Shown piece after piece: positions 1-44,923 of a stretch of DNA of 44,923 nt (positions are counted from its first letter, which is position 1; the number at the start of each line of letters is the position of its first letter). Both the position numbers and the translations under genes were made by a program. The DNA is from Oerskovia merdavium (lineage in GTDB: Bacteria > Actinomycetota > Actinomycetes > Actinomycetales > Cellulomonadaceae): positions 478,093-523,015 of the forward strand of contig NZ_JACSQF010000001.1 of the NCBI RefSeq assembly GCF_014836755.1, given 5' to 3'. The notes under the pieces are model-generated. The model saw only the letters and a list, made by a program, of their open reading frames with translations, was not told the DNA's origin and did not search any database.

Positions 1-24
1 GCCACGCCCCGGGTGGGGCGTGGC
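1..24. terminator. Perfect hairpin, likely terminator
   Basis: A 10-bp perfect inverted repeat (gccacgcccc / ggggcgtggc) with a 4-nt gggt loop lies about 55 nt beyond the stop of the minus-strand VKOR gene. It has no T-tract, which is common in high-GC actinobacteria. It may equally serve a gene to the left of the window. Confidence 0.6.
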
Positions 25-79
25 CGCGAGGGTGGGGGGCGCCGTCGGGCAGGAGGTCGCTCCCCGCCCTGCGCGGGAC

Positions 80-724
80 TCAGCCGAAGAGCTTGGACCC
101 GTGCTTGAGCAGGACCCCGGCGATCATCAGGACGATCCAGGCCGCCGTGAGGAAGACGTCCGCGTCCGAGCGCACGAACGACATGGCGCGTTCCTGGGCC
201 CGGGCCGGGAGGTAGAGGTTGTTCTCCAGGATGTTCCAGTGCAGCAGCGTCATGAAGACGAGCGTCGTCGAGAGCGTGACCAGCAGGCACCAGGGGCACA
301 GCGCGCCGATCACGAACATGGACTGGTAGAAGAGCCAGTACGCGAAGATCAGGCCCAGCGTGTAGACGACCTGTGCCGAGAACATGAACCAGCGCGGGAA
401 CCGCACCCCGCCGAGGCTCGCGACCGCGATCGTGATGACCACGGGTTCGGCGATCAGTCCGAGGAACGCGTTGGGGAAGCCGAACAACGACGACTGCCAC
501 GCGACCCCCACAGCGCCGCAGGACAGGACCTCGTTGACGTTGCACGAGAGCTCGGCCGTCGGGTTCGCTGCAAGGAGCACCGCGTCGTAGGACAGGACGA
601 ACGACGCGGTCAGGCTGACCAGCGCCGAGAACAGCATGGTGCCGAACACCCACCGGCGGCTGTGCCGGAAGCCCTTCACGGTCAGCGGGTCGAGGGTCTG
701 GTCGTCGTGCAGAACGTCGCTCAT
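80..724 (-). CDS. Vitamin K epoxide reductase (VKOR) family membrane protein
   Basis: This 214-aa integral membrane protein belongs to the VKOR family, which in bacteria reoxidises DsbA-like thioredoxin-fold partners with quinone and so drives disulfide formation outside the membrane. The family's four cysteines are present: a loop pair at C61 and C69 and the CPWC active-site pair C143/C146. Four to five hydrophobic helices surround them. The ATG at 724 is preceded by GAAGGG about 10 nt upstream. A possible -10 (TAGGCT on the minus strand, complement of 773-778) would give a leader of about 40 nt. There is no DsbA-like gene next to it in the window, so its partner must be elsewhere. Identification is firm; the physiological partner is unknown. 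Confidence 0.92.
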   Translation of the reverse strand: MSDVLHDDQTLDPLTVKGFRHSRRWVFGTMLFSALVSLTASFVLSYDAVLLAANPTAELSCNVNEVLSCGAVGVAWQSSLFGFPNAFLGLIAEPVVITIAVASLGGVRFPRWFMFSAQVVYTLGLIFAYWLFYQSMFVIGALCPWCLLVTLSTTLVFMTLLHWNILENNLYLPARAQERAMSFVRSDADVFLTAAWIVLMIAGVLLKHGSKLFG

Positions 725-1563
725 GCGTGCGGCCCTTCAGGCAGTGGCCCCGGCCATCCCCGAGGCGCCTCCAGCCTAGGTGCGCGGCGGCCGCTGCACG
801 TGCGGGTGCGGCGTCTCGCGGACAGGGTGCGATCAGCAGATGGACGTCCCTCCCTCGAATACTCAGCACAATAACCTGCGGCGCGCGACGACAATCCCGT
901 CGAACGGTACCGAGAAGAGGATCCGACGGTCTTTCATGAATTCCTCGAGACGACGCGTCGTACGGTCATGGGCGGACGGCTCGCCACTCCCGTGACAATG
1001 GTGAGGAGACGGACCGCCGAGAATACGTGCCGGATCTCCGCCGTCGGGAATCCGTCGACGCGGCCCACTCCTCGACGGACGTCCGAACGCGTGGACCCAC
1101 GTCCTGCGCGGGCGCGTCTGCCGAGGCCAGAGGGACCTGGGCCGGGACGGTGATAGAGACGGAGGGCGCCCGACCACGGGATGCGCCCCGAGGCGCCGGC
1201 CCCCTTCGACCGGAATACCGGTGGAACAGCGACACGTGCGAGCCAGGGGAAGCACGATCACTCGCACGGCGTCGGCTCCGCCAGGAGAGCCGACCGAGGA
1301 ATGTGGTTCACCGTTCAACCATCTATCCGTCGATCACCGCGCACCGTGCTCGGCTGCACCATTCTCGAAGGTCCCTCCGGACTGCCCGGCGCATGCGCGA
1401 CCACCCTGCCACGCCTCGGCATTCCTTCCGCGCAGCCTGCGGGTTTTCGGCGCCCCGGCGACGCGCACCGTCCCCCGCACGCCGCGCGCAGCCAAGCCCA
1501 CCGGTGTAGACCGGAAGACGCGGACGACGACGCGTCCACGGGCGGGCGGCGAAGGAGCGAGCC
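725..1563. other. Gene-poor interval
   Basis: About 840 nt between two divergent genes. Open frames exist on both strands (for example 863-1318 minus), but their translations are Arg/Pro/Ser-rich, show no recognisable motif and lack the third-position GC bias of the neighbours. Apart from the VKOR promoter candidate at 773-778 I see no supportable gene, RNA or repeat. Confidence 0.5.
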
Positions 1564-2748
1564 ATGGCGATCGGGTACCTCGTCCCGGTGCTGCTGCTCG
1601 CGTGCTGCACGACGACCTCGCTCGTGCCCGCCCGGCACCCGGCCGGGCTCGGACGCCTGAGCTTCCGGTTGAGCGTCCTGGTCAACGAGCAACCCTTCGT
1701 GATGCTGGCCGCGCTGACGGCCCTGTCGGTGATCGCGGTCGTCGACGGCGACGGCGCGACGCCCGCCGGCCGGGTCGGGCTCGCGCTGGCCGTCCTGACC
1801 GCGGCCGGACTCGTCGTGGTCGCGCGACGTGGCCTGCGCGCTGTGCCCGCGCTCGACCGCACGCTCGTCGCGGGCCTCGCGACCGCGCCGGGATCCGTCA
1901 CGACGCGCGGGCTGCCCTGGCGCCGGATCCTGCTGGCCCCGTTCGCGGTGCGGCGACGCGACGTCGTGCGCGTGCGCGACCTGCCGTACGGCGACGGCGC
2001 GCAGCACCGGCTCGACGTGTACGGCCCCCGGTCCCGCCCGCCCGACGGGCCGACCCTCGTGTACTTCCACGGCGGCGGGTACGTGAGCGGGCGCAAGGAG
2101 CTCGAGGCCCGCGCGATGCTCTCGCGCCTCGCGAGCCACGGCTGGGTGTGCGTGAGCGCGAACTACGGACTGCGCCCGACGACGAACTTCCCCGGCCACC
2201 TGGTCGACGCCAAGCAGGTGCTGGCCTGGGTCCGGGAGCACGGCGCCGAGCACGGGGCCGACACCGCTCGCGTCGTCGTCGCGGGCAGCTCGGCCGGCGC
2301 ACACCTCGCGGCGCTCGCGGCACTCACCCCGGGAGACGCGCGGTTCCAGCCCGGATTCGAGGGCGCCGACACGTCCGTGGTCGGGGCGGTCTGCCTCTAC
2401 GGCTACTTCGGCGAGTACTACGGCAGCGGCCGCGACCTGGCCGTCGACTCGTCGCCGGACGACTACGTGCGGCCCGACGCTCCCCCGTTCCTCGTCGTGC
2501 ACGGCGACCAGGACACCCTGGTGCCGGTCGAGGGAGCGCGCCGGTTCGTGCGGCACCTGCGGGAGGTCTCGTCGTCGCCGGTCGTGTACGCCGAGCTGCC
2601 CGGGGCGCGGCACGGGTTCGACCTGTTCCACTCGATCAGGTTCGACGCGGTCGTCGCCGCGGTCGAGGAGTTCGCCGGGCGGGTGGTGGCGCGGGGCCCG
2701 GCGCCGGAAGCGACGAGGGCGTCGGTCGAGCGGCGGGACGAGAGGTAG
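1564..2748 (+). CDS. Membrane-anchored alpha/beta hydrolase (HSL/esterase type)
   Basis: This 394-aa protein has two or three hydrophobic N-terminal segments (about residues 4-20, 46-60 and 70-87) followed by an alpha/beta-hydrolase domain. The oxyanion-hole motif HGGGY sits at 169-173, the nucleophile elbow GSSAG at 241-245 (S243), and the acid and base in the HGDQD and ARHGFD motifs near the C-terminus. This is the hormone-sensitive-lipase/carboxylesterase arrangement. The start is supported by GAAGGAG 7-8 nt upstream of the ATG. The substrate cannot be predicted. The gene runs convergent to the DUF262 gene with a 35-nt gap, and a 5' intergenic region of over 800 nt separates it from the VKOR gene. 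Confidence 0.85.
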   Translation: MAIGYLVPVLLLACCTTTSLVPARHPAGLGRLSFRLSVLVNEQPFVMLAALTALSVIAVVDGDGATPAGRVGLALAVLTAAGLVVVARRGLRAVPALDRTLVAGLATAPGSVTTRGLPWRRILLAPFAVRRRDVVRVRDLPYGDGAQHRLDVYGPRSRPPDGPTLVYFHGGGYVSGRKELEARAMLSRLASHGWVCVSANYGLRPTTNFPGHLVDAKQVLAWVREHGAEHGADTARVVVAGSSAGAHLAALAALTPGDARFQPGFEGADTSVVGAVCLYGYFGEYYGSGRDLAVDSSPDDYVRPDAPPFLVVHGDQDTLVPVEGARRFVRHLREVSSSPVVYAELPGARHGFDLFHSIRFDAVVAAVEEFAGRVVARGPAPEATRASVERRDER

Positions 2749-2749
2749 G

Positions 2750-2780
2750 CCGGAGGAGCCCTCTAGGTCTCCTTGCCGGA
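2750..2780. terminator. Weak hairpin between convergent genes
   Basis: An imperfect stem (ccggaggag against ctccttgccgg) around a ctctaggt loop lies in the short gap between the esterase and DUF262 stops. It could end both transcripts; the stem is short and interrupted. Confidence 0.35.
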
Positions 2781-2783
2781 CGT

Positions 2784-4871
2784 CTAGAGCTTTGTGGCCC
2801 CTCTGACTCCTCGCTGCATGTCAGGCCGCACCCCTGCGACGGTCGTCTCTCGGCCTTGCGGGAAGAGTCGCGCCGACAGCGCTCCGGGCGACGGCGACTT
2901 CACCGGATAGGCCGGAGTTGAGATCTTGCTTATCTCGGAGATCGTCAGAAAGGTACCAGGTGTGACATCGCCAAAGACGAACTCGATGTGAGCGGCGATG
3001 TCTCCCCGGGAACTGGTTCGGTCGTCGCGCCGTTCGGCCGAGATGCCCGCGACGGAAAGCTCATCAGCGGTTGCCCTCTCTACAGCAACCTGAATGTCGT
3101 CAGTTGAGTCGAGACGATCAGTGCGAGGCCAGATATCGCAAACGAGGAGTGCGTACGTGGTAGTACGTTCGACGATCTCGTCGATGTCCCAGCGAAGGGG
3201 CAGGCGCCGATTCATCGTCAGCGCGGAAAACTCGAGCAGATGCTCACGTTTGGAAGACCACTCCGCATTCGACATCGTGCTGTTGAGGACGCCAGTGACG
3301 AGCGTGAGGTTGCCCAACGTGTGGAGCAAGCGATCCCGTTCCTCCATCAGCCGTTGGGCATCATCTTCGCTCAACCCCTCGGGGAGCTCCCAGTGCTTCT
3401 CCCAGGCCTGCGGCATGAGGTGCTCGATCGACAGCTTCCGAACGGCCATCGGCTCGGTTCTAGTCGACGACACGTGGCTCTCGATCGCCTCGAGCAGAAG
3501 TCGAAGTTGATCACGCCGAAGGCGAAGGTAGACCTGCCGCCCCGCCAGCTCGTCAACGACGTTCTTGTCTGTGGGCCAAAGCCCCGAGCCAGAAGTCAGT
3601 CCCGCGAGGTGCTGTCGCACCACTTCGTCCACAGGGCCTTCACCTGCCCCTAGTCGGCGCAAAATCTCAAGAAAGATCCGGTTGTAGTTCGCCGTGGACC
3701 ATCCGCAGATCGCGCGGCGAACCACGAACGACTCAAGAGCGGCGATAGCCTGTTCGCGTTCGCGTCCGGTGACGTTCTCGAACAGCCACAGAAGGAGCGG
3801 GGTAACGGTCTGCGAATCAGCGATCCGCAGGCGCCGTAGCGCCGTCTGTTCGTGCGCAGTACCAGCAGTGCACGCCTCGACTTCAAGGTAGACCTCGGAG
3901 TACCTGTTGATCGACTCAAGCATCTGCTCAGCCCGTTCTGCGTCGGCTCGCACATCCTTGCGGACCGATGAGAAGAGGTCGTGCGACAGCACTTCCTGCT
4001 GCAAGAAGGTGATCAGGAAGTAATTCATGAAGACGTCGAGCTGCGGCCGTACGAGGCGCCCTTGGCGCAACTCGCCTTCCCAGTGGCGATCTTCCAAGGG
4101 ACTCCACAGCTTCTGGTAAAGCGATTCGACGGGCCGTTGCCCAGCCTCAAGCGTCCGGAACAGCAGATTCTTGATGAGGTCAGCAGCCAGGAGTGGAGTG
4201 CCGCGCGCGTTCAGAGTCTCGAAGATGACCTGAGCATCGTCGGTCGACGTCAGATCGATGACGACGACCTGCAAACCATCGGTAATGACGTCGGCGAGCC
4301 GGGCGAGGGCCGCATCGACGTGCCCCGGTTCCGATGTCGACCAGGCGTAGACATGCTCACGGAACCATGCATAGGCCTGGACGGTGCGCGGGAGGCTCGC
4401 GCTGTAGGCCGTCTCCTTGTGCTCTCCGCGGAGCGCCGCCGCATAGGAGTCGCGGTCTCGGTTCGTCGGCCAGAGCCGAAACTGCTCGTCTTCGTCCCGC
4501 ACAAGATCCGGGTCGTTCTCGACGAGCTTGGAGAGTCGCCGGGTCAGCCTCGGGTCATTACCCGACGATGCTGCGACGTCGCGCACTGCCGCGACAAAAA
4601 GTTGAAGCGTCGTCAGCCGCTGCTGTCCGTCGATGATCTCGCGCACTTCGAGGCTGCCCAGCCCGCCGGGCTTGTGCTGAAGGACCACCGCACCGAGGAA
4701 GTGCGGCGAGTAGTCCCCACGGGCGAACCTCCGCTCGGTTGTCTGAACGTCCTGCCAGAGCGGGAGCCACTGATCGGCGACACTCCACACATACGAACGC
4801 TGAAAGAGCGGGACAGTCAATCGGACATCGCCACGGAAGACCGCTTTGAGCTCCCTCGGGTGGGCTTCCAT
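2784..4871 (-). CDS. DUF262/DUF1524 (GmrSD-like) nuclease-type defence protein
   Basis: This 695-aa protein has the two-part layout of GmrSD/BrxU-type anti-phage enzymes. An N-terminal DUF262 (ParB/Srx-like) domain carries QRSYVW at 24-29 and the nucleotide-handling motif DGQQR at 81-85. A C-terminal DUF1524 His-Me-finger nuclease domain carries IEHLMPQ at 482-488, HTLGNL near 517 and a following TMSN block. About 70 residues beyond DUF1524 form a further small domain. GmrSD relatives restrict phage DNA with glucosylated hydroxymethylcytosine, and other members have other targets, so the target here is not predictable. The ATG at 4871 was chosen over one at 4940 because GGAGG lies 9 nt upstream and DUF262 proteins begin at this point. 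Base composition is visibly less GC-rich than the neighbours, and the gene sits just 3' of a tRNA gene, both consistent with transfer. Confidence 0.88.
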   Translation of the reverse strand: MEAHPRELKAVFRGDVRLTVPLFQRSYVWSVADQWLPLWQDVQTTERRFARGDYSPHFLGAVVLQHKPGGLGSLEVREIIDGQQRLTTLQLFVAAVRDVAASSGNDPRLTRRLSKLVENDPDLVRDEDEQFRLWPTNRDRDSYAAALRGEHKETAYSASLPRTVQAYAWFREHVYAWSTSEPGHVDAALARLADVITDGLQVVVIDLTSTDDAQVIFETLNARGTPLLAADLIKNLLFRTLEAGQRPVESLYQKLWSPLEDRHWEGELRQGRLVRPQLDVFMNYFLITFLQQEVLSHDLFSSVRKDVRADAERAEQMLESINRYSEVYLEVEACTAGTAHEQTALRRLRIADSQTVTPLLLWLFENVTGREREQAIAALESFVVRRAICGWSTANYNRIFLEILRRLGAGEGPVDEVVRQHLAGLTSGSGLWPTDKNVVDELAGRQVYLRLRRDQLRLLLEAIESHVSSTRTEPMAVRKLSIEHLMPQAWEKHWELPEGLSEDDAQRLMEERDRLLHTLGNLTLVTGVLNSTMSNAEWSSKREHLLEFSALTMNRRLPLRWDIDEIVERTTTYALLVCDIWPRTDRLDSTDDIQVAVERATADELSVAGISAERRDDRTSSRGDIAAHIEFVFGDVTPGTFLTISEISKISTPAYPVKSPSPGALSARLFPQGRETTVAGVRPDMQRGVRGATKL

Positions 4872-4953
4872 GTGCAACAACCTCCGTCGAATCGCGGCAG
4901 TGTGTTCGTCGGCCAGCCGTAGTGCGGAAGCGCGTCGCAACGTGTGGCAAGTC

Positions 4954-4973
4954 CACTCTCGTCGACGAGAGTG
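4954..4973. promoter_or_regulatory. 20-bp perfect palindrome: operator or tRNA terminator
   Basis: The sequence cactctcgtcgacgagagtg is its own reverse complement. On the minus strand it follows immediately after ATTGACAC, which contains a TTGACA -35-like hexamer (complement of 4972-4977), about 80 nt before the DUF262 start. That is where a repressor would block transcription. It also lies 24 nt past the 3' end of the tRNA gene and could fold into an 8-bp stem with a TCGA loop, so a tRNA terminator is an alternative. No T-tract follows. Confidence 0.5.
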
Positions 4974-4996
4974 TCAATCCGCATTGGGGAGCTCGG

Positions 4997-5069
4997 TGCG
5001 CCTGGCCAGATTCGAACTGGCGACACCCGCTTTAGGAGAGCGGTGCTCTATCCCCTGAGCTACAGGCGC
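4997..5069 (-). tRNA. tRNA-Arg (anticodon CCU)
   Basis: A 73-nt minus-strand cloverleaf. The acceptor stem is GCGCCTG/CAGGCGC with discriminator A. The D-arm contains TAGCTCAGGGGATAGAGC. The anticodon arm is CCGCT-CTCCTAA-AGCGG, which puts CCU at positions 34-36. The T-arm is GCCAG-TTCGAAT-CTGGC. The 3' terminal A of CCA is not encoded (CC then G follow the discriminator). tRNA-Arg(CCU) decodes AGG, a rare codon in such genomes, and is a frequent site for integrative elements. Confidence 0.97.
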
Positions 5070-5193
5070 GTGGGCGCGAACACGGAGGATCGGGCCCGGT
5101 GGGACGCCCGACAGCCTAGCGTCCCGGCCCCGGACTGTCCCAACCGCGCCCACCCCGAGCCAGGGACATCCCCCGGCATCCCGTCCCACCCGC

Positions 5194-5228
5194 GGTGGGG
5201 TGCCGGACCCGAGGCCCGGCACCCCACC
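5194..5228. terminator. Strong hairpin after MacB-like operon
   Basis: A stem of 12-13 bp (ggtggggtgccgg / ccggcaccccacc) with a 9-nt loop lies 8 nt beyond the permease stop, where the minus-strand efflux operon should end. No T-tract. Confidence 0.7.
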
Positions 5229-5235
5229 TGCGCGG

Positions 5236-6435
5236 TCACACGGCCGCGAGCGCCTCGGTCGGCGCCATGCGCGCTGCCCGCACCGCGGGGTAGAGGCCGG
5301 CGATGGCCCCGATCGCGAGCGTCGCGACGAGCCCGCCCGCCGCGACGAGGGGCGGCACGGCGACCGGCCAGCCCTGCGACGTGGCGTACCCGGCCGTGAT
5401 GCCGACGCCGATCAGGACCCCCGCTGCCCCGCCCATGAGGGAGAGCACCAGGGACTCGACGAGGAACTGCCCGCGGATCTGTCCACGCGTCGCCCCGAGG
5501 GAGCGACGCAGGCCGATCTCCGCCCGTCGTTCGAGCACCGAGATCACCATGGTGTTGGCGACCCCGATCCCGCCCACGAGCAGCGCGACCGCACCGAGCC
5601 CGACGAGCAGGCCCGTGAACGCCTCGTCCGTGGCCTGCTGGGCCGCGAGCGCGTCGGAGGGGCGCGAGACGTCGACCTCGTTGGGCGCCTGCGGGTTGGC
5701 CGTGGGCCCGAGCACGCTGCGGACCTGCTCGACCGCGTCCTCACGCGTACGCGTGTAGATCGTCGTCGGCAGCTCGTCCCAGTCGAGGTACTGCGCCGCG
5801 GCCTCCCGGCCGACGAGCGCCCCGAGGTCTATCTCGGGTGCCAGCGGCACGGGGTCGAGGATCCCGACGACCGTGAACCACTGGCCGCCGATCCAGACCT
5901 CGATCGCCGGGTCCGGTGCGGAGATCCCGAGCCGCTCGGCGGTCGCGTGCCCCAGGACGACGGCCGGGTACTGCGCGGTCGCCTCCGAGAGCCACTCCCC
6001 CTGGCCCACGCTCCCCCCGATCGACTCGAGCAGGTCGAGGTCGGTCGCGTACACACCGATCCCTCCCGACTCGCCGGCCGGGATCAGGTCCGTCCGGTAT
6101 GCCTTGGCCTTGAGCAGCGCGACCGACGTCGCGGTCTCGACGGGCGCGATCCGGCGCACCATGTCGACCGACTCGGGCGGCAGGCTGGCCGCCTCCCCGA
6201 ACAGGTCGGTGCCTGGTGCGACCCGCAGCAGGTTGGTCCCGAGCGCCGAGAGCGTCCGGTCGAGCTCGGCGCGCGACGAGCTCGAGATCCCGACGACCGC
6301 GACCATGGCCGCGATGCCGATCGCGATGCCCAGCGCCGACAGCACGGCCCGCAGCGGGCGGGTCCGGAGCCCGGTCGCGCCGACACGCAGGACGTCCGGC
6401 GGCCCGAGCCGGGCGGGGCGCAGCACGGTCAGCAC
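5236..6435 (-). CDS. MacB/FtsX-type ABC transporter permease
   Basis: This 399-aa protein is the membrane subunit of a MacB-like ABC system. One N-terminal transmembrane helix (about 25-45) is followed by a large extracytoplasmic domain and then three C-terminal helices. The FtsX signature [14 protein letters not shown] precedes the second helix, and the protein ends with the typical [13 protein letters not shown]. Such permeases do not carry substrate through the membrane themselves; they couple cytoplasmic ATP hydrolysis to movement of an external domain, driving export or signalling. The GTG start (6433-6435) overlaps the ATPase stop by 7 nt, so translation is probably coupled. It is the last gene of a four-gene operon. 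Confidence 0.93.
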
Positions 6436-7277
6436 GGCTCCCCCTCGGTCGACGCGCCGGTCGGGTGGCCGCCGGCCACGCCGTCCGGAACCGCCTCCAC
6501 CGTCGCGTCGAAGACGGTCCCCCTGCCCGCGTCCACCGGTCCCGAGACGTCCGCGACGATCTCACCGTCCCGCATCGCGACCTGCCGGGGCAGCGAGGCC
6601 GCGAGCTCGCGGTCGTGCGTGATGATGACGACGGTCGTCCCGGCGGCGTTGAGCGCGCGCAGCACGTCCATGACCCCGGCCCCGGCGGTCGTGTCGAGCG
6701 CTCCGGTCGGTTCGTCGGCGAGCAGGAGCGGCGGGTCCCCGACGACCGCACGGGCGATCGCGACGCGCTGCTTCTCCCCGCCCGACAGCTCGTGCGGCCG
6801 GTGGGTCAGCCGGTGACCCAGCCCCACCCGCTCGAGCGCTTCCGCCGCCCGACGACGTCGCTCGCGCCGCCCGACCCCCCGGTACAGGAGCCCGTCGGCC
6901 ACGTTGTCGAGCGCCGAGACGCCGACGGCCAGGTGGAAGTGCTGGAACACGAACCCGATGCGGCTCGCGCGCAGCGCGGACACCTCGCGGTCGTCGAGGT
7001 CCTCGACGAGGAAGCCGTCGATCATGACGTGCCCCGAGGTGGGCCGGTCGAGGGTGCCGATCACGTTGAGCATGGTCGACTTGCCCGAGCCCGAGGGCCC
7101 GACGATCGCGAGCAGCTCGCCCCGGTCGACGTCGAGGTGGACGTCACGCAGCGCGGCGACCCCACCGGGGAAGACGCGCGACACCTGGTGCAGCGTGACG
7201 ACGGGTACGCCGCCTCCCGAGGCGCCCGCCCCGGGGACGGTCGCGGACGGCGCGAGCGCGACGGTCGCGGCGCTCAC
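6429..7277 (-). CDS. MacB/LolD-type ABC transporter ATP-binding protein
   Basis: This 282-aa ATPase energises the FtsX-type permease encoded next. Walker A is GPSGSGKST at 60-68, the signature is [14 protein letters not shown] and Walker B is [12 protein letters not shown]. The first 25 residues (Ala/Gly/Pro-rich) and the last 40 are outside the core fold. Its GTG (7275-7277) overlaps the preceding adaptor stop as GTGA, and its stop overlaps the permease start, so adaptor, ATPase and permease are one translationally linked unit. Confidence 0.94.
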
Positions 7278-8431
7278 GACGGCATCCCGACGACGTCGCC
7301 CTCGGCCAGGTCGCCCGTGACCTCGACGTTCCCGTCGGCGAAGAGCCCGGTGGTCACGGCGACGATACGGGTCGAGCCGCCCTCGACGACCTCGACGCCG
7401 TACCCCCCCTCGGCCAGCGCGAGGAGCGCAGCGACGGGCACGGTGAGCACGTCGGGCCGTTCGGCCTTGACGAACGTGACCTTGACCGAGCCGGCGTCGG
7501 CCTCGGTCCCGTCCGCGAGCGTCACGGTCACGGGGATCACCGTGGTGTCGGACGCCCCGGGCATCCCGCTCTCGTCCTTGACGATCTTGGGGCTCCCGAC
7601 GGCGGAGACCACGCCGTCGGCCGTCCCCCCTCCGGGGAGCGCGACGCTCACGGCGCCGCCCTCGACGGCCAGCCCACGGTCGGCGAGGTCGAGGTCAACC
7701 GAGATCGCCCGCTCGACCCCCGTCGTCGTGAGGATCTCCGCCGCGGCCGGCGCCCCGACGCGCACCTTGAGCGCGTCGACCCGCACCGGGCCGGTCACCA
7801 CGAGCACGTCGGCCGGGCCGACTCCCCCGGTCTTGTCGAGCCCGCGGCCCTTCTGCCACTTCTCGACGGCCTTGGCGGTCGCTGCCGTGAACTTGGTGTC
7901 CACGGTGAAGCCCGTGTACCCGAGCGCCGCGAGGTTCTCCTCGAGCTGGCGCACGTCGTCACCCTCGGCACCGACGCCCAGGTCGCGATACATCGGCAGG
8001 CCGCCGAGCAGCAGGACCGTGGGGTGCTCGTCGACCTTGAAGAGGACACCCCCGCGGTCGACGACGTCGCCCACCCCGGGCAACCAGGTCACGGTCCCGC
8101 CTCCTCCCCCGCCGTCGCCGCCCGCGCCCTGGTGTCCCTGGACGACGGCCTCGCCGTACCCCAGCGCGCCCTTGACCGTGCTCCGCTCGACGAGCGTCTG
8201 CCGGGTCACGGTCGCGGTCGATCCCGGTCCGGACGCCTCCGGAACGGGTTCGCCACCCCGGCCGAACCCGCCCAGGACCAGGACGGCCCCGGCGCCGATC
8301 ACGACGGCGCCGGCAACCCCGCCGACAATCGCCCCGCGGCGACGCCTCCGTCGCGGGGCGGCCTCGCCCGTCGCCGTCTTCCCGGCGTCCAGGGGGTCGC
8401 CGTCCGGGGCGACGTGCTTCCGACGGCTCAC
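7274..8431 (-). CDS. Membrane-anchored efflux adaptor with peptidoglycan-binding domain
   Basis: This 385-aa protein matches the HlyD/MacA-like adaptors that accompany MacB-type systems in Gram-positives. It has a basic N-terminus, one transmembrane helix (34-56), a Gly-rich linker at about 101-112 and a PG_binding_1-like segment at about 157-200 ([13 protein letters not shown], then [15 protein letters not shown]). Beta-rich adaptor segments follow, including repeated VTVTLADGT-type strands. I place the start at the GTG at 8429-8431, overlapping the lipoprotein stop as GTGA; an upstream extension to 8602 would run through the lipoprotein gene and reads as out-of-frame sequence. It probably bridges the permease to the cell wall. 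Confidence 0.88.
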
Positions 8432-9042
8432 TCGCCGCTCTCCGTGACCGCGCCGCCGACCGAGAGGCTCGCGCCGCCCTCGCCGTTGCACGCCTCGAGC
8501 GCCGCGTCGAACGCGTCGAGGTCCTCGGGCACCTGGAGCGCCTCGGTCATGCCCCCGTTCGGGTCCGGGTCGGGCATGTCCACCCCGTTCTCGCGCATGC
8601 ACTTCGCGAACTCGCGCTGCGACTCGAGGTCCTCGGCGCTCGGCTTCACCGGCTCACCGCCGTTGGGCAAGAAGTCCTTGCAGGCTTCGAAGGCCTTGTC
8701 CATCTCCTCCATGTCGCCGCCGGCCTCCGAGGTGATCGCGACACCGCCCTCGGAGTCCGGGTCGGGCATGTCCACACCGTTGTCCCGCATGCAGCCCGCG
8801 AACTTGCGGGACAGGTCGTCGCGCTCGGCGTCGGTCATGTCCTCGTACGACTTCCCGTCCTTCGCCTGGCTGGTCTCGCCCTTGCCGCCACCCGCGCTCG
8901 CGACGCCCGGGGCGTCGTCGGGCGCGCACGCCGAGAGCGTGACCGACAGGAGCGCGACGACGAACGCGACCGACGCCGCGCTGCGACGCGAGCGGACTCT
9001 GCTGCGCCCCGTGGTCGGGGCCGGGGTCTGGTGGATGGTCAT
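8428..9042 (-). CDS. Lipoprotein with duplicated CMR.NGVDMPDPD motif
   Basis: This 204-aa predicted lipoprotein has a basic N-terminus, a hydrophobic helix at about 22-37 and the lipobox LSAC with the lipidated cysteine C39. The mature part holds two copies of one unit: KFAGCMRDNGVDMPDPD and EFAKCMRENGVDMPDPD, each followed 20-40 residues later by a second cysteine (EACKDF, EACNGE). Two small domains, each with a cysteine pair, are therefore likely. Proteins of this kind recur upstream of MacB-like operons in actinobacteria, but I know of no assigned function. It is first in the efflux operon and divergent from the two-component system. GAGGAC precedes the ATG. Confidence 0.85.
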   Translation of the reverse strand: MTIHQTPAPTTGRSRVRSRRSAASVAFVVALLSVTLSACAPDDAPGVASAGGGKGETSQAKDGKSYEDMTDAERDDLSRKFAGCMRDNGVDMPDPDSEGGVAITSEAGGDMEEMDKAFEACKDFLPNGGEPVKPSAEDLESQREFAKCMRENGVDMPDPDPNGGMTEALQVPEDLDAFDAALEACNGEGGASLSVGGAVTESGE

Positions 9043-9123
9043 GGTGCGTCCTCACGTCGTGGTCGGTCCCCGGGCCGCACGGGCCTCGGAGACGGGGTGC
9101 TCGAACAGTTCAGCGGGCGGCCC

Positions 9124-9162
9124 GTGAGGCTGCCGTGAGCCGCGACCTCACAGAGATCTCAC
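9124..9162. promoter_or_regulatory. Four CTCAC/GTGAG half-sites (likely response-regulator box)
   Basis: GTGAG occurs at 9124 and 9135, and CTCAC (its complement) at 9147 and 9158. Within each pair the spacing is 11 nt, one helical turn, as expected for tandem binding of an OmpR/PhoB-family regulator. The block sits between the divergent efflux operon and the response-regulator gene and ends 24 nt before the latter's GTG, so it would cover that gene's promoter. Autoregulation together with control of the efflux operon is the simplest reading. Confidence 0.6.
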
Positions 9163-9186
9163 AGTGCCCACCGGCATGCTCCTCAG

Positions 9187-9843
9187 GTGCGAGTACTGGT
9201 GGTGGAGGACGAGGAGCTGATCGCGGAGGCCGTCGCGACGGGACTGCGACGGCTCGCGATGGCGGTCGACGTCGCGCTCGACGGGCACGAGGCCCTGGCG
9301 CGGATCGACGTGAACGCGTACGACGTCGTCGTGCTCGACCGGGACCTGCCCGGCGTCCACGGCGACGACGTGTGCCGGGCGCTCGTGGCCTCGGGCGGCG
9401 ACGCGCGGGTCCTCATGCTCACGGCATCGGGCGGCGTGCTGGACCGCGTGAACGGGCTCGACCTGGGCGCCGACGACTACCTCGTCAAGCCCTTCGCGTT
9501 CGCCGAGCTCAGTGCCCGCGTCCGGGCCCTCGGCCGGCGGGCGCGCCCCGCTGCCCCGCCCGTGCTCGAACGCTCGGGCCTGCGCCTCGACACGAGCCGG
9601 CACGAGGTCTACCGCGAGGGGAGGTTCGTGCACCTGTCGCGCAAGGAGTTCGGCGTGCTCGAGGAGCTGCTGCGCGCCGACGGGCGGCCCGTGTCGGCCG
9701 AGCACCTGCTCGAGAAGGTCTGGGACGAGAACATCGACCCGTTCACGGGCGTCGTGCGCTTCACCATCAAGCAGCTGCGCCGCAAGCTCGAGGACGCCTC
9801 GCTCGTCGAGACCGTCACGGGTGTCGGGTACCGGGTCGCATGA
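9187..9843 (+). CDS. OmpR/PhoB-family response regulator
   Basis: This 218-aa two-domain regulator has a receiver domain with acidic pocket E7/D8, phosphoacceptor D51, T79 and K101. From about 125 to 218 is a winged-helix Trans_reg_C DNA-binding domain (ending TVTGVGYRVA). The GTG start is preceded by CATGCT-N6, an imperfect -10 placed for a leaderless message, and by the half-site array. The stop overlaps the sensor kinase start as ATGA. It most likely controls the divergent MacB-like efflux operon in response to a cell-envelope signal, an inference from position. Confidence 0.95.
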   Translation: MRVLVVEDEELIAEAVATGLRRLAMAVDVALDGHEALARIDVNAYDVVVLDRDLPGVHGDDVCRALVASGGDARVLMLTASGGVLDRVNGLDLGADDYLVKPFAFAELSARVRALGRRARPAAPPVLERSGLRLDTSRHEVYREGRFVHLSRKEFGVLEELLRADGRPVSAEHLLEKVWDENIDPFTGVVRFTIKQLRRKLEDASLVETVTGVGYRVA

Positions 9844-11213
9844 GGCCGCTCCCGCGCCCAGTGCTGCGCCCCACGCTGCGCGCTCGCCTCACGGCCGTCT
9901 ACGCCGCGGCGTTCGCCGTCGCCGGGGCCGTCCTGATCGCCGTCCTGTACGCCCTCCTCGCCGCGGCGATCGACCGGCAGCCGCTCGACTCGGTGGGCAT
10001 CGCGGTCGGCGCCGTCCAGGCGACCGACCCCAGCCTGTACGCGACCCTGGACCCGGCCTCGACGGCCGCGCTGATCACGGGCGAGGCCTACCCGTACAGC
10101 CCGGTCGAGGACCTGACGCCCGCCGCGACGGTCACCTCCAGCACCGGGTCCTTCACCGACCTGCGCGACGTCGTCCAGCTCAACAACCAGGAAGCCCGCG
10201 ACCAGACGCTGCGCACGGTCCTCACGTGGTCCGTCGTGGCGCTGCTCGGGATCGGAGTCCTCGCGGTGGGCTTCGGCTGGGTCATGTCCTCGCGCGTGCT
10301 CGCGCCGCTGCACCGGATCACGGCCACGGCCCGGCGCGTCGCGGACACCAACCTCCACGAGCGCATCGCGCACTCCGGGCCCGACGACGAGCTCAAGGAC
10401 CTCGCCGACACGTTCGACGCGATGCTCGAACGCCTCGACCGGTCGTTCGACGGGCAGCGGCGCTTCGTCGCCAACGCCTCGCACGAGCTGCGCACCCCGC
10501 TGACCATCAGCCGTACCGTCCTCGAGGTCGCGCTCGACGACCCCGAGACGCACCAGGACACGCGTCACCTGGGTGCGACGCTGCTCGCGGTCAACGCGCG
10601 CCAGGAACGTCTGATCGAAGGGCTCCTCACGCTCGCCGCCGCGGACCGCGCGCCGATCGTCACCGAGACCGTGGACCTTGCCGAGGTCGCCGCGCAGGCC
10701 GTCGCGACCGCCGGGGTCTCGGCGCGCGACGCCGGCGTCGACCTGCGCCTCGACACGGCACCGACGCCCCTGCTCGGCGACGCCGTGCTGCTCGAGCGCC
10801 TCGTCCAGAACCTCGTCGACAACGCCGTGCGCTACAACGAGCCCGGCGGCCGGGTCGCTGTCGCGACGCGCCCCGGTCCGGGCGGGACCGTCGAGGTCGC
10901 GGTGTCCAACACGGGCCCGGTCGTCCCGTCGTACGAGGTCGAGGCGCTGTTCGAGCCGTTCCGGCGGCTCGGGCGCGACGGGGCCGTGGCCGACCGGCAG
11001 GGCGGGTACGTGCGCGGCGGTGTGGGGCTGGGCCTGTCGATCGTCCGCTCGGTCGCGGCCGCGCACGACGGCGAGGTCACCGCAGAGCCGCGCGAGGGCG
11101 GCGGGCTGACGGTCGTCGCACGGCTACCGGGTGCTGCGGGCGCGCGGCCGGGGCGGGCCGCCGAGCCGGCCCGACCCGGGGGCGCGGGCGTGGGGGCCGG
11201 AGCGGGCGTCTAG
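9840..11213 (+). CDS. Two-component sensor histidine kinase
   Basis: This 457-aa membrane kinase has TM1 at about 17-43, an extracytoplasmic sensor of roughly 80 residues and TM2 at about 127-149. A HAMP segment follows, then HisKA with the H-box NASHELRTP (H215), an N-box NLVDNAVRYNEPGG and a G-box GGVGLGLSIVRSV. The C-terminal 25 residues are Pro/Gly/Ala-rich. The ATG overlaps the regulator stop (ATGA). Its stop TAG shares the palindrome CTAG (11210-11213) with the stop of the convergent HerA-like gene. The signal is unknown; the partner efflux operon suggests an antibiotic or antimicrobial peptide. Confidence 0.95.
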   Translation: MRPLPRPVLRPTLRARLTAVYAAAFAVAGAVLIAVLYALLAAAIDRQPLDSVGIAVGAVQATDPSLYATLDPASTAALITGEAYPYSPVEDLTPAATVTSSTGSFTDLRDVVQLNNQEARDQTLRTVLTWSVVALLGIGVLAVGFGWVMSSRVLAPLHRITATARRVADTNLHERIAHSGPDDELKDLADTFDAMLERLDRSFDGQRRFVANASHELRTPLTISRTVLEVALDDPETHQDTRHLGATLLAVNARQERLIEGLLTLAAADRAPIVTETVDLAEVAAQAVATAGVSARDAGVDLRLDTAPTPLLGDAVLLERLVQNLVDNAVRYNEPGGRVAVATRPGPGGTVEVAVSNTGPVVPSYEVEALFEPFRRLGRDGAVADRQGGYVRGGVGLGLSIVRSVAAAHDGEVTAEPREGGGLTVVARLPGAAGARPGRAAEPARPGGAGVGAGAGV

Positions 11214-12679
11214 CCCGGCATCGGCACCGGCACGTCGGAACCGCCCTCGACCGTGCGCCGGGCGCCCATCTGGATGATCGCGGGGGCCGGCACGAACCCG
11301 CCCGCGATGAGTGCTTCGCCCTGGTGGAAGAACGGCGTCGCGGCGAGCAGCTCGGGCGGTGCGAACCCGAAGACGGCCTCGAGCTCGACCAGGTCGGCGG
11401 GCGAGCTCATGCGCATGACGATCACGTTGTCGCACTGCGAGAGCACGTTCGGGTGGATCTTGGAGGGCCGCTGCGTCGAGAGCAGCAGCCACAGCCCGAA
11501 CTTGCGTCCCTCGGCGGCGATCTGGATCACGCGCTCGGTCGTGAGCCGCTGGAGCTGGGTCGCGGGCTCGGCCGAGACCACGTTGTGCGCCTCGTCGATC
11601 ACGATCAGGCGAGGCTTGCGCGTGGCACGGTCGGCCCACAGGTCGTCGAGCAGGGCGAGCGAGACCGCGAGCTGCTCCTCGTGCGTGTGCAGGCTGCCGA
11701 GGTCGACCACGACCGCGCGCGGGCCCTCGTCGAGCACCTCGCTCACGGACTGCCCGACCCCCGCCCAGACGTCCCAGTCGAGGATCCCCAGGTTCTCGAC
11801 ACGCTGCGCGAGCCGCAGCGCGTCGGCCTCGCCCGTGGCGCGCAGGGCCGACGGGATCGAGTGCGGGTTCAGCATGCCCTCGGTCGCGATGCTGGGCGGC
11901 CTCGCAGCGGGGGCGGCGGCCCCGACCTCGGGGCCGGTCGCGCTCTCGAGCATCCGCAGGAACGTGTTGTACTCGCCGCGGTCGGTCAACGGGTCGAGCT
12001 GGAGCACCGCCGCCTGGCTCGCGGCCTCCATCGCGGTGAGCCGCGCGGTGACGGGGTGGTGCTCGCCGTCGTTGCGCAGGACGCGCACGTCGAGCTCGCG
12101 CAGCCGTTCGGCGTCCCCGGGCGATGCGGACTCGAGCAGCTCGCCGATCCGCACGAAGTCCGAGTTCGGGTCGAGGATGACCATGGGCAGGTCGGTGTCG
12201 ATGAGGAGCTGTTCGAGAAGGACGCCGAGCGCGTACGTCTTGCCCGAGCCCGACTGCCCGCACAAGAACGTGTGCCGGTTGAACCGGTGCGGCTGGAGCA
12301 GCGCGTCGACGTTGCCCCGGCTGTGGTGGAGGTCGCCGATCCGCAGGGTCGCGCGCTCGCGCGCCTGGAGCGCCTCGAGCACGCCCGCCCCGGCGGGGGC
12401 GAGGTCCTGCGAGGTGAACGGGTCGCCCCCCGACGTGACGACCGTGCCGTCCGGGCGGAGCTCCCCGAGGATCCGCCCGTGCCCGACGGCGTCCCCCGCC
12501 TTGGTCGCCCGCGTCAGGACCTGCCCCATGACGAGGGCCTCGCCGGGGTGCTCCGCGGTCTCGGGGAACGCGACGCCGATGGTCACGAAGTCTCCCGGGC
12601 CGATGCTCGACACCCGCGGGACGCGGTAGGTGAAGCGTCGGCCGTCGAAGGACTCGGCGAGCGTGGTCTCGGTCGTCAT
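11210..12679 (-). CDS. HerA/DUF87-family ATPase
   Basis: This 489-aa P-loop ATPase of the HerA/FtsK superfamily has a beta-rich N-terminal region typical of HerA barrels (about 1-110), Walker A GQSGSGKT at 141-148 and Walker B RLIVIDEAHNVV. A sensor region LLSTQRPSKIHPNVLSQCDN follows. HerA proteins are hexameric DNA translocases that work with NurA nuclease or, in defence systems, with other effectors. No nuclease partner adjoins this gene. The ATG at 12679 has GGAGG 9 nt upstream and fits the domain start better than an upstream ATG. It lies downstream of thyA-folA on the same strand with a 114-nt gap, and may be an orphan housekeeping translocase. Confidence 0.88.
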   Translation of the reverse strand: MTTETTLAESFDGRRFTYRVPRVSSIGPGDFVTIGVAFPETAEHPGEALVMGQVLTRATKAGDAVGHGRILGELRPDGTVVTSGGDPFTSQDLAPAGAGVLEALQARERATLRIGDLHHSRGNVDALLQPHRFNRHTFLCGQSGSGKTYALGVLLEQLLIDTDLPMVILDPNSDFVRIGELLESASPGDAERLRELDVRVLRNDGEHHPVTARLTAMEAASQAAVLQLDPLTDRGEYNTFLRMLESATGPEVGAAAPAARPPSIATEGMLNPHSIPSALRATGEADALRLAQRVENLGILDWDVWAGVGQSVSEVLDEGPRAVVVDLGSLHTHEEQLAVSLALLDDLWADRATRKPRLIVIDEAHNVVSAEPATQLQRLTTERVIQIAAEGRKFGLWLLLSTQRPSKIHPNVLSQCDNVIVMRMSSPADLVELEAVFGFAPPELLAATPFFHQGEALIAGGFVPAPAIIQMGARRTVEGGSDVPVPMPG

Positions 12680-12793
12680 GCGGGGCCTCCGTGGTCGCAG
12701 GTCACGTCGGGCGACCGTCGTCGCGCCGCCCGTGCAGGACAAGGATCGACCAGGGTGCGCGCGAGCGCACGCGCAGGCGCCTTCGACCGTGCG

Positions 12794-13384
12794 CTAGCTC
12801 CGCCGTGCGTACGTGAGCATCCGGAACCGAACACCTGCTGCCGAGGTCTGCCAGCCGTCGTCCGGTGCGCCCGGGCCGCCGGCCACGAGCTCCCAGCCAC
12901 CCGCCGGACCTGCCGCGAGCGCCGGCGCGAACGCGTCGCCGTCGACCTCGAGGTCGATCTCGGTCACGACGCAGCGGTCCGCGAGCGGCAGGGCCGCGGC
13001 GTACACCTGCGCGCCCCCCATGACCCAGACCTGCCCCGAGCCCGACTCCTCGGCAGCAGCCGACGCGAGCGCGAGCCCCTCCTCGACGGACGAGGCGACC
13101 ACGACGCCGGTGCCGGTGGCGCCCGGGTGAGCGGCGTCGTCGGGCACCCAGCCCTCCTGGCGCGTCACGACCACGTTGACGCGCCCCGGCAGGGGGCGGA
13201 AGCGCGGAGGCAGCGAGTCCCACGTGACGCGCCCCATCACGACCGGGTGACCCGTGGTGACGCGACGGAAGTGCGCGAGGTCCTCGGGCAGGTGCCACGG
13301 CATGACACCACCCGCGCCGATCACCGGGCGGCCCGCGGCATCGTGCGCCTGGGCCCAGACCAGTCCGACGGTCGGACGGCTCAC
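12794..13384 (-). CDS. folA: Dihydrofolate reductase
   Basis: This 196-aa enzyme reduces dihydrofolate to tetrahydrofolate with NADPH, recycling the product of thymidylate synthase encoded just upstream. Diagnostic segments are [14 protein letters not shown] (substrate pocket with the family Trp and Asp/Glu), [11 protein letters not shown] (NADPH contact) and VMGGAQVY. The GTG start (13382-13384) overlaps the thyA stop as GTGA, indicating translational coupling. A length near 195 is slightly long for bacterial DHFR because of an Ala/Gly-rich segment near the C-terminus. Confidence 0.96.
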
Positions 13385-14220
13385 ACCGCCACCGGTGCCT
13401 TGATCGTCGGGTGGTGCTGGTAGCCCACGACCTCGACGTCCTCGTACGTGTAGTCGAACAAGGAGTCGCGCGGGGCCAGGCGCAGGGTGGGCGCCGGGTA
13501 GGCCTCGCGGCTCAGCTGCTCGCGCACCTGCTCGACGTGGTTGTCGTAGATGTGGCAGTCGCCGCCCGTCCACACGAAGTCGCCGACCTCCAGGCCGGAC
13601 TGCGCCGCGACCATGTGCGTGAGCAGCGCGTACGAGGCGATGTTGAACGGGACGCCCAGGAACAGGTCCGCGCTGCGCTGGTAGAGCTGGCACGAGAGCT
13701 TGCCGTCGGCCACGTAGAACTGGAACATCATGTGGCAGGCCGGCAGGGCCATCTTGTCGAGCTCGCCCACGTTCCACGCCGAGACGATCATGCGGCGCGA
13801 GTCCGGGTTGGTGCGCAGCGTCTCGAGGACCTGGCTGATCTGGTCGACGTGCTGCCCGTCCGGTGTGGGCCACGAGCGCCACTGGACGCCGTAGACGGGG
13901 CCCAGCTCGCCGTCCTCGTCGGCCCACTCGTCCCAGATCTTCACGCCGTGCTCCTGGAGCCAGCGCACGTTCGAGTCGCCCCGCAGGAACCACAGCAGCT
14001 CGTAGACGATCGACTTCAGGTGCACGCGCTTGGTCGTCACGAGCGGGAAGCCCTGCGACAGGTCGAAGCGCATCTGGTGGCCGAACACGCTGCGCGTCCC
14101 CGTCCCCGTGCGGTCCGACTTGTGCGTCCCGGTCTCCAGGACGAGCCGGAGGAGGTCCTCGTAGGGCGTCGGGACGGGTGGGTTGCTGGGCGCGCTGGAG
14201 CTGTCGCTGACGGTGACCAC
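13381..14220 (-). CDS. thyA: Thymidylate synthase
   Basis: This 279-aa ThyA converts dUMP to dTMP using methylene-tetrahydrofolate. The dUMP/folate region [26 protein letters not shown] and the catalytic cysteine in [10 protein letters not shown] (C162) are intact. I choose the GTG at 14218-14220: it leaves about 20 residues before the conserved fold, and it is preceded by TAGACT-N7 with no Shine-Dalgarno, the pattern of a leaderless transcript. A longer frame to 14307 has no support. thyA-folA is a classic folate-cycle operon. Confidence 0.96.
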
Positions 14221-14227
14221 GGGTGCC

Positions 14228-14233
14228 AGTCTA
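14228..14233 (-). promoter_or_regulatory. -10 box for leaderless thyA
   Basis: TAGACT on the minus strand ends 7 nt before the GTG of thyA, so transcription would begin at or beside the start codon. No SD is present. The -35 region is weak. Confidence 0.55.
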
Positions 14234-14436
14234 GAAGAGGTCGACGGAACGGTTAGCCGACGCGTCCTGTGCCTGGACAGCACAAGGCCCCGGGGGGTTT
14301 CCCTCACCGTGGTGGGTAGGCCGTTGATCCCGGGGCTCTCTGTGTGTGCACCGAATCTACTACACGGCCCGACGATCGCCTAGACGAGCGATGCCGCTAG
14401 TCTCGGTACTTCACACCACCGAGCGACGGAGCCCGC

Positions 14437-15108
14437 GTGTCGATCTACCCACCCGTACGCGACGAGATGGTGCGCCTCCTGTCGGTTCCCCGACTGTCTA
14501 CGTACACCGACGAGTGCGACGGAAACATGAAGCGTGCACTTGAGCTCTACCAGTGGAACCTTGACGTCTCCGGGACGCTGTTCACGTCGATCCACTACTT
14601 CGAGGTTGCCTTGCGAAATTCGATCGACTCCCAGCTTGGTAAGACGTTCGGCACCGCCGACTCCCCCTGGTTCGACCAGGACTCGATCGGTCTCACCGAC
14701 AGCACCAGGCGCAACATCGCTTCTGCGAAGCGCACAGTCACCAAAGCTGGCCGCGAGATCGTTCCTGGACGAGTCGTTGCCGAGCTCAGCCTGGGGTTCT
14801 GGTGGTCGTTGCTCGCAGACGGGTACAACAGAACCCTCTGGGCGCCAGCCCTCAAGCAGGCGTTCAGCAACGCGCGACGGGAAACCCTGCATGCGGAGAT
14901 CGACGAGATTCGCAAGCTCCGGAACCGCATCGCTCACCACGAGCCGCTGATCCACTACGACCTGAATGCGGAATACACCCGCATCCTCGGCACAGCCGAA
15001 CGGATCGCTCCGCGACTGGCATGGTGGATCGATGCCACCAGCTCTCTGTCCACCGTCCTGGCTCGACGACCAGAATCGCTCCGATCGACACCCCCGCCGA
15101 ACACCTAG
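14437..15108 (+). CDS. Abi-like protein with HEPN motif
   Basis: This 223-aa protein resembles the Abi-like (abortive infection) family. Hydrophobic-helical segments contain YFEVALRNSID near 54-64, and the key motif RNRIAHHEP (R162-N163, H167) near 162-170 is the RN-x3-H signature of HEPN ribonuclease domains. Many such proteins act as RNA-cleaving toxins triggered by phage. The GTG at 14437 has GGAG about 7 nt upstream, and a -10-like TAGTCT lies about 35 nt upstream. Codon use is less GC-biased than in neighbouring housekeeping genes, hinting at acquisition. No obvious antitoxin overlaps it. Family call fairly sure; activity inferred. Confidence 0.8.
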   Translation: MSIYPPVRDEMVRLLSVPRLSTYTDECDGNMKRALELYQWNLDVSGTLFTSIHYFEVALRNSIDSQLGKTFGTADSPWFDQDSIGLTDSTRRNIASAKRTVTKAGREIVPGRVVAELSLGFWWSLLADGYNRTLWAPALKQAFSNARRETLHAEIDEIRKLRNRIAHHEPLIHYDLNAEYTRILGTAERIAPRLAWWIDATSSLSTVLARRPESLRSTPPPNT

Positions 15109-15232
15109 GAGACCGCCGAGACACTCTTGCCCGTCACGCCGAGCGGTCGTGCCCAGGGCGTTCTCAGCTGCCGTCCTCACCTGATGCTCCCGATCTGGCG
15201 ATCACCAACGAGCTCCGTGACCGGCGTGACGC

Positions 15233-15238
15233 TAGCCT
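15233..15238 (+). promoter_or_regulatory. -10 box for a leaderless small gene
   Basis: TAGCCT followed by 6 nt (cagcgg) and ATG; no SD upstream of the ATG at 15245. Confidence 0.45.
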
Positions 15239-15244
15239 CAGCGG

Positions 15245-15592
15245 ATGCAGCCCTGGGAGTACCTGACCGACACCGTGCTGACCCGCCCGGGCATGTTCAT
15301 CGGTCGCGAGACGTACGAACGGGTCTGCAGCTTCGTCGAGGGGTTCGGGACGGCACGCGACGACGGGGTGCTCGACGGATTCCGGGCCCGGCTCGGGGAG
15401 AAGACCGCCCACGGCAGCAGCCCACTGACATGGAGCGCCGCCCTGCTCGCGGAAGTCCTCCCGGGACGGGACGAGAACGCTCTCCACCACCCTGAGGAGG
15501 ATGCCCGGGCGATCGCGCACCTCCAGGCACGGCTCGTCGAGTTCCTCGGAATCACCGGAGGCCCCGGCAGCACCTACGTCGAACATCCCTGA
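15245..15592 (+). CDS. Small protein of unknown function
   Basis: This 115-aa acidic cytosolic protein has no signal or membrane segment. The start QPWEYLTDTVLTRPGMFIGR and the following YERVCSFVEGFG look like a conserved family core (an M-F-I-G-R then F-x-x-G-F/Y pattern that I have seen in unassigned small proteins, including immunity-like ones), but I cannot name a function. Codon use is typical of the genome, so the gene is probably real. It starts in the TAGCCT-N6-ATG context. It lies between the Abi-like gene and the OsmC-like gene on the same strand. Confidence 0.65.
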   Translation: MQPWEYLTDTVLTRPGMFIGRETYERVCSFVEGFGTARDDGVLDGFRARLGEKTAHGSSPLTWSAALLAEVLPGRDENALHHPEEDARAIAHLQARLVEFLGITGGPGSTYVEHP

Positions 15593-15686
15593 CGCCCGCG
15601 CGGGGAATGCGCGGTCCCCCGGCGGCGTTGGTCCGGGCACCGGTCGCACGGAACGGCCGTACCCCGAGGATGGAAAGATCAGCAGC

Positions 15687-16166
15687 ATGACGAACACCGC
15701 AGCCGCAGCCGAAGAGATCCCCACGTCGTCGCCGTCCCCGACGGACGCCCTGTGGGTCGAGCGCACCGGCACCCGCACGTACACCGGCTTCTCGGCGCGC
15801 GGCGCGAGCGTGTCGATCGGCCCGGCGAGCGAAGGGGCCGTCTTCACGCCGGGTGAGCTCCTCAAGATCGCGCTCGCCGCGTGCGCGGGCATGAGCAGCG
15901 ACGCACCGTTCGCGCGCCGGCTGGGTGACGACTACCAGGTGACGATCCGCGTCGACGGCGCCAAGGACATGGCCGAGGACCGGTACACGGCCATCACGGA
16001 GCACTTCGAGATCGATCTGTCGGGTCTCGAGGACGACGCGCGCGAGCGCCTCCTCAAGGTCGCGGACCGCGCGATCGAGACCACGTGCACCGTGGGGCGT
16101 ACCGTCAAGAACGGTGCGACAGTGGAGCACACCTTCGGCCCGGTCGTGGGTGCGGTCGGCGAGTAG
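15687..16166 (+). CDS. OsmC/Ohr-family protein
   Basis: This 159-aa protein belongs to the OsmC/Ohr superfamily, typically thiol peroxidases for organic hydroperoxides. The two expected cysteines are visible: LAACAGMSSD in the first helix and IETTCTVGRTVKNGA in the second half. The ATG at 15687 is the natural family start; a frame reaching upstream to 15501 overlaps the previous gene. It is probably cytosolic and may be induced by peroxide, though no operator is apparent. Confidence 0.88.
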   Translation: MTNTAAAAEEIPTSSPSPTDALWVERTGTRTYTGFSARGASVSIGPASEGAVFTPGELLKIALAACAGMSSDAPFARRLGDDYQVTIRVDGAKDMAEDRYTAITEHFEIDLSGLEDDARERLLKVADRAIETTCTVGRTVKNGATVEHTFGPVVGAVGE

Positions 16167-16230
16167 TCGACACGTGGCACCGCGGTCCGGGGCACGAGGG
16201 GCAGCAGCCGCCACAGGAGGGAGTCGTCCG

Positions 16231-17244
16231 ATGGGTCGCAAGAAGAAGGACACCGAGTCCCAGGTGGCCGTCTGGGGAACGTCGGACAGCGTCCGGCCGG
16301 AGCCGCAGTACGGGCACCTGACCGCGGTCCAGGACGCGCCCGAGGGCCAGCCCACCGAGGACTGGGGCGACCTGCGCAGCACGCCGCTGCTCGACGCGGC
16401 CCTGGACAAGGCCGTCACCATCCCGTCGTCGGTCATCCACGCGCACGTGGACGGCCTGCGCCGCCGCAACCCGCACTCGTCACCCGCGCAGATCATCGGG
16501 ATCCTCGAGCGCGAGTACCTCATGGTCATCGGGACCGCGGGCGGCGCGGTGGGTGCCGCCGCGGCGTTCCCGGCCGTCGGCACGGGTGTGGGCATCGCGC
16601 TGACCGCGAGCGACGTCGCGACGTTCTTCGGGTCGTCGGCCGCGTTCTCGCTCGCGGTCGCGGACGTGTACGGCTTCGAGGTCGACGACGCCGCGCGCCG
16701 CCGCGCCCTCCTCATGGCCTCGGTCCTCGGGGACAAGGGATCCCAGGCGGTCGAGAAGGCGTCGGGCGGGTCGGCGCTCGCGTGGGGCAAGGTGCTCATG
16801 ACGAGCATGCCGTCGAGCACGCTCAAGCAGGTCAACAAGGCCCTGACGAACAAGTTCATGCGCACGCAGATGGTCAAGCACGGCGGCCTCGCGATCGGGC
16901 GGCTCGTGCCGTTCGGTGTGGGCGCGGTCGTGGGCGTCGCGGGCGCGCGGGCCCTCGGCAAGACCGTGATCAGCCAGTCCCGGCGGGCTTTCGGACCGCC
17001 GCCCCCGGCGTTCCGGCCTGTCCTGGAGGTCATCGAGGTGCCCGACGGCGCCGCTCCCCCTCTGCTCGTCCCCGCACCTGCCGACCGGCTCAGCCTGGTC
17101 GACGCCCCCGTACCCGGCACCGGGCCGGGAGTCGTCGACGAGGCGGCCGAACGGGCGGCAGCACGCCGTGGCGAGACCGGCACCGACGGTGCGCCGCGCG
17201 GCATCCGGTCGGTGCGCTGGCGCCGGTCCAAGAAGTCTTCGTGA
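16231..17244 (+). CDS. EcsC-like protein
   Basis: This 337-aa protein has a charged start (MGRKKKDTES), a Gly/Ala-rich amphipathic/hydrophobic core (about 105-260, including VIGTAGGAVGAAAAFPAVGTG and a second Gly-rich helix GRLVPFGVGAVVGVAGARALGK) and a Pro-rich charged tail. This layout matches the EcsC family, whose biochemical role is unclear. The ATG is well supported by GGAGGGAG 7 nt upstream. The stop overlaps the GTG of the SRPBCC gene (GTGA), so the two are co-translated and probably work together. Confidence 0.65.
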   Translation: MGRKKKDTESQVAVWGTSDSVRPEPQYGHLTAVQDAPEGQPTEDWGDLRSTPLLDAALDKAVTIPSSVIHAHVDGLRRRNPHSSPAQIIGILEREYLMVIGTAGGAVGAAAAFPAVGTGVGIALTASDVATFFGSSAAFSLAVADVYGFEVDDAARRRALLMASVLGDKGSQAVEKASGGSALAWGKVLMTSMPSSTLKQVNKALTNKFMRTQMVKHGGLAIGRLVPFGVGAVVGVAGARALGKTVISQSRRAFGPPPPAFRPVLEVIEVPDGAAPPLLVPAPADRLSLVDAPVPGTGPGVVDEAAERAAARRGETGTDGAPRGIRSVRWRRSKKSS

Positions 17245-17822
17245 CGGCAGAGCGCCACCAGGGCCCCGGCCGTACCTCGGGCGGCCCCGGCCGGGTCGAG
17301 CTCACGCACGTCCTGCCCCTCAGCGCCGAGCGGGCCTTCGCCCTGGTCGCGGACGTGCGCACGCACCCACGCTGGGTCCCCTTGAGTCGTGGGACGTTCC
17401 ACGGCCGGGACGGTTCCCCGCTCCCGGCGACGGCCTGGAAGCCGGGGGTCGGCGCTGAGTTCACCATGGTCTCGGGCCCCTTCGCGCCGCAGGGCGCCCC
17501 GGGCTTCCCCGACCGCATGCGGATCACGACGTGGGAACGGCCAGGTCCCAGCGGCCAGGCCGGTCGCGCGACGTACCTGAAGCTCGGGCCCGTGCTGCTC
17601 GGGGAGGCGGGGATCGTCGTCGTGCCCCTCGCGGCCCATCACCTGCCGGCTGCGACCCCGCGCGAGCCCGTCGCACGCTGCGCCGTGACCTGGTGGGAGG
17701 ACGTGTACCTCGCGGGCCCTCTGCCTCGGGCCGTGACCGCTCCGCTCGCCGCGCGCGTGCTGGACCTCATGATCCGGCTGTCGCTGCGCCGCCTGGACCG
17801 GATCGTCGCGCGCGGGCTCTGA
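17241..17822 (+). CDS. SRPBCC/START-like domain protein
   Basis: This 193-aa protein starts with an 18-residue Gly/Arg/Pro-rich tail, then shows the SRPBCC pattern: VELTHVLPLSAERAFALVAD, then HPRWVPLSRG, a beta-sheet body, and a C-terminal helix LARVLDLMIRLSLRRLDRI-like. Such proteins bind hydrophobic ligands or act as coenzyme Q-binding or polyketide-cyclase relatives. The ligand is not predictable. The GTG start overlaps the EcsC-like stop. The large hairpin at 17995-18043 probably ends this transcript. Confidence 0.7.
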   Translation: MTAERHQGPGRTSGGPGRVELTHVLPLSAERAFALVADVRTHPRWVPLSRGTFHGRDGSPLPATAWKPGVGAEFTMVSGPFAPQGAPGFPDRMRITTWERPGPSGQAGRATYLKLGPVLLGEAGIVVVPLAAHHLPAATPREPVARCAVTWWEDVYLAGPLPRAVTAPLAARVLDLMIRLSLRRLDRIVARGL

Positions 17823-17890
17823 CACCGACGCCCCGTCGGCCCCGTCGGCCCATCGGCCGGCGCCGAGATCCGTGTGTGGCCCCTGCCGAG

Positions 17891-17967
17891 CATGCGGTCG
17901 TCGTTCGTCGACCATGCGGTCGTCGCTCGGAACCAGCCGATTCCTGACGCCAAGCGCATGCTCGGCG
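17891..17967. repeat. 77-bp intergenic repeat, copy 1
   Basis: It aligns without gaps to 18094-18170, with 71 of 77 positions identical by my count. Each copy contains two tandem catgcggtcgtcg units about 22 nt apart and ends in cgcatgctcggc. With the preceding gccgag, the left end gccgagcatgcg (17885-17896) and the right end cgcatgctcggc (17955-17966) form a perfect 12-bp inverted repeat, so a strand could fold on itself. The element resembles a REP/MITE-type repeat; not coding as far as I can see. Confidence 0.75.
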
Positions 17968-17994
17968 GCGGGCGCATCCCCGGGCACGACGAAC

Positions 17995-18043
17995 GGCCCC
18001 TGGGGTCCGCGCCGGCACCATGCCTGCACGGACCCTAGGGGCC
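17995..18043. terminator. Large hairpin between convergent genes
   Basis: ggcccctggggtccg (17995-18009) pairs with cggaccctaggggcc (18029-18043), 14 of 15 positions, around a 19-nt loop. It lies between the convergent SRPBCC and PadR genes and between the two 77-bp repeats. Likely a bidirectional terminator. Confidence 0.65.
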
Positions 18044-18093
18044 CGGGTGACCGGTGGGTCACCGGTCGGTCATCGGCTCGTCGCCGAGCCGAC

Positions 18094-18170
18094 CATGCGG
18101 TCGTCGTTCGTCGAGCATGCGGTCGTCGTTCAGAACCAGCCGGTTCCTGACGCCCACCGCATGCTCGGCG
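18094..18170. repeat. 77-bp intergenic repeat, copy 2
   Basis: Same orientation as copy 1 and 203 nt downstream of it. The left end gccgaccatgcgg has one mismatch to the inverted right end ccgcatgctcggc. It ends about 20 nt before the PadR stop codon. Confidence 0.75.
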
Positions 18171-18191
18171 ACGGTCACGACCTGCCGAGAT

Positions 18192-19184
18192 TCACGCCTG
18201 CGGCGCGTCCTCGGTGCCGTCGGTGGGCTCCGGGCTGGCGTCCGCGGCCGCGTCGACGATCGTGGGGTCGACGTCGGTCGGAGCCCCCGAACCCGTCGCT
18301 GCGGCGGCCGACGCGTCGGACGGTCCCGCGAGGATCAGGTAGAGCTCGCGGCGCGTGCGCTCGAGGAGCGCGACGGCCTGGGCCACCTGCTCGTCCGAGC
18401 CCGACCGGGCGACCTGCCGGAGCGCCTCGGCGACCTGCTGGAGCGAACCTCGGAGCTGCCGCGCCGGGCGGACGCCGCCGTCGGCCGCGTCCTGCCAGGG
18501 AGAGCCGAGCTCGTCGGCGTGCTCGGTGACGTAGGTGCGACCGTCGTCGGTGAGGCTCGCGAGCTTGCGCCCGCCCTCGGCCGTGATGGTCACGAGGCCC
18601 TCGTCCTCGAGCAGGCTCAGCGCCGGGTAGATCGCGCCGGGGCTCGGACGCCACGCACCCGAGGTGCGCTCGCCGATCTCCTGGATGATCTGGTACCCGT
18701 GCATGGGCGCCTCGGTCAGGAGGAGCAGGACCGCGGCGCGGATGTCACCGCGCCCGGCACGACCGCCGGGGCCACGGCCGCCAGGGCCGCGGTGCCCGCG
18801 AGGGCCACCACCGGGTCCGCCACGGTGCCCGCGGGGCCCGCGTCCTTCGAACCGGTCGTCGAAGCGCTCGTCGGATCCGCCGTGCTCGTGATGGTCGTGG
18901 TGACCCGGGTGACCGTGGTGGCCGTCGGGGCCACGCCCCGGTCGGCCCGACCCCTCGGGTCCGCGACCGGGCTCACCGCGGCCGGAGCCGTCGGGTCGGC
19001 CGCCACGGCGACCGCGGGGCCCGCCGAAGTCGGCGCCGAAGTCCGGGCCGAAGCCCTCTCCGGACTCGGGGAAGTCGTCGCGTCGGCGACGGGGTCGGCC
19101 CTCGAAGGAGTCGAATGCGCCTGCGCGGCCGGAACGGTCGCGGGGCGGACGGGAAGATTCTGGGTGCTGGTGGGGGGTACGCAT
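18192..19184 (-). CDS. PadR-family regulator with long His/Gly/Arg-rich N-terminal tail
   Basis: This 330-aa transcriptional regulator has a PadR winged-helix domain at about 147-220 (AVLLLLTEAPMHGYQIIQEI, then GAIYPALSLLEDEGLV), followed by a helical dimerisation region and an acidic C-terminal tail. The first 146 residues are low-complexity: Gly, Arg, Asp, Pro and a histidine cluster GHHGHPGHHDHHEHGG at 88-103. Such a cluster could bind Ni, Zn or Cu. The ATG at 19184 follows GGAGA 8 nt upstream; an upstream ATG at 19343 would add an unlikely Arg/Pro-rich stretch. A strong promoter with an AT-rich operator-like block lies 180 nt upstream, suggesting autorepression. Confidence 0.85.
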   Translation of the reverse strand: MRTPHQHPESSRPPRDRSGRAGAFDSFEGRPRRRRDDFPESGEGFGPDFGADFGGPRGRRGGRPDGSGRGEPGRGPEGSGRPGRGPDGHHGHPGHHDHHEHGGSDERFDDRFEGRGPRGHRGGPGGGPRGHRGPGGRGPGGRAGRGDIRAAVLLLLTEAPMHGYQIIQEIGERTSGAWRPSPGAIYPALSLLEDEGLVTITAEGGRKLASLTDDGRTYVTEHADELGSPWQDAADGGVRPARQLRGSLQQVAEALRQVARSGSDEQVAQAVALLERTRRELYLILAGPSDASAAAATGSGAPTDVDPTIVDAAADASPEPTDGTEDAPQA

Positions 19185-19356
19185 GTGGTGTCTCCTGTGA
19201 TGAGTCTGTTCTGTCTGTGGAGCCCCTCTGCGGGGCGGCCCGAGCGCTGGGCTCGGGTGGCGGGTGCCGGCGGGTTCTCGTCGGTTCTGCGACGGGCCCT
19301 CGGCCTGACATCCGGGTCCTCGACGCGGTGCGCTGTTCCGCACCCTCTGCGTCGAT

Positions 19357-19392
19357 GAGTTAAAGATATATCGCTGACGTATCGATAGTCAA
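19357..19392 (-). promoter_or_regulatory. Promoter and operator-like AT block of the padR gene
   Basis: On the minus strand TTGACT (complement of 19387-19392) is followed after 16 nt by TATATC (complement of 19365-19370), a near-consensus SigA promoter. Between and over the -10 are GATATATC (a palindrome), CGATACGT and ATCGAT, an AT-rich patch conspicuous in this genome and similar to sites bound by PadR proteins. The leader to the start codon would be about 170 nt. The rest of the interval to 19585 holds only a -10-like TACAGT at 19466-19471 for the divergent gene. Confidence 0.6.
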
Positions 19393-19585
19393 CCCCTGAT
19401 CTCGATCGAGTGTCGAGACCTTCCGTCGGCCGCCGGCCGACCACCCAAGACACCGTCCGGGTCGTACAGTGACCTGAAGGACCCGGACCGGCTCGCGACC
19501 CGGGACCGCAGCAGTCACCGTGCAACGACGCACACCCCGCACCGTCGCACGTCCCACGCCCACCGAGACCACGACAGAGGCGCAG

Positions 19586-20548
19586 ATGACGACCAGCACC
19601 CCGGGTCCCACGCAGACCCCGCGGCACTTCCTGATGTGCCGCCCCACGTACTTCACGGTCAGCTACGAGATCAACCCCTGGATGGACCGCGCCCGCCCCG
19701 TCGACACCGCGCTCGCCGTCTCCCAGTGGGAGCGCCTGCGCGACGTGTACCTCGACCTCGGGCACCAGGTCGACCTCATCGAGCCGGAACCCGGCCTGCC
19801 CGACATGGTCTACGCGGCCAACGGCGCGACCGTCGTCGACGGCCTGGTCTACTCGGCGCTCTTCCGGCACCCCGAACGCGCCCCCGAGGGGCCCGCGTAC
19901 CTCAAGTGGTTCGCGGACCGCGGCTACGTGACCCACTCGGCCGACCACGTCAACGAGGGCGAGGGAGATCTGCTCGTCGCGGGCGACGTCGTCCTGGCCG
20001 GGACGGGATTCCGCACCGAGGTCAGCGCCCACCAGGAGGCGGCCGACCTGTGGGGCCGCGAGGTCCTCACGCTCGAGCTCGTCGATCCGCGCTTCTACCA
20101 CCTCGACACCGCGCTCGTGGTCCTGCGCGGCAGCGAGGGCAGCGGCGGCGGCGCGGGCACTCCGCGTGTCGCGCCGGACGGCACGCCGCCACCTCTCCTC
20201 TCCCCCCTGCCCGACGGCGCCGCTCCCCCGCGCGACGCGGCGCACCTCACGCGTGCTCGCGCCGAGGCGACGGTCGACGTCGCCTACTACCCGCCGGCCT
20301 TCTCCCCCGCGTCCCAGGAGCTCCTGGCCGAGCGCTACCCCGACGCCCATCACGCGCCCGAGGACGACGCGCTGGTCCTGGGCCTCAACGCCGTGAGCGA
20401 CGGGCTGCACGTGATCCACACCCCGGCGGCGACCCGCTTCGCCGCGGCGCTGGCCGAGCGGGGCTACGAGACCATCGGGGTCGACACATCGGAGCTGCTG
20501 CGCGGGGGCGGCGGGTCCAAGTGCTGCACCCTGGAGATCCGGCCGTGA
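19586..20548 (+). CDS. Guanidino-group hydrolase: arginine dihydrolase-like / dimethylargininase family
   Basis: This 320-aa enzyme belongs to the guanidino-group-modifying fold. The INPWM motif (N30) and AANGA (N79) are 49 residues apart, as for Asn22 and Asn71 that I recall as key residues of cyanobacterial arginine dihydrolase ArgZ. Catalytic His is H172 (YHLDTAL) and the nucleophile is one of C313/C314 in GGGSKCCTLE. Annotation pipelines would call it dimethylargininase. Pairing with rocD, a combination also known for M. tuberculosis Rv2323c-rocD, favours arginine to ornithine (or citrulline) conversion. Residues about 181-228 are a Gly/Pro-rich insertion absent from the family core. The ATG has AGAGG upstream; the stop overlaps rocD as GTGA. 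Confidence 0.85.
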   Translation: MTTSTPGPTQTPRHFLMCRPTYFTVSYEINPWMDRARPVDTALAVSQWERLRDVYLDLGHQVDLIEPEPGLPDMVYAANGATVVDGLVYSALFRHPERAPEGPAYLKWFADRGYVTHSADHVNEGEGDLLVAGDVVLAGTGFRTEVSAHQEAADLWGREVLTLELVDPRFYHLDTALVVLRGSEGSGGGAGTPRVAPDGTPPPLLSPLPDGAAPPRDAAHLTRARAEATVDVAYYPPAFSPASQELLAERYPDAHHAPEDDALVLGLNAVSDGLHVIHTPAATRFAAALAERGYETIGVDTSELLRGGGGSKCCTLEIRP

Positions 20549-21921
20549 GCGCCCAGAGCCAGGCGGTCCCCACCCCCGCGCCCAGCCCGGGCACCACCGC
20601 CGACGCCGCACCGGCCCGCACGACGGGAGCGGCGCCGTCGGGCACCGGAAGCCGACGCCACGACTCGCTCGCGCACAACTACCACCCGCTGCCCGTGACG
20701 ATCGCGACGGGCGACGGCGCCTGGGTCACCGACGTCGCGGGCCGCCGCTACCTCGACCTGCTCGCGGGGTACTCGGCCCTGAACTTCGGGCACCGCCACC
20801 CCGGGCTGATCGCTGCCGCGACCGAGCAGCTCGGGCGCGTCACGCTCACGTCGCGCGCGTTCGACCACGACCTGCTGCACCCGTTCGCGGACCGGCTCAC
20901 GCGCCTGGTCGGGCCGCTCGTCCAGGGCGCCGCCCCGGTCACGTCGGCCGGGCGAGCAGGTGACGGGGGCCGTCCCGGCGACGGCGGCAGCGCCGTGATG
21001 GTGCCCATGAACACGGGCGCCGAGGCCGTCGAGACCGCGATCAAGATCGCCCGCAAGTGGGGCTACGAGGTCAAGGGCGTGCCGGCCGGGCGGGCGAGCA
21101 TCGTCGTCGGGCACGGGAACTTCCACGGACGGACCACGACCATCGTGTCGTTCTCCGACGACCCCGACGCGCGCGACGGGTACGACCCGTTCACACCTGG
21201 TTTCCGCCTCGTGCCGTACGGCGACGCGCGCGCCGTCGCGGACGCGATCGACGAGACCACGGTCGCCGTCCTCATGGAGCCGATCCAGGGAGAGTCGGGC
21301 GTCGTCGTGCCCCCGGACGACTACTGGCCCGCGCTGCGCCGCGTGTGCGACGAGCGAGACGTCCTGCTGATCGCGGACGAGATCCAGTCCGGCCTGGGCA
21401 GGACCGGGACCACGCTCGCGTGCGAGCTGTGGGACGTGAAGCCGGACCTCGTGACGCTCGGCAAGGCCCTGGGCGGCGGCGTCGTACCGGTCTCGGCGGT
21501 CGTCGGGAGGCACGAGATCCTGGACGTGCTGACGCCCGGGACGCACGGATCGACGTTCGGCGGCAACCCGCTCGCGTGCGCGGTCGGCCTCGCGGTCGTC
21601 GGGCTCCTCGAGACAGGCGAGCTCCAGGCCCGCACCCGCGACCTGGGCGAGCACCTGCACGAACGCCTCGCGGGCCTCGTCGACGACGGGCTACTGACGG
21701 GTGTGCGAGGCGTGGGGCTGTGGGCCGGGATCGACCTCGACCCGGCCCGCGGGACGGGCCGCGACCTGTGCGAGGCCCTGCTCGCGCGCGGCGTCCTGGC
21801 CAAGGACACGCACGGCTCGACCATCCGGCTCGCGCCCCCGCTCGTGATCGAACGTCCAGACCTCGACCTCGGGATGGCCGCTCTGCGTGACGCCCTGACG
21901 CAGCTCGCCGCAGATCGGTAG
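20545..21921 (+). CDS. rocD: Ornithine aminotransferase
   Basis: This 458-aa PLP enzyme transfers the delta-amino group of ornithine to 2-oxoglutarate, giving glutamate semialdehyde for proline or glutamate. Class III features are NTGAEAVETAIKIARKWGY, the HGNFHGRTTT block, LLIADEIQSGLGRTG and the Schiff-base lysine K307 in TLGKALGGG. It carries a 40-residue Ala/Pro/Thr-rich N-terminal extension and a Gly-rich insertion (about 128-148), both beyond the usual 400-residue length. The GTG at 20545 overlaps the upstream stop (GTGA), tying it to the guanidino hydrolase. Confidence 0.95.
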   Translation: MSAQSQAVPTPAPSPGTTADAAPARTTGAAPSGTGSRRHDSLAHNYHPLPVTIATGDGAWVTDVAGRRYLDLLAGYSALNFGHRHPGLIAAATEQLGRVTLTSRAFDHDLLHPFADRLTRLVGPLVQGAAPVTSAGRAGDGGRPGDGGSAVMVPMNTGAEAVETAIKIARKWGYEVKGVPAGRASIVVGHGNFHGRTTTIVSFSDDPDARDGYDPFTPGFRLVPYGDARAVADAIDETTVAVLMEPIQGESGVVVPPDDYWPALRRVCDERDVLLIADEIQSGLGRTGTTLACELWDVKPDLVTLGKALGGGVVPVSAVVGRHEILDVLTPGTHGSTFGGNPLACAVGLAVVGLLETGELQARTRDLGEHLHERLAGLVDDGLLTGVRGVGLWAGIDLDPARGTGRDLCEALLARGVLAKDTHGSTIRLAPPLVIERPDLDLGMAALRDALTQLAADR

Positions 21922-21924
21922 AGT
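21919..21924 (+). promoter_or_regulatory. -10 box overlapping the rocD stop
   Basis: TAGAGT begins with the TAG stop codon of rocD and ends 7 nt before the GTG of the aspartate aminotransferase. The intervening ccggagg lies flush against the GTG, too close to act as an SD. Confidence 0.5.
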
Positions 21925-21931
21925 CCGGAGG

Positions 21932-23203
21932 GTGACCACTCCTGCCTCTGACACCTCCACCCGCCTCGCCGAGTGGCAGCAGGCCTACGCTGACCTGCAG
22001 TCCCTCGGCCTGAAGCTCGACCTGACGCGCGGCAAGCCCTCCGCCGAGCAGCTCGACCTCTCCGACGCCCTCCTGGCACTGCCGGGCGCAGGAACGGTCA
22101 CCGACGCCGACGGCACCGACGTGCGCAACTACGGCGGGCTCGACGGCCTGCCGCAGATCCGCCGCATCTTCGCCGAGCTGCTCGACGTCCCCGTCGCCCA
22201 GCTCCTCGCGGGCGGCAACGCGAGCCTCACGCTCATGCACGACACGCTCGCGTTCGCGATGCTGTTCGGTCTGCCCGGCTCCGAGCGCCCCTGGTCGCGC
22301 GAGGAGAAGGTCCGGTTCGTGTGCCCGGTCCCGGGCTACGACCGCCACTTCACGCTGTGCGAGGCGTTCGGCATCGAGATGGTGACCGTCCCCATGACGG
22401 CCGACGGTCCCGACGCCGAGGCCGTCGCCGCGCTCGTCGCGGACGACCCGAGCATCAAGGGCATGTGGGTCGTGCCCACCTACGCGAACCCGGACGGCTC
22501 GGTCGTCTCGCGCGAGGTCGCCCAGCGTCTCGTCTCGATGCCTGCCGCAGCCCCCGACTTCCGCATCATGTGGGACAACGCGTACGCGGTGCACCACCTC
22601 ACGGACGTCGAGACCGAGTCCGCGCCCGCGCTGGCCCTGGCCGCCGAGGCCGGCAACCCGGACCGTGTGCTGCTCTACGCCTCGACCTCCAAGATCACGT
22701 TCCCCGGCGCGGGGGTCGCGTTCCTGGGCTCCTCCCCGGCCAACATCTCCTGGTACAAGAAGCACCTCGCAGCCCAGTCGATCGGCCCGGACAAGGTCAA
22801 CCAGCTCCGGCACGCCGAGTTCTTCGGCGACGCCGAGGGCGTGCGCGCCCACATGCGCAAGCATCGCGACGTGATCGCGCCCAAGTTCGAGGCCGTCGAC
22901 ACGATCCTGCGAGAGCGCCTCGGCACGGACGGCGTCGCGTCCTGGACCGCGCCGCTCGGCGGGTACTTCGTGTCGCTCGACGTCGTGCCGGGCACCGCGG
23001 CGCGCGTGGTCCAGCTCGCCAAGGAGGCAGGCATCGCCCTGACGCCCGCGGGTGCCACGTTCCCGTACGGCAAGGACCCGCAGGACGCCAACATCCGTCT
23101 GGCCCCCACGCTGCCCCCGCTCGACGAGGTCCGCGTCGCGATCGACGGCGTCGCGACGTGCGTCCTGCTCGCCGCGGCGGAGAAGGCCGCAGCGGACGCC
23201 TGA
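21932..23203 (+). CDS. Aspartate aminotransferase, subgroup Ic type
   Basis: This 423-aa PLP enzyme is of the actinobacterial Asp_aminotransf type known from Corynebacterium glutamicum AspT. Visible signatures are the start LGLKLDLTRGKPS, NYGGLDGLPQIR, the AGGNASLTLMHD block, PVPGYDRHF, MWDNAYAVHHL (cofactor Asp) and the Schiff-base lysine K254 in STSKITFPGAG. It interconverts aspartate and oxaloacetate with glutamate and 2-oxoglutarate. The GTG start lies 10 nt after rocD in a leaderless context, so it can be transcribed separately from the ornithine genes. Confidence 0.93.
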   Translation: MTTPASDTSTRLAEWQQAYADLQSLGLKLDLTRGKPSAEQLDLSDALLALPGAGTVTDADGTDVRNYGGLDGLPQIRRIFAELLDVPVAQLLAGGNASLTLMHDTLAFAMLFGLPGSERPWSREEKVRFVCPVPGYDRHFTLCEAFGIEMVTVPMTADGPDAEAVAALVADDPSIKGMWVVPTYANPDGSVVSREVAQRLVSMPAAAPDFRIMWDNAYAVHHLTDVETESAPALALAAEAGNPDRVLLYASTSKITFPGAGVAFLGSSPANISWYKKHLAAQSIGPDKVNQLRHAEFFGDAEGVRAHMRKHRDVIAPKFEAVDTILRERLGTDGVASWTAPLGGYFVSLDVVPGTAARVVQLAKEAGIALTPAGATFPYGKDPQDANIRLAPTLPPLDEVRVAIDGVATCVLLAAAEKAAADA

Positions 23204-23217
23204 CCTGCACCGCACCC

Positions 23218-23256
23218 GACGGGCGGCCCCGGACCCCTGGTCCGGGGCCGCCCGTC
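23218..23256. terminator. 18-bp perfect hairpin after aspartate aminotransferase
   Basis: gacgggcggccccggacc (23218-23235) pairs perfectly with 23239-23256 around a 3-nt loop, 15 nt after the stop. A very strong intrinsic-type terminator without a T-tract. Confidence 0.85.
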
Positions 23257-23360
23257 GTCGCATGATGGAGATCTCGGCCGAGCGGCACCGATGAGTTCTC
23301 GCGCCGCCGCAGGTCGACCCTGGACAGACCCGTGCACCACCCACGACACAGGGAGCACGT

Positions 23361-24422
23361 ATGACCAGCGCACCAGATCTCGCGATCGAGGCCCATGGCC
23401 TCGTCAAGCACTTCAAGGAGACCCGGGCCGTCGACGGGATCGACCTCGCCGTGCCGACCGGCACGGTCTACGGGGTCCTCGGTCCCAACGGCGCGGGCAA
23501 GACCACGGCCGTCCGCATGCTCACGACCCTCCTGCGCCCCGACGCGGGAACAGCCCACGTCCTGGGGCACGACGTCCTGGCCCAGCCCGACGCCGTCCGC
23601 TCGCTCGTAGGCCTCACGGGCCAGTACGCGTCGGTCGACGAGGACCTGACCGGCGCGGAGAACCTCATCGTCATCGCGCGCCTCTACGGGTTCTCGAAGC
23701 CCGCGGCCAGGCGCCGGGGCATGGACCTCATGGAGGCGTTCGGCATCGCCGAGGCCGCGAACCGGCCCGTCAAGACGTACTCGGGCGGCATGCGCCGCCG
23801 CATCGACCTCGCCGCGAGCCTCGTCATGAGCCCGCGGGTGCTGTTCCTCGACGAACCGACCACAGGGCTCGACCCGCGCAGCCGCAACCAGGTGTGGGAC
23901 ATCGTGCGCGTGCTCGTGGCGGACGGCGCGACCGTGCTGCTCACGACCCAGTACCTGGAGGAGGCCGACCAGCTCGCGGACCGCATCGCCGTGATCGACC
24001 ACGGCAAGGTCATCGCCGAGGGCACCGCGACCGAGCTCAAGCGCTCGGTCGGCGAAGGGTCGGTGAGCCTGCGGCTCGCGGACTCGGGCGACCGGCTCCG
24101 GGCCGCGGAGATCGTCGAGCGCGTCCTGCGCGCGGAGGTCGTGCTCGCGCCGGACCCGTACGCGTTCTCGGCGCGCGTGCCCGACGACGGCGCGGACCTG
24201 GCGGCACAGCTCCTGCCCGCTCTCGCGGACGCGGGCATCGCGGTACCGGAGTTCACGCTGGGGCAACCGAGCCTCGACGAGGTCTTCCTGGCTCTCACGG
24301 GCCAGCCGGTCGACGAGGAGGACCAGGACGACGGAGTCGCCACGAACGGCCGAGGTGCCATGAACGACCGCGACACGGCGAACGACCGCGACACGGCGAA
24401 CGACGCTGAGGAGGTGGCCTGA
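23361..24422 (+). CDS. DrrA-type ABC exporter ATP-binding protein
   Basis: This 353-aa ATPase is of the daunorubicin-resistance (DrrA) type. It has Walker [10 protein letters not shown] at 41-49, signature SGGMRRR at 141-147, Walker [16 protein letters not shown] from 161, and the C-terminal family block [16 protein letters not shown]. It powers the permease encoded next for export of a drug, lipid or pigment. The last 35 residues are acidic and contain a tandem NDRDTA repeat encoded by two identical 18-bp units. The ATG has GGGAG upstream. Stop and next start overlap by one base (TGATG). Confidence 0.93.
24362..24397 (+). repeat. Two identical 18-bp tandem units inside the DrrA-like gene
   Basis: The unit gaacgaccgcgacacggc is repeated exactly and followed by a partial third copy (gaacgac). 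It encodes the disordered ND-RDTA tail, so copy-number change would be in frame. Confidence 0.85.
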
Positions 24423-25264
24423 TGGCCGCGACCCAGACCGAGGTGATCACCACCCCGGAGGCACAGACCCTGCGCGAGGCCATCGCGATCGACCAGCACC
24501 CGACCCGACCCTCGCCGCTCGCCAACACCCTGACGTTCGCGTGGCGGGCCCTGCTCAAGATCAAGCACGTCCCCGAGCAGCTGTTCGACGTCACGCTGAC
24601 GCCGATCATCTTCACGCTCATGTTCACGTACCTGTTCGGCGGGGCGATCGCCGGGGACACCACGACCTACCTGCAGTACCTGCTGCCGGGCATCCTGGTG
24701 CAGACGGTCCTGATCATCACGGTCTACACGGGGTTCACCCTCAACACGGACATCACCAAGGGCGTGTTCGACCGCTTCCGGTCACTGCCGATCTGGCGTC
24801 CCGCCCCGATCGTCGGCGCGCTTATGGGAGACACGGTCCGGTACACGATCGCGTCGGCCATCACGGTGGGTCTGGGGCTCGCGATCGGGTTCCGGCCCGC
24901 CGGCGGGGTGGTCGGCGTCCTGCTGGCCGTGGCCCTGCTGCTGGTCTTCGCGTTCGCGATCAGCTGGATCTTCACGATCCTGGGTCTCGTGATGCGCACC
25001 CCCAACGCGGTCATGGGCGTCTCGATGCTGGTCCTCATGCCGTTGACCTTCGCGTCGAACATCTTCGTCAACCCGGACACCATGCCCTCCGCGCTGCGCG
25101 CCTGGGCCGAGATCAACCCCGTGAGCCACCTCGCGACCGCGGTCCGCGCACTCATGGCGGGCACCGCGACGTTCGACCAGATCGGCTGGGTGCTGCTGGC
25201 CTCGGTACTGCTCACGGCCGTCTTCGCGCCGATCACGATGCACCTGTACCGCACCCGCAACTGA
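24422..25264 (+). CDS. DrrB-type ABC-2 exporter permease
   Basis: This 280-aa ABC-2 permease has six predicted helices starting about residue 55. It shows the family features GVFDRFRSLPIWRPAPIVGAL (cytoplasmic loop), a Gly/Leu-rich core, SNIFVNPDTMPSALRAWAEI and NPVSHLATAVRALM. The first 30 residues are cytosolic. Together with the upstream ATPase it forms a complete DrrAB exporter. The ATG shares its A with the preceding TGA. Confidence 0.93.
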   Translation: MAATQTEVITTPEAQTLREAIAIDQHPTRPSPLANTLTFAWRALLKIKHVPEQLFDVTLTPIIFTLMFTYLFGGAIAGDTTTYLQYLLPGILVQTVLIITVYTGFTLNTDITKGVFDRFRSLPIWRPAPIVGALMGDTVRYTIASAITVGLGLAIGFRPAGGVVGVLLAVALLLVFAFAISWIFTILGLVMRTPNAVMGVSMLVLMPLTFASNIFVNPDTMPSALRAWAEINPVSHLATAVRALMAGTATFDQIGWVLLASVLLTAVFAPITMHLYRTRN

Positions 25265-25288
25265 TCCCGCCAGACCGTCGGCACGTCA

Positions 25289-25321
25289 GAGCGGGCGCGA
25301 CCTCGAGGGTCACGCCCGCTC
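25289..25321. terminator. Bidirectional hairpin between exporter and usp genes
   Basis: gagcgggcg pairs with cgcccgctc (9 bp), extended by gacc/ggtc after one mismatch, loop tcga. It sits between convergent stops at 25264 and 25348. Confidence 0.75.
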
Positions 25322-25347
25322 GAGCGTGCTCACGTGGGCGGGCGACG

Positions 25348-26292
25348 TCAGTCCGTCGTCGCGTCCTTCGCCGCGGGGGGCTTCTCGTCCTCGCAGCGCT
25401 TGGTCACGACCATGACGGGGCAGGCCGAGTGGTGCAGGACGGCCTGGCTCGTCGATCCCAGGAGCAGGCCTGTGAACCCTCCGCGCCCGCGCGACCCGAC
25501 CACGACGAGGTCCGAGGCCGTCGAGAACTCCGTGAGGAGCTCGGCGCCCGTGCCGTCGAGGACGATCCGCTTGATGGGGACGTCGGGGTTCCCGGCCTCG
25601 TGCCGGTCCACGATGACGTTGAGGCCCTCGGTGATGTCGTCGAGGACCTGCTGGTGGTCGATCGAGGCCGGCAGCCACGCGAGCAGCCCCGCACCGGCCC
25701 CCACGGGCACCCCGGCGACCGCGACGAGCTCGGCGTCCCACGCCCTGGCCTGCCTGATGGCGTGCCGCAGCGCGATGTCCGCGGACGGCGAGCCGTCGAC
25801 GCCGACCACGATCCGCTTGAGCGGCTGGATCGCCGGGAGGTCACCGTCGTCCCCGCCCGACTTGAGCGGGACGACGACCGTGGGGCACCGCGAGTGCGCA
25901 GGCAGCGCCGACGAGACGGTGCCGAGCAGACGCTCGGTGAACCCACCACGGCCCCGTGTCCCGACGACCACGAGGCCGTAGTCCTTGGAGAGCTCGACCA
26001 GGACACCTGCGGCGTCACCGGTCGCTATCGCGGCGGTCGTCCTGACGCCCGCCGCCTCGGCACGCTGGGTCGCCTCGGCCAGGACGGCCTTGGCGCCCTC
26101 CTGGATTGCGGTGTCGTCCAGGGCCGCGTAGCCGCCGTCGAGCGAGGCCGCGGTGAACGACGGGAGCGAGTACGAACACACGACGTGCAGGGGCCAGCCG
26201 ACCTGTCGCGCGTACGCAGCAGCCCAGTCCAGGGCGTGCAGGCTGGGCGCCGAACCGTCGACCCCGACGAGCACGATCTCTGCACGAGTCAT
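25348..26292 (-). CDS. Tandem-domain universal stress protein
   Basis: This 314-aa protein has two UspA domains (about 1-150 and 155-300). Each has a VGVDGS start and an ATP-binding loop, VGTRGRGGFTERLLGTVSS in the first and VGSRGRGGFTGLLLGSTSQ in the second. Such proteins bind ATP and support survival in starvation or hypoxia. The ATG at 26292 is preceded by GGGAGGAGATGAAACC, a strong SD. A minus-strand TAGGTT in an AT-rich patch near 26335 may be its -10. A short Lys/Glu/Pro-rich tail ends the protein. Confidence 0.93.
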   Translation of the reverse strand: MTRAEIVLVGVDGSAPSLHALDWAAAYARQVGWPLHVVCSYSLPSFTAASLDGGYAALDDTAIQEGAKAVLAEATQRAEAAGVRTTAAIATGDAAGVLVELSKDYGLVVVGTRGRGGFTERLLGTVSSALPAHSRCPTVVVPLKSGGDDGDLPAIQPLKRIVVGVDGSPSADIALRHAIRQARAWDAELVAVAGVPVGAGAGLLAWLPASIDHQQVLDDITEGLNVIVDRHEAGNPDVPIKRIVLDGTGAELLTEFSTASDLVVVGSRGRGGFTGLLLGSTSQAVLHHSACPVMVVTKRCEDEKPPAAKDATTD

Positions 26293-26529
26293 GGTTTCAT
26301 CTCCTCCCGATGGCGAAGCACCATCCTGAGACAAACCTATCGAAAGAACAGGCAAAGTCCACCGAGGCACAGGGTTCGTTCCTGTCGTACGTCATCGCGG
26401 TGTCAGCACCGCTGACGTCCCTGCCCTTCCCCACCTTCCGAGCGTCGGAACAGCTCCCGAGACCGTCGTCTCCTGGCGCAGGAGGGCCGTCGCAGCACTC
26501 CGCCTGAGCCGACTACCGGACCGACGACA

Positions 26530-26568
26530 GAACCCCGCCGTCCCGCACGAGGCGGGGCGACGGGGTTC
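26530..26568. terminator. Hairpin after the NlpC/P60 gene
   Basis: gaaccccgccgtcccgc and gcggggcgacggggttc pair at 15 of 17 positions around acgag, 36 nt beyond the NlpC/P60 stop. The rest of 26293-26604 holds only the usp promoter region. Confidence 0.75.
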
Positions 26569-26604
26569 CGTGCGAGCGAGCCGCTCAGAGGACCTTGCGG
26601 GTTC

Positions 26605-27390
26605 TCAGGCGACGCGGATGAACGTGGGGTTCGACTGCCAGATCTGACGGAACTGAATCGTCTTGCCGGGGCGCGGCGCGTCGATCTGCATGTTGTCGCC
26701 GGCGTAGATCGAGATGTGGCCGGGGGTCCAGATCAGGTCGCCGGGCTGGGCGTCGGCGCGCGACACCTTGGTGCCGACGTTGCCCTGGGCGCTCGACTGG
26801 CGAGGCAGCGTGATGCCGACCTGCGCGAAGACGTAGCTCGTGAAGCCGGAGCAGTCGAAGCCGTCCGGGGTGGTGCCCCCGTAGACGTACGGGACGCCCA
26901 CGTAGCGGCTGGCGATCGAGACGATCGCGCTGCCGTTGGCCGAGGCCGGGATGGAGACCGAGGCCGCCTTCTCGGTCGTGGAGGTCGTGGCGGAGGTGGT
27001 CGCGGTGCGGGCCGCGGAACGCGAGGTGACCTGCGTGGCACGCTCGACGACCGGCTCGGGCTCGGGCTCAGGAGCGGGGGTCACGGCGACGGCCGCGCTC
27101 TCGATCGTGAAGCCGGCCTCAGCGGCGACCGTGACGGACGGAGCGGACTCGAGCGCGGCACGGGCCTGCGTCGTGAGTGCGTTCAGGTCGACGGTGTTGA
27201 GCTTGGCCGTGTCGTGGTCGACGGGCGCAGCGGTGGCGGGCATCGCGCCGAGCATCGAGACGATCAGTCCCGACGAGGCAGCGACGACAGCGGTGCGGCG
27301 GCCGACGGAGGAAGCCGTCGCCGCCGAAGCAAGTGTGGAAAGCGGGCGTCGCGCTGCACGGTGGCGTGCGCCGGTCGTGACTGCGTTCAC
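26605..27390 (-). CDS. Secreted NlpC/P60 peptidoglycan endopeptidase
   Basis: This 261-aa secreted cysteine peptidase has a long basic N-terminus and a hydrophobic signal (about 33-53) with an ATAA cleavage site near 55. A Pro/Glu/Thr/Ser-rich linker (about 100-145) leads to the C-terminal NlpC/P60 domain, with catalytic cysteine C180 in FDCSGF and histidine H225 in PGHISIYAG. It should cut peptide stems of peptidoglycan. The GTG start follows AGGAGAGG. The c-di-AMP riboswitch in its leader gives it a specific regulation: such hydrolases are turned down when c-di-AMP is high. Confidence 0.95.
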   Translation of the reverse strand: MNAVTTGARHRAARRPLSTLASAATASSVGRRTAVVAASSGLIVSMLGAMPATAAPVDHDTAKLNTVDLNALTTQARAALESAPSVTVAAEAGFTIESAAVAVTPAPEPEPEPVVERATQVTSRSAARTATTSATTSTTEKAASVSIPASANGSAIVSIASRYVGVPYVYGGTTPDGFDCSGFTSYVFAQVGITLPRQSSAQGNVGTKVSRADAQPGDLIWTPGHISIYAGDNMQIDAPRPGKTIQFRQIWQSNPTFIRVA

Positions 27391-27404
27391 TGGATACCTC
27401 TCCT

Positions 27405-27580
27405 GGACGCCTGCGAGGTCAGCTGTCGGGTTCGGGTGGGAGAATCACCCGGCCGTCGGGACCGAGGTCCGTCTGGCTTCACCCCAAGGGCACCGTTTCC
27501 GGTACCCGAATTTGGGTCCCCCGTCCCTGTCATCGGGTCGTGGTGCTCCTCTCGCGGTGACAGGGTTCGGCGTTCCGCGC
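27405..27580 (-). promoter_or_regulatory. ydaO/yuaA c-di-AMP riboswitch
   Basis: The minus-strand leader reads the class consensus in order: GCCGAACCCTGTCA, GATGACAGGGACGGGGGACC, then CCAAATTCGG, TTGGGGTGAAGCC, CTCCCACCCGAACCCGACAG and CTGACCTCGCAGGCG. These are the ordered conserved segments of the ydaO riboswitch that binds two c-di-AMP molecules. It lies directly before an NlpC/P60 gene, its commonest actinobacterial target. c-di-AMP binding normally lowers expression. Confidence 0.95.
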
Positions 27581-27619
27581 GAGGGCCTCGACGGACGATT
27601 CATCCGTGAAGCAGAACCG

Positions 27620-27648
27620 AACGTACACGACCTCCGGGTGAATGTCAC
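27620..27648 (-). promoter_or_regulatory. Promoter of the riboswitch transcript
   Basis: Minus-strand GTGACA (complement of 27643-27648), 17-nt spacer, TACGTT (complement of 27620-27625). Transcription would start near 27613, about 35 nt before the riboswitch core. Confidence 0.5.
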
Positions 27649-27744
27649 GTTCCCGTCACGACGCCCTGGAAAAGCCTGGTATAGCAGGACGAACCACCAC
27701 AGGATCGTTGCCCCGGGCACCCCGTGAACGGTCCGGACGCACCC

Positions 27745-27776
27745 CGCCCCAGACCCCACGAAGGGGGTGCGGGGCG
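27745..27776. terminator. Interrupted hairpin after ideR
   Basis: cgcccc/ggggcg and cccc/gggg stems separated by an aga/tgc internal loop lie about 27 nt beyond the ideR stop. Confidence 0.45.
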
Positions 27777-27802
27777 GCGTCAGGACGCGGCGCGCGCTGC
27801 GC

Positions 27803-28519
27803 TCAGGGCGCGGTGACGAAGATGTGGCGAGCGACGTCGTCGGGCAGGTCGAGGACCGTCTCCGCACCTTCCGCGGACACCGTGAACGACCCCGCCTCCG
27901 GCGTGACCGTGACCTCCTGACGCGGCAGGATGCCCGCGGCCGCGATGCGGGCCAGCAGGTCCGTGTCCGTCTGGAGCGGCTCCGCGATGCGCTGCACGAC
28001 GACGCGCAGCCCGCCGGGCTCGCGCCCCGCACGGTCCGCGGCGGCCACGTACGCGGGCAGGGAGACCACGCCGTCGAGGTACTCGATCTCCTGGATGTCC
28101 TCACCCAGCTCCGAGAGCCCCGGGATGGGGTTGCCGTACGGGTCGTAGTGCGGGTGGTCGAGCAGGCCGATGAGGCGCTTCTCGACGAGCTCGCTCATGA
28201 CGTGCTCCCACCGGCAGGCCTCGACGTGCACGAACTCCCAGTCGAGCTTGATGACGTCCGTCAGCAGGCGCTCCGCGAGGCGGTGCTTGCGCATGACGCG
28301 CTGGGCCTTGGAGTGGCCGTCCGGGGTGAGCTCGAGGTGACGGTCCCCCGTCACGACGACGAGACCGTCCCGCTCCATGCGGGCCACCGTCTGGGAGACG
28401 GTGGGTCCCGAGTGTCCGAGTCGCTCCGCGATGCGCGCACGCAGGGGGACGATGCCCTCCTCGTCGAGCTCGTAGATGGTCTTCAGATACATCTCGGTGG
28501 TGTCGATCAGGTCGGTCAC
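27803..28519 (-). CDS. ideR: Iron-dependent repressor IdeR/DtxR
   Basis: This 238-aa metal-activated repressor controls iron uptake and storage genes. It has an N-terminal winged helix (GHSGPTVSQTVARMERDGL), a metal-binding dimerisation domain and a C-terminal SH3-like FeoA domain (about 150-230). All ligands of both metal sites appear at the DtxR numbering: M10, C102, E105, H106 and H79, E83, H98. The GTG at 28517-28519 is preceded by AGGAG. A good -10 (TAAACT, complement of 28581-28586) lies about 62 nt upstream. The gene is divergent from serC. Confidence 0.96.
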   Translation of the reverse strand: MTDLIDTTEMYLKTIYELDEEGIVPLRARIAERLGHSGPTVSQTVARMERDGLVVVTGDRHLELTPDGHSKAQRVMRKHRLAERLLTDVIKLDWEFVHVEACRWEHVMSELVEKRLIGLLDHPHYDPYGNPIPGLSELGEDIQEIEYLDGVVSLPAYVAAADRAGREPGGLRVVVQRIAEPLQTDTDLLARIAAAGILPRQEVTVTPEAGSFTVSAEGAETVLDLPDDVARHIFVTAP

Positions 28520-28580
28520 GTCGCGCTCCTGTCGCTTGAGGGCTTGGGGGCACCTGCCGCACCGGCGGGCCGCTGACCCT

Positions 28581-28586
28581 AGTTTA
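28581..28586 (-). promoter_or_regulatory. -10 box for ideR
   Basis: Minus-strand TAAACT inside GACCTAAACTAGGGTC, an imperfect palindrome. A TTAGGT half-site on the plus strand overlaps it and recalls half of a DtxR box, so autoregulation is possible but weakly supported. Confidence 0.4.
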
Positions 28587-28639
28587 GGTCCGAGCCACCG
28601 ACATTGTGGACGCCCACCGGTGTTCGCGCCAGGCCGGAC

Positions 28640-28645
28640 TATCGT
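28640..28645 (+). promoter_or_regulatory. -10 box for leaderless serC
   Basis: TATCGT followed by 6 nt (tgccct) and the GTG of serC at 28652; no SD. Confidence 0.55.
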
Positions 28646-28651
28646 TGCCCT

Positions 28652-29785
28652 GTGCCTGAGCCCACCCAGATCACCGTCCCCCCGCACCTGCTGCCCAGCG
28701 ACGGCCGCTTCGGCTGCGGCCCCTCCAAGGTCCGCGACGCACAGGTGCGCGCGCTCGTCGAGGCCGGCACGTCCGTGCTCGGCACGTCCCACCGTCAGGC
28801 GCCGGTCAAGTCCCTTGTCCGCCGGATCCGCTCGGGTCTCACGGACCTGTTCGACGCCCCCGAGGGGTACGAGGTCGTGCTCGGCAACGGCGGCTCGTCG
28901 GCGTTCTGGGACGTCGCGACGCTGTGCCTGGTGCGCGAGCGCGCCCAGCACGCCGCGTTCGGCGAGTTCGGCGCCAAGTTCGCGACCGCGACCACGCGCG
29001 CGCCGTTCCTCGAGCCCTCGCAGGTCCTCACCGCTCCCCCGGGGTCGGTCGCGGTGCCGCAGCTCGCGGACGGCGTCGACGTCTACGCCTGGCCCCACAA
29101 CGAGACCTCGACGGGGGCCATGGCCCCCGTGCGCCGCGTCCAGGGCTCGCGCGAGCAGGGTGCGCTGACCCTCGTGGACGCGACGTCGGGCGCGGGCGCC
29201 CTCCCGGTCGACCTCGCCGAGACCGACGTCTACTACTTCGCGCCGCAGAAGGTCTTCGGGTCCGACGGCGGGCTCTGGGTCGCGATCCTGTCGCCCGACG
29301 CCGTCGCGCGCCTCGAGGAGATCGAGTCCGGCGACCGGTGGGTCCCCGAGTTCCTCTCGCTCCAGGCCGCACTGACGAACTCGCGCCAGGACCAGACGCT
29401 CAACACGCCGTCGGTCTCGACGCTCGTGACGTTCGCCGAGCAGGTCGACTGGCTCAACGAGCAGGGCGGCCTCGCGTGGTCGAGCGCCCGCTCGGCGACC
29501 TCGGCACGCACGCTCTACGCGTGGGCCGAGTCGCGCGAGTGGGCCACGCCGTTCGTGACGCGCCCCGAGGACCGGTCCACCGTCGTCGGGACCATCGACC
29601 TGGACGAGTCGATCGACGCGACCCAGGTCATCGCGGCGCTGCGTGCCAACGGGATCCTCGACGTGTTCCCGTACCGCAAGCTGGGCCGCAACCAGCTGCG
29701 CATCGGGATGTTCCCCGCGATCGAGCCCACGGACGTCGAACTGCTCACGCAGAGCATCGACTTCGTGGTCGACGCGCTGGCCTGA
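28652..29785 (+). CDS. serC: Phosphoserine aminotransferase
   Basis: This 377-aa PLP enzyme of serine synthesis (3-phosphohydroxypyruvate to phosphoserine) is of the actinobacterial SerC type, close in length to the mycobacterial enzyme. Conserved blocks are DGRFGCGPSKVR, GTSHRQAPVK, VLGNGGSSAFWD, WPHNETSTG, LVDATSGAG and the Schiff-base lysine K200 in YYFAPQKVFGSDGG. I use the GTG at 28652, in a leaderless TATCGT-N6 context, giving the family's normal N-terminus. A 20-bp hairpin ends the gene. Confidence 0.96.
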   Translation: MPEPTQITVPPHLLPSDGRFGCGPSKVRDAQVRALVEAGTSVLGTSHRQAPVKSLVRRIRSGLTDLFDAPEGYEVVLGNGGSSAFWDVATLCLVRERAQHAAFGEFGAKFATATTRAPFLEPSQVLTAPPGSVAVPQLADGVDVYAWPHNETSTGAMAPVRRVQGSREQGALTLVDATSGAGALPVDLAETDVYYFAPQKVFGSDGGLWVAILSPDAVARLEEIESGDRWVPEFLSLQAALTNSRQDQTLNTPSVSTLVTFAEQVDWLNEQGGLAWSSARSATSARTLYAWAESREWATPFVTRPEDRSTVVGTIDLDESIDATQVIAALRANGILDVFPYRKLGRNQLRIGMFPAIEPTDVELLTQSIDFVVDALA

Positions 29786-29795
29786 GCCTCCCCCG

Positions 29796-29846
29796 CACGC
29801 CAGGAGTGGCCCGCCCCGGGAAGTCTGGCGGGCCACTCCTGGCGTG
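29796..29846. terminator. 20-bp perfect hairpin between serC and MFS genes
   Basis: cacgccaggagtggcccgcc (29796-29815) pairs perfectly with 29827-29846 around an 11-nt loop, 10 nt after the serC stop and before the convergent MFS stop. Bidirectional terminator. Confidence 0.85.
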
Positions 29847-29872
29847 TCGGCTCGGCCCGCGGCCGAGCGAGG

Positions 29873-31216
29873 TCAGGCCGCCTCGGCCACGTCCTGCGCG
29901 TCGTCGACGCCCAGCTGCCCGCGTGTGTCGCTGCGGCTCGCGCGCCGCGCAGCGCCGCCCACGGGGTAGGTCACCAGGAGGTGCGGGCGCTGCGTCACGC
30001 GGTAGCTGACCGTGAACTTCCAGTTCCGCATGGCCCAGATCGCTGCACCCACCGAGACCAGGAGCGCCGTGATGGAGCCGATCCCGATCGCCCAGCGGGG
30101 CCCGTAGGCCTCGGCGATCCAGCCGACGATCGGCGCGCCGACGGGCGTCGCCCCGAGGAACACGATCATGTACAGGGACATGACGCGCCCACGCATCACG
30201 GGGTCGGTCGTCATCTGGATGGTCGTGTTGGCCGCGGTCATCATGGTCAGCGACGCGAAGCCGACCGGGATGCACGCGAGCGCGAACGTCGTGTAGCTCG
30301 GCATGAGGGCCATGACCCCCGTGGCCACCGCGAAGCCGAACGCTGACCCGATCACGAGGCGCACGCGCGGCCGTTCGCGCCGCGCCGCCATGAGGGCGCC
30401 GGTCAGCGAGCCGATCGCGAGGATCGACCCGAGCATCCCGTACTCGCCCGCGCCCATGCCGAACTCGACGCGCGCCATCATGGCGGACGTGAGCTGGAAG
30501 TTGAGCCCGAACGTGGAGACGACGCTCAGCACCACCATGATGACGATGATGTCGGAGCGTCCGCGCACGTAGCGGATGCCCTCGCGGATCTGCCCCTTCT
30601 CGCGCGACGCGCTGGGCAGCTTGTGCATCTCGCGCGTGCGCATCCGGGACAGCGCGAAGATGGTCGCGCCGAAGCTGATGCCGTTGATGATGAACACCCA
30701 GCCCGTGCCCACCGCGGCGATCAGCAGGCCCGCGACGCCGGGGCCGATCAACCGGGCCGCGTTGAACGACGCGCTGTTGAGGCCCACGGCGTTGGACAGC
30801 TTGTCGCTCGGCACCATCTCGGCGACGAACGTCTGGCGCACGGGGCCGTCGAGCGCGGACACGCACCCGAGCGCGAGCGCGAACCCGTAGACGTGCCACA
30901 GCTCGACGTGCCCCGAGAGCACCAGGGCGCCGAGCCCGAGCGCGAGCACGCCCGAGGCGCCCTGCGTGGCCATGAGCATCTTGCGGCGCGGCAGGCGGTC
31001 CGCCAGGACGCCGGCCCACGCGGACAGCGCGAGGACGGGCGCGAACTGCAGGGCCGTGATGACGCCGACGGCGACGCCGGAGTTCGCCGTGAGCACCGTC
31101 AGGACGAGCCAGTCCTGGGCGATGCGCTGCATCCAGGTCCCGACGTTCGCGACGAGCGCGGAGCCGAACCAGAGGCGGTAGTTGTAGTACTTGAGGGAGG
31201 AGAACGTCGCGCTCAT
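29873..31216 (-). CDS. MFS transporter, DHA3/EntS-like
   Basis: This 447-aa major facilitator has the start SSLKYYNYRLWFGSALVANV typical of the DHA3/EntS-like exporters (macrolide or siderophore export). It shows about 11-12 helices, the loop motif GVLADRLPRRKM between TM2 and TM3, and GPGVAGLLIAAVGTG near TM5. The last 60 residues are a hydrophilic tail with many Arg and Asp. The ATG overlaps the marR stop as ATGA, so it is the regulated second gene of a marR-MFS operon. Substrate unknown. Confidence 0.93.
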   Translation of the reverse strand: MSATFSSLKYYNYRLWFGSALVANVGTWMQRIAQDWLVLTVLTANSGVAVGVITALQFAPVLALSAWAGVLADRLPRRKMLMATQGASGVLALGLGALVLSGHVELWHVYGFALALGCVSALDGPVRQTFVAEMVPSDKLSNAVGLNSASFNAARLIGPGVAGLLIAAVGTGWVFIINGISFGATIFALSRMRTREMHKLPSASREKGQIREGIRYVRGRSDIIVIMVVLSVVSTFGLNFQLTSAMMARVEFGMGAGEYGMLGSILAIGSLTGALMAARRERPRVRLVIGSAFGFAVATGVMALMPSYTTFALACIPVGFASLTMMTAANTTIQMTTDPVMRGRVMSLYMIVFLGATPVGAPIVGWIAEAYGPRWAIGIGSITALLVSVGAAIWAMRNWKFTVSYRVTQRPHLLVTYPVGGAARRASRSDTRGQLGVDDAQDVAEAA

Positions 31217-31680
31217 CGTGCGGCGATCCGGGTCAACAGGTCACTGGCGCGGGCCAAGGTCTCTCTTTCTTCGTGGGTCAGGCTGGTCAGCTGCTGGGTG
31301 AGCCACGCGTCGCGGCGGCGCCGGGTCTCCTTGACCTCGAGCACGCCGGCGTCGGTCAGCGCGACGACGACCTGGCGCCCGTCCGTGGGGTGCTCGACCT
31401 TGTGGACCAGGCCGAGCTCGACGAGCGCGTTCACGGTGCGCGTCATGGAGGGCGGCCGGATGCGCTCGTGCGTGGCGAGCGCGCCGGGGGTCATGCCGCC
31501 GTGCTTGTGGAGCACGGTCAGGACCCCGAACTGTCCTTCGGGAAGGTCAGCTCCTCCGCGCTGCGAGCGCAGCGCGCGCGAGACGCGGGTCAGGGCGACC
31601 CGCAGGTCACCACCGAGGGTCGCGGGCCGACACTGCGCCTTCGTGGGGGACGAGGACGTGATCGGTTCCGCAGCAGGCAT
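31213..31680 (-). CDS. MarR-family transcriptional regulator
   Basis: This 155-aa MarR protein has a central winged helix: LPEGQFGVLTVLHKHGGMTP, then MTRTVNALVELGLV and the wing HPTDGRQVVVALT. It is first in an operon with the MFS exporter and very probably represses it until a ligand binds. The ATG at 31680 lies 6 nt after TAGGGT without a real SD, and a perfect TTACCTTAGGTAA palindrome sits just upstream. Confidence 0.93.
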   Translation of the reverse strand: MPAAEPITSSSPTKAQCRPATLGGDLRVALTRVSRALRSQRGGADLPEGQFGVLTVLHKHGGMTPGALATHERIRPPSMTRTVNALVELGLVHKVEHPTDGRQVVVALTDAGVLEVKETRRRRDAWLTQQLTSLTHEERETLARASDLLTRIAAR

Positions 31681-31686
31681 CTCTTT

Positions 31687-31692
31687 ACCCTA
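31687..31692 (-). promoter_or_regulatory. -10 box for leaderless marR
   Basis: Minus-strand TAGGGT, then 6 nt, then ATG. Confidence 0.5.
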
Positions 31693-31697
31693 ACTCA

Positions 31698-31710
31698 TTA
31701 CCTTAGGTAA
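31698..31710. promoter_or_regulatory. MarR operator candidate
   Basis: TTACCTTAGGTAA is a perfect inverted repeat (5-bp arms with a 3-nt centre) placed between -10 and -35 of marR. The related TTTACCCTAA at 31684-31693 overlaps the -10 and may be a second, weaker site. Confidence 0.65.
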
Positions 31711-31774
31711 GGAAAGGGTTCGGGTGGGACGAGAACGCTCCCGACGGGGCACCCGACTCGCCCCGAACGTCCGC

Positions 31775-31780
31775 TATGGT
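31775..31780 (+). promoter_or_regulatory. -10 box for a leaderless unknown gene
   Basis: TATGGT followed by 7 nt and GTG at 31788. It decides the start: the in-frame ATG at 31776 lies inside this box. Confidence 0.55.
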
Positions 31781-31787
31781 GTGCGCC

Positions 31788-32255
31788 GTGCATCAGGAAC
31801 TCACCCTCGCCGAGACGCTCCACCTCCTCGGGCTCATGGGCCGCAATCTGCCGTCCTTCATCACCTCCGTCTCGGGGCGCGACGACGCGCTCGACCTCGT
31901 CGCGGAACCGCGCCAGGTCAAGCGCCTGCCCGCCCCCCTCAAGCTCGCGACCCGCCTCGCGCCCACGGTCCGCGCCACGCTGCGCGTGGTCGAGGTGACC
32001 GACGGCGTCGCGACGTTCTCCGTGGACGCGCACGCGGGCGGCTTGCCCGCGCACAAGCTCCTCGGCCTCGCCGCGAGCCGGATCGAGACGGTCGTCACCG
32101 CCAAGGGGCTGCCGGCCGGCTCGGTACGCGTCCTGCCCGACGCGAGGATCGCGCTCGACGTCCAGCGTCTCCTCCAGGCCCGCCTCCCCGGCGCCAGCGT
32201 CGCGGACGTGTCGTTCCGGGACGGGCTCGTCGTGCTCGACGGAACCGCTGCCTGA
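31788..32255 (+). CDS. Conserved-looking protein of unknown function
   Basis: This 155-aa protein has strong genome-typical codon use and no signal or membrane helix. It begins HQELTLAETLHLLGLMGRNLPSF and continues with alternating beta-like segments (ATLRVVEVTDGVATFSVDAH; VRVLPDARIALDVQRLLQ) that could form a small lipid- or ligand-binding barrel. I recognise no motif. It is divergent from marR and ends before a 15-bp hairpin. Start choice rests on the TATGGT-N7-GTG context. Confidence 0.7.
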   Translation: MHQELTLAETLHLLGLMGRNLPSFITSVSGRDDALDLVAEPRQVKRLPAPLKLATRLAPTVRATLRVVEVTDGVATFSVDAHAGGLPAHKLLGLAASRIETVVTAKGLPAGSVRVLPDARIALDVQRLLQARLPGASVADVSFRDGLVVLDGTAA

Positions 32256-32281
32256 CCGACCTCCCTGGGCCCCTCGACCCG

Positions 32282-32322
32282 TCCCGCCGCTGAGCGACGC
32301 CCCGCGACGCTCAGCGGCGGGA
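32282..32322. terminator. 15-bp hairpin
   Basis: tcccgccgctgagcg (32282-32296) pairs perfectly with cgctcagcggcggga (32308-32322), 27 nt past the preceding plus-strand stop. A second small hairpin gccactg-tt-cagtggc follows at 32327-32342. Confidence 0.75.
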
Positions 32323-32356
32323 CCAAGCCACTGTTCAGTGGCGGTGCAGGCCGACC

Positions 32357-32712
32357 TCAGCGGCGAGGCGACGCCGTCGCGTGGTCGAGCAGGTCGAGGA
32401 AGGTCCGGTAGTACTCCTCGACGTAGTGGACGGGCGAGCGCCCCCACCGGTGGTCGGGGTCGCCGACCGCAAGATGCGCCGGCACCCGGACGAACTGGTG
32501 CGGCGCCAGGTCCCTCCGCAACCGCCCGTACATCCGAGTCCGATCGGAGATCGCGGGCGAGTCGCTGCAGGCATGGAAGATCCCCGCCGACGAGGTCCCG
32601 ACGCATGAGCGGTCGTCCACGAGGATCCCGAACCGTCAGCCGACGAGATCGACGACGATCACGTCCACCTGCACGTCGCCACAGTCACGCCACAGGCGAC
32701 GTGCCCGGGGGA
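32357..32712 (-). pseudogene. Decayed DUF6270 (SGNH-like) gene
   Basis: Read in one minus-strand frame, this stretch gives GDVQVDVIVVDLVG, an in-frame TGA (complement of 32636-32638), RFGILVDDRSC and then VGDPDHRWGRSPVHYVEEYYRTFL. The first part matches the DLIIWDITDER block and the last matches RWGVAAFHYTDEVYRSLA of the DUF6270 domain encoded at 40120. Most of the middle of the domain and the N-terminal GSCVSRD block are missing. I therefore read it as a gene relic with a stop and an internal deletion, not a functional 87-aa ORF. It lies downstream of the LCP gene at the edge of the polysaccharide region. Confidence 0.6.
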
Positions 32713-32722
32713 GCTGGGATGC

Positions 32723-33826
32723 TCACTTCACCGTCGCGGGAAGCACCGTGAGCACTCCCTTGTTCTCCTCGATGAACTGCGCGGCGCTGTCGCTCGCGAA
32801 CGACGCCATGAGGGGGTCGAGCAGCTCACGGTTGAGCACCACGATCGACTGGCCGTCCGCCGAGCGGCCCGTGCCGTTGTGCGGGGCCGTGAGGAACGTG
32901 ACGTCGTTGGTCGACAGCCCGCGCGCGCTCATGTACAGGTTCTGGATACGGTCCATCGTGAACTGCTCGTCGACCGCCACGGACTGGCTGAAGGCCGTGA
33001 AGAACGACGTCATGAGAGGCACGTCGTTACGGTTGTTGTTGACCTTGGCAAGGATCGAGCGCATCCAGTTCTGCTGACGCTGCGCACGACCGAAGTCCCC
33101 GTTGGGCAGGCCGTGGCGCTGACGCGTGTAGGCGAGGGCCTGCTCACCGGTCATGATGTGCACGCCGGCCTCGAACTGGACCTTCTTGCCGTCGCTGATG
33201 TCCTCGGGGATGCGGATCTGCACGCCGCCCAGGGCATCGGTCAAGGACGTGAAGGACGTGAAGTCGGTGAGCGCGAAGTGGTCGATCCGCACGCCCGTGA
33301 GCTGCTCGACGGTCTCGATCATGAGTGCCGGGCCGCCGTAGGAGAAGGCCGCGTTGATCTTCGCCTCGCCGTGCCCCGGGATCGGCACCCAGCTGTCACG
33401 CGGGAACGAGACCACCTGGGCGGACTTCCGGTCGGCCGGCAGGTGGACGAGCATGATCGCGTCGGTGCGCTGCGCCCCCGCCTTCCACTGGGACGGGTCG
33501 CCCGCCGAGATGCGGCTGTCCGACCCGAGCACCAGGATGTTGACGGCCTCGTCGGGCACCTCGGGGTCACTTGGCGCGGCCTCCGGCCGGTTCTGGATCC
33601 CCTCGAACGGGTCAGCCAGCTTCTCGATGTTGCTGTCGAGATTGTTCCGGAAGGCGACCACAGCTGCGACCCCGCCCAGGCAGAGCACCGCGACGAGCGT
33701 TCCGAGGACGATCAGCGCCGTCCTGGCGCCGCGCCGGCGCTTGCGGACATGACGGCGACCTGCCCCGACGTCGCCGGAACCTGGGGTGGACTCGGTCCCG
33801 ACGGGGAGCAGCTCGTTGTCTGACAC
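32723..33826 (-). CDS. LytR-CpsA-Psr (LCP) family glycopolymer ligase
   Basis: This 367-aa protein has a basic cytosolic start (about 1-35), one transmembrane helix (about 36-59) and an extracellular LCP domain. Lipid-pyrophosphate contacts are visible: LGSDSR, RTDAIMLVHLP, SFPRDSWVPIPGHGEAKINAAF and YTRQRHGLPNGDFGRAQRQQ. LCP enzymes move lipid-linked polymers onto peptidoglycan, so this is the likely final step for the divergent polysaccharide operon. The GTG start follows TAAGAT-N7, a leaderless context. Confidence 0.95.
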   Translation of the reverse strand: MSDNELLPVGTESTPGSGDVGAGRRHVRKRRRGARTALIVLGTLVAVLCLGGVAAVVAFRNNLDSNIEKLADPFEGIQNRPEAAPSDPEVPDEAVNILVLGSDSRISAGDPSQWKAGAQRTDAIMLVHLPADRKSAQVVSFPRDSWVPIPGHGEAKINAAFSYGGPALMIETVEQLTGVRIDHFALTDFTSFTSLTDALGGVQIRIPEDISDGKKVQFEAGVHIMTGEQALAYTRQRHGLPNGDFGRAQRQQNWMRSILAKVNNNRNDVPLMTSFFTAFSQSVAVDEQFTMDRIQNLYMSARGLSTNDVTFLTAPHNGTGRSADGQSIVVLNRELLDPLMASFASDSAAQFIEENKGVLTVLPATVK

Positions 33827-33833
33827 GGCAAGG

Positions 33834-33839
33834 ATCTTA
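33834..33839 (-). promoter_or_regulatory. -10 box for leaderless LCP gene
   Basis: Minus-strand TAAGAT, 7 nt, GTG; no SD. Confidence 0.55.
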
Positions 33840-33940
33840 GGACACCGTCAGGGCTCAGGGTCCCCGAATCGGCGCCCTCGCGCGGATGTTCACCCCACCT
33901 ACCCATCTCTTGGCGTACCAACGGTCCCCTGGCACGGAGA

Positions 33941-33946
33941 TAGACT
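33941..33946 (+). promoter_or_regulatory. Possible -10 of the polysaccharide operon
   Basis: TAGACT in the 236-nt divergent gap, about 117 nt before the first glycosyltransferase start. The -35 region is poor. The leader contains cacgtg-ggaca-cacgtg, a spaced repeat. Confidence 0.35.
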
Positions 33947-34062
33947 GTGGAGGTTTCGCGTCGAACACGTGGGACACACGTGCAATATTTCGGGCGAACC
34001 AGCCCAGACCACGAGCAGTGTCGATGTCGACCTGCCGGGATCGCTGAGAGAAACCAGGGGAC

Positions 34063-35367
34063 ATGACCGGTCGCGCACCGAGGGGAGCGCTCCATGCGCG
34101 ACGGAAGCCGTCGTCGGGGCATCGGGTCCTCCTCGTGACCCATCACTACGCGCCCGAGACGGGGGCCCCGCAGCGCCGGTGGGGAGCACTCGTCGCCCGG
34201 TTCGTCCCGGCGGGCATCGATGTGAGCGTCCTCACTCCGCCGCCGCACTACCCCTCGGGGATCCTCGCCCCCGGGGCGGAAGCGCACCTTCCGGGAACGG
34301 TCTCGCGCGGCGCACACGGCGAGCGCATCATCCGCGTGCGCTACCGGGAGCACACGACCTCCCTGGTCTCGCGCACGCTGGACCATCTCGTGGCCGCCCT
34401 GAGCTCGATCCACCTCGGCTGGCGGCGCCTGCGTCGCCGTACCGTCCGCCCCACGGTCGTGATCGGGACCGTGCCCGGTATCCCCAGCATGTTCGCGGCC
34501 TGGGCGCTCGCACGGATCTTCCGTGCGGCCCTGGTCGTCGAGATGCGCGACGCCTGGCCCGACCTCATCCGCCCGAGCGGGATCATGACCGGTTCGCTCG
34601 CCCAGCGACGCCCTGGCCGGGCGTTCGCGACGACTCTCGCGCACCGGGTCATCACGCGGCTGCAGTCCCGCGCCGACCTGGTGGTGACCACCACCGAGAC
34701 GTTCGCTGACGTCGTCCGCTCCCGTGGTGCTCGCAACGTGGCCGTCGTGCGCAACGGCACGGCTTTCCCCGTGGTCAGCCAGCCTGCCGTGGCTCCGGGC
34801 ACGGACCTCGCACCCCGTCCGTTCCGCGTCGTCTACGCCGGGACGCTCGGCAGGTCCCAGGGGCTCGAGGTCGTGGTGCGCGCGGCTGCCGTGGTCGAGT
34901 CCCGTGGGCTGCCGATCGAGGTCAGGATCGTCGGCGCCGGCAACGACGCGACGCAGCTCGCCGCACTCGCCCGGTCGTTGGGCGCGCCCGTATCGATCGG
35001 CCCGCCCATCCCCCACGCCGAGATCGAGGCCCTCTACGGCTGGGCCGACACCCTGGTGGTCTCCCTGCGCGACTGGGAGCCGTTCCAGTGGACCGTGCCG
35101 TCCAAGCTGTACGAGGTCATGGCGTCGGGCCACCACGTCACGGCGTGCGTCGCGGGAGAGTCAGCCGAGCTGGTCCTGTCCCTCGAGGCGGGCGACGTGG
35201 TGCCCCCGGGGGACGTCGAGGCGCTCGCGAACCTCTGGGCGGGCTACGCCACGTCCGGGGTAGCACCCGTTGCGAGCCACGCAGCCAGCGCATGGGTCGC
35301 TGCCCACGCGAACGACGACGTCCTCGCCGAGACCTACCTCGCGCTGCTCGACGGCCTCACCCGATGA
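34063..35367 (+). CDS. GT4 glycosyltransferase (WbuB-like)
   Basis: This 434-aa retaining glycosyltransferase has two Rossmann halves. The N-terminal half begins HRVLLVTHHYAPETGAPQRRW and contains VEMRDAWPDLIRPSG, typical of WbuB-type polysaccharide transferases. The C-terminal donor half has VYAGTLGRSQGLEVV and the nucleotide-sugar motif PSKLYEVMASG with the E-x7-E-like acidic spacing. Cytosolic or membrane-associated. The ATG follows AGGGG. It is first in the operon, and its stop overlaps the next start as ATGA. Confidence 0.92.
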   Translation: MTGRAPRGALHARRKPSSGHRVLLVTHHYAPETGAPQRRWGALVARFVPAGIDVSVLTPPPHYPSGILAPGAEAHLPGTVSRGAHGERIIRVRYREHTTSLVSRTLDHLVAALSSIHLGWRRLRRRTVRPTVVIGTVPGIPSMFAAWALARIFRAALVVEMRDAWPDLIRPSGIMTGSLAQRRPGRAFATTLAHRVITRLQSRADLVVTTTETFADVVRSRGARNVAVVRNGTAFPVVSQPAVAPGTDLAPRPFRVVYAGTLGRSQGLEVVVRAAAVVESRGLPIEVRIVGAGNDATQLAALARSLGAPVSIGPPIPHAEIEALYGWADTLVVSLRDWEPFQWTVPSKLYEVMASGHHVTACVAGESAELVLSLEAGDVVPPGDVEALANLWAGYATSGVAPVASHAASAWVAAHANDDVLAETYLALLDGLTR

Positions 35368-37112
35368 GCCGCCCGTCCTCCGCGCGCGAGCTCGCGCGCA
35401 ACGTCCGCTTCGCCGCGTCCTTCGCGACGCACGCAGTCCTCGACGACCCGGTGTGGCTCGTGATCCAGGCCGTGCGGCGCTCGCCGGCCCGGGTCCGCGC
35501 CGTCGTGGTCCGTGCGCTGGGGCTCGCACCGTCCCCCTCGGCCTCGCGCGCTCTCTCGCGCTACCTCGCGGGCGACTCGTCCGGTGCCGCCGACGAGTCG
35601 TCACGGCTCCTCCAGACGTCGGGCGGGCGCTCGCGCATCGGCGCCGAGGTCGCCGTCGCCGTCGGACGTCCCGACCTCCTGGACAGCGTCCTCTCCCCCG
35701 GGCCCGCAGGACTGCGGGCGCTGTGGCAGCGAGGCGACGTCGCGGCCCTGCGTGCTGCGCACGCGTCGGGTCGCGCCGAGAAGCGGGTCCTGGCGAGCCT
35801 GCTGGGTCAGGTCGACGCGCTCGCGCCGCGCGCGGAGGTCCGGCTGCGGGAGGTTGCCGCGCCCTCCCCCGGTCCGACGGCGCCGCTCGCCGTGCTGCAC
35901 CACCTCACCAACTCGTTGCCGCACACCCAGAGCGGGTACACCCTGCGCAGCCACGCGGTCCTCACCGCGCAGCGCGACGCGGGGCTGCGCGTCGAGGCCA
36001 CCACACGTGCGGGCTATCCCGTGACGATCGGCTCGTTGGGTGCGCGGGGCGTCGACGTGGTCGACGGGATCCCCTACCGACGGCTCATCCCGACCGGCCT
36101 GCCGAACGATCCGGCGCGCCGTTTCTCGGACGCAACGGACCTGCTGGTCCGGGCTGCGGAAAGGTTCGAGCCCGACGTCCTGCACACCACGACGCCCGGG
36201 ACCAACGGAGAGGTCACGCGTGCCGCCGCGGAGCGGTTGGGGATCCCGTGGGTCTACGAGGTGCGCGGGCTGCCCGAGGAGACGTGGGTCGCGTCGCACA
36301 GCACACCCGAGGCCCGTGAGGTCGCGGAGCGGTCTGAACGACGCGCCCTGCTGCGCACCAAGGAGACCGAGCTCGCGGTAGCCGCCGATGCGGTGGTGAC
36401 CCTGAGCGCGACCATGCGCGACGAGCTGGTCTCCCGGGGAGTCCCGGCCGAGCGGATCTCGGTGGTGCCGAACGCCGTGCGCTCGTCGCTCCTGGCCGAG
36501 CATCCGACACCCGCTGCTGCGCGTGCGTCGCTGGGGCTGCCCGAGGCGTCGTTCGTTGTGGGCACCGTGAGCAGCCTCGTCGGGTACGAGGGGCACGACA
36601 CGATCCTGCACGCGGTCGCGCTGCTGCGTCGGCGCGGCCTCGACGTGACGGCTCTCGTCGTGGGCGACGGTGTGGCCCGGCCAGGCCTGCTGCGCCTGGC
36701 CGACGAGCTGGGACTGGGGCCGCACGCGACCTTCCCCGGGCGGGTGCCCCACGAGCAGGCCGCGCTGTACATGTCAGCGCTCGACGCATTCCTCGTGCCG
36801 CGCCGCGACGACCGCGTGACCCGCCTGGTCACGCCCCTCAAGCCGGTCGAGGCCATGGCGATCGGGCGTCCTGTGATCGCGAGCGACCTGCCGGCCCTGG
36901 CCGAGGTGCTCGACGCACCGCACGGGGGGCTGCTCGTCAACCCCGACGACCTACCCGGGTGGGCGGATGCGATCGAGTCGCTGCAGCACGACCCGGCCGT
37001 CGCCGGGGAGCTCGTTGCCCGAGGTCGAGTACTCGCGAGCGAGCGCACGTGGGCGAAAAACGCGGATGCGTACCGAGGTATCTACCGACGTTGCCTAGGA
37101 TTCACCGCATGA
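35364..37112 (+). CDS. GT4 glycosyltransferase with N-terminal helical extension
   Basis: This 582-aa protein carries a 180-residue Ala/Arg/Leu-rich helical extension before a GT4 fold that begins with LAVLHHLTNSLPHTQSGYT. Donor-half motifs include FVVGTVSSLVGYEGHDTILHAV, VPRRDDRVTRLVTPLKPVEAMAIGRPVI and GGLLVNPDD. This family acts on sugar-nucleotide donors in envelope polymer assembly. The extension may anchor it or bind a partner. The ATG overlaps the previous stop, and its own stop overlaps the permease start (both ATGA). Confidence 0.9.
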   Translation: MSRPSSARELARNVRFAASFATHAVLDDPVWLVIQAVRRSPARVRAVVVRALGLAPSPSASRALSRYLAGDSSGAADESSRLLQTSGGRSRIGAEVAVAVGRPDLLDSVLSPGPAGLRALWQRGDVAALRAAHASGRAEKRVLASLLGQVDALAPRAEVRLREVAAPSPGPTAPLAVLHHLTNSLPHTQSGYTLRSHAVLTAQRDAGLRVEATTRAGYPVTIGSLGARGVDVVDGIPYRRLIPTGLPNDPARRFSDATDLLVRAAERFEPDVLHTTTPGTNGEVTRAAAERLGIPWVYEVRGLPEETWVASHSTPEAREVAERSERRALLRTKETELAVAADAVVTLSATMRDELVSRGVPAERISVVPNAVRSSLLAEHPTPAAARASLGLPEASFVVGTVSSLVGYEGHDTILHAVALLRRRGLDVTALVVGDGVARPGLLRLADELGLGPHATFPGRVPHEQAALYMSALDAFLVPRRDDRVTRLVTPLKPVEAMAIGRPVIASDLPALAEVLDAPHGGLLVNPDDLPGWADAIESLQHDPAVAGELVARGRVLASERTWAKNADAYRGIYRRCLGFTA

Positions 37113-38050
37113 CCGCATCATCGAAGGCTCCCACGACGGGGCAGACGGAGGGGAAGGCCAGCCCGGTCGACCTCTACTCGATGCTCTTCGAGGGGCCCGA
37201 GACCAAGGTCGAGGTCATCTCGGCGGGGCGCCTGACGCGGGTCGGAGCGCGTCCGCCGTTGGGCGAGTACCTCGCCCAGCTCTGGGACCGGCGCTACTTC
37301 CTGTGGGCCGACGCGCGCGCCAAGGTCACGAGCGGGACGCGCGAGACGCTGCTCGGCACGGCGTGGCTCGTGCTCAAGCCGATCCTGGACGGGCTGACGT
37401 ACTTCCTGATCTTCGGACTGCTGCTGCAGTCCGGCCGTGGTGTCGACAACTTCGTCGGCTACCTGATCATCGGCACCTTCCTCTTCTCGTTCACCACACG
37501 TTGTGTGACCGGCGGCGCACGGTCGATCACCGCAGGACGGAACCTCATCCGAGCGTTCGCGTTTCCCCGGGCGGCACTCCCCATCTCCGTGGTGCTCCGC
37601 GAGATGCTCAACATGATCCCTGTGCTCGCGGCCATGTTCGCGATCATCCTCATTCTTCCGCCCACTGAGGTCCTTACCTGGCGGCTCGCGCTGATCCCCT
37701 TGGTCCTAGCACTCCAGGTGATCTTCTGCACGGGTCTGGCACTGCTGCTCGCGCGCGCCGCCGCCAAGCTTCCGGACCTCAACCAGCTCATCTCCTTCGC
37801 GATGCGCCTGTGGCTCTACGGCTCAGCCGTGTTCTTCTCCTACGAGAGGTTCATCGACCACCCCACGATCCTGTCGCTCATGGAAGCCAACCCGATGTTC
37901 ATGGTGCTGACCATCGTGCGGAACAGCCTTCTCTACGGAGTGTCGGTACCGGGCTCCATGTGGCTCGCTCTCAGTGCCTGGGCATTCGGTGCACTCATCG
38001 TGGGCTTCCTCGTCTTCTGGCAGGGGGAGGAGTCTTATGGTCGTCTCTGA
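37109..38050 (+). CDS. Polysaccharide ABC exporter permease (TagG/Wzm type)
   Basis: This 313-aa ABC-2 permease has a 100-residue cytosolic N-terminus and six helices from about residue 93. The segment DARAKVTSGTRETLLGTAWLVLKPILDG is typical of teichoic acid and O-antigen exporters, which move lipid-linked glycans across the membrane. It pairs with the ATPase encoded next, overlapping it by 14 nt. TAGGAT-N7-ATG also precedes the start inside the upstream gene, so an internal leaderless promoter is possible. Confidence 0.93.
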   Translation: MTASSKAPTTGQTEGKASPVDLYSMLFEGPETKVEVISAGRLTRVGARPPLGEYLAQLWDRRYFLWADARAKVTSGTRETLLGTAWLVLKPILDGLTYFLIFGLLLQSGRGVDNFVGYLIIGTFLFSFTTRCVTGGARSITAGRNLIRAFAFPRAALPISVVLREMLNMIPVLAAMFAIILILPPTEVLTWRLALIPLVLALQVIFCTGLALLLARAAAKLPDLNQLISFAMRLWLYGSAVFFSYERFIDHPTILSLMEANPMFMVLTIVRNSLLYGVSVPGSMWLALSAWAFGALIVGFLVFWQGEESYGRL

Positions 38051-38972
38051 TCCGTTCGCGTCCGCGACCGTGGCGGTCCAGGACGTCCACGTCCGCTATC
38101 GCGTCCCGTCGACCGACGCGTCCGAGAGGCGCCGAGCGAACCCTCTGGCCCGTGCGGCCAAGACGCTCCTGGGCCAGCAGCCCATGGTCTTGGTCCGTGC
38201 TCTCGCCGGTATCTCCTTCGTCGCCCGCTCCGGCGAGCAGATCGGGATCGTCGGTCAGAACGGCTCGGGCAAGAGCACGCTCTTGCGAATCATTGCCGGG
38301 CTCGAGAAGCCTGCCCGCGGACAGGTGCTCGCGGAAAGCACCCCGGTCCTGATCGGTGTCAACGCAGCCCTCGTCCCCGACCTGTCGGGGGAACAGAACG
38401 TCCGCCTCGGCTGCCTCGCGATGGGACTCACCCCCGAGGAGACCGCGCTGGCTGTGCCGGACGTCATCAAGCTCGCCGGCCTCGGGAAGTCGATCTACCT
38501 CCCCATGAAGACGTATTCGTCAGGCATGGGCTCTCGCCTTCGGTTTGCCATCGCGACGGCAGCGAACCCCGACATCCTCCTCATCGACGAGGCTCTTGCG
38601 ACCGGGGATGCCGCTTTCAAGGAGCGCAGCGAGGTCCGGATGGAGAAGCTCCGCGAGAACGCGGGCACCGTCTTCCTCGTGAGCCACGCTGCACAGACCA
38701 TCGAGGAAACCTGCACCCGGGCCATCTGGCTCAATCACGGCCGTCTCATCCTGGATGGTCCCGCCGAGGATGTGGCCTTGCGCTACCGCAAGTGGGCCTG
38801 GGCGATCGCCAAGGAGAAACCAGAGGAAGCCAAGACGATCATCGAGGACGCGCTCAGCGAGCGTGAGGACACGTTCGTCAAGATCGAAGAACCCCCGGGG
38901 AAGCTCTACACCCCCCGCCACGTACGAGGGCAGCGGCCGAAGACCCGCGCCGACAATGCAGAGAGTAGGTAG
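38037..38972 (+). CDS. Polysaccharide ABC exporter ATPase (TagH/Wzt type)
   Basis: This 311-aa ATPase has Walker A GQNGSGKST, the divergent signature TYSSGMGSRL and Walker B DILLIDEALATGD, as in TagH/Wzt/KpsT proteins. After the ATPase core there are only about 70 Glu/Lys/Arg-rich residues, so there is no carbohydrate-binding domain of the Wzt O8/O9 type. Chain-length control by such a domain is therefore unlikely. The ATG at 38037 is preceded by GGGGGAGGAG. Confidence 0.94.
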   Translation: MVVSDPFASATVAVQDVHVRYRVPSTDASERRRANPLARAAKTLLGQQPMVLVRALAGISFVARSGEQIGIVGQNGSGKSTLLRIIAGLEKPARGQVLAESTPVLIGVNAALVPDLSGEQNVRLGCLAMGLTPEETALAVPDVIKLAGLGKSIYLPMKTYSSGMGSRLRFAIATAANPDILLIDEALATGDAAFKERSEVRMEKLRENAGTVFLVSHAAQTIEETCTRAIWLNHGRLILDGPAEDVALRYRKWAWAIAKEKPEEAKTIIEDALSEREDTFVKIEEPPGKLYTPRHVRGQRPKTRADNAESR

Positions 38973-38974
38973 CG

Positions 38975-40123
38975 ATGCGCCCCCGCATCATGACCGTGTA
39001 CGGCACCCGTCCTGAGGCCATCAAGGTGGCTCCGGTCATCCGGGCCCTCGAGGAGAGCGCTCACTTCGAGTCGGTGACAGTTGTGACCGGCCAGCACCGC
39101 GAGATGCTCGACCAAGTGAACGAGCTGTTCGGGATCGTCCCCGACCACGACCTGAACATCATGAGCCATGGACAGACGCTCGCGCAGATCTTCGCGCGTG
39201 TCATCGACGGACTCGACCAAATCCTTGAGAAGGAGAAGCCGACGGCGGTCATCGTCCAGGGCGATACCTCCACGTCGACGGCCGCCGCCCTCGCCGCGTT
39301 CTACCGGCAGATTCCGGTCATCCACCTGGAAGCAGGCCTTCGGAGCGGTGACATCTCCTCTCCGTTCCCGGAGGAGGCGAATCGCAAGATCACGACCCAG
39401 ATCGCAGCACTGCACCTGGCGCCGACCGAAGTCTCCAAGGCCAATCTCCTCACCGAGGGGGTGCTCAACGCCGACATCGTCGTGACCGGCAACACCGTCA
39501 TCGACGCACTGCTCACTACGGTCGGAAAGGAGCTCCCTTTCTCGGACCCGGCACTGGAGTCCCTCGCTGCCTCCGAACGCCGCATTCTCCTGGTGACCAC
39601 ACACCGGCGGGAGAACTGGGGTGGCGCGATGGAAGGCGTCGGCAGAGCACTTGCCCGCATCGCCACCGCCTTCCCTGAGACGGAGATCGTTCTTCCCGCT
39701 CACCGCAACCCCATCGTGCGCGAAGCGGTCCTCCCCCACCTCGTCGGTCTTCCAAACATCACCGTGACGGAACCGTTGGCTTACGGCGAATTCACCCGGA
39801 TGCTCTCACTCTCGACGGTCATCCTCACGGACTCTGGCGGCGTTCAGGAGGAGGCCCCGAGCCTCGGAAAGCCTGTCCTCGTCATGCGCGAGAATACTGA
39901 ACGTCCAGAGGCGGTGACCGCCGGGACAGTTCGACTGATCGGCACCGACGAGGAGAGAATCGTCGCAGACGTCACCGAGCTCCTCAGCAACCCGATCGAG
40001 TACGCGAAAATGGCCAACGCGGTGAACCCCTACGGAGATGGCGAAGCGTCTCGACGGACCGTATCTGCGATTCGGAACCGCCTGATCGGTTCGAGTGACC
40101 ACATTGATGAGTTCACATCATGA
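38975..40123 (+). CDS. wecB: UDP-N-acetylglucosamine 2-epimerase (non-hydrolysing)
   Basis: This 382-aa enzyme interconverts UDP-GlcNAc and UDP-ManNAc. Conserved blocks are GTRPEAIKVAPVI, TGQHREMLD, QGDTSTSTAA, HLEAGLRSGD, FPEEANRK, TGNTVIDAL, THRRENWG and TDSGGVQEEAPSLGKP with RENTERPEA. ManNAc is a linkage-unit sugar in many Gram-positive wall polymers, which fits the neighbouring exporter. It starts 2 nt after the ATPase stop. Its stop overlaps the next gene's ATG, where the base composition begins to drop sharply. Confidence 0.96.
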   Translation: MRPRIMTVYGTRPEAIKVAPVIRALEESAHFESVTVVTGQHREMLDQVNELFGIVPDHDLNIMSHGQTLAQIFARVIDGLDQILEKEKPTAVIVQGDTSTSTAAALAAFYRQIPVIHLEAGLRSGDISSPFPEEANRKITTQIAALHLAPTEVSKANLLTEGVLNADIVVTGNTVIDALLTTVGKELPFSDPALESLAASERRILLVTTHRRENWGGAMEGVGRALARIATAFPETEIVLPAHRNPIVREAVLPHLVGLPNITVTEPLAYGEFTRMLSLSTVILTDSGGVQEEAPSLGKPVLVMRENTERPEAVTAGTVRLIGTDEERIVADVTELLSNPIEYAKMANAVNPYGDGEASRRTVSAIRNRLIGSSDHIDEFTS

Positions 40124-41649
40124 CCGGCCAGGCTTCATCCCGAATAAAGACCCTGGTCTTTGGCAGTTGCGTATCTCGTGACACGTTTAGCCATCTCGAA
40201 CCACAGAAGTTCGAACTCGTACAGTACATAGCACGGCAATCGATACTCAGCGCAATCTCTCCACCGACAACACTTGATATCGACCTGACTCCGCTGACAT
40301 CGCGCTTCCAGCGCAGAATGGTACGCGGAAGCCTGGAAGGCAATCTCCTCGCAAGCCTCGAAGACGCACGCCCTGACCTAATCATATGGGACATCACCGA
40401 CGAACGAACCGGCGTTTTTGAAATGTCCGACCGGAGCTACGTCACACGCATGGTAGAACTCGATCAGGTCGGAATGACTGCGAAGGTCGCGCGCGCATCG
40501 CTCAGGCACATCCAGTTCGGGACGAGCGAACATTTCTCCATCTGGACGTCAGCCTGCAATCGCCTTGCACAGCGTCTCAGCAACTTGAACCTCCTTGACA
40601 AGACGATCCTCTTAGCACCCCCATGGGCCCAATTCGACAACAATTCCGAAGAAACACCTCAAAGCTACGGCCTTACCGCAAACCAAGCCAACCAGCTAAT
40701 GGAGCCCTACCTAGAGTACGTCGAGGAACTTCTCGGGCGCGCTCGCATCACACACCCCTCACCACGAGCCGATCGGAACAGTAGGTGGGGCGTCGCGGCC
40801 TTCCACTACACAGACGAAGTATATCGTTCGCTAGCCAGGAACATCACCGGATCAGCAGATGCGGTATCACAATCAACTCCAACTCCACGCCTTAAAGAAG
40901 AGCACCACCCCCGCCAGTTGAGCACCGTAGGCGATGTGCACATACTTCACGAATTTCGCACCCTCAGCCCATCGAGGCCCACCGTAATAGCCATCGAGAA
41001 CTTGACCGAGGAGGAAGTGAGAAGCGGATCCAATTGGCTTCGCGAATCACTAGACCTCGATGGTGCCGCGAATCTTGTCTTTCTAAACGATCCAACCCTT
41101 ACCTCGAACGATTCGATACAAATAGGGTGGGGGCTTGGGACCAAGGGCACCCCCGGGATTCCCGCAATGCTCCATTTGATCCATCGGGTCCTAGGCCAGG
41201 ATGGCAGCAATCGCATCTATGTCGGATCCGGGGCTTCTGGATTCATCGCAGCCCAGCTAAGTATCCGTGACGGGGCGCCCGCTGCAATTCTCTGCAATCC
41301 AGACCTAGGCTGGTTCGAACGAAAAGCCCCTCGGGCGATTGTTCAACGTATATATGATAACGCCTCGGAACCTGGGACTGATCTGACTGACATTCGAGCA
41401 ATGCCTGCAGGAGCCTCTCCGCCTTCGTTCGAGGTCTTTGTTAACCAGTCCCATCCAGAACAGTGGAACAGCCAACTCCGCGTCATTGCCGATTTGTTGG
41501 AAATGAATTCTTCACCGATAGCCAAGCGAACCACGAAGATTCACACGTTCACGAATGAAAAGGCACCGTTCGCCACTATTTCGACCGAGAAGTTGCAAGA
41601 TTCAATCTTGGCACAACTTGATCGTATGATATTGGCGAATCAGAGATGA
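40120..41649 (+). CDS. DUF6270 (SGNH-like) domain fused to a degenerate alpha/beta-hydrolase domain
   Basis: This 509-aa protein has two parts. Residues about 10-245 are DUF6270, SGNH-like: FGSCVSRD with S16, DLIIWDITDER at 86-96 and a closing WGVAAFHYTDEVY with H229. Residues about 280-505 align with the separate hydrolase at 42770: VFLNDPTLTSNDSIQIGWGLG against VFVSDPALTSAPDITIGWHIG. But the elbow GGSAGG there is GSGASG here, replacing the nucleophile by G371, and the acid and histidine also seem lost. I infer a catalytically active SGNH half that could add or remove acyl groups on polysaccharide, and a binding or structural second half. Low G+C and overlap with wecB (ATGA) suggest a transferred cassette. 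Confidence 0.75.
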   Translation: MTGQASSRIKTLVFGSCVSRDTFSHLEPQKFELVQYIARQSILSAISPPTTLDIDLTPLTSRFQRRMVRGSLEGNLLASLEDARPDLIIWDITDERTGVFEMSDRSYVTRMVELDQVGMTAKVARASLRHIQFGTSEHFSIWTSACNRLAQRLSNLNLLDKTILLAPPWAQFDNNSEETPQSYGLTANQANQLMEPYLEYVEELLGRARITHPSPRADRNSRWGVAAFHYTDEVYRSLARNITGSADAVSQSTPTPRLKEEHHPRQLSTVGDVHILHEFRTLSPSRPTVIAIENLTEEEVRSGSNWLRESLDLDGAANLVFLNDPTLTSNDSIQIGWGLGTKGTPGIPAMLHLIHRVLGQDGSNRIYVGSGASGFIAAQLSIRDGAPAAILCNPDLGWFERKAPRAIVQRIYDNASEPGTDLTDIRAMPAGASPPSFEVFVNQSHPEQWNSQLRVIADLLEMNSSPIAKRTTKIHTFTNEKAPFATISTEKLQDSILAQLDRMILANQR

Positions 41650-42761
41650 GGATTCTCATGCCGGTCTCTTATGTTGCAGAGTCTGGTGGGCTTCACGATC
41701 ATATCGAGGAAATTGCCGTCTCGGCCCCCCAGTTCGGCGTAGAAGTGACCGTCCTTGGTCGTAGAGGTGTCTTTCTCGACCGACTCAAGAACCTTGGATT
41801 GAATGTAATTGCAACCGATCCGGCAGATACCGAAGACGCTATGCGTGACGTGCAGAAATATGGGCCTTGGGATCTGATTCATTCGCACCCTTTTGGCGCT
41901 CGTGAGTTTGCGTTCGCTGCCGCGGAAGTGCTCAAGATCCCAGTCGTCGTCACCATCCACGGCTGGTACGATGACAAGATTAGCGAGTGGCATTCAAAGG
42001 CGAGTGCCATCATCGGAGTAACCGACGCGATCTCGACCAGGCTTCGGGCAACGCCAGGTATTGATCAATCCAGAGTATTTACGATCGATAATCGGTTCAA
42101 GGTGGAGCGGGGAGCGGTTCACCCATTTCAGCCTGCACGTTCCCCATTCATGATTGCGATTGCTTCGCGGATTGATCGCGATTTTGGACCGGTCCTCTCA
42201 ATATTGGACGACTTCGCGGCGTCTTGTCAGGAATACGAAGACCCGCGGTGGATGTTCACGATAGCGGGAACAGGCTCCCACGTCGGAGAGGTTGTGCGCC
42301 GAGTGGCCAATGTCTGGTCCGGACGATACGCACCTAGAACAAGCCTCATTGGCTGGTTGGACGCTACGGAGCTTTCCACCATGTATGATCGGTCGTTCTT
42401 GGCTATTGCTCCGGGCCGCGCGGCTCTCGATGCGATGCGGCGCGGGGTTCCTACGATCCTCACCCGTCAGATTGGCAGCTTCTCGCTTCCTCCATTTGGT
42501 GATCCACTCTCCCTACTTGCTGGAAATCCCGGTAGTGAGATGGTCCGCGGGCGGGACGTCTACCTGAATTGTAGACGCCTTGCAGAAGACCCCGATCTAT
42601 GGGAACAACTGAGCCATCAAACACGACGTGTGGTGGACCTATTTTACAATTCCGGGGCGAGCACCAGGCGTCTTCACGCAATCTATGAAGCCGTCATAAT
42701 GCGTTCAACTTTGAGCGCCCAGTGGCCCAACAGAAGCAACCTCGTCAGTGAAGTCGATTAG
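41646..42761 (+). CDS. GT4 glycosyltransferase (low-GC)
   Basis: This 371-aa protein has the GT4 layout: RILMPVSYVAESGGLHDHIE at the start, LIHSHPFGAREFAFAAAEVL, VVTIHGWYDD, a donor half with FTIAGTGSHVGEVVR and GRAALDAMRRGVPTIL. The donor-site acidic pair is less clear than in the two upstream transferases, so it is a more divergent member. The ATG overlaps the previous stop (ATGA). It has the same low G+C as its two neighbours, with which it probably moved as a set. Confidence 0.82.
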   Translation: MRILMPVSYVAESGGLHDHIEEIAVSAPQFGVEVTVLGRRGVFLDRLKNLGLNVIATDPADTEDAMRDVQKYGPWDLIHSHPFGAREFAFAAAEVLKIPVVVTIHGWYDDKISEWHSKASAIIGVTDAISTRLRATPGIDQSRVFTIDNRFKVERGAVHPFQPARSPFMIAIASRIDRDFGPVLSILDDFAASCQEYEDPRWMFTIAGTGSHVGEVVRRVANVWSGRYAPRTSLIGWLDATELSTMYDRSFLAIAPGRAALDAMRRGVPTILTRQIGSFSLPPFGDPLSLLAGNPGSEMVRGRDVYLNCRRLAEDPDLWEQLSHQTRRVVDLFYNSGASTRRLHAIYEAVIMRSTLSAQWPNRSNLVSEVD

Positions 42762-42769
42762 GAACCGAG

Positions 42770-43654
42770 ATGAACGTGCGGAAACGAACCATCGATGGGT
42801 CACAGCATCAAATTTCTACATTCGAATCAGTTGAGTCGTTCCTTCAAACTTCGAAAGTCCCATCGGGAATGCTTGTGATCCGGCAAAACGGGCGGCCACT
42901 CGACATCTACAATGTTCCGAGTAGATCCGTAACGGACACCACGGTCGTTTTCCTTCACGGCGCAGCTCCTCGCGACGTTCGACTTCCCTACTTTGCCGGT
43001 CAGGAGATCTCACGTGGAATCAATTTCAATCGTGTCTTTGTTTCCGACCCTGCACTGACGAGCGCTCCTGATATCACTATCGGTTGGCACATTGGCGATT
43101 CCTACGCTCCGCACTTGCAATCCGACTTAGTTTGCATTCTGAAGGCCATAGTGGACTCCCATGGGGCAGGCAGAGTAGTGTTCTTCGGCGGCTCCGCAGG
43201 TGGCTATGCTTCACTCTTCTACTCTGCCAAGTTTGCCGGAAGTCTCTGCATTGCCTACAATCCTCAGACGAGTATTCGAAGGTACATCTCGGGGAAGGTG
43301 CGCGAATATGCGTGCTCCGCTTGGAACATCGAAGCGAACGAGTACGACCCACTCGAGTACGTGGAGCGGCGAGCCGTAACCGATTTGTGCGACTTGTATT
43401 CAACTCGTCAGGGAAATACTGTTGCACTTCTTCAGAACACGCAGGATGCATATCATGTTGAACGTCATTACAACCCGTTTGTCAAGGCGAACATGCCGGA
43501 GAACTCGATCTGGATGCTTAAGGATGCCTGGGGGCCTGGGCACACTCCACCCTCTAAGGTCGTCCTGAGAAGCCTACTGGAAGGTTGTTTGGACGACGGA
43601 GCTTGGTCAAGCATCCTCTCCAACCTCGGCTTCCGGGAAGCGGAGGTAATCTAG
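42770..43654 (+). CDS. Alpha/beta-hydrolase-like protein, intact paralogue of the fusion's C-terminal half
   Basis: This 294-aa cytosolic protein has an oxyanion-type HGAAPRD at 63-69, the nucleophile elbow FGGSAGGY (S142), a probable acid in QNTQDAYH and a histidine in GPGHTPPS. It matches the second half of the 40120 product across about 200 residues. The fold resembles hydrolases or acyltransferases of polysaccharide loci, including the Asp2-like group, but the substrate is unknown. It is the last gene of the operon, 8 nt after the GT4 stop. A sample line (43201-43260) is 29/60 G+C, far below the rest of the window. Confidence 0.7.
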   Translation: MNVRKRTIDGSQHQISTFESVESFLQTSKVPSGMLVIRQNGRPLDIYNVPSRSVTDTTVVFLHGAAPRDVRLPYFAGQEISRGINFNRVFVSDPALTSAPDITIGWHIGDSYAPHLQSDLVCILKAIVDSHGAGRVVFFGGSAGGYASLFYSAKFAGSLCIAYNPQTSIRRYISGKVREYACSAWNIEANEYDPLEYVERRAVTDLCDLYSTRQGNTVALLQNTQDAYHVERHYNPFVKANMPENSIWMLKDAWGPGHTPPSKVVLRSLLEGCLDDGAWSSILSNLGFREAEVI

Positions 43655-44081
43655 CGGTCCGTCTTTAAGAATCGTCGCATTTGTGGGTGTAGTTGGGGTC
43701 TGAAGCAGGCTCCCGGCAAAGTTGGCATGTGGGGCTGTGGCCTGCGTCTTTGCTGGCCGACATGCCGGTGCGGGCTTGCAGGTCTCGGGTTGAATGACAG
43801 GTTCCGACGCCTTCATCCGGCCCGGGAGCACACTCGCGAATGTCGTCGTCTTGTATCGCTTTGTCCGCGGGTGGGACTGTTTCGCGGCGCGAGCATCAGA
43901 TGACGTACTGGCCGACATTCCCGATCCCCCGTCAGGCGCGTGGGGTGCGGCATCTGCTGTCGGGCCCGATCGCCGTGGCGCTGTGTGTGGTTATGGTGGC
44001 TCGGCGGACTTCTGGCGGGTCCGCCGCAGTGTCTCGTGGCGGGTCTGGCCCAGGCTTTCATTCCCCGAGTGGATGGAAGTC
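43655..44081. other. Gene-poor junction before the IS relic
   Basis: About 430 nt with no convincing gene. Short frames on both strands are compositionally odd, stop-bounded and without motifs. The base composition climbs from low GC back towards the genome average across it, so it probably contains an insertion boundary and debris of older elements. I cannot fix the left end of the IS3-like element. Confidence 0.4.
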
Positions 44082-44402
44082 ATGGCTGCACCGAGGAAAC
44101 CCCCGGAGGGGCTTCGGGACTGTGCGATCCGCATGTCGGTCGATCCGCGGCTTGATCCTGCGACCCGTCAGGGCGCTTTGGCCAGGGTTGTTGAGCAGCT
44201 CGGGATCAATCCTGAGACGTTGCGGAACTGGGTCACGCGGGCGGAGGTCGATGCTGGTGTTCGGTCCGTGACCACGGCGAGCGATGGCAGTGGTTGGCTG
44301 AGCTTTGGCGGGAGAACCGTAGGTTGCCGGCCGGCGAACCATATTCTGCGCACGGCGTCGGATTTCCTCGCGGCGGAGCTCGACCGCCCATCGCCCAGGT
44401 AG
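44082..44402 (+). pseudogene. IS3 OrfA remnant
   Basis: Starts MAAPRKPPEGLRDCAIRM, with GALARVVEQLGINPETLRNW as the helix-turn-helix. In the leucine-zipper region the expected LAELWRENRRL is readable only in another frame (from 44294). The original frame resumes at ANHILRTASDFLAAELDRP. Two compensating indels therefore scramble about 12 residues while leaving the frame open. Confidence 0.8.
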
Positions 44403-44809
44403 TGGCCCAGCTCGACGTCCACCGTGGTGAGGTCGTCGAGGGACGTGAGCTCGGGGTCGAGCTGATCTGTAGGGTGCGATAGAGGAGCCCTCTACATCGC
44501 CAATCGCCACACCCTGCGCCTCGCCTAAGCCGGTGTCGTGGCCTCGGTCGGATCGGCCGGTGACTCCTACGACAACGCTCTGACAGAGGCTTTCACACGC
44601 TCTTCAAGGCCGATCTCGTACGCAACAATGGCCCCTGGGAGAGCATCGACGACTTCGAGATCGCCACGGCCGAGTACATCGACTGGTTCAACCACCGGCG
44701 CGTGCTCGGCGAGATCGGACTCGTCCCGCCGACCGAGTTCGAGTCCGCCCACCGCCATCAAAACCTCGCTCCGACTACCATCGAAGCATCAGTTCCAAGT
44801 CACCACTAA
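44403..44809 (+). pseudogene. IS3 OrfB (rve/DDE transposase) remnant
   Basis: An N-terminal scrap DVHRGEVVEGRELGVELICRV is followed, after loss of most of the protein, by IANRHTLRLA, a TAA stop (44526-44528), AGVVASVGSAGDSYDNALTEAF, a frameshift near 44593, and TLFKADLVRNNGPWESIDDF through IDWFNHRRVLGEIG to a stop at 44807-44809. These are the C-terminal motifs of IS3 transposase. It cannot make an active enzyme; movement would need a transposase in trans. Confidence 0.85.
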
Positions 44810-44860
44810 ACCCGGTACGAAACGCACCGTCGCGGTACTCCTTGGGGGGCCTTGACCCCT

Positions 44861-44923
44861 GATCGTGGACACGCTGATTCCAGGTTCGCCCTGGAGGAAG
44901 CGAGAAGATCTGATCATGGCAAG
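44861..44923 (+). mobile_element. Possible left end of another IS element
   Basis: tgatcgtggacac... followed by a GGAGGAAG SD and ATGGCAAG at 44916, cut by the window edge. The layout (terminal TG, about 50 nt, SD, OrfA start) resembles the left end of IS3-group elements. Too short to confirm. Confidence 0.35.

Follow-up and report, generated by a model that had tools for sequence, protein, structure and literature searches.

The C-terminal domain of P0001, a 509-residue protein of Oerskovia merdavium, is a pseudoenzyme: it has a predicted fold like that of the capsule O-acetyltransferase CsaC, the catalytic residues are gone, and this loss is conserved under selection. P0001 is encoded in a 44,923-nucleotide stretch of DNA, referred to here as the window, and carries an N-terminal DUF6270 domain. 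A glycosyltransferase gene separates it from the gene for P0002, a second CsaC-like protein with an intact catalytic triad. The reading frames of both proteins and the DUF6270 assignment are as described in the original prediction made from the DNA. The relevant features of the window are as follows.

32723..33826, minus strand: LytR-CpsA-Psr (LCP) protein, wall-polymer ligase family (PF03816, E = 4e-48)
35088..37112, plus strand: GT4 glycosyltransferase; the real start is probably downstream of the listed GTG
36959..38050, plus strand: Wzm-type ABC-2 permease
37974..38972, plus strand: Wzt/TagH-type ABC transporter ATPase
38975..40123, plus strand: non-hydrolysing UDP-GlcNAc 2-epimerase, WecB (TIGR00236, 473.5 bits against a cut-off of 210.15)
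40120..41649, plus strand: P0001, fusion of DUF6270 and a dead CsaC-like domain, 509 aa; its start overlaps the 3' end of the wecB frame by 4 bases
40156..40809, plus strand: DUF6270 domain (PF19786), P0001 residues 13-230 (Pfam, E = 2e-64)
40906..41640, plus strand: dead alpha/beta-hydrolase-fold (CsaC-like) domain, P0001 residues ~263-507 (AlphaFold2, Foldseek, hhalign)
40996..40998, plus strand: codon of E293 of P0001, oxyanion-loop position (H63 of P0002)
41224..41241, plus strand: former nucleophile elbow of P0001, G369-S-G-A-S-G374, with the G371 codon (Ser lost) at 41230-41232
41302..41304, plus strand: codon of D395 of P0001, position of the CsaC Gln extension (Q166 of P0002)
41646..42761, plus strand: GT4-type glycosyltransferase, 371 aa, between the P0001 and P0002 genes (Pfam)
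42770..43654, plus strand: P0002, live CsaC-like putative polymer O-acetyltransferase, 294 aa, with codons of S142 at 43193-43195, Q166 at 43265-43267, D226 at 43445-43447, H229 at 43454-43456 and H258 at 43541-43543

The original prediction had related the two hydrolase-like domains by eye, and they are indeed homologous alpha/beta-hydrolase-fold domains (hhalign profile-profile comparison, Prob 98.7, E = 4.2e-16; BLASTP, 29% identity over 79 aa, E = 1e-8). Its central observation, a GGSAGG elbow with S142 in P0002 versus GSGASG with G371 in P0001, is borne out by the AlphaFold2 models of both proteins, in which S142 and G371 sit at the equivalent strand-helix turn (strand 135-141 and helix 143-152 in P0002, strand 365-370 and helix 371-384 in P0001). 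The acid and the histidine of P0001 are replaced as well, as had been suspected: counting from matching strands, D226 of P0002 corresponds to about H445, and there is no histidine in residues 478-490, where H258 of P0002 falls. At P0002 positions 63, 64, 106, 107, 142, 166, 226, 229 and 258, P0002 reads H G W H S Q D H H and P0001 reads E N W G G D H Q F. With D395 in place of the glutamine, the P0001 domain lacks the CsaC-type Ser, Asp, His and Gln. A register shift recruiting S370 or S373 was considered and rejected, the five known fusions of this kind reading S, T, T, S, A and S, M, M, G, S at these positions. Residues 251-260 of the P0001 model have a pLDDT below 50 and its pTM is 0.69, so how the two domains are arranged relative to each other is uncertain.

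Gly occupies the nucleophile column in 5 of 68 non-identical domains of the family, the other 63 having Ser, and these five are exactly the DUF6270 fusions of this clade, one from the window and four from Isoptericola; among the loci examined, the fusion of DUF6270 to a dead CsaC-like domain was found in these genomes only. Ser, Gln and Asp are lost in all five and His in four, one Isoptericola copy (L108) still having a His in both the H258 and the H229 column. In the tree the dead domains form one clade (support 100/98), which is nested in a 15-member clade together with ten live members (100/98) and is reached by a long branch (1.9 changes per column). For the closest pair (L060 and L106), dN is 0.34 and dS 1.92 in the dead domain, giving a dN/dS of ∼0.18, and the dN of DUF6270 is 0.17. 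Over the eight computable pairs the dN/dS of the dead domain ranges from 0.18 to 0.81, with dS near saturation and the distant pairs saturated. Of the 27 positions invariant in the dead domain, 14 fall in segments surrounding the former active site that make up 44 of the 242 gapless positions, although these pocket segments were picked by hand after inspection of the alignment and several of the invariant residues there are common to live members. Decay of the gene in a single genome was rejected in view of the retention of the same loss in four others. Since four related bacteria keep this dead copy, it probably has a non-catalytic job, with the sample comprising five sequences of a single clade, four of them from Isoptericola.

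Among PDB entries, P0002 most closely resembles CsaC (SacC). When the PDB was searched with a profile built from 12 live members of the family, P0002 included, CsaC (6yuo) came first (E = 5.7e-4); S114, Q138, D198 and H201 of CsaC were in register, and the alignment stopped short of H228. The P0002 model (pLDDT 95.5) returned CsaC chains at Foldseek ranks 1 to 5 (E = 1.2e-8 to 7.7e-8), a match which is only moderate (TM 0.54-0.59) and is closely followed by another hydrolase at rank 6 (E = 8.2e-8), with 939 PDB chains at E ≤ 0.001; for P0001, an esterase ranked first and CsaC fourth. The triad of P0002 is complete (S142 in a GxSxG motif, D226 and H258), and its spacing, with Gln at S+24 (Q166) and His at D+3 (H229), equals that of CsaC S114/Q138 and D198/H201. 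The third extension residue of CsaC, Y79 by spacing, is His107 in P0002 and Tyr in 40 of the 68 domains. According to the CsaC report, S114A and H228A show no detectable transfer, D198A loses 99.5% of activity and Q138A 96.8% (PMC7501274). By analogy, the most likely role of P0002 is O-acetylation of a wall polymer of the ManNAc type. A generic-hydrolase reading of P0002 was not adopted: the single-sequence PDB search was weak (best E = 0.016), and the profile and fold searches led to CsaC. The labels UPF0227 (18.7 bits against 21) and XcbB/CpsF (3 of 12 members, best E = 9.8e-4) were likewise too weak. The proposal of an inactive and an active copy of one hydrolase family stands as regards the homologous dead and live pair, the live copy being a putative CsaC-like O-acetyltransferase rather than a plain hydrolase.

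The polymer-modification setting that had been proposed is supported by the UDP-GlcNAc 2-epimerase, Wzm/Wzt and LCP genes. In all five genomes wecB is the gene immediately 5' of the dead fusion, and Wzm/Wzt genes precede the fusion in each. The GT4 gene has a homologue 3' of the fusion in a second genome too (L107 of G446; phmmer, 338.6 bits). UDP-ManNAc dehydrogenase (WecC) equivalogs above cut-off are encoded close to the fusion in G079 and G448 and, in the genome of the window, on another contig (C42). With both WecB and WecC encoded, the polymer is likely to be of the ManNAc type.

DUF6270 matches PF19786 over its full length in P0001 (profile positions 1-222 of 222; 218 bits against a gathering threshold of 27.5), and C17, R20, D21, D91, D94, E95, R96, W223, G224 and H229 are constant in the five fusions. 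Other fusion partners of the domain are sulfotransferase (Pfam; L074, L110, L048 and L115), GT2 (L117), hexapeptide transferase (L113) and live CsaC-like domains. Because DUF6270 gave no credible PDB sequence match and no further Pfam match, the case for its catalysis is one from conservation. DUF6270 may be an SGNH-like domain, as had been proposed, or a WcbI-like one; no credible sequence match was found for either. In fold searches with whole P0001, the best 50 matches listed in each were mostly to alpha/beta-hydrolases, and the search of predicted viral proteins (BFVD) yielded nothing useful on DUF6270. The literature searched, which covered few subscription papers, contained no mention of DUF6270/PF19786 or of one motif.

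The explanation we favor, to which we give about an even chance, is that P0001 and P0002 both modify a single wall polymer of the ManNAc type, with the dead domain most likely holding the chain for DUF6270. Both modifications would take place in the cytoplasm, ahead of export by Wzm/Wzt. P0002 would act as an acetyl-CoA:polymer O-acetyltransferase in which Ser142 accepts the acetyl group, His258 activates the sugar hydroxyl and Gln166 positions the acyl-enzyme. DUF6270, with its invariant Cys17, Asp91 and His229, would be the catalytic part of P0001, probably in acyl or other group transfer, and the CsaC-like domain, presumably no longer able to form an acyl-enzyme, would have arisen once from a live O-acetyltransferase lineage usually paired with P0002-type enzymes, keeping the fold while its pocket was rebuilt around the Gly elbow, Glu293 and Asp395.

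It had been suggested that the dead copy serves as a scaffold or subunit of the live one. Such a pseudoenzyme-enzyme complex, with the dead domain as an allosteric or docking subunit of P0002, appears unlikely to us. Of 10 genomes in which the dead copy's lineage has a live member, 8 do have a P0002-type gene nearby, a live-looking and a diverged copy share a single reading frame in L072 (G267) and L203 (G514), and CsaC itself is described as a tetramer (PMC7501274). However, the search of DUF6270 neighborhoods for a paired P0002-type gene succeeded in only two of the five dead-fusion genomes (G079 and that of the window), where the P0002-type gene is adjacent or one gene off. A third, G446, has only remote members, including an Asp2/CsaC-like gene near the fusion, and no P0002-type gene was found in G450, which is only 74% complete. 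Since G448 (estimated 100% complete, 30 contigs) carries the dead fusion with no other family member in two profile searches, a scaffold for the live copy is not a general rule; the joining of DUF6270 to several other domain types also speaks against it.

The domain might instead be different rather than dead, performing new chemistry on Glu293 and Asp395 above the small floor provided by Gly371. These three residues are constant in the five fusions despite pairwise identities of the dead domain down to 20%, and they occur in none of the 63 other domains, Glu and Asp at the respective columns being confined to the fusions among all 68. We nevertheless regard this as doubtful, knowing of no enzyme with a comparable pair. 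Similarly tentative is a broader version, in which a CsaC-type pocket was remade as another conserved site, made up of the Gly elbow with Glu293 and Asp395, and joined to a DUF6270 transferase that depends on Cys, such that one polypeptide would read or reshape the nascent ManNAc(A) polymer and the separate live paralogue would acetylate it. Least probable is a decaying relic retained only through linkage to DUF6270, for which the long branch, the faster divergence than DUF6270 and the high ratios of the distant, saturated pairs could be cited, but against which stand the full-length domain with identical pocket residues in five genomes, the low dN/dS of the closest pair and the many loci that have DUF6270 reading frames without the dead domain.

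Whether the Gln-extended triad is a general route from esterase to transferase is left open in the CsaC report (PMC7501274). We describe here an actinobacterial branch with the residues of CsaC in a likely ManNAc-polymer locus, and within it a natural knock-out lineage that lost Ser, Gln and Asp (and His in four of five) and retained the domain. This makes testable both the role of Gln and the use to which the fold of a polysaccharide acetyltransferase is put when acetylation is no longer possible. No pseudo-acetyltransferase of this kind appeared in the literature on pseudoenzymes with capsule, O-acetylation or acyltransferase, in a search covering few subscription papers.

Among known systems, CsaC/SacC, the capsule O-acetyltransferase of N. 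meningitidis serogroup A (PDB 6yuo, 6yuq, 6yus and 6yuv), is the best PDB match of P0002 by both profile and fold. The two share Ser-Asp-His, Gln at S+24 and His at D+3, and a ManNAc-type polymer is likely here too; unlike CsaC, P0002 has His at position 107 and lies in a Gram-positive Wzm/Wzt/LCP locus, with only 13 to 15% identity in the fold matches, and the P0001 domain has none of the catalytic residues of CsaC. For DUF6270, a possible parallel is WcbI, a CoA-binding capsule protein whose Cys14 and His201 are placed at the CoA thiol (PMC4104973). Both have an invariant Cys after an N-terminal strand, as well as an invariant His, a polymer locus and a suspected acetyltransferase function, but no sequence match was found, and the likeness, drawn from sequence features, is a lead only. 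Asp2 of the accessory Sec system (PDB 6lnw, PF16929) is also a glycan O-acetyltransferase with a Ser-Asp-His triad, although P0002 does not match PF16929 and the profile match is weak (E = 0.0077). No SecA2/SecY2 was found among the window reading frames scanned, and of the proteins scanned only L107:5806-6693 matches PF16929 (E = 5e-4, below the cut-off). Catalytic mutants of Asp2 are reported to still export the adhesin (PMC5578698), which provides a precedent for a non-catalytic role.

The C-terminal, hydrolase-like domain of the fusion protein P0001 lacks catalytic machinery, as surely as sequence and a predicted fold can establish. Both open reading frames of interest were found where the original prediction had placed them, in the following setting:

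32723-33826, LCP gene
40120-41649, P0001, DUF6270 fused to the dead CsaC-like domain
42770-43654, P0002, the live-looking CsaC-like paralogue
43794-44923, IS-like ORFs (HTH_Tnp_1 E 0.002, below the cut-off) at the window's end, which is also the contig end

DUF6270 spans residues 13-230 of P0001 (E 2e-64), and the proposed kinship of the remaining half with P0002 held, both by BLASTP (29% over 79 aa, E 1e-8) and when a profile of five fusions was compared with one built from 12 live members of the family (Prob 98.7, E 4.2e-16). AlphaFold2 models from 17-row alignments reached a pLDDT of 95.5 for P0002 and of 88.0 (pTM 0.69) for P0001. The elbow reads GGSAGG, with S142, in P0002 and GSGASG, with G371, in P0001, as predicted, and since it lies on the same strand-helix turn in both models (residues 135-143 and 365-371), G371 occupies the place of S142. 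Residue counts from the matching strands pair Q166 with D395, H63 with E293 and D226 with about H445; P0001 residues 478-490, the H258 region, contain no His, in line with the suspected replacement of the acid and the histidine. The domain thus lacks equivalents of S142, Q166, D226, H229 and H258, and because the Ser, Asp and His positions are all replaced, this strand-based matching yielded no usable triad in the fusion.

To gauge how widespread the loss is, we gathered 75 family domains from 53 neighbourhood loci (the window included) and 39 partly overlapping loci of a related-locus search, leaving 68 once identical ones were removed. The nucleophile column holds Ser in 63 of these and Gly in five, namely, the window fusion and those of four Isoptericola genomes (L060 in G079, L106 in G448, L107 in G446 and L108 in G450). 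All five carry Glu in the H63 column and Asp in the Q166 column, residues found there in none of the rest of the 68; the D226 column reads H, G, G, H and H, and in the H258 column the first four have F, Y, Y and L, while L108 has H. Two degenerate patterns built from the five fusions matched 38 stretches among 84,980 species (one genome each); four encode a relative, all Isoptericola, in a scan of limited sensitivity from which the window's own record may be missing. Fusion-profile matches occurred in 45 of 221 genomes of the window's family, mostly across DUF6270 alone.

Pairwise identity of the dead domain within the five fusions ranges from 20% to 58%. For the closest pair, L060/L106, NG86 gave a dN of 0.34 and dS of 1.92 in the dead domain and a dN of 0.17 and dS of 1.63 in DUF6270; over the 8 of 10 computable pairs, which are saturated, dN/dS was 0.18-0.81 and 0.10-0.79, respectively. 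Of 242 gapless positions in the dead domain, 27 are invariant, and 14 of these fall among the 44 that surround what was the active site (Fisher p 2e-5, with segments hand-picked with the alignment already in view). As the acid and His loops together contribute one invariant residue, N442, this signal comes from the oxyanion, GW, elbow and NPD loops, in part from fold residues common to live members too.

The five dead rows group as one clade (support 100/98) in the tree built from the 68 domains; it is nested in a 15-row clade with ten live rows (100/98), and P0002 falls outside. Support for the live rows as one group is just 81/59, which is compatible with the dead clade either being their sister or having emerged from within them; the tool warned of long branches meeting. 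In 8 of the 10 source genomes (G077, G213, G299, G146, G159, G554, G570, G258, G507 and G545), a P0002-type gene adjoins the live row or sits no more than about 4 kb away, not counting extra G159 copies elsewhere, one with stops. None was found in the 18 kb fetched for either G258 or G545; in G545 a match lies about 25 kb off. The neighbour abutting the live gene in G077 and in G507 is a longer ORF ending in a P0002-type domain. The ten live rows (L061-L065, L197-L201) keep Ser, Gln and His, but the D226 column holds Ser, with an Asp three positions further on; their acid may have shifted accordingly. Two ORFs, L072:6324-8039 (-) and L203:7899-9713 (+), carry two family domains each, the first looking live and the second diverged. 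The second copy lacks GxSxGG in L072 and keeps Ser in L203, with PEL in place of the PQT of others; these two group together (99/98) on long branches.

The dead fusion is preceded in all five genomes by a WecB gene, overlapping or at most 30 bases away, with Wzm and Wzt further ahead. A UDP-ManNAc dehydrogenase scores above the NCBIfam cut-off in G079, G448 and the window's genome (on contig C42); G446 has one of the same Pfam family, and the fetched part of G450 showed none. From the WecB and dehydrogenase genes, the polymer likely contains ManNAc or ManNAcA, in keeping with a CsaC-like enzyme. The C42 dehydrogenase gene lies beside a glycosyltransferase 67% identical to one near the G446 fusion. 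Given the IS-like ORFs at the window's end and the IS3 transposase fragment with which C42 opens (L214, 1-744), the wall-polymer locus may continue on C42 across an insertion element. Along with the dehydrogenase, C42 carries two glycosyltransferases in all. Across 40000-44000 (fusion, GT4 and P0002), G+C is 0.53-0.57 versus 0.61-0.77 in other 1-kb bins, a drop that suggests a laterally acquired cassette.

Ten DUF6270 residues are identical in all five fusions (C17, R20, D21, D91, D94, E95, R96, W223, G224 and H229); eight of them recur in 13 diverse DUF6270 sequences, G224 nearly so and D94 not. In the loci examined, DUF6270 occurs alone or fused to a live CsaC-like domain (L052, L067, L070, L075, L116 and, by a second profile, L073), and the position after it is modular, the CsaC-like domain being replaced by a Pfam sulfotransferase (L048, L074, L110, L115), a GT2 (L117) or a hexapeptide transferase (L113). 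L109 appears sulfotransferase-like by eye yet has no such Pfam match. Across the 53 loci, wecB lies directly upstream of 15 of 39 DUF6270 ORFs.

Among the remaining readings, our first choice is that the dead domain would bind polymer for the DUF6270 domain. The original prediction instead saw it as a possible scaffold or ligand-binding subunit for the live copy, and a P0002-type gene does directly follow the fusion in G079 and stands one gene away in the window. Near the G446 fusion is a remote Asp2/CsaC-like gene with a GSSKGG elbow, L107:5806-6693 (+), convergent with the GT4 and fusion genes; its Asp2 Pfam match (E 5e-4) is below the cut-off, and its profile match arises by construction, as it is itself a profile row. 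Another profile match lies elsewhere in that genome. Two profile searches of G448 (estimated 100% complete, 30 contigs) matched the fusion alone, although they may have missed a more distant partner, and profile searches of G450 (74% complete) found no other family member. On this evidence the domain may serve as a scaffold in some genomes, but as the two profile searches found no other family member in G448, this is not its general reason to exist. The boldest reading that the data allow is a putative rebuilt site with Glu293 and Asp395.

Compared with known systems, P0002 is likely a CsaC-like O-acetyltransferase. CsaC (SacC) was the top solved-structure match to the profile of 12 live members including P0002 (E 5.7e-4), with S114, Q138, D198 and H201 in register and the aligned stretch stopping before H228; Asp2 was the next molecule (E 0.0077). 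Foldseek ranked CsaC chains 1-5 for P0002 (TM 0.54-0.59), another hydrolase just behind; for P0001 an esterase was the best match, with CsaC chains at ranks 4, 14, 34 and 38. The CsaC study describes a triad, S114/D198/H228, extended by H201, Q138 and Y79, no detectable transfer by S114A or H228A, and losses of 99.5% in D198A and 96.8% in Q138A (PMC7501274). P0002 has S142, Q166, D226, H229 and H258, with Gln at S+24 (Q166) and His at D+3 (H229) as in CsaC. Given this match, residues and spacing, our best guess for P0002 is an acetyl-CoA:polymer O-acetyltransferase. For DUF6270, WcbI offers a lead only: this capsule protein binds CoA, has its Cys14 close to the CoA thiol and seemed to require a second protein as partner (PMC4104973). 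Asp2 sets a precedent of a glycan O-acetyltransferase with a noncatalytic job, since adhesin export persists in its catalytic mutants (PMC5578698).
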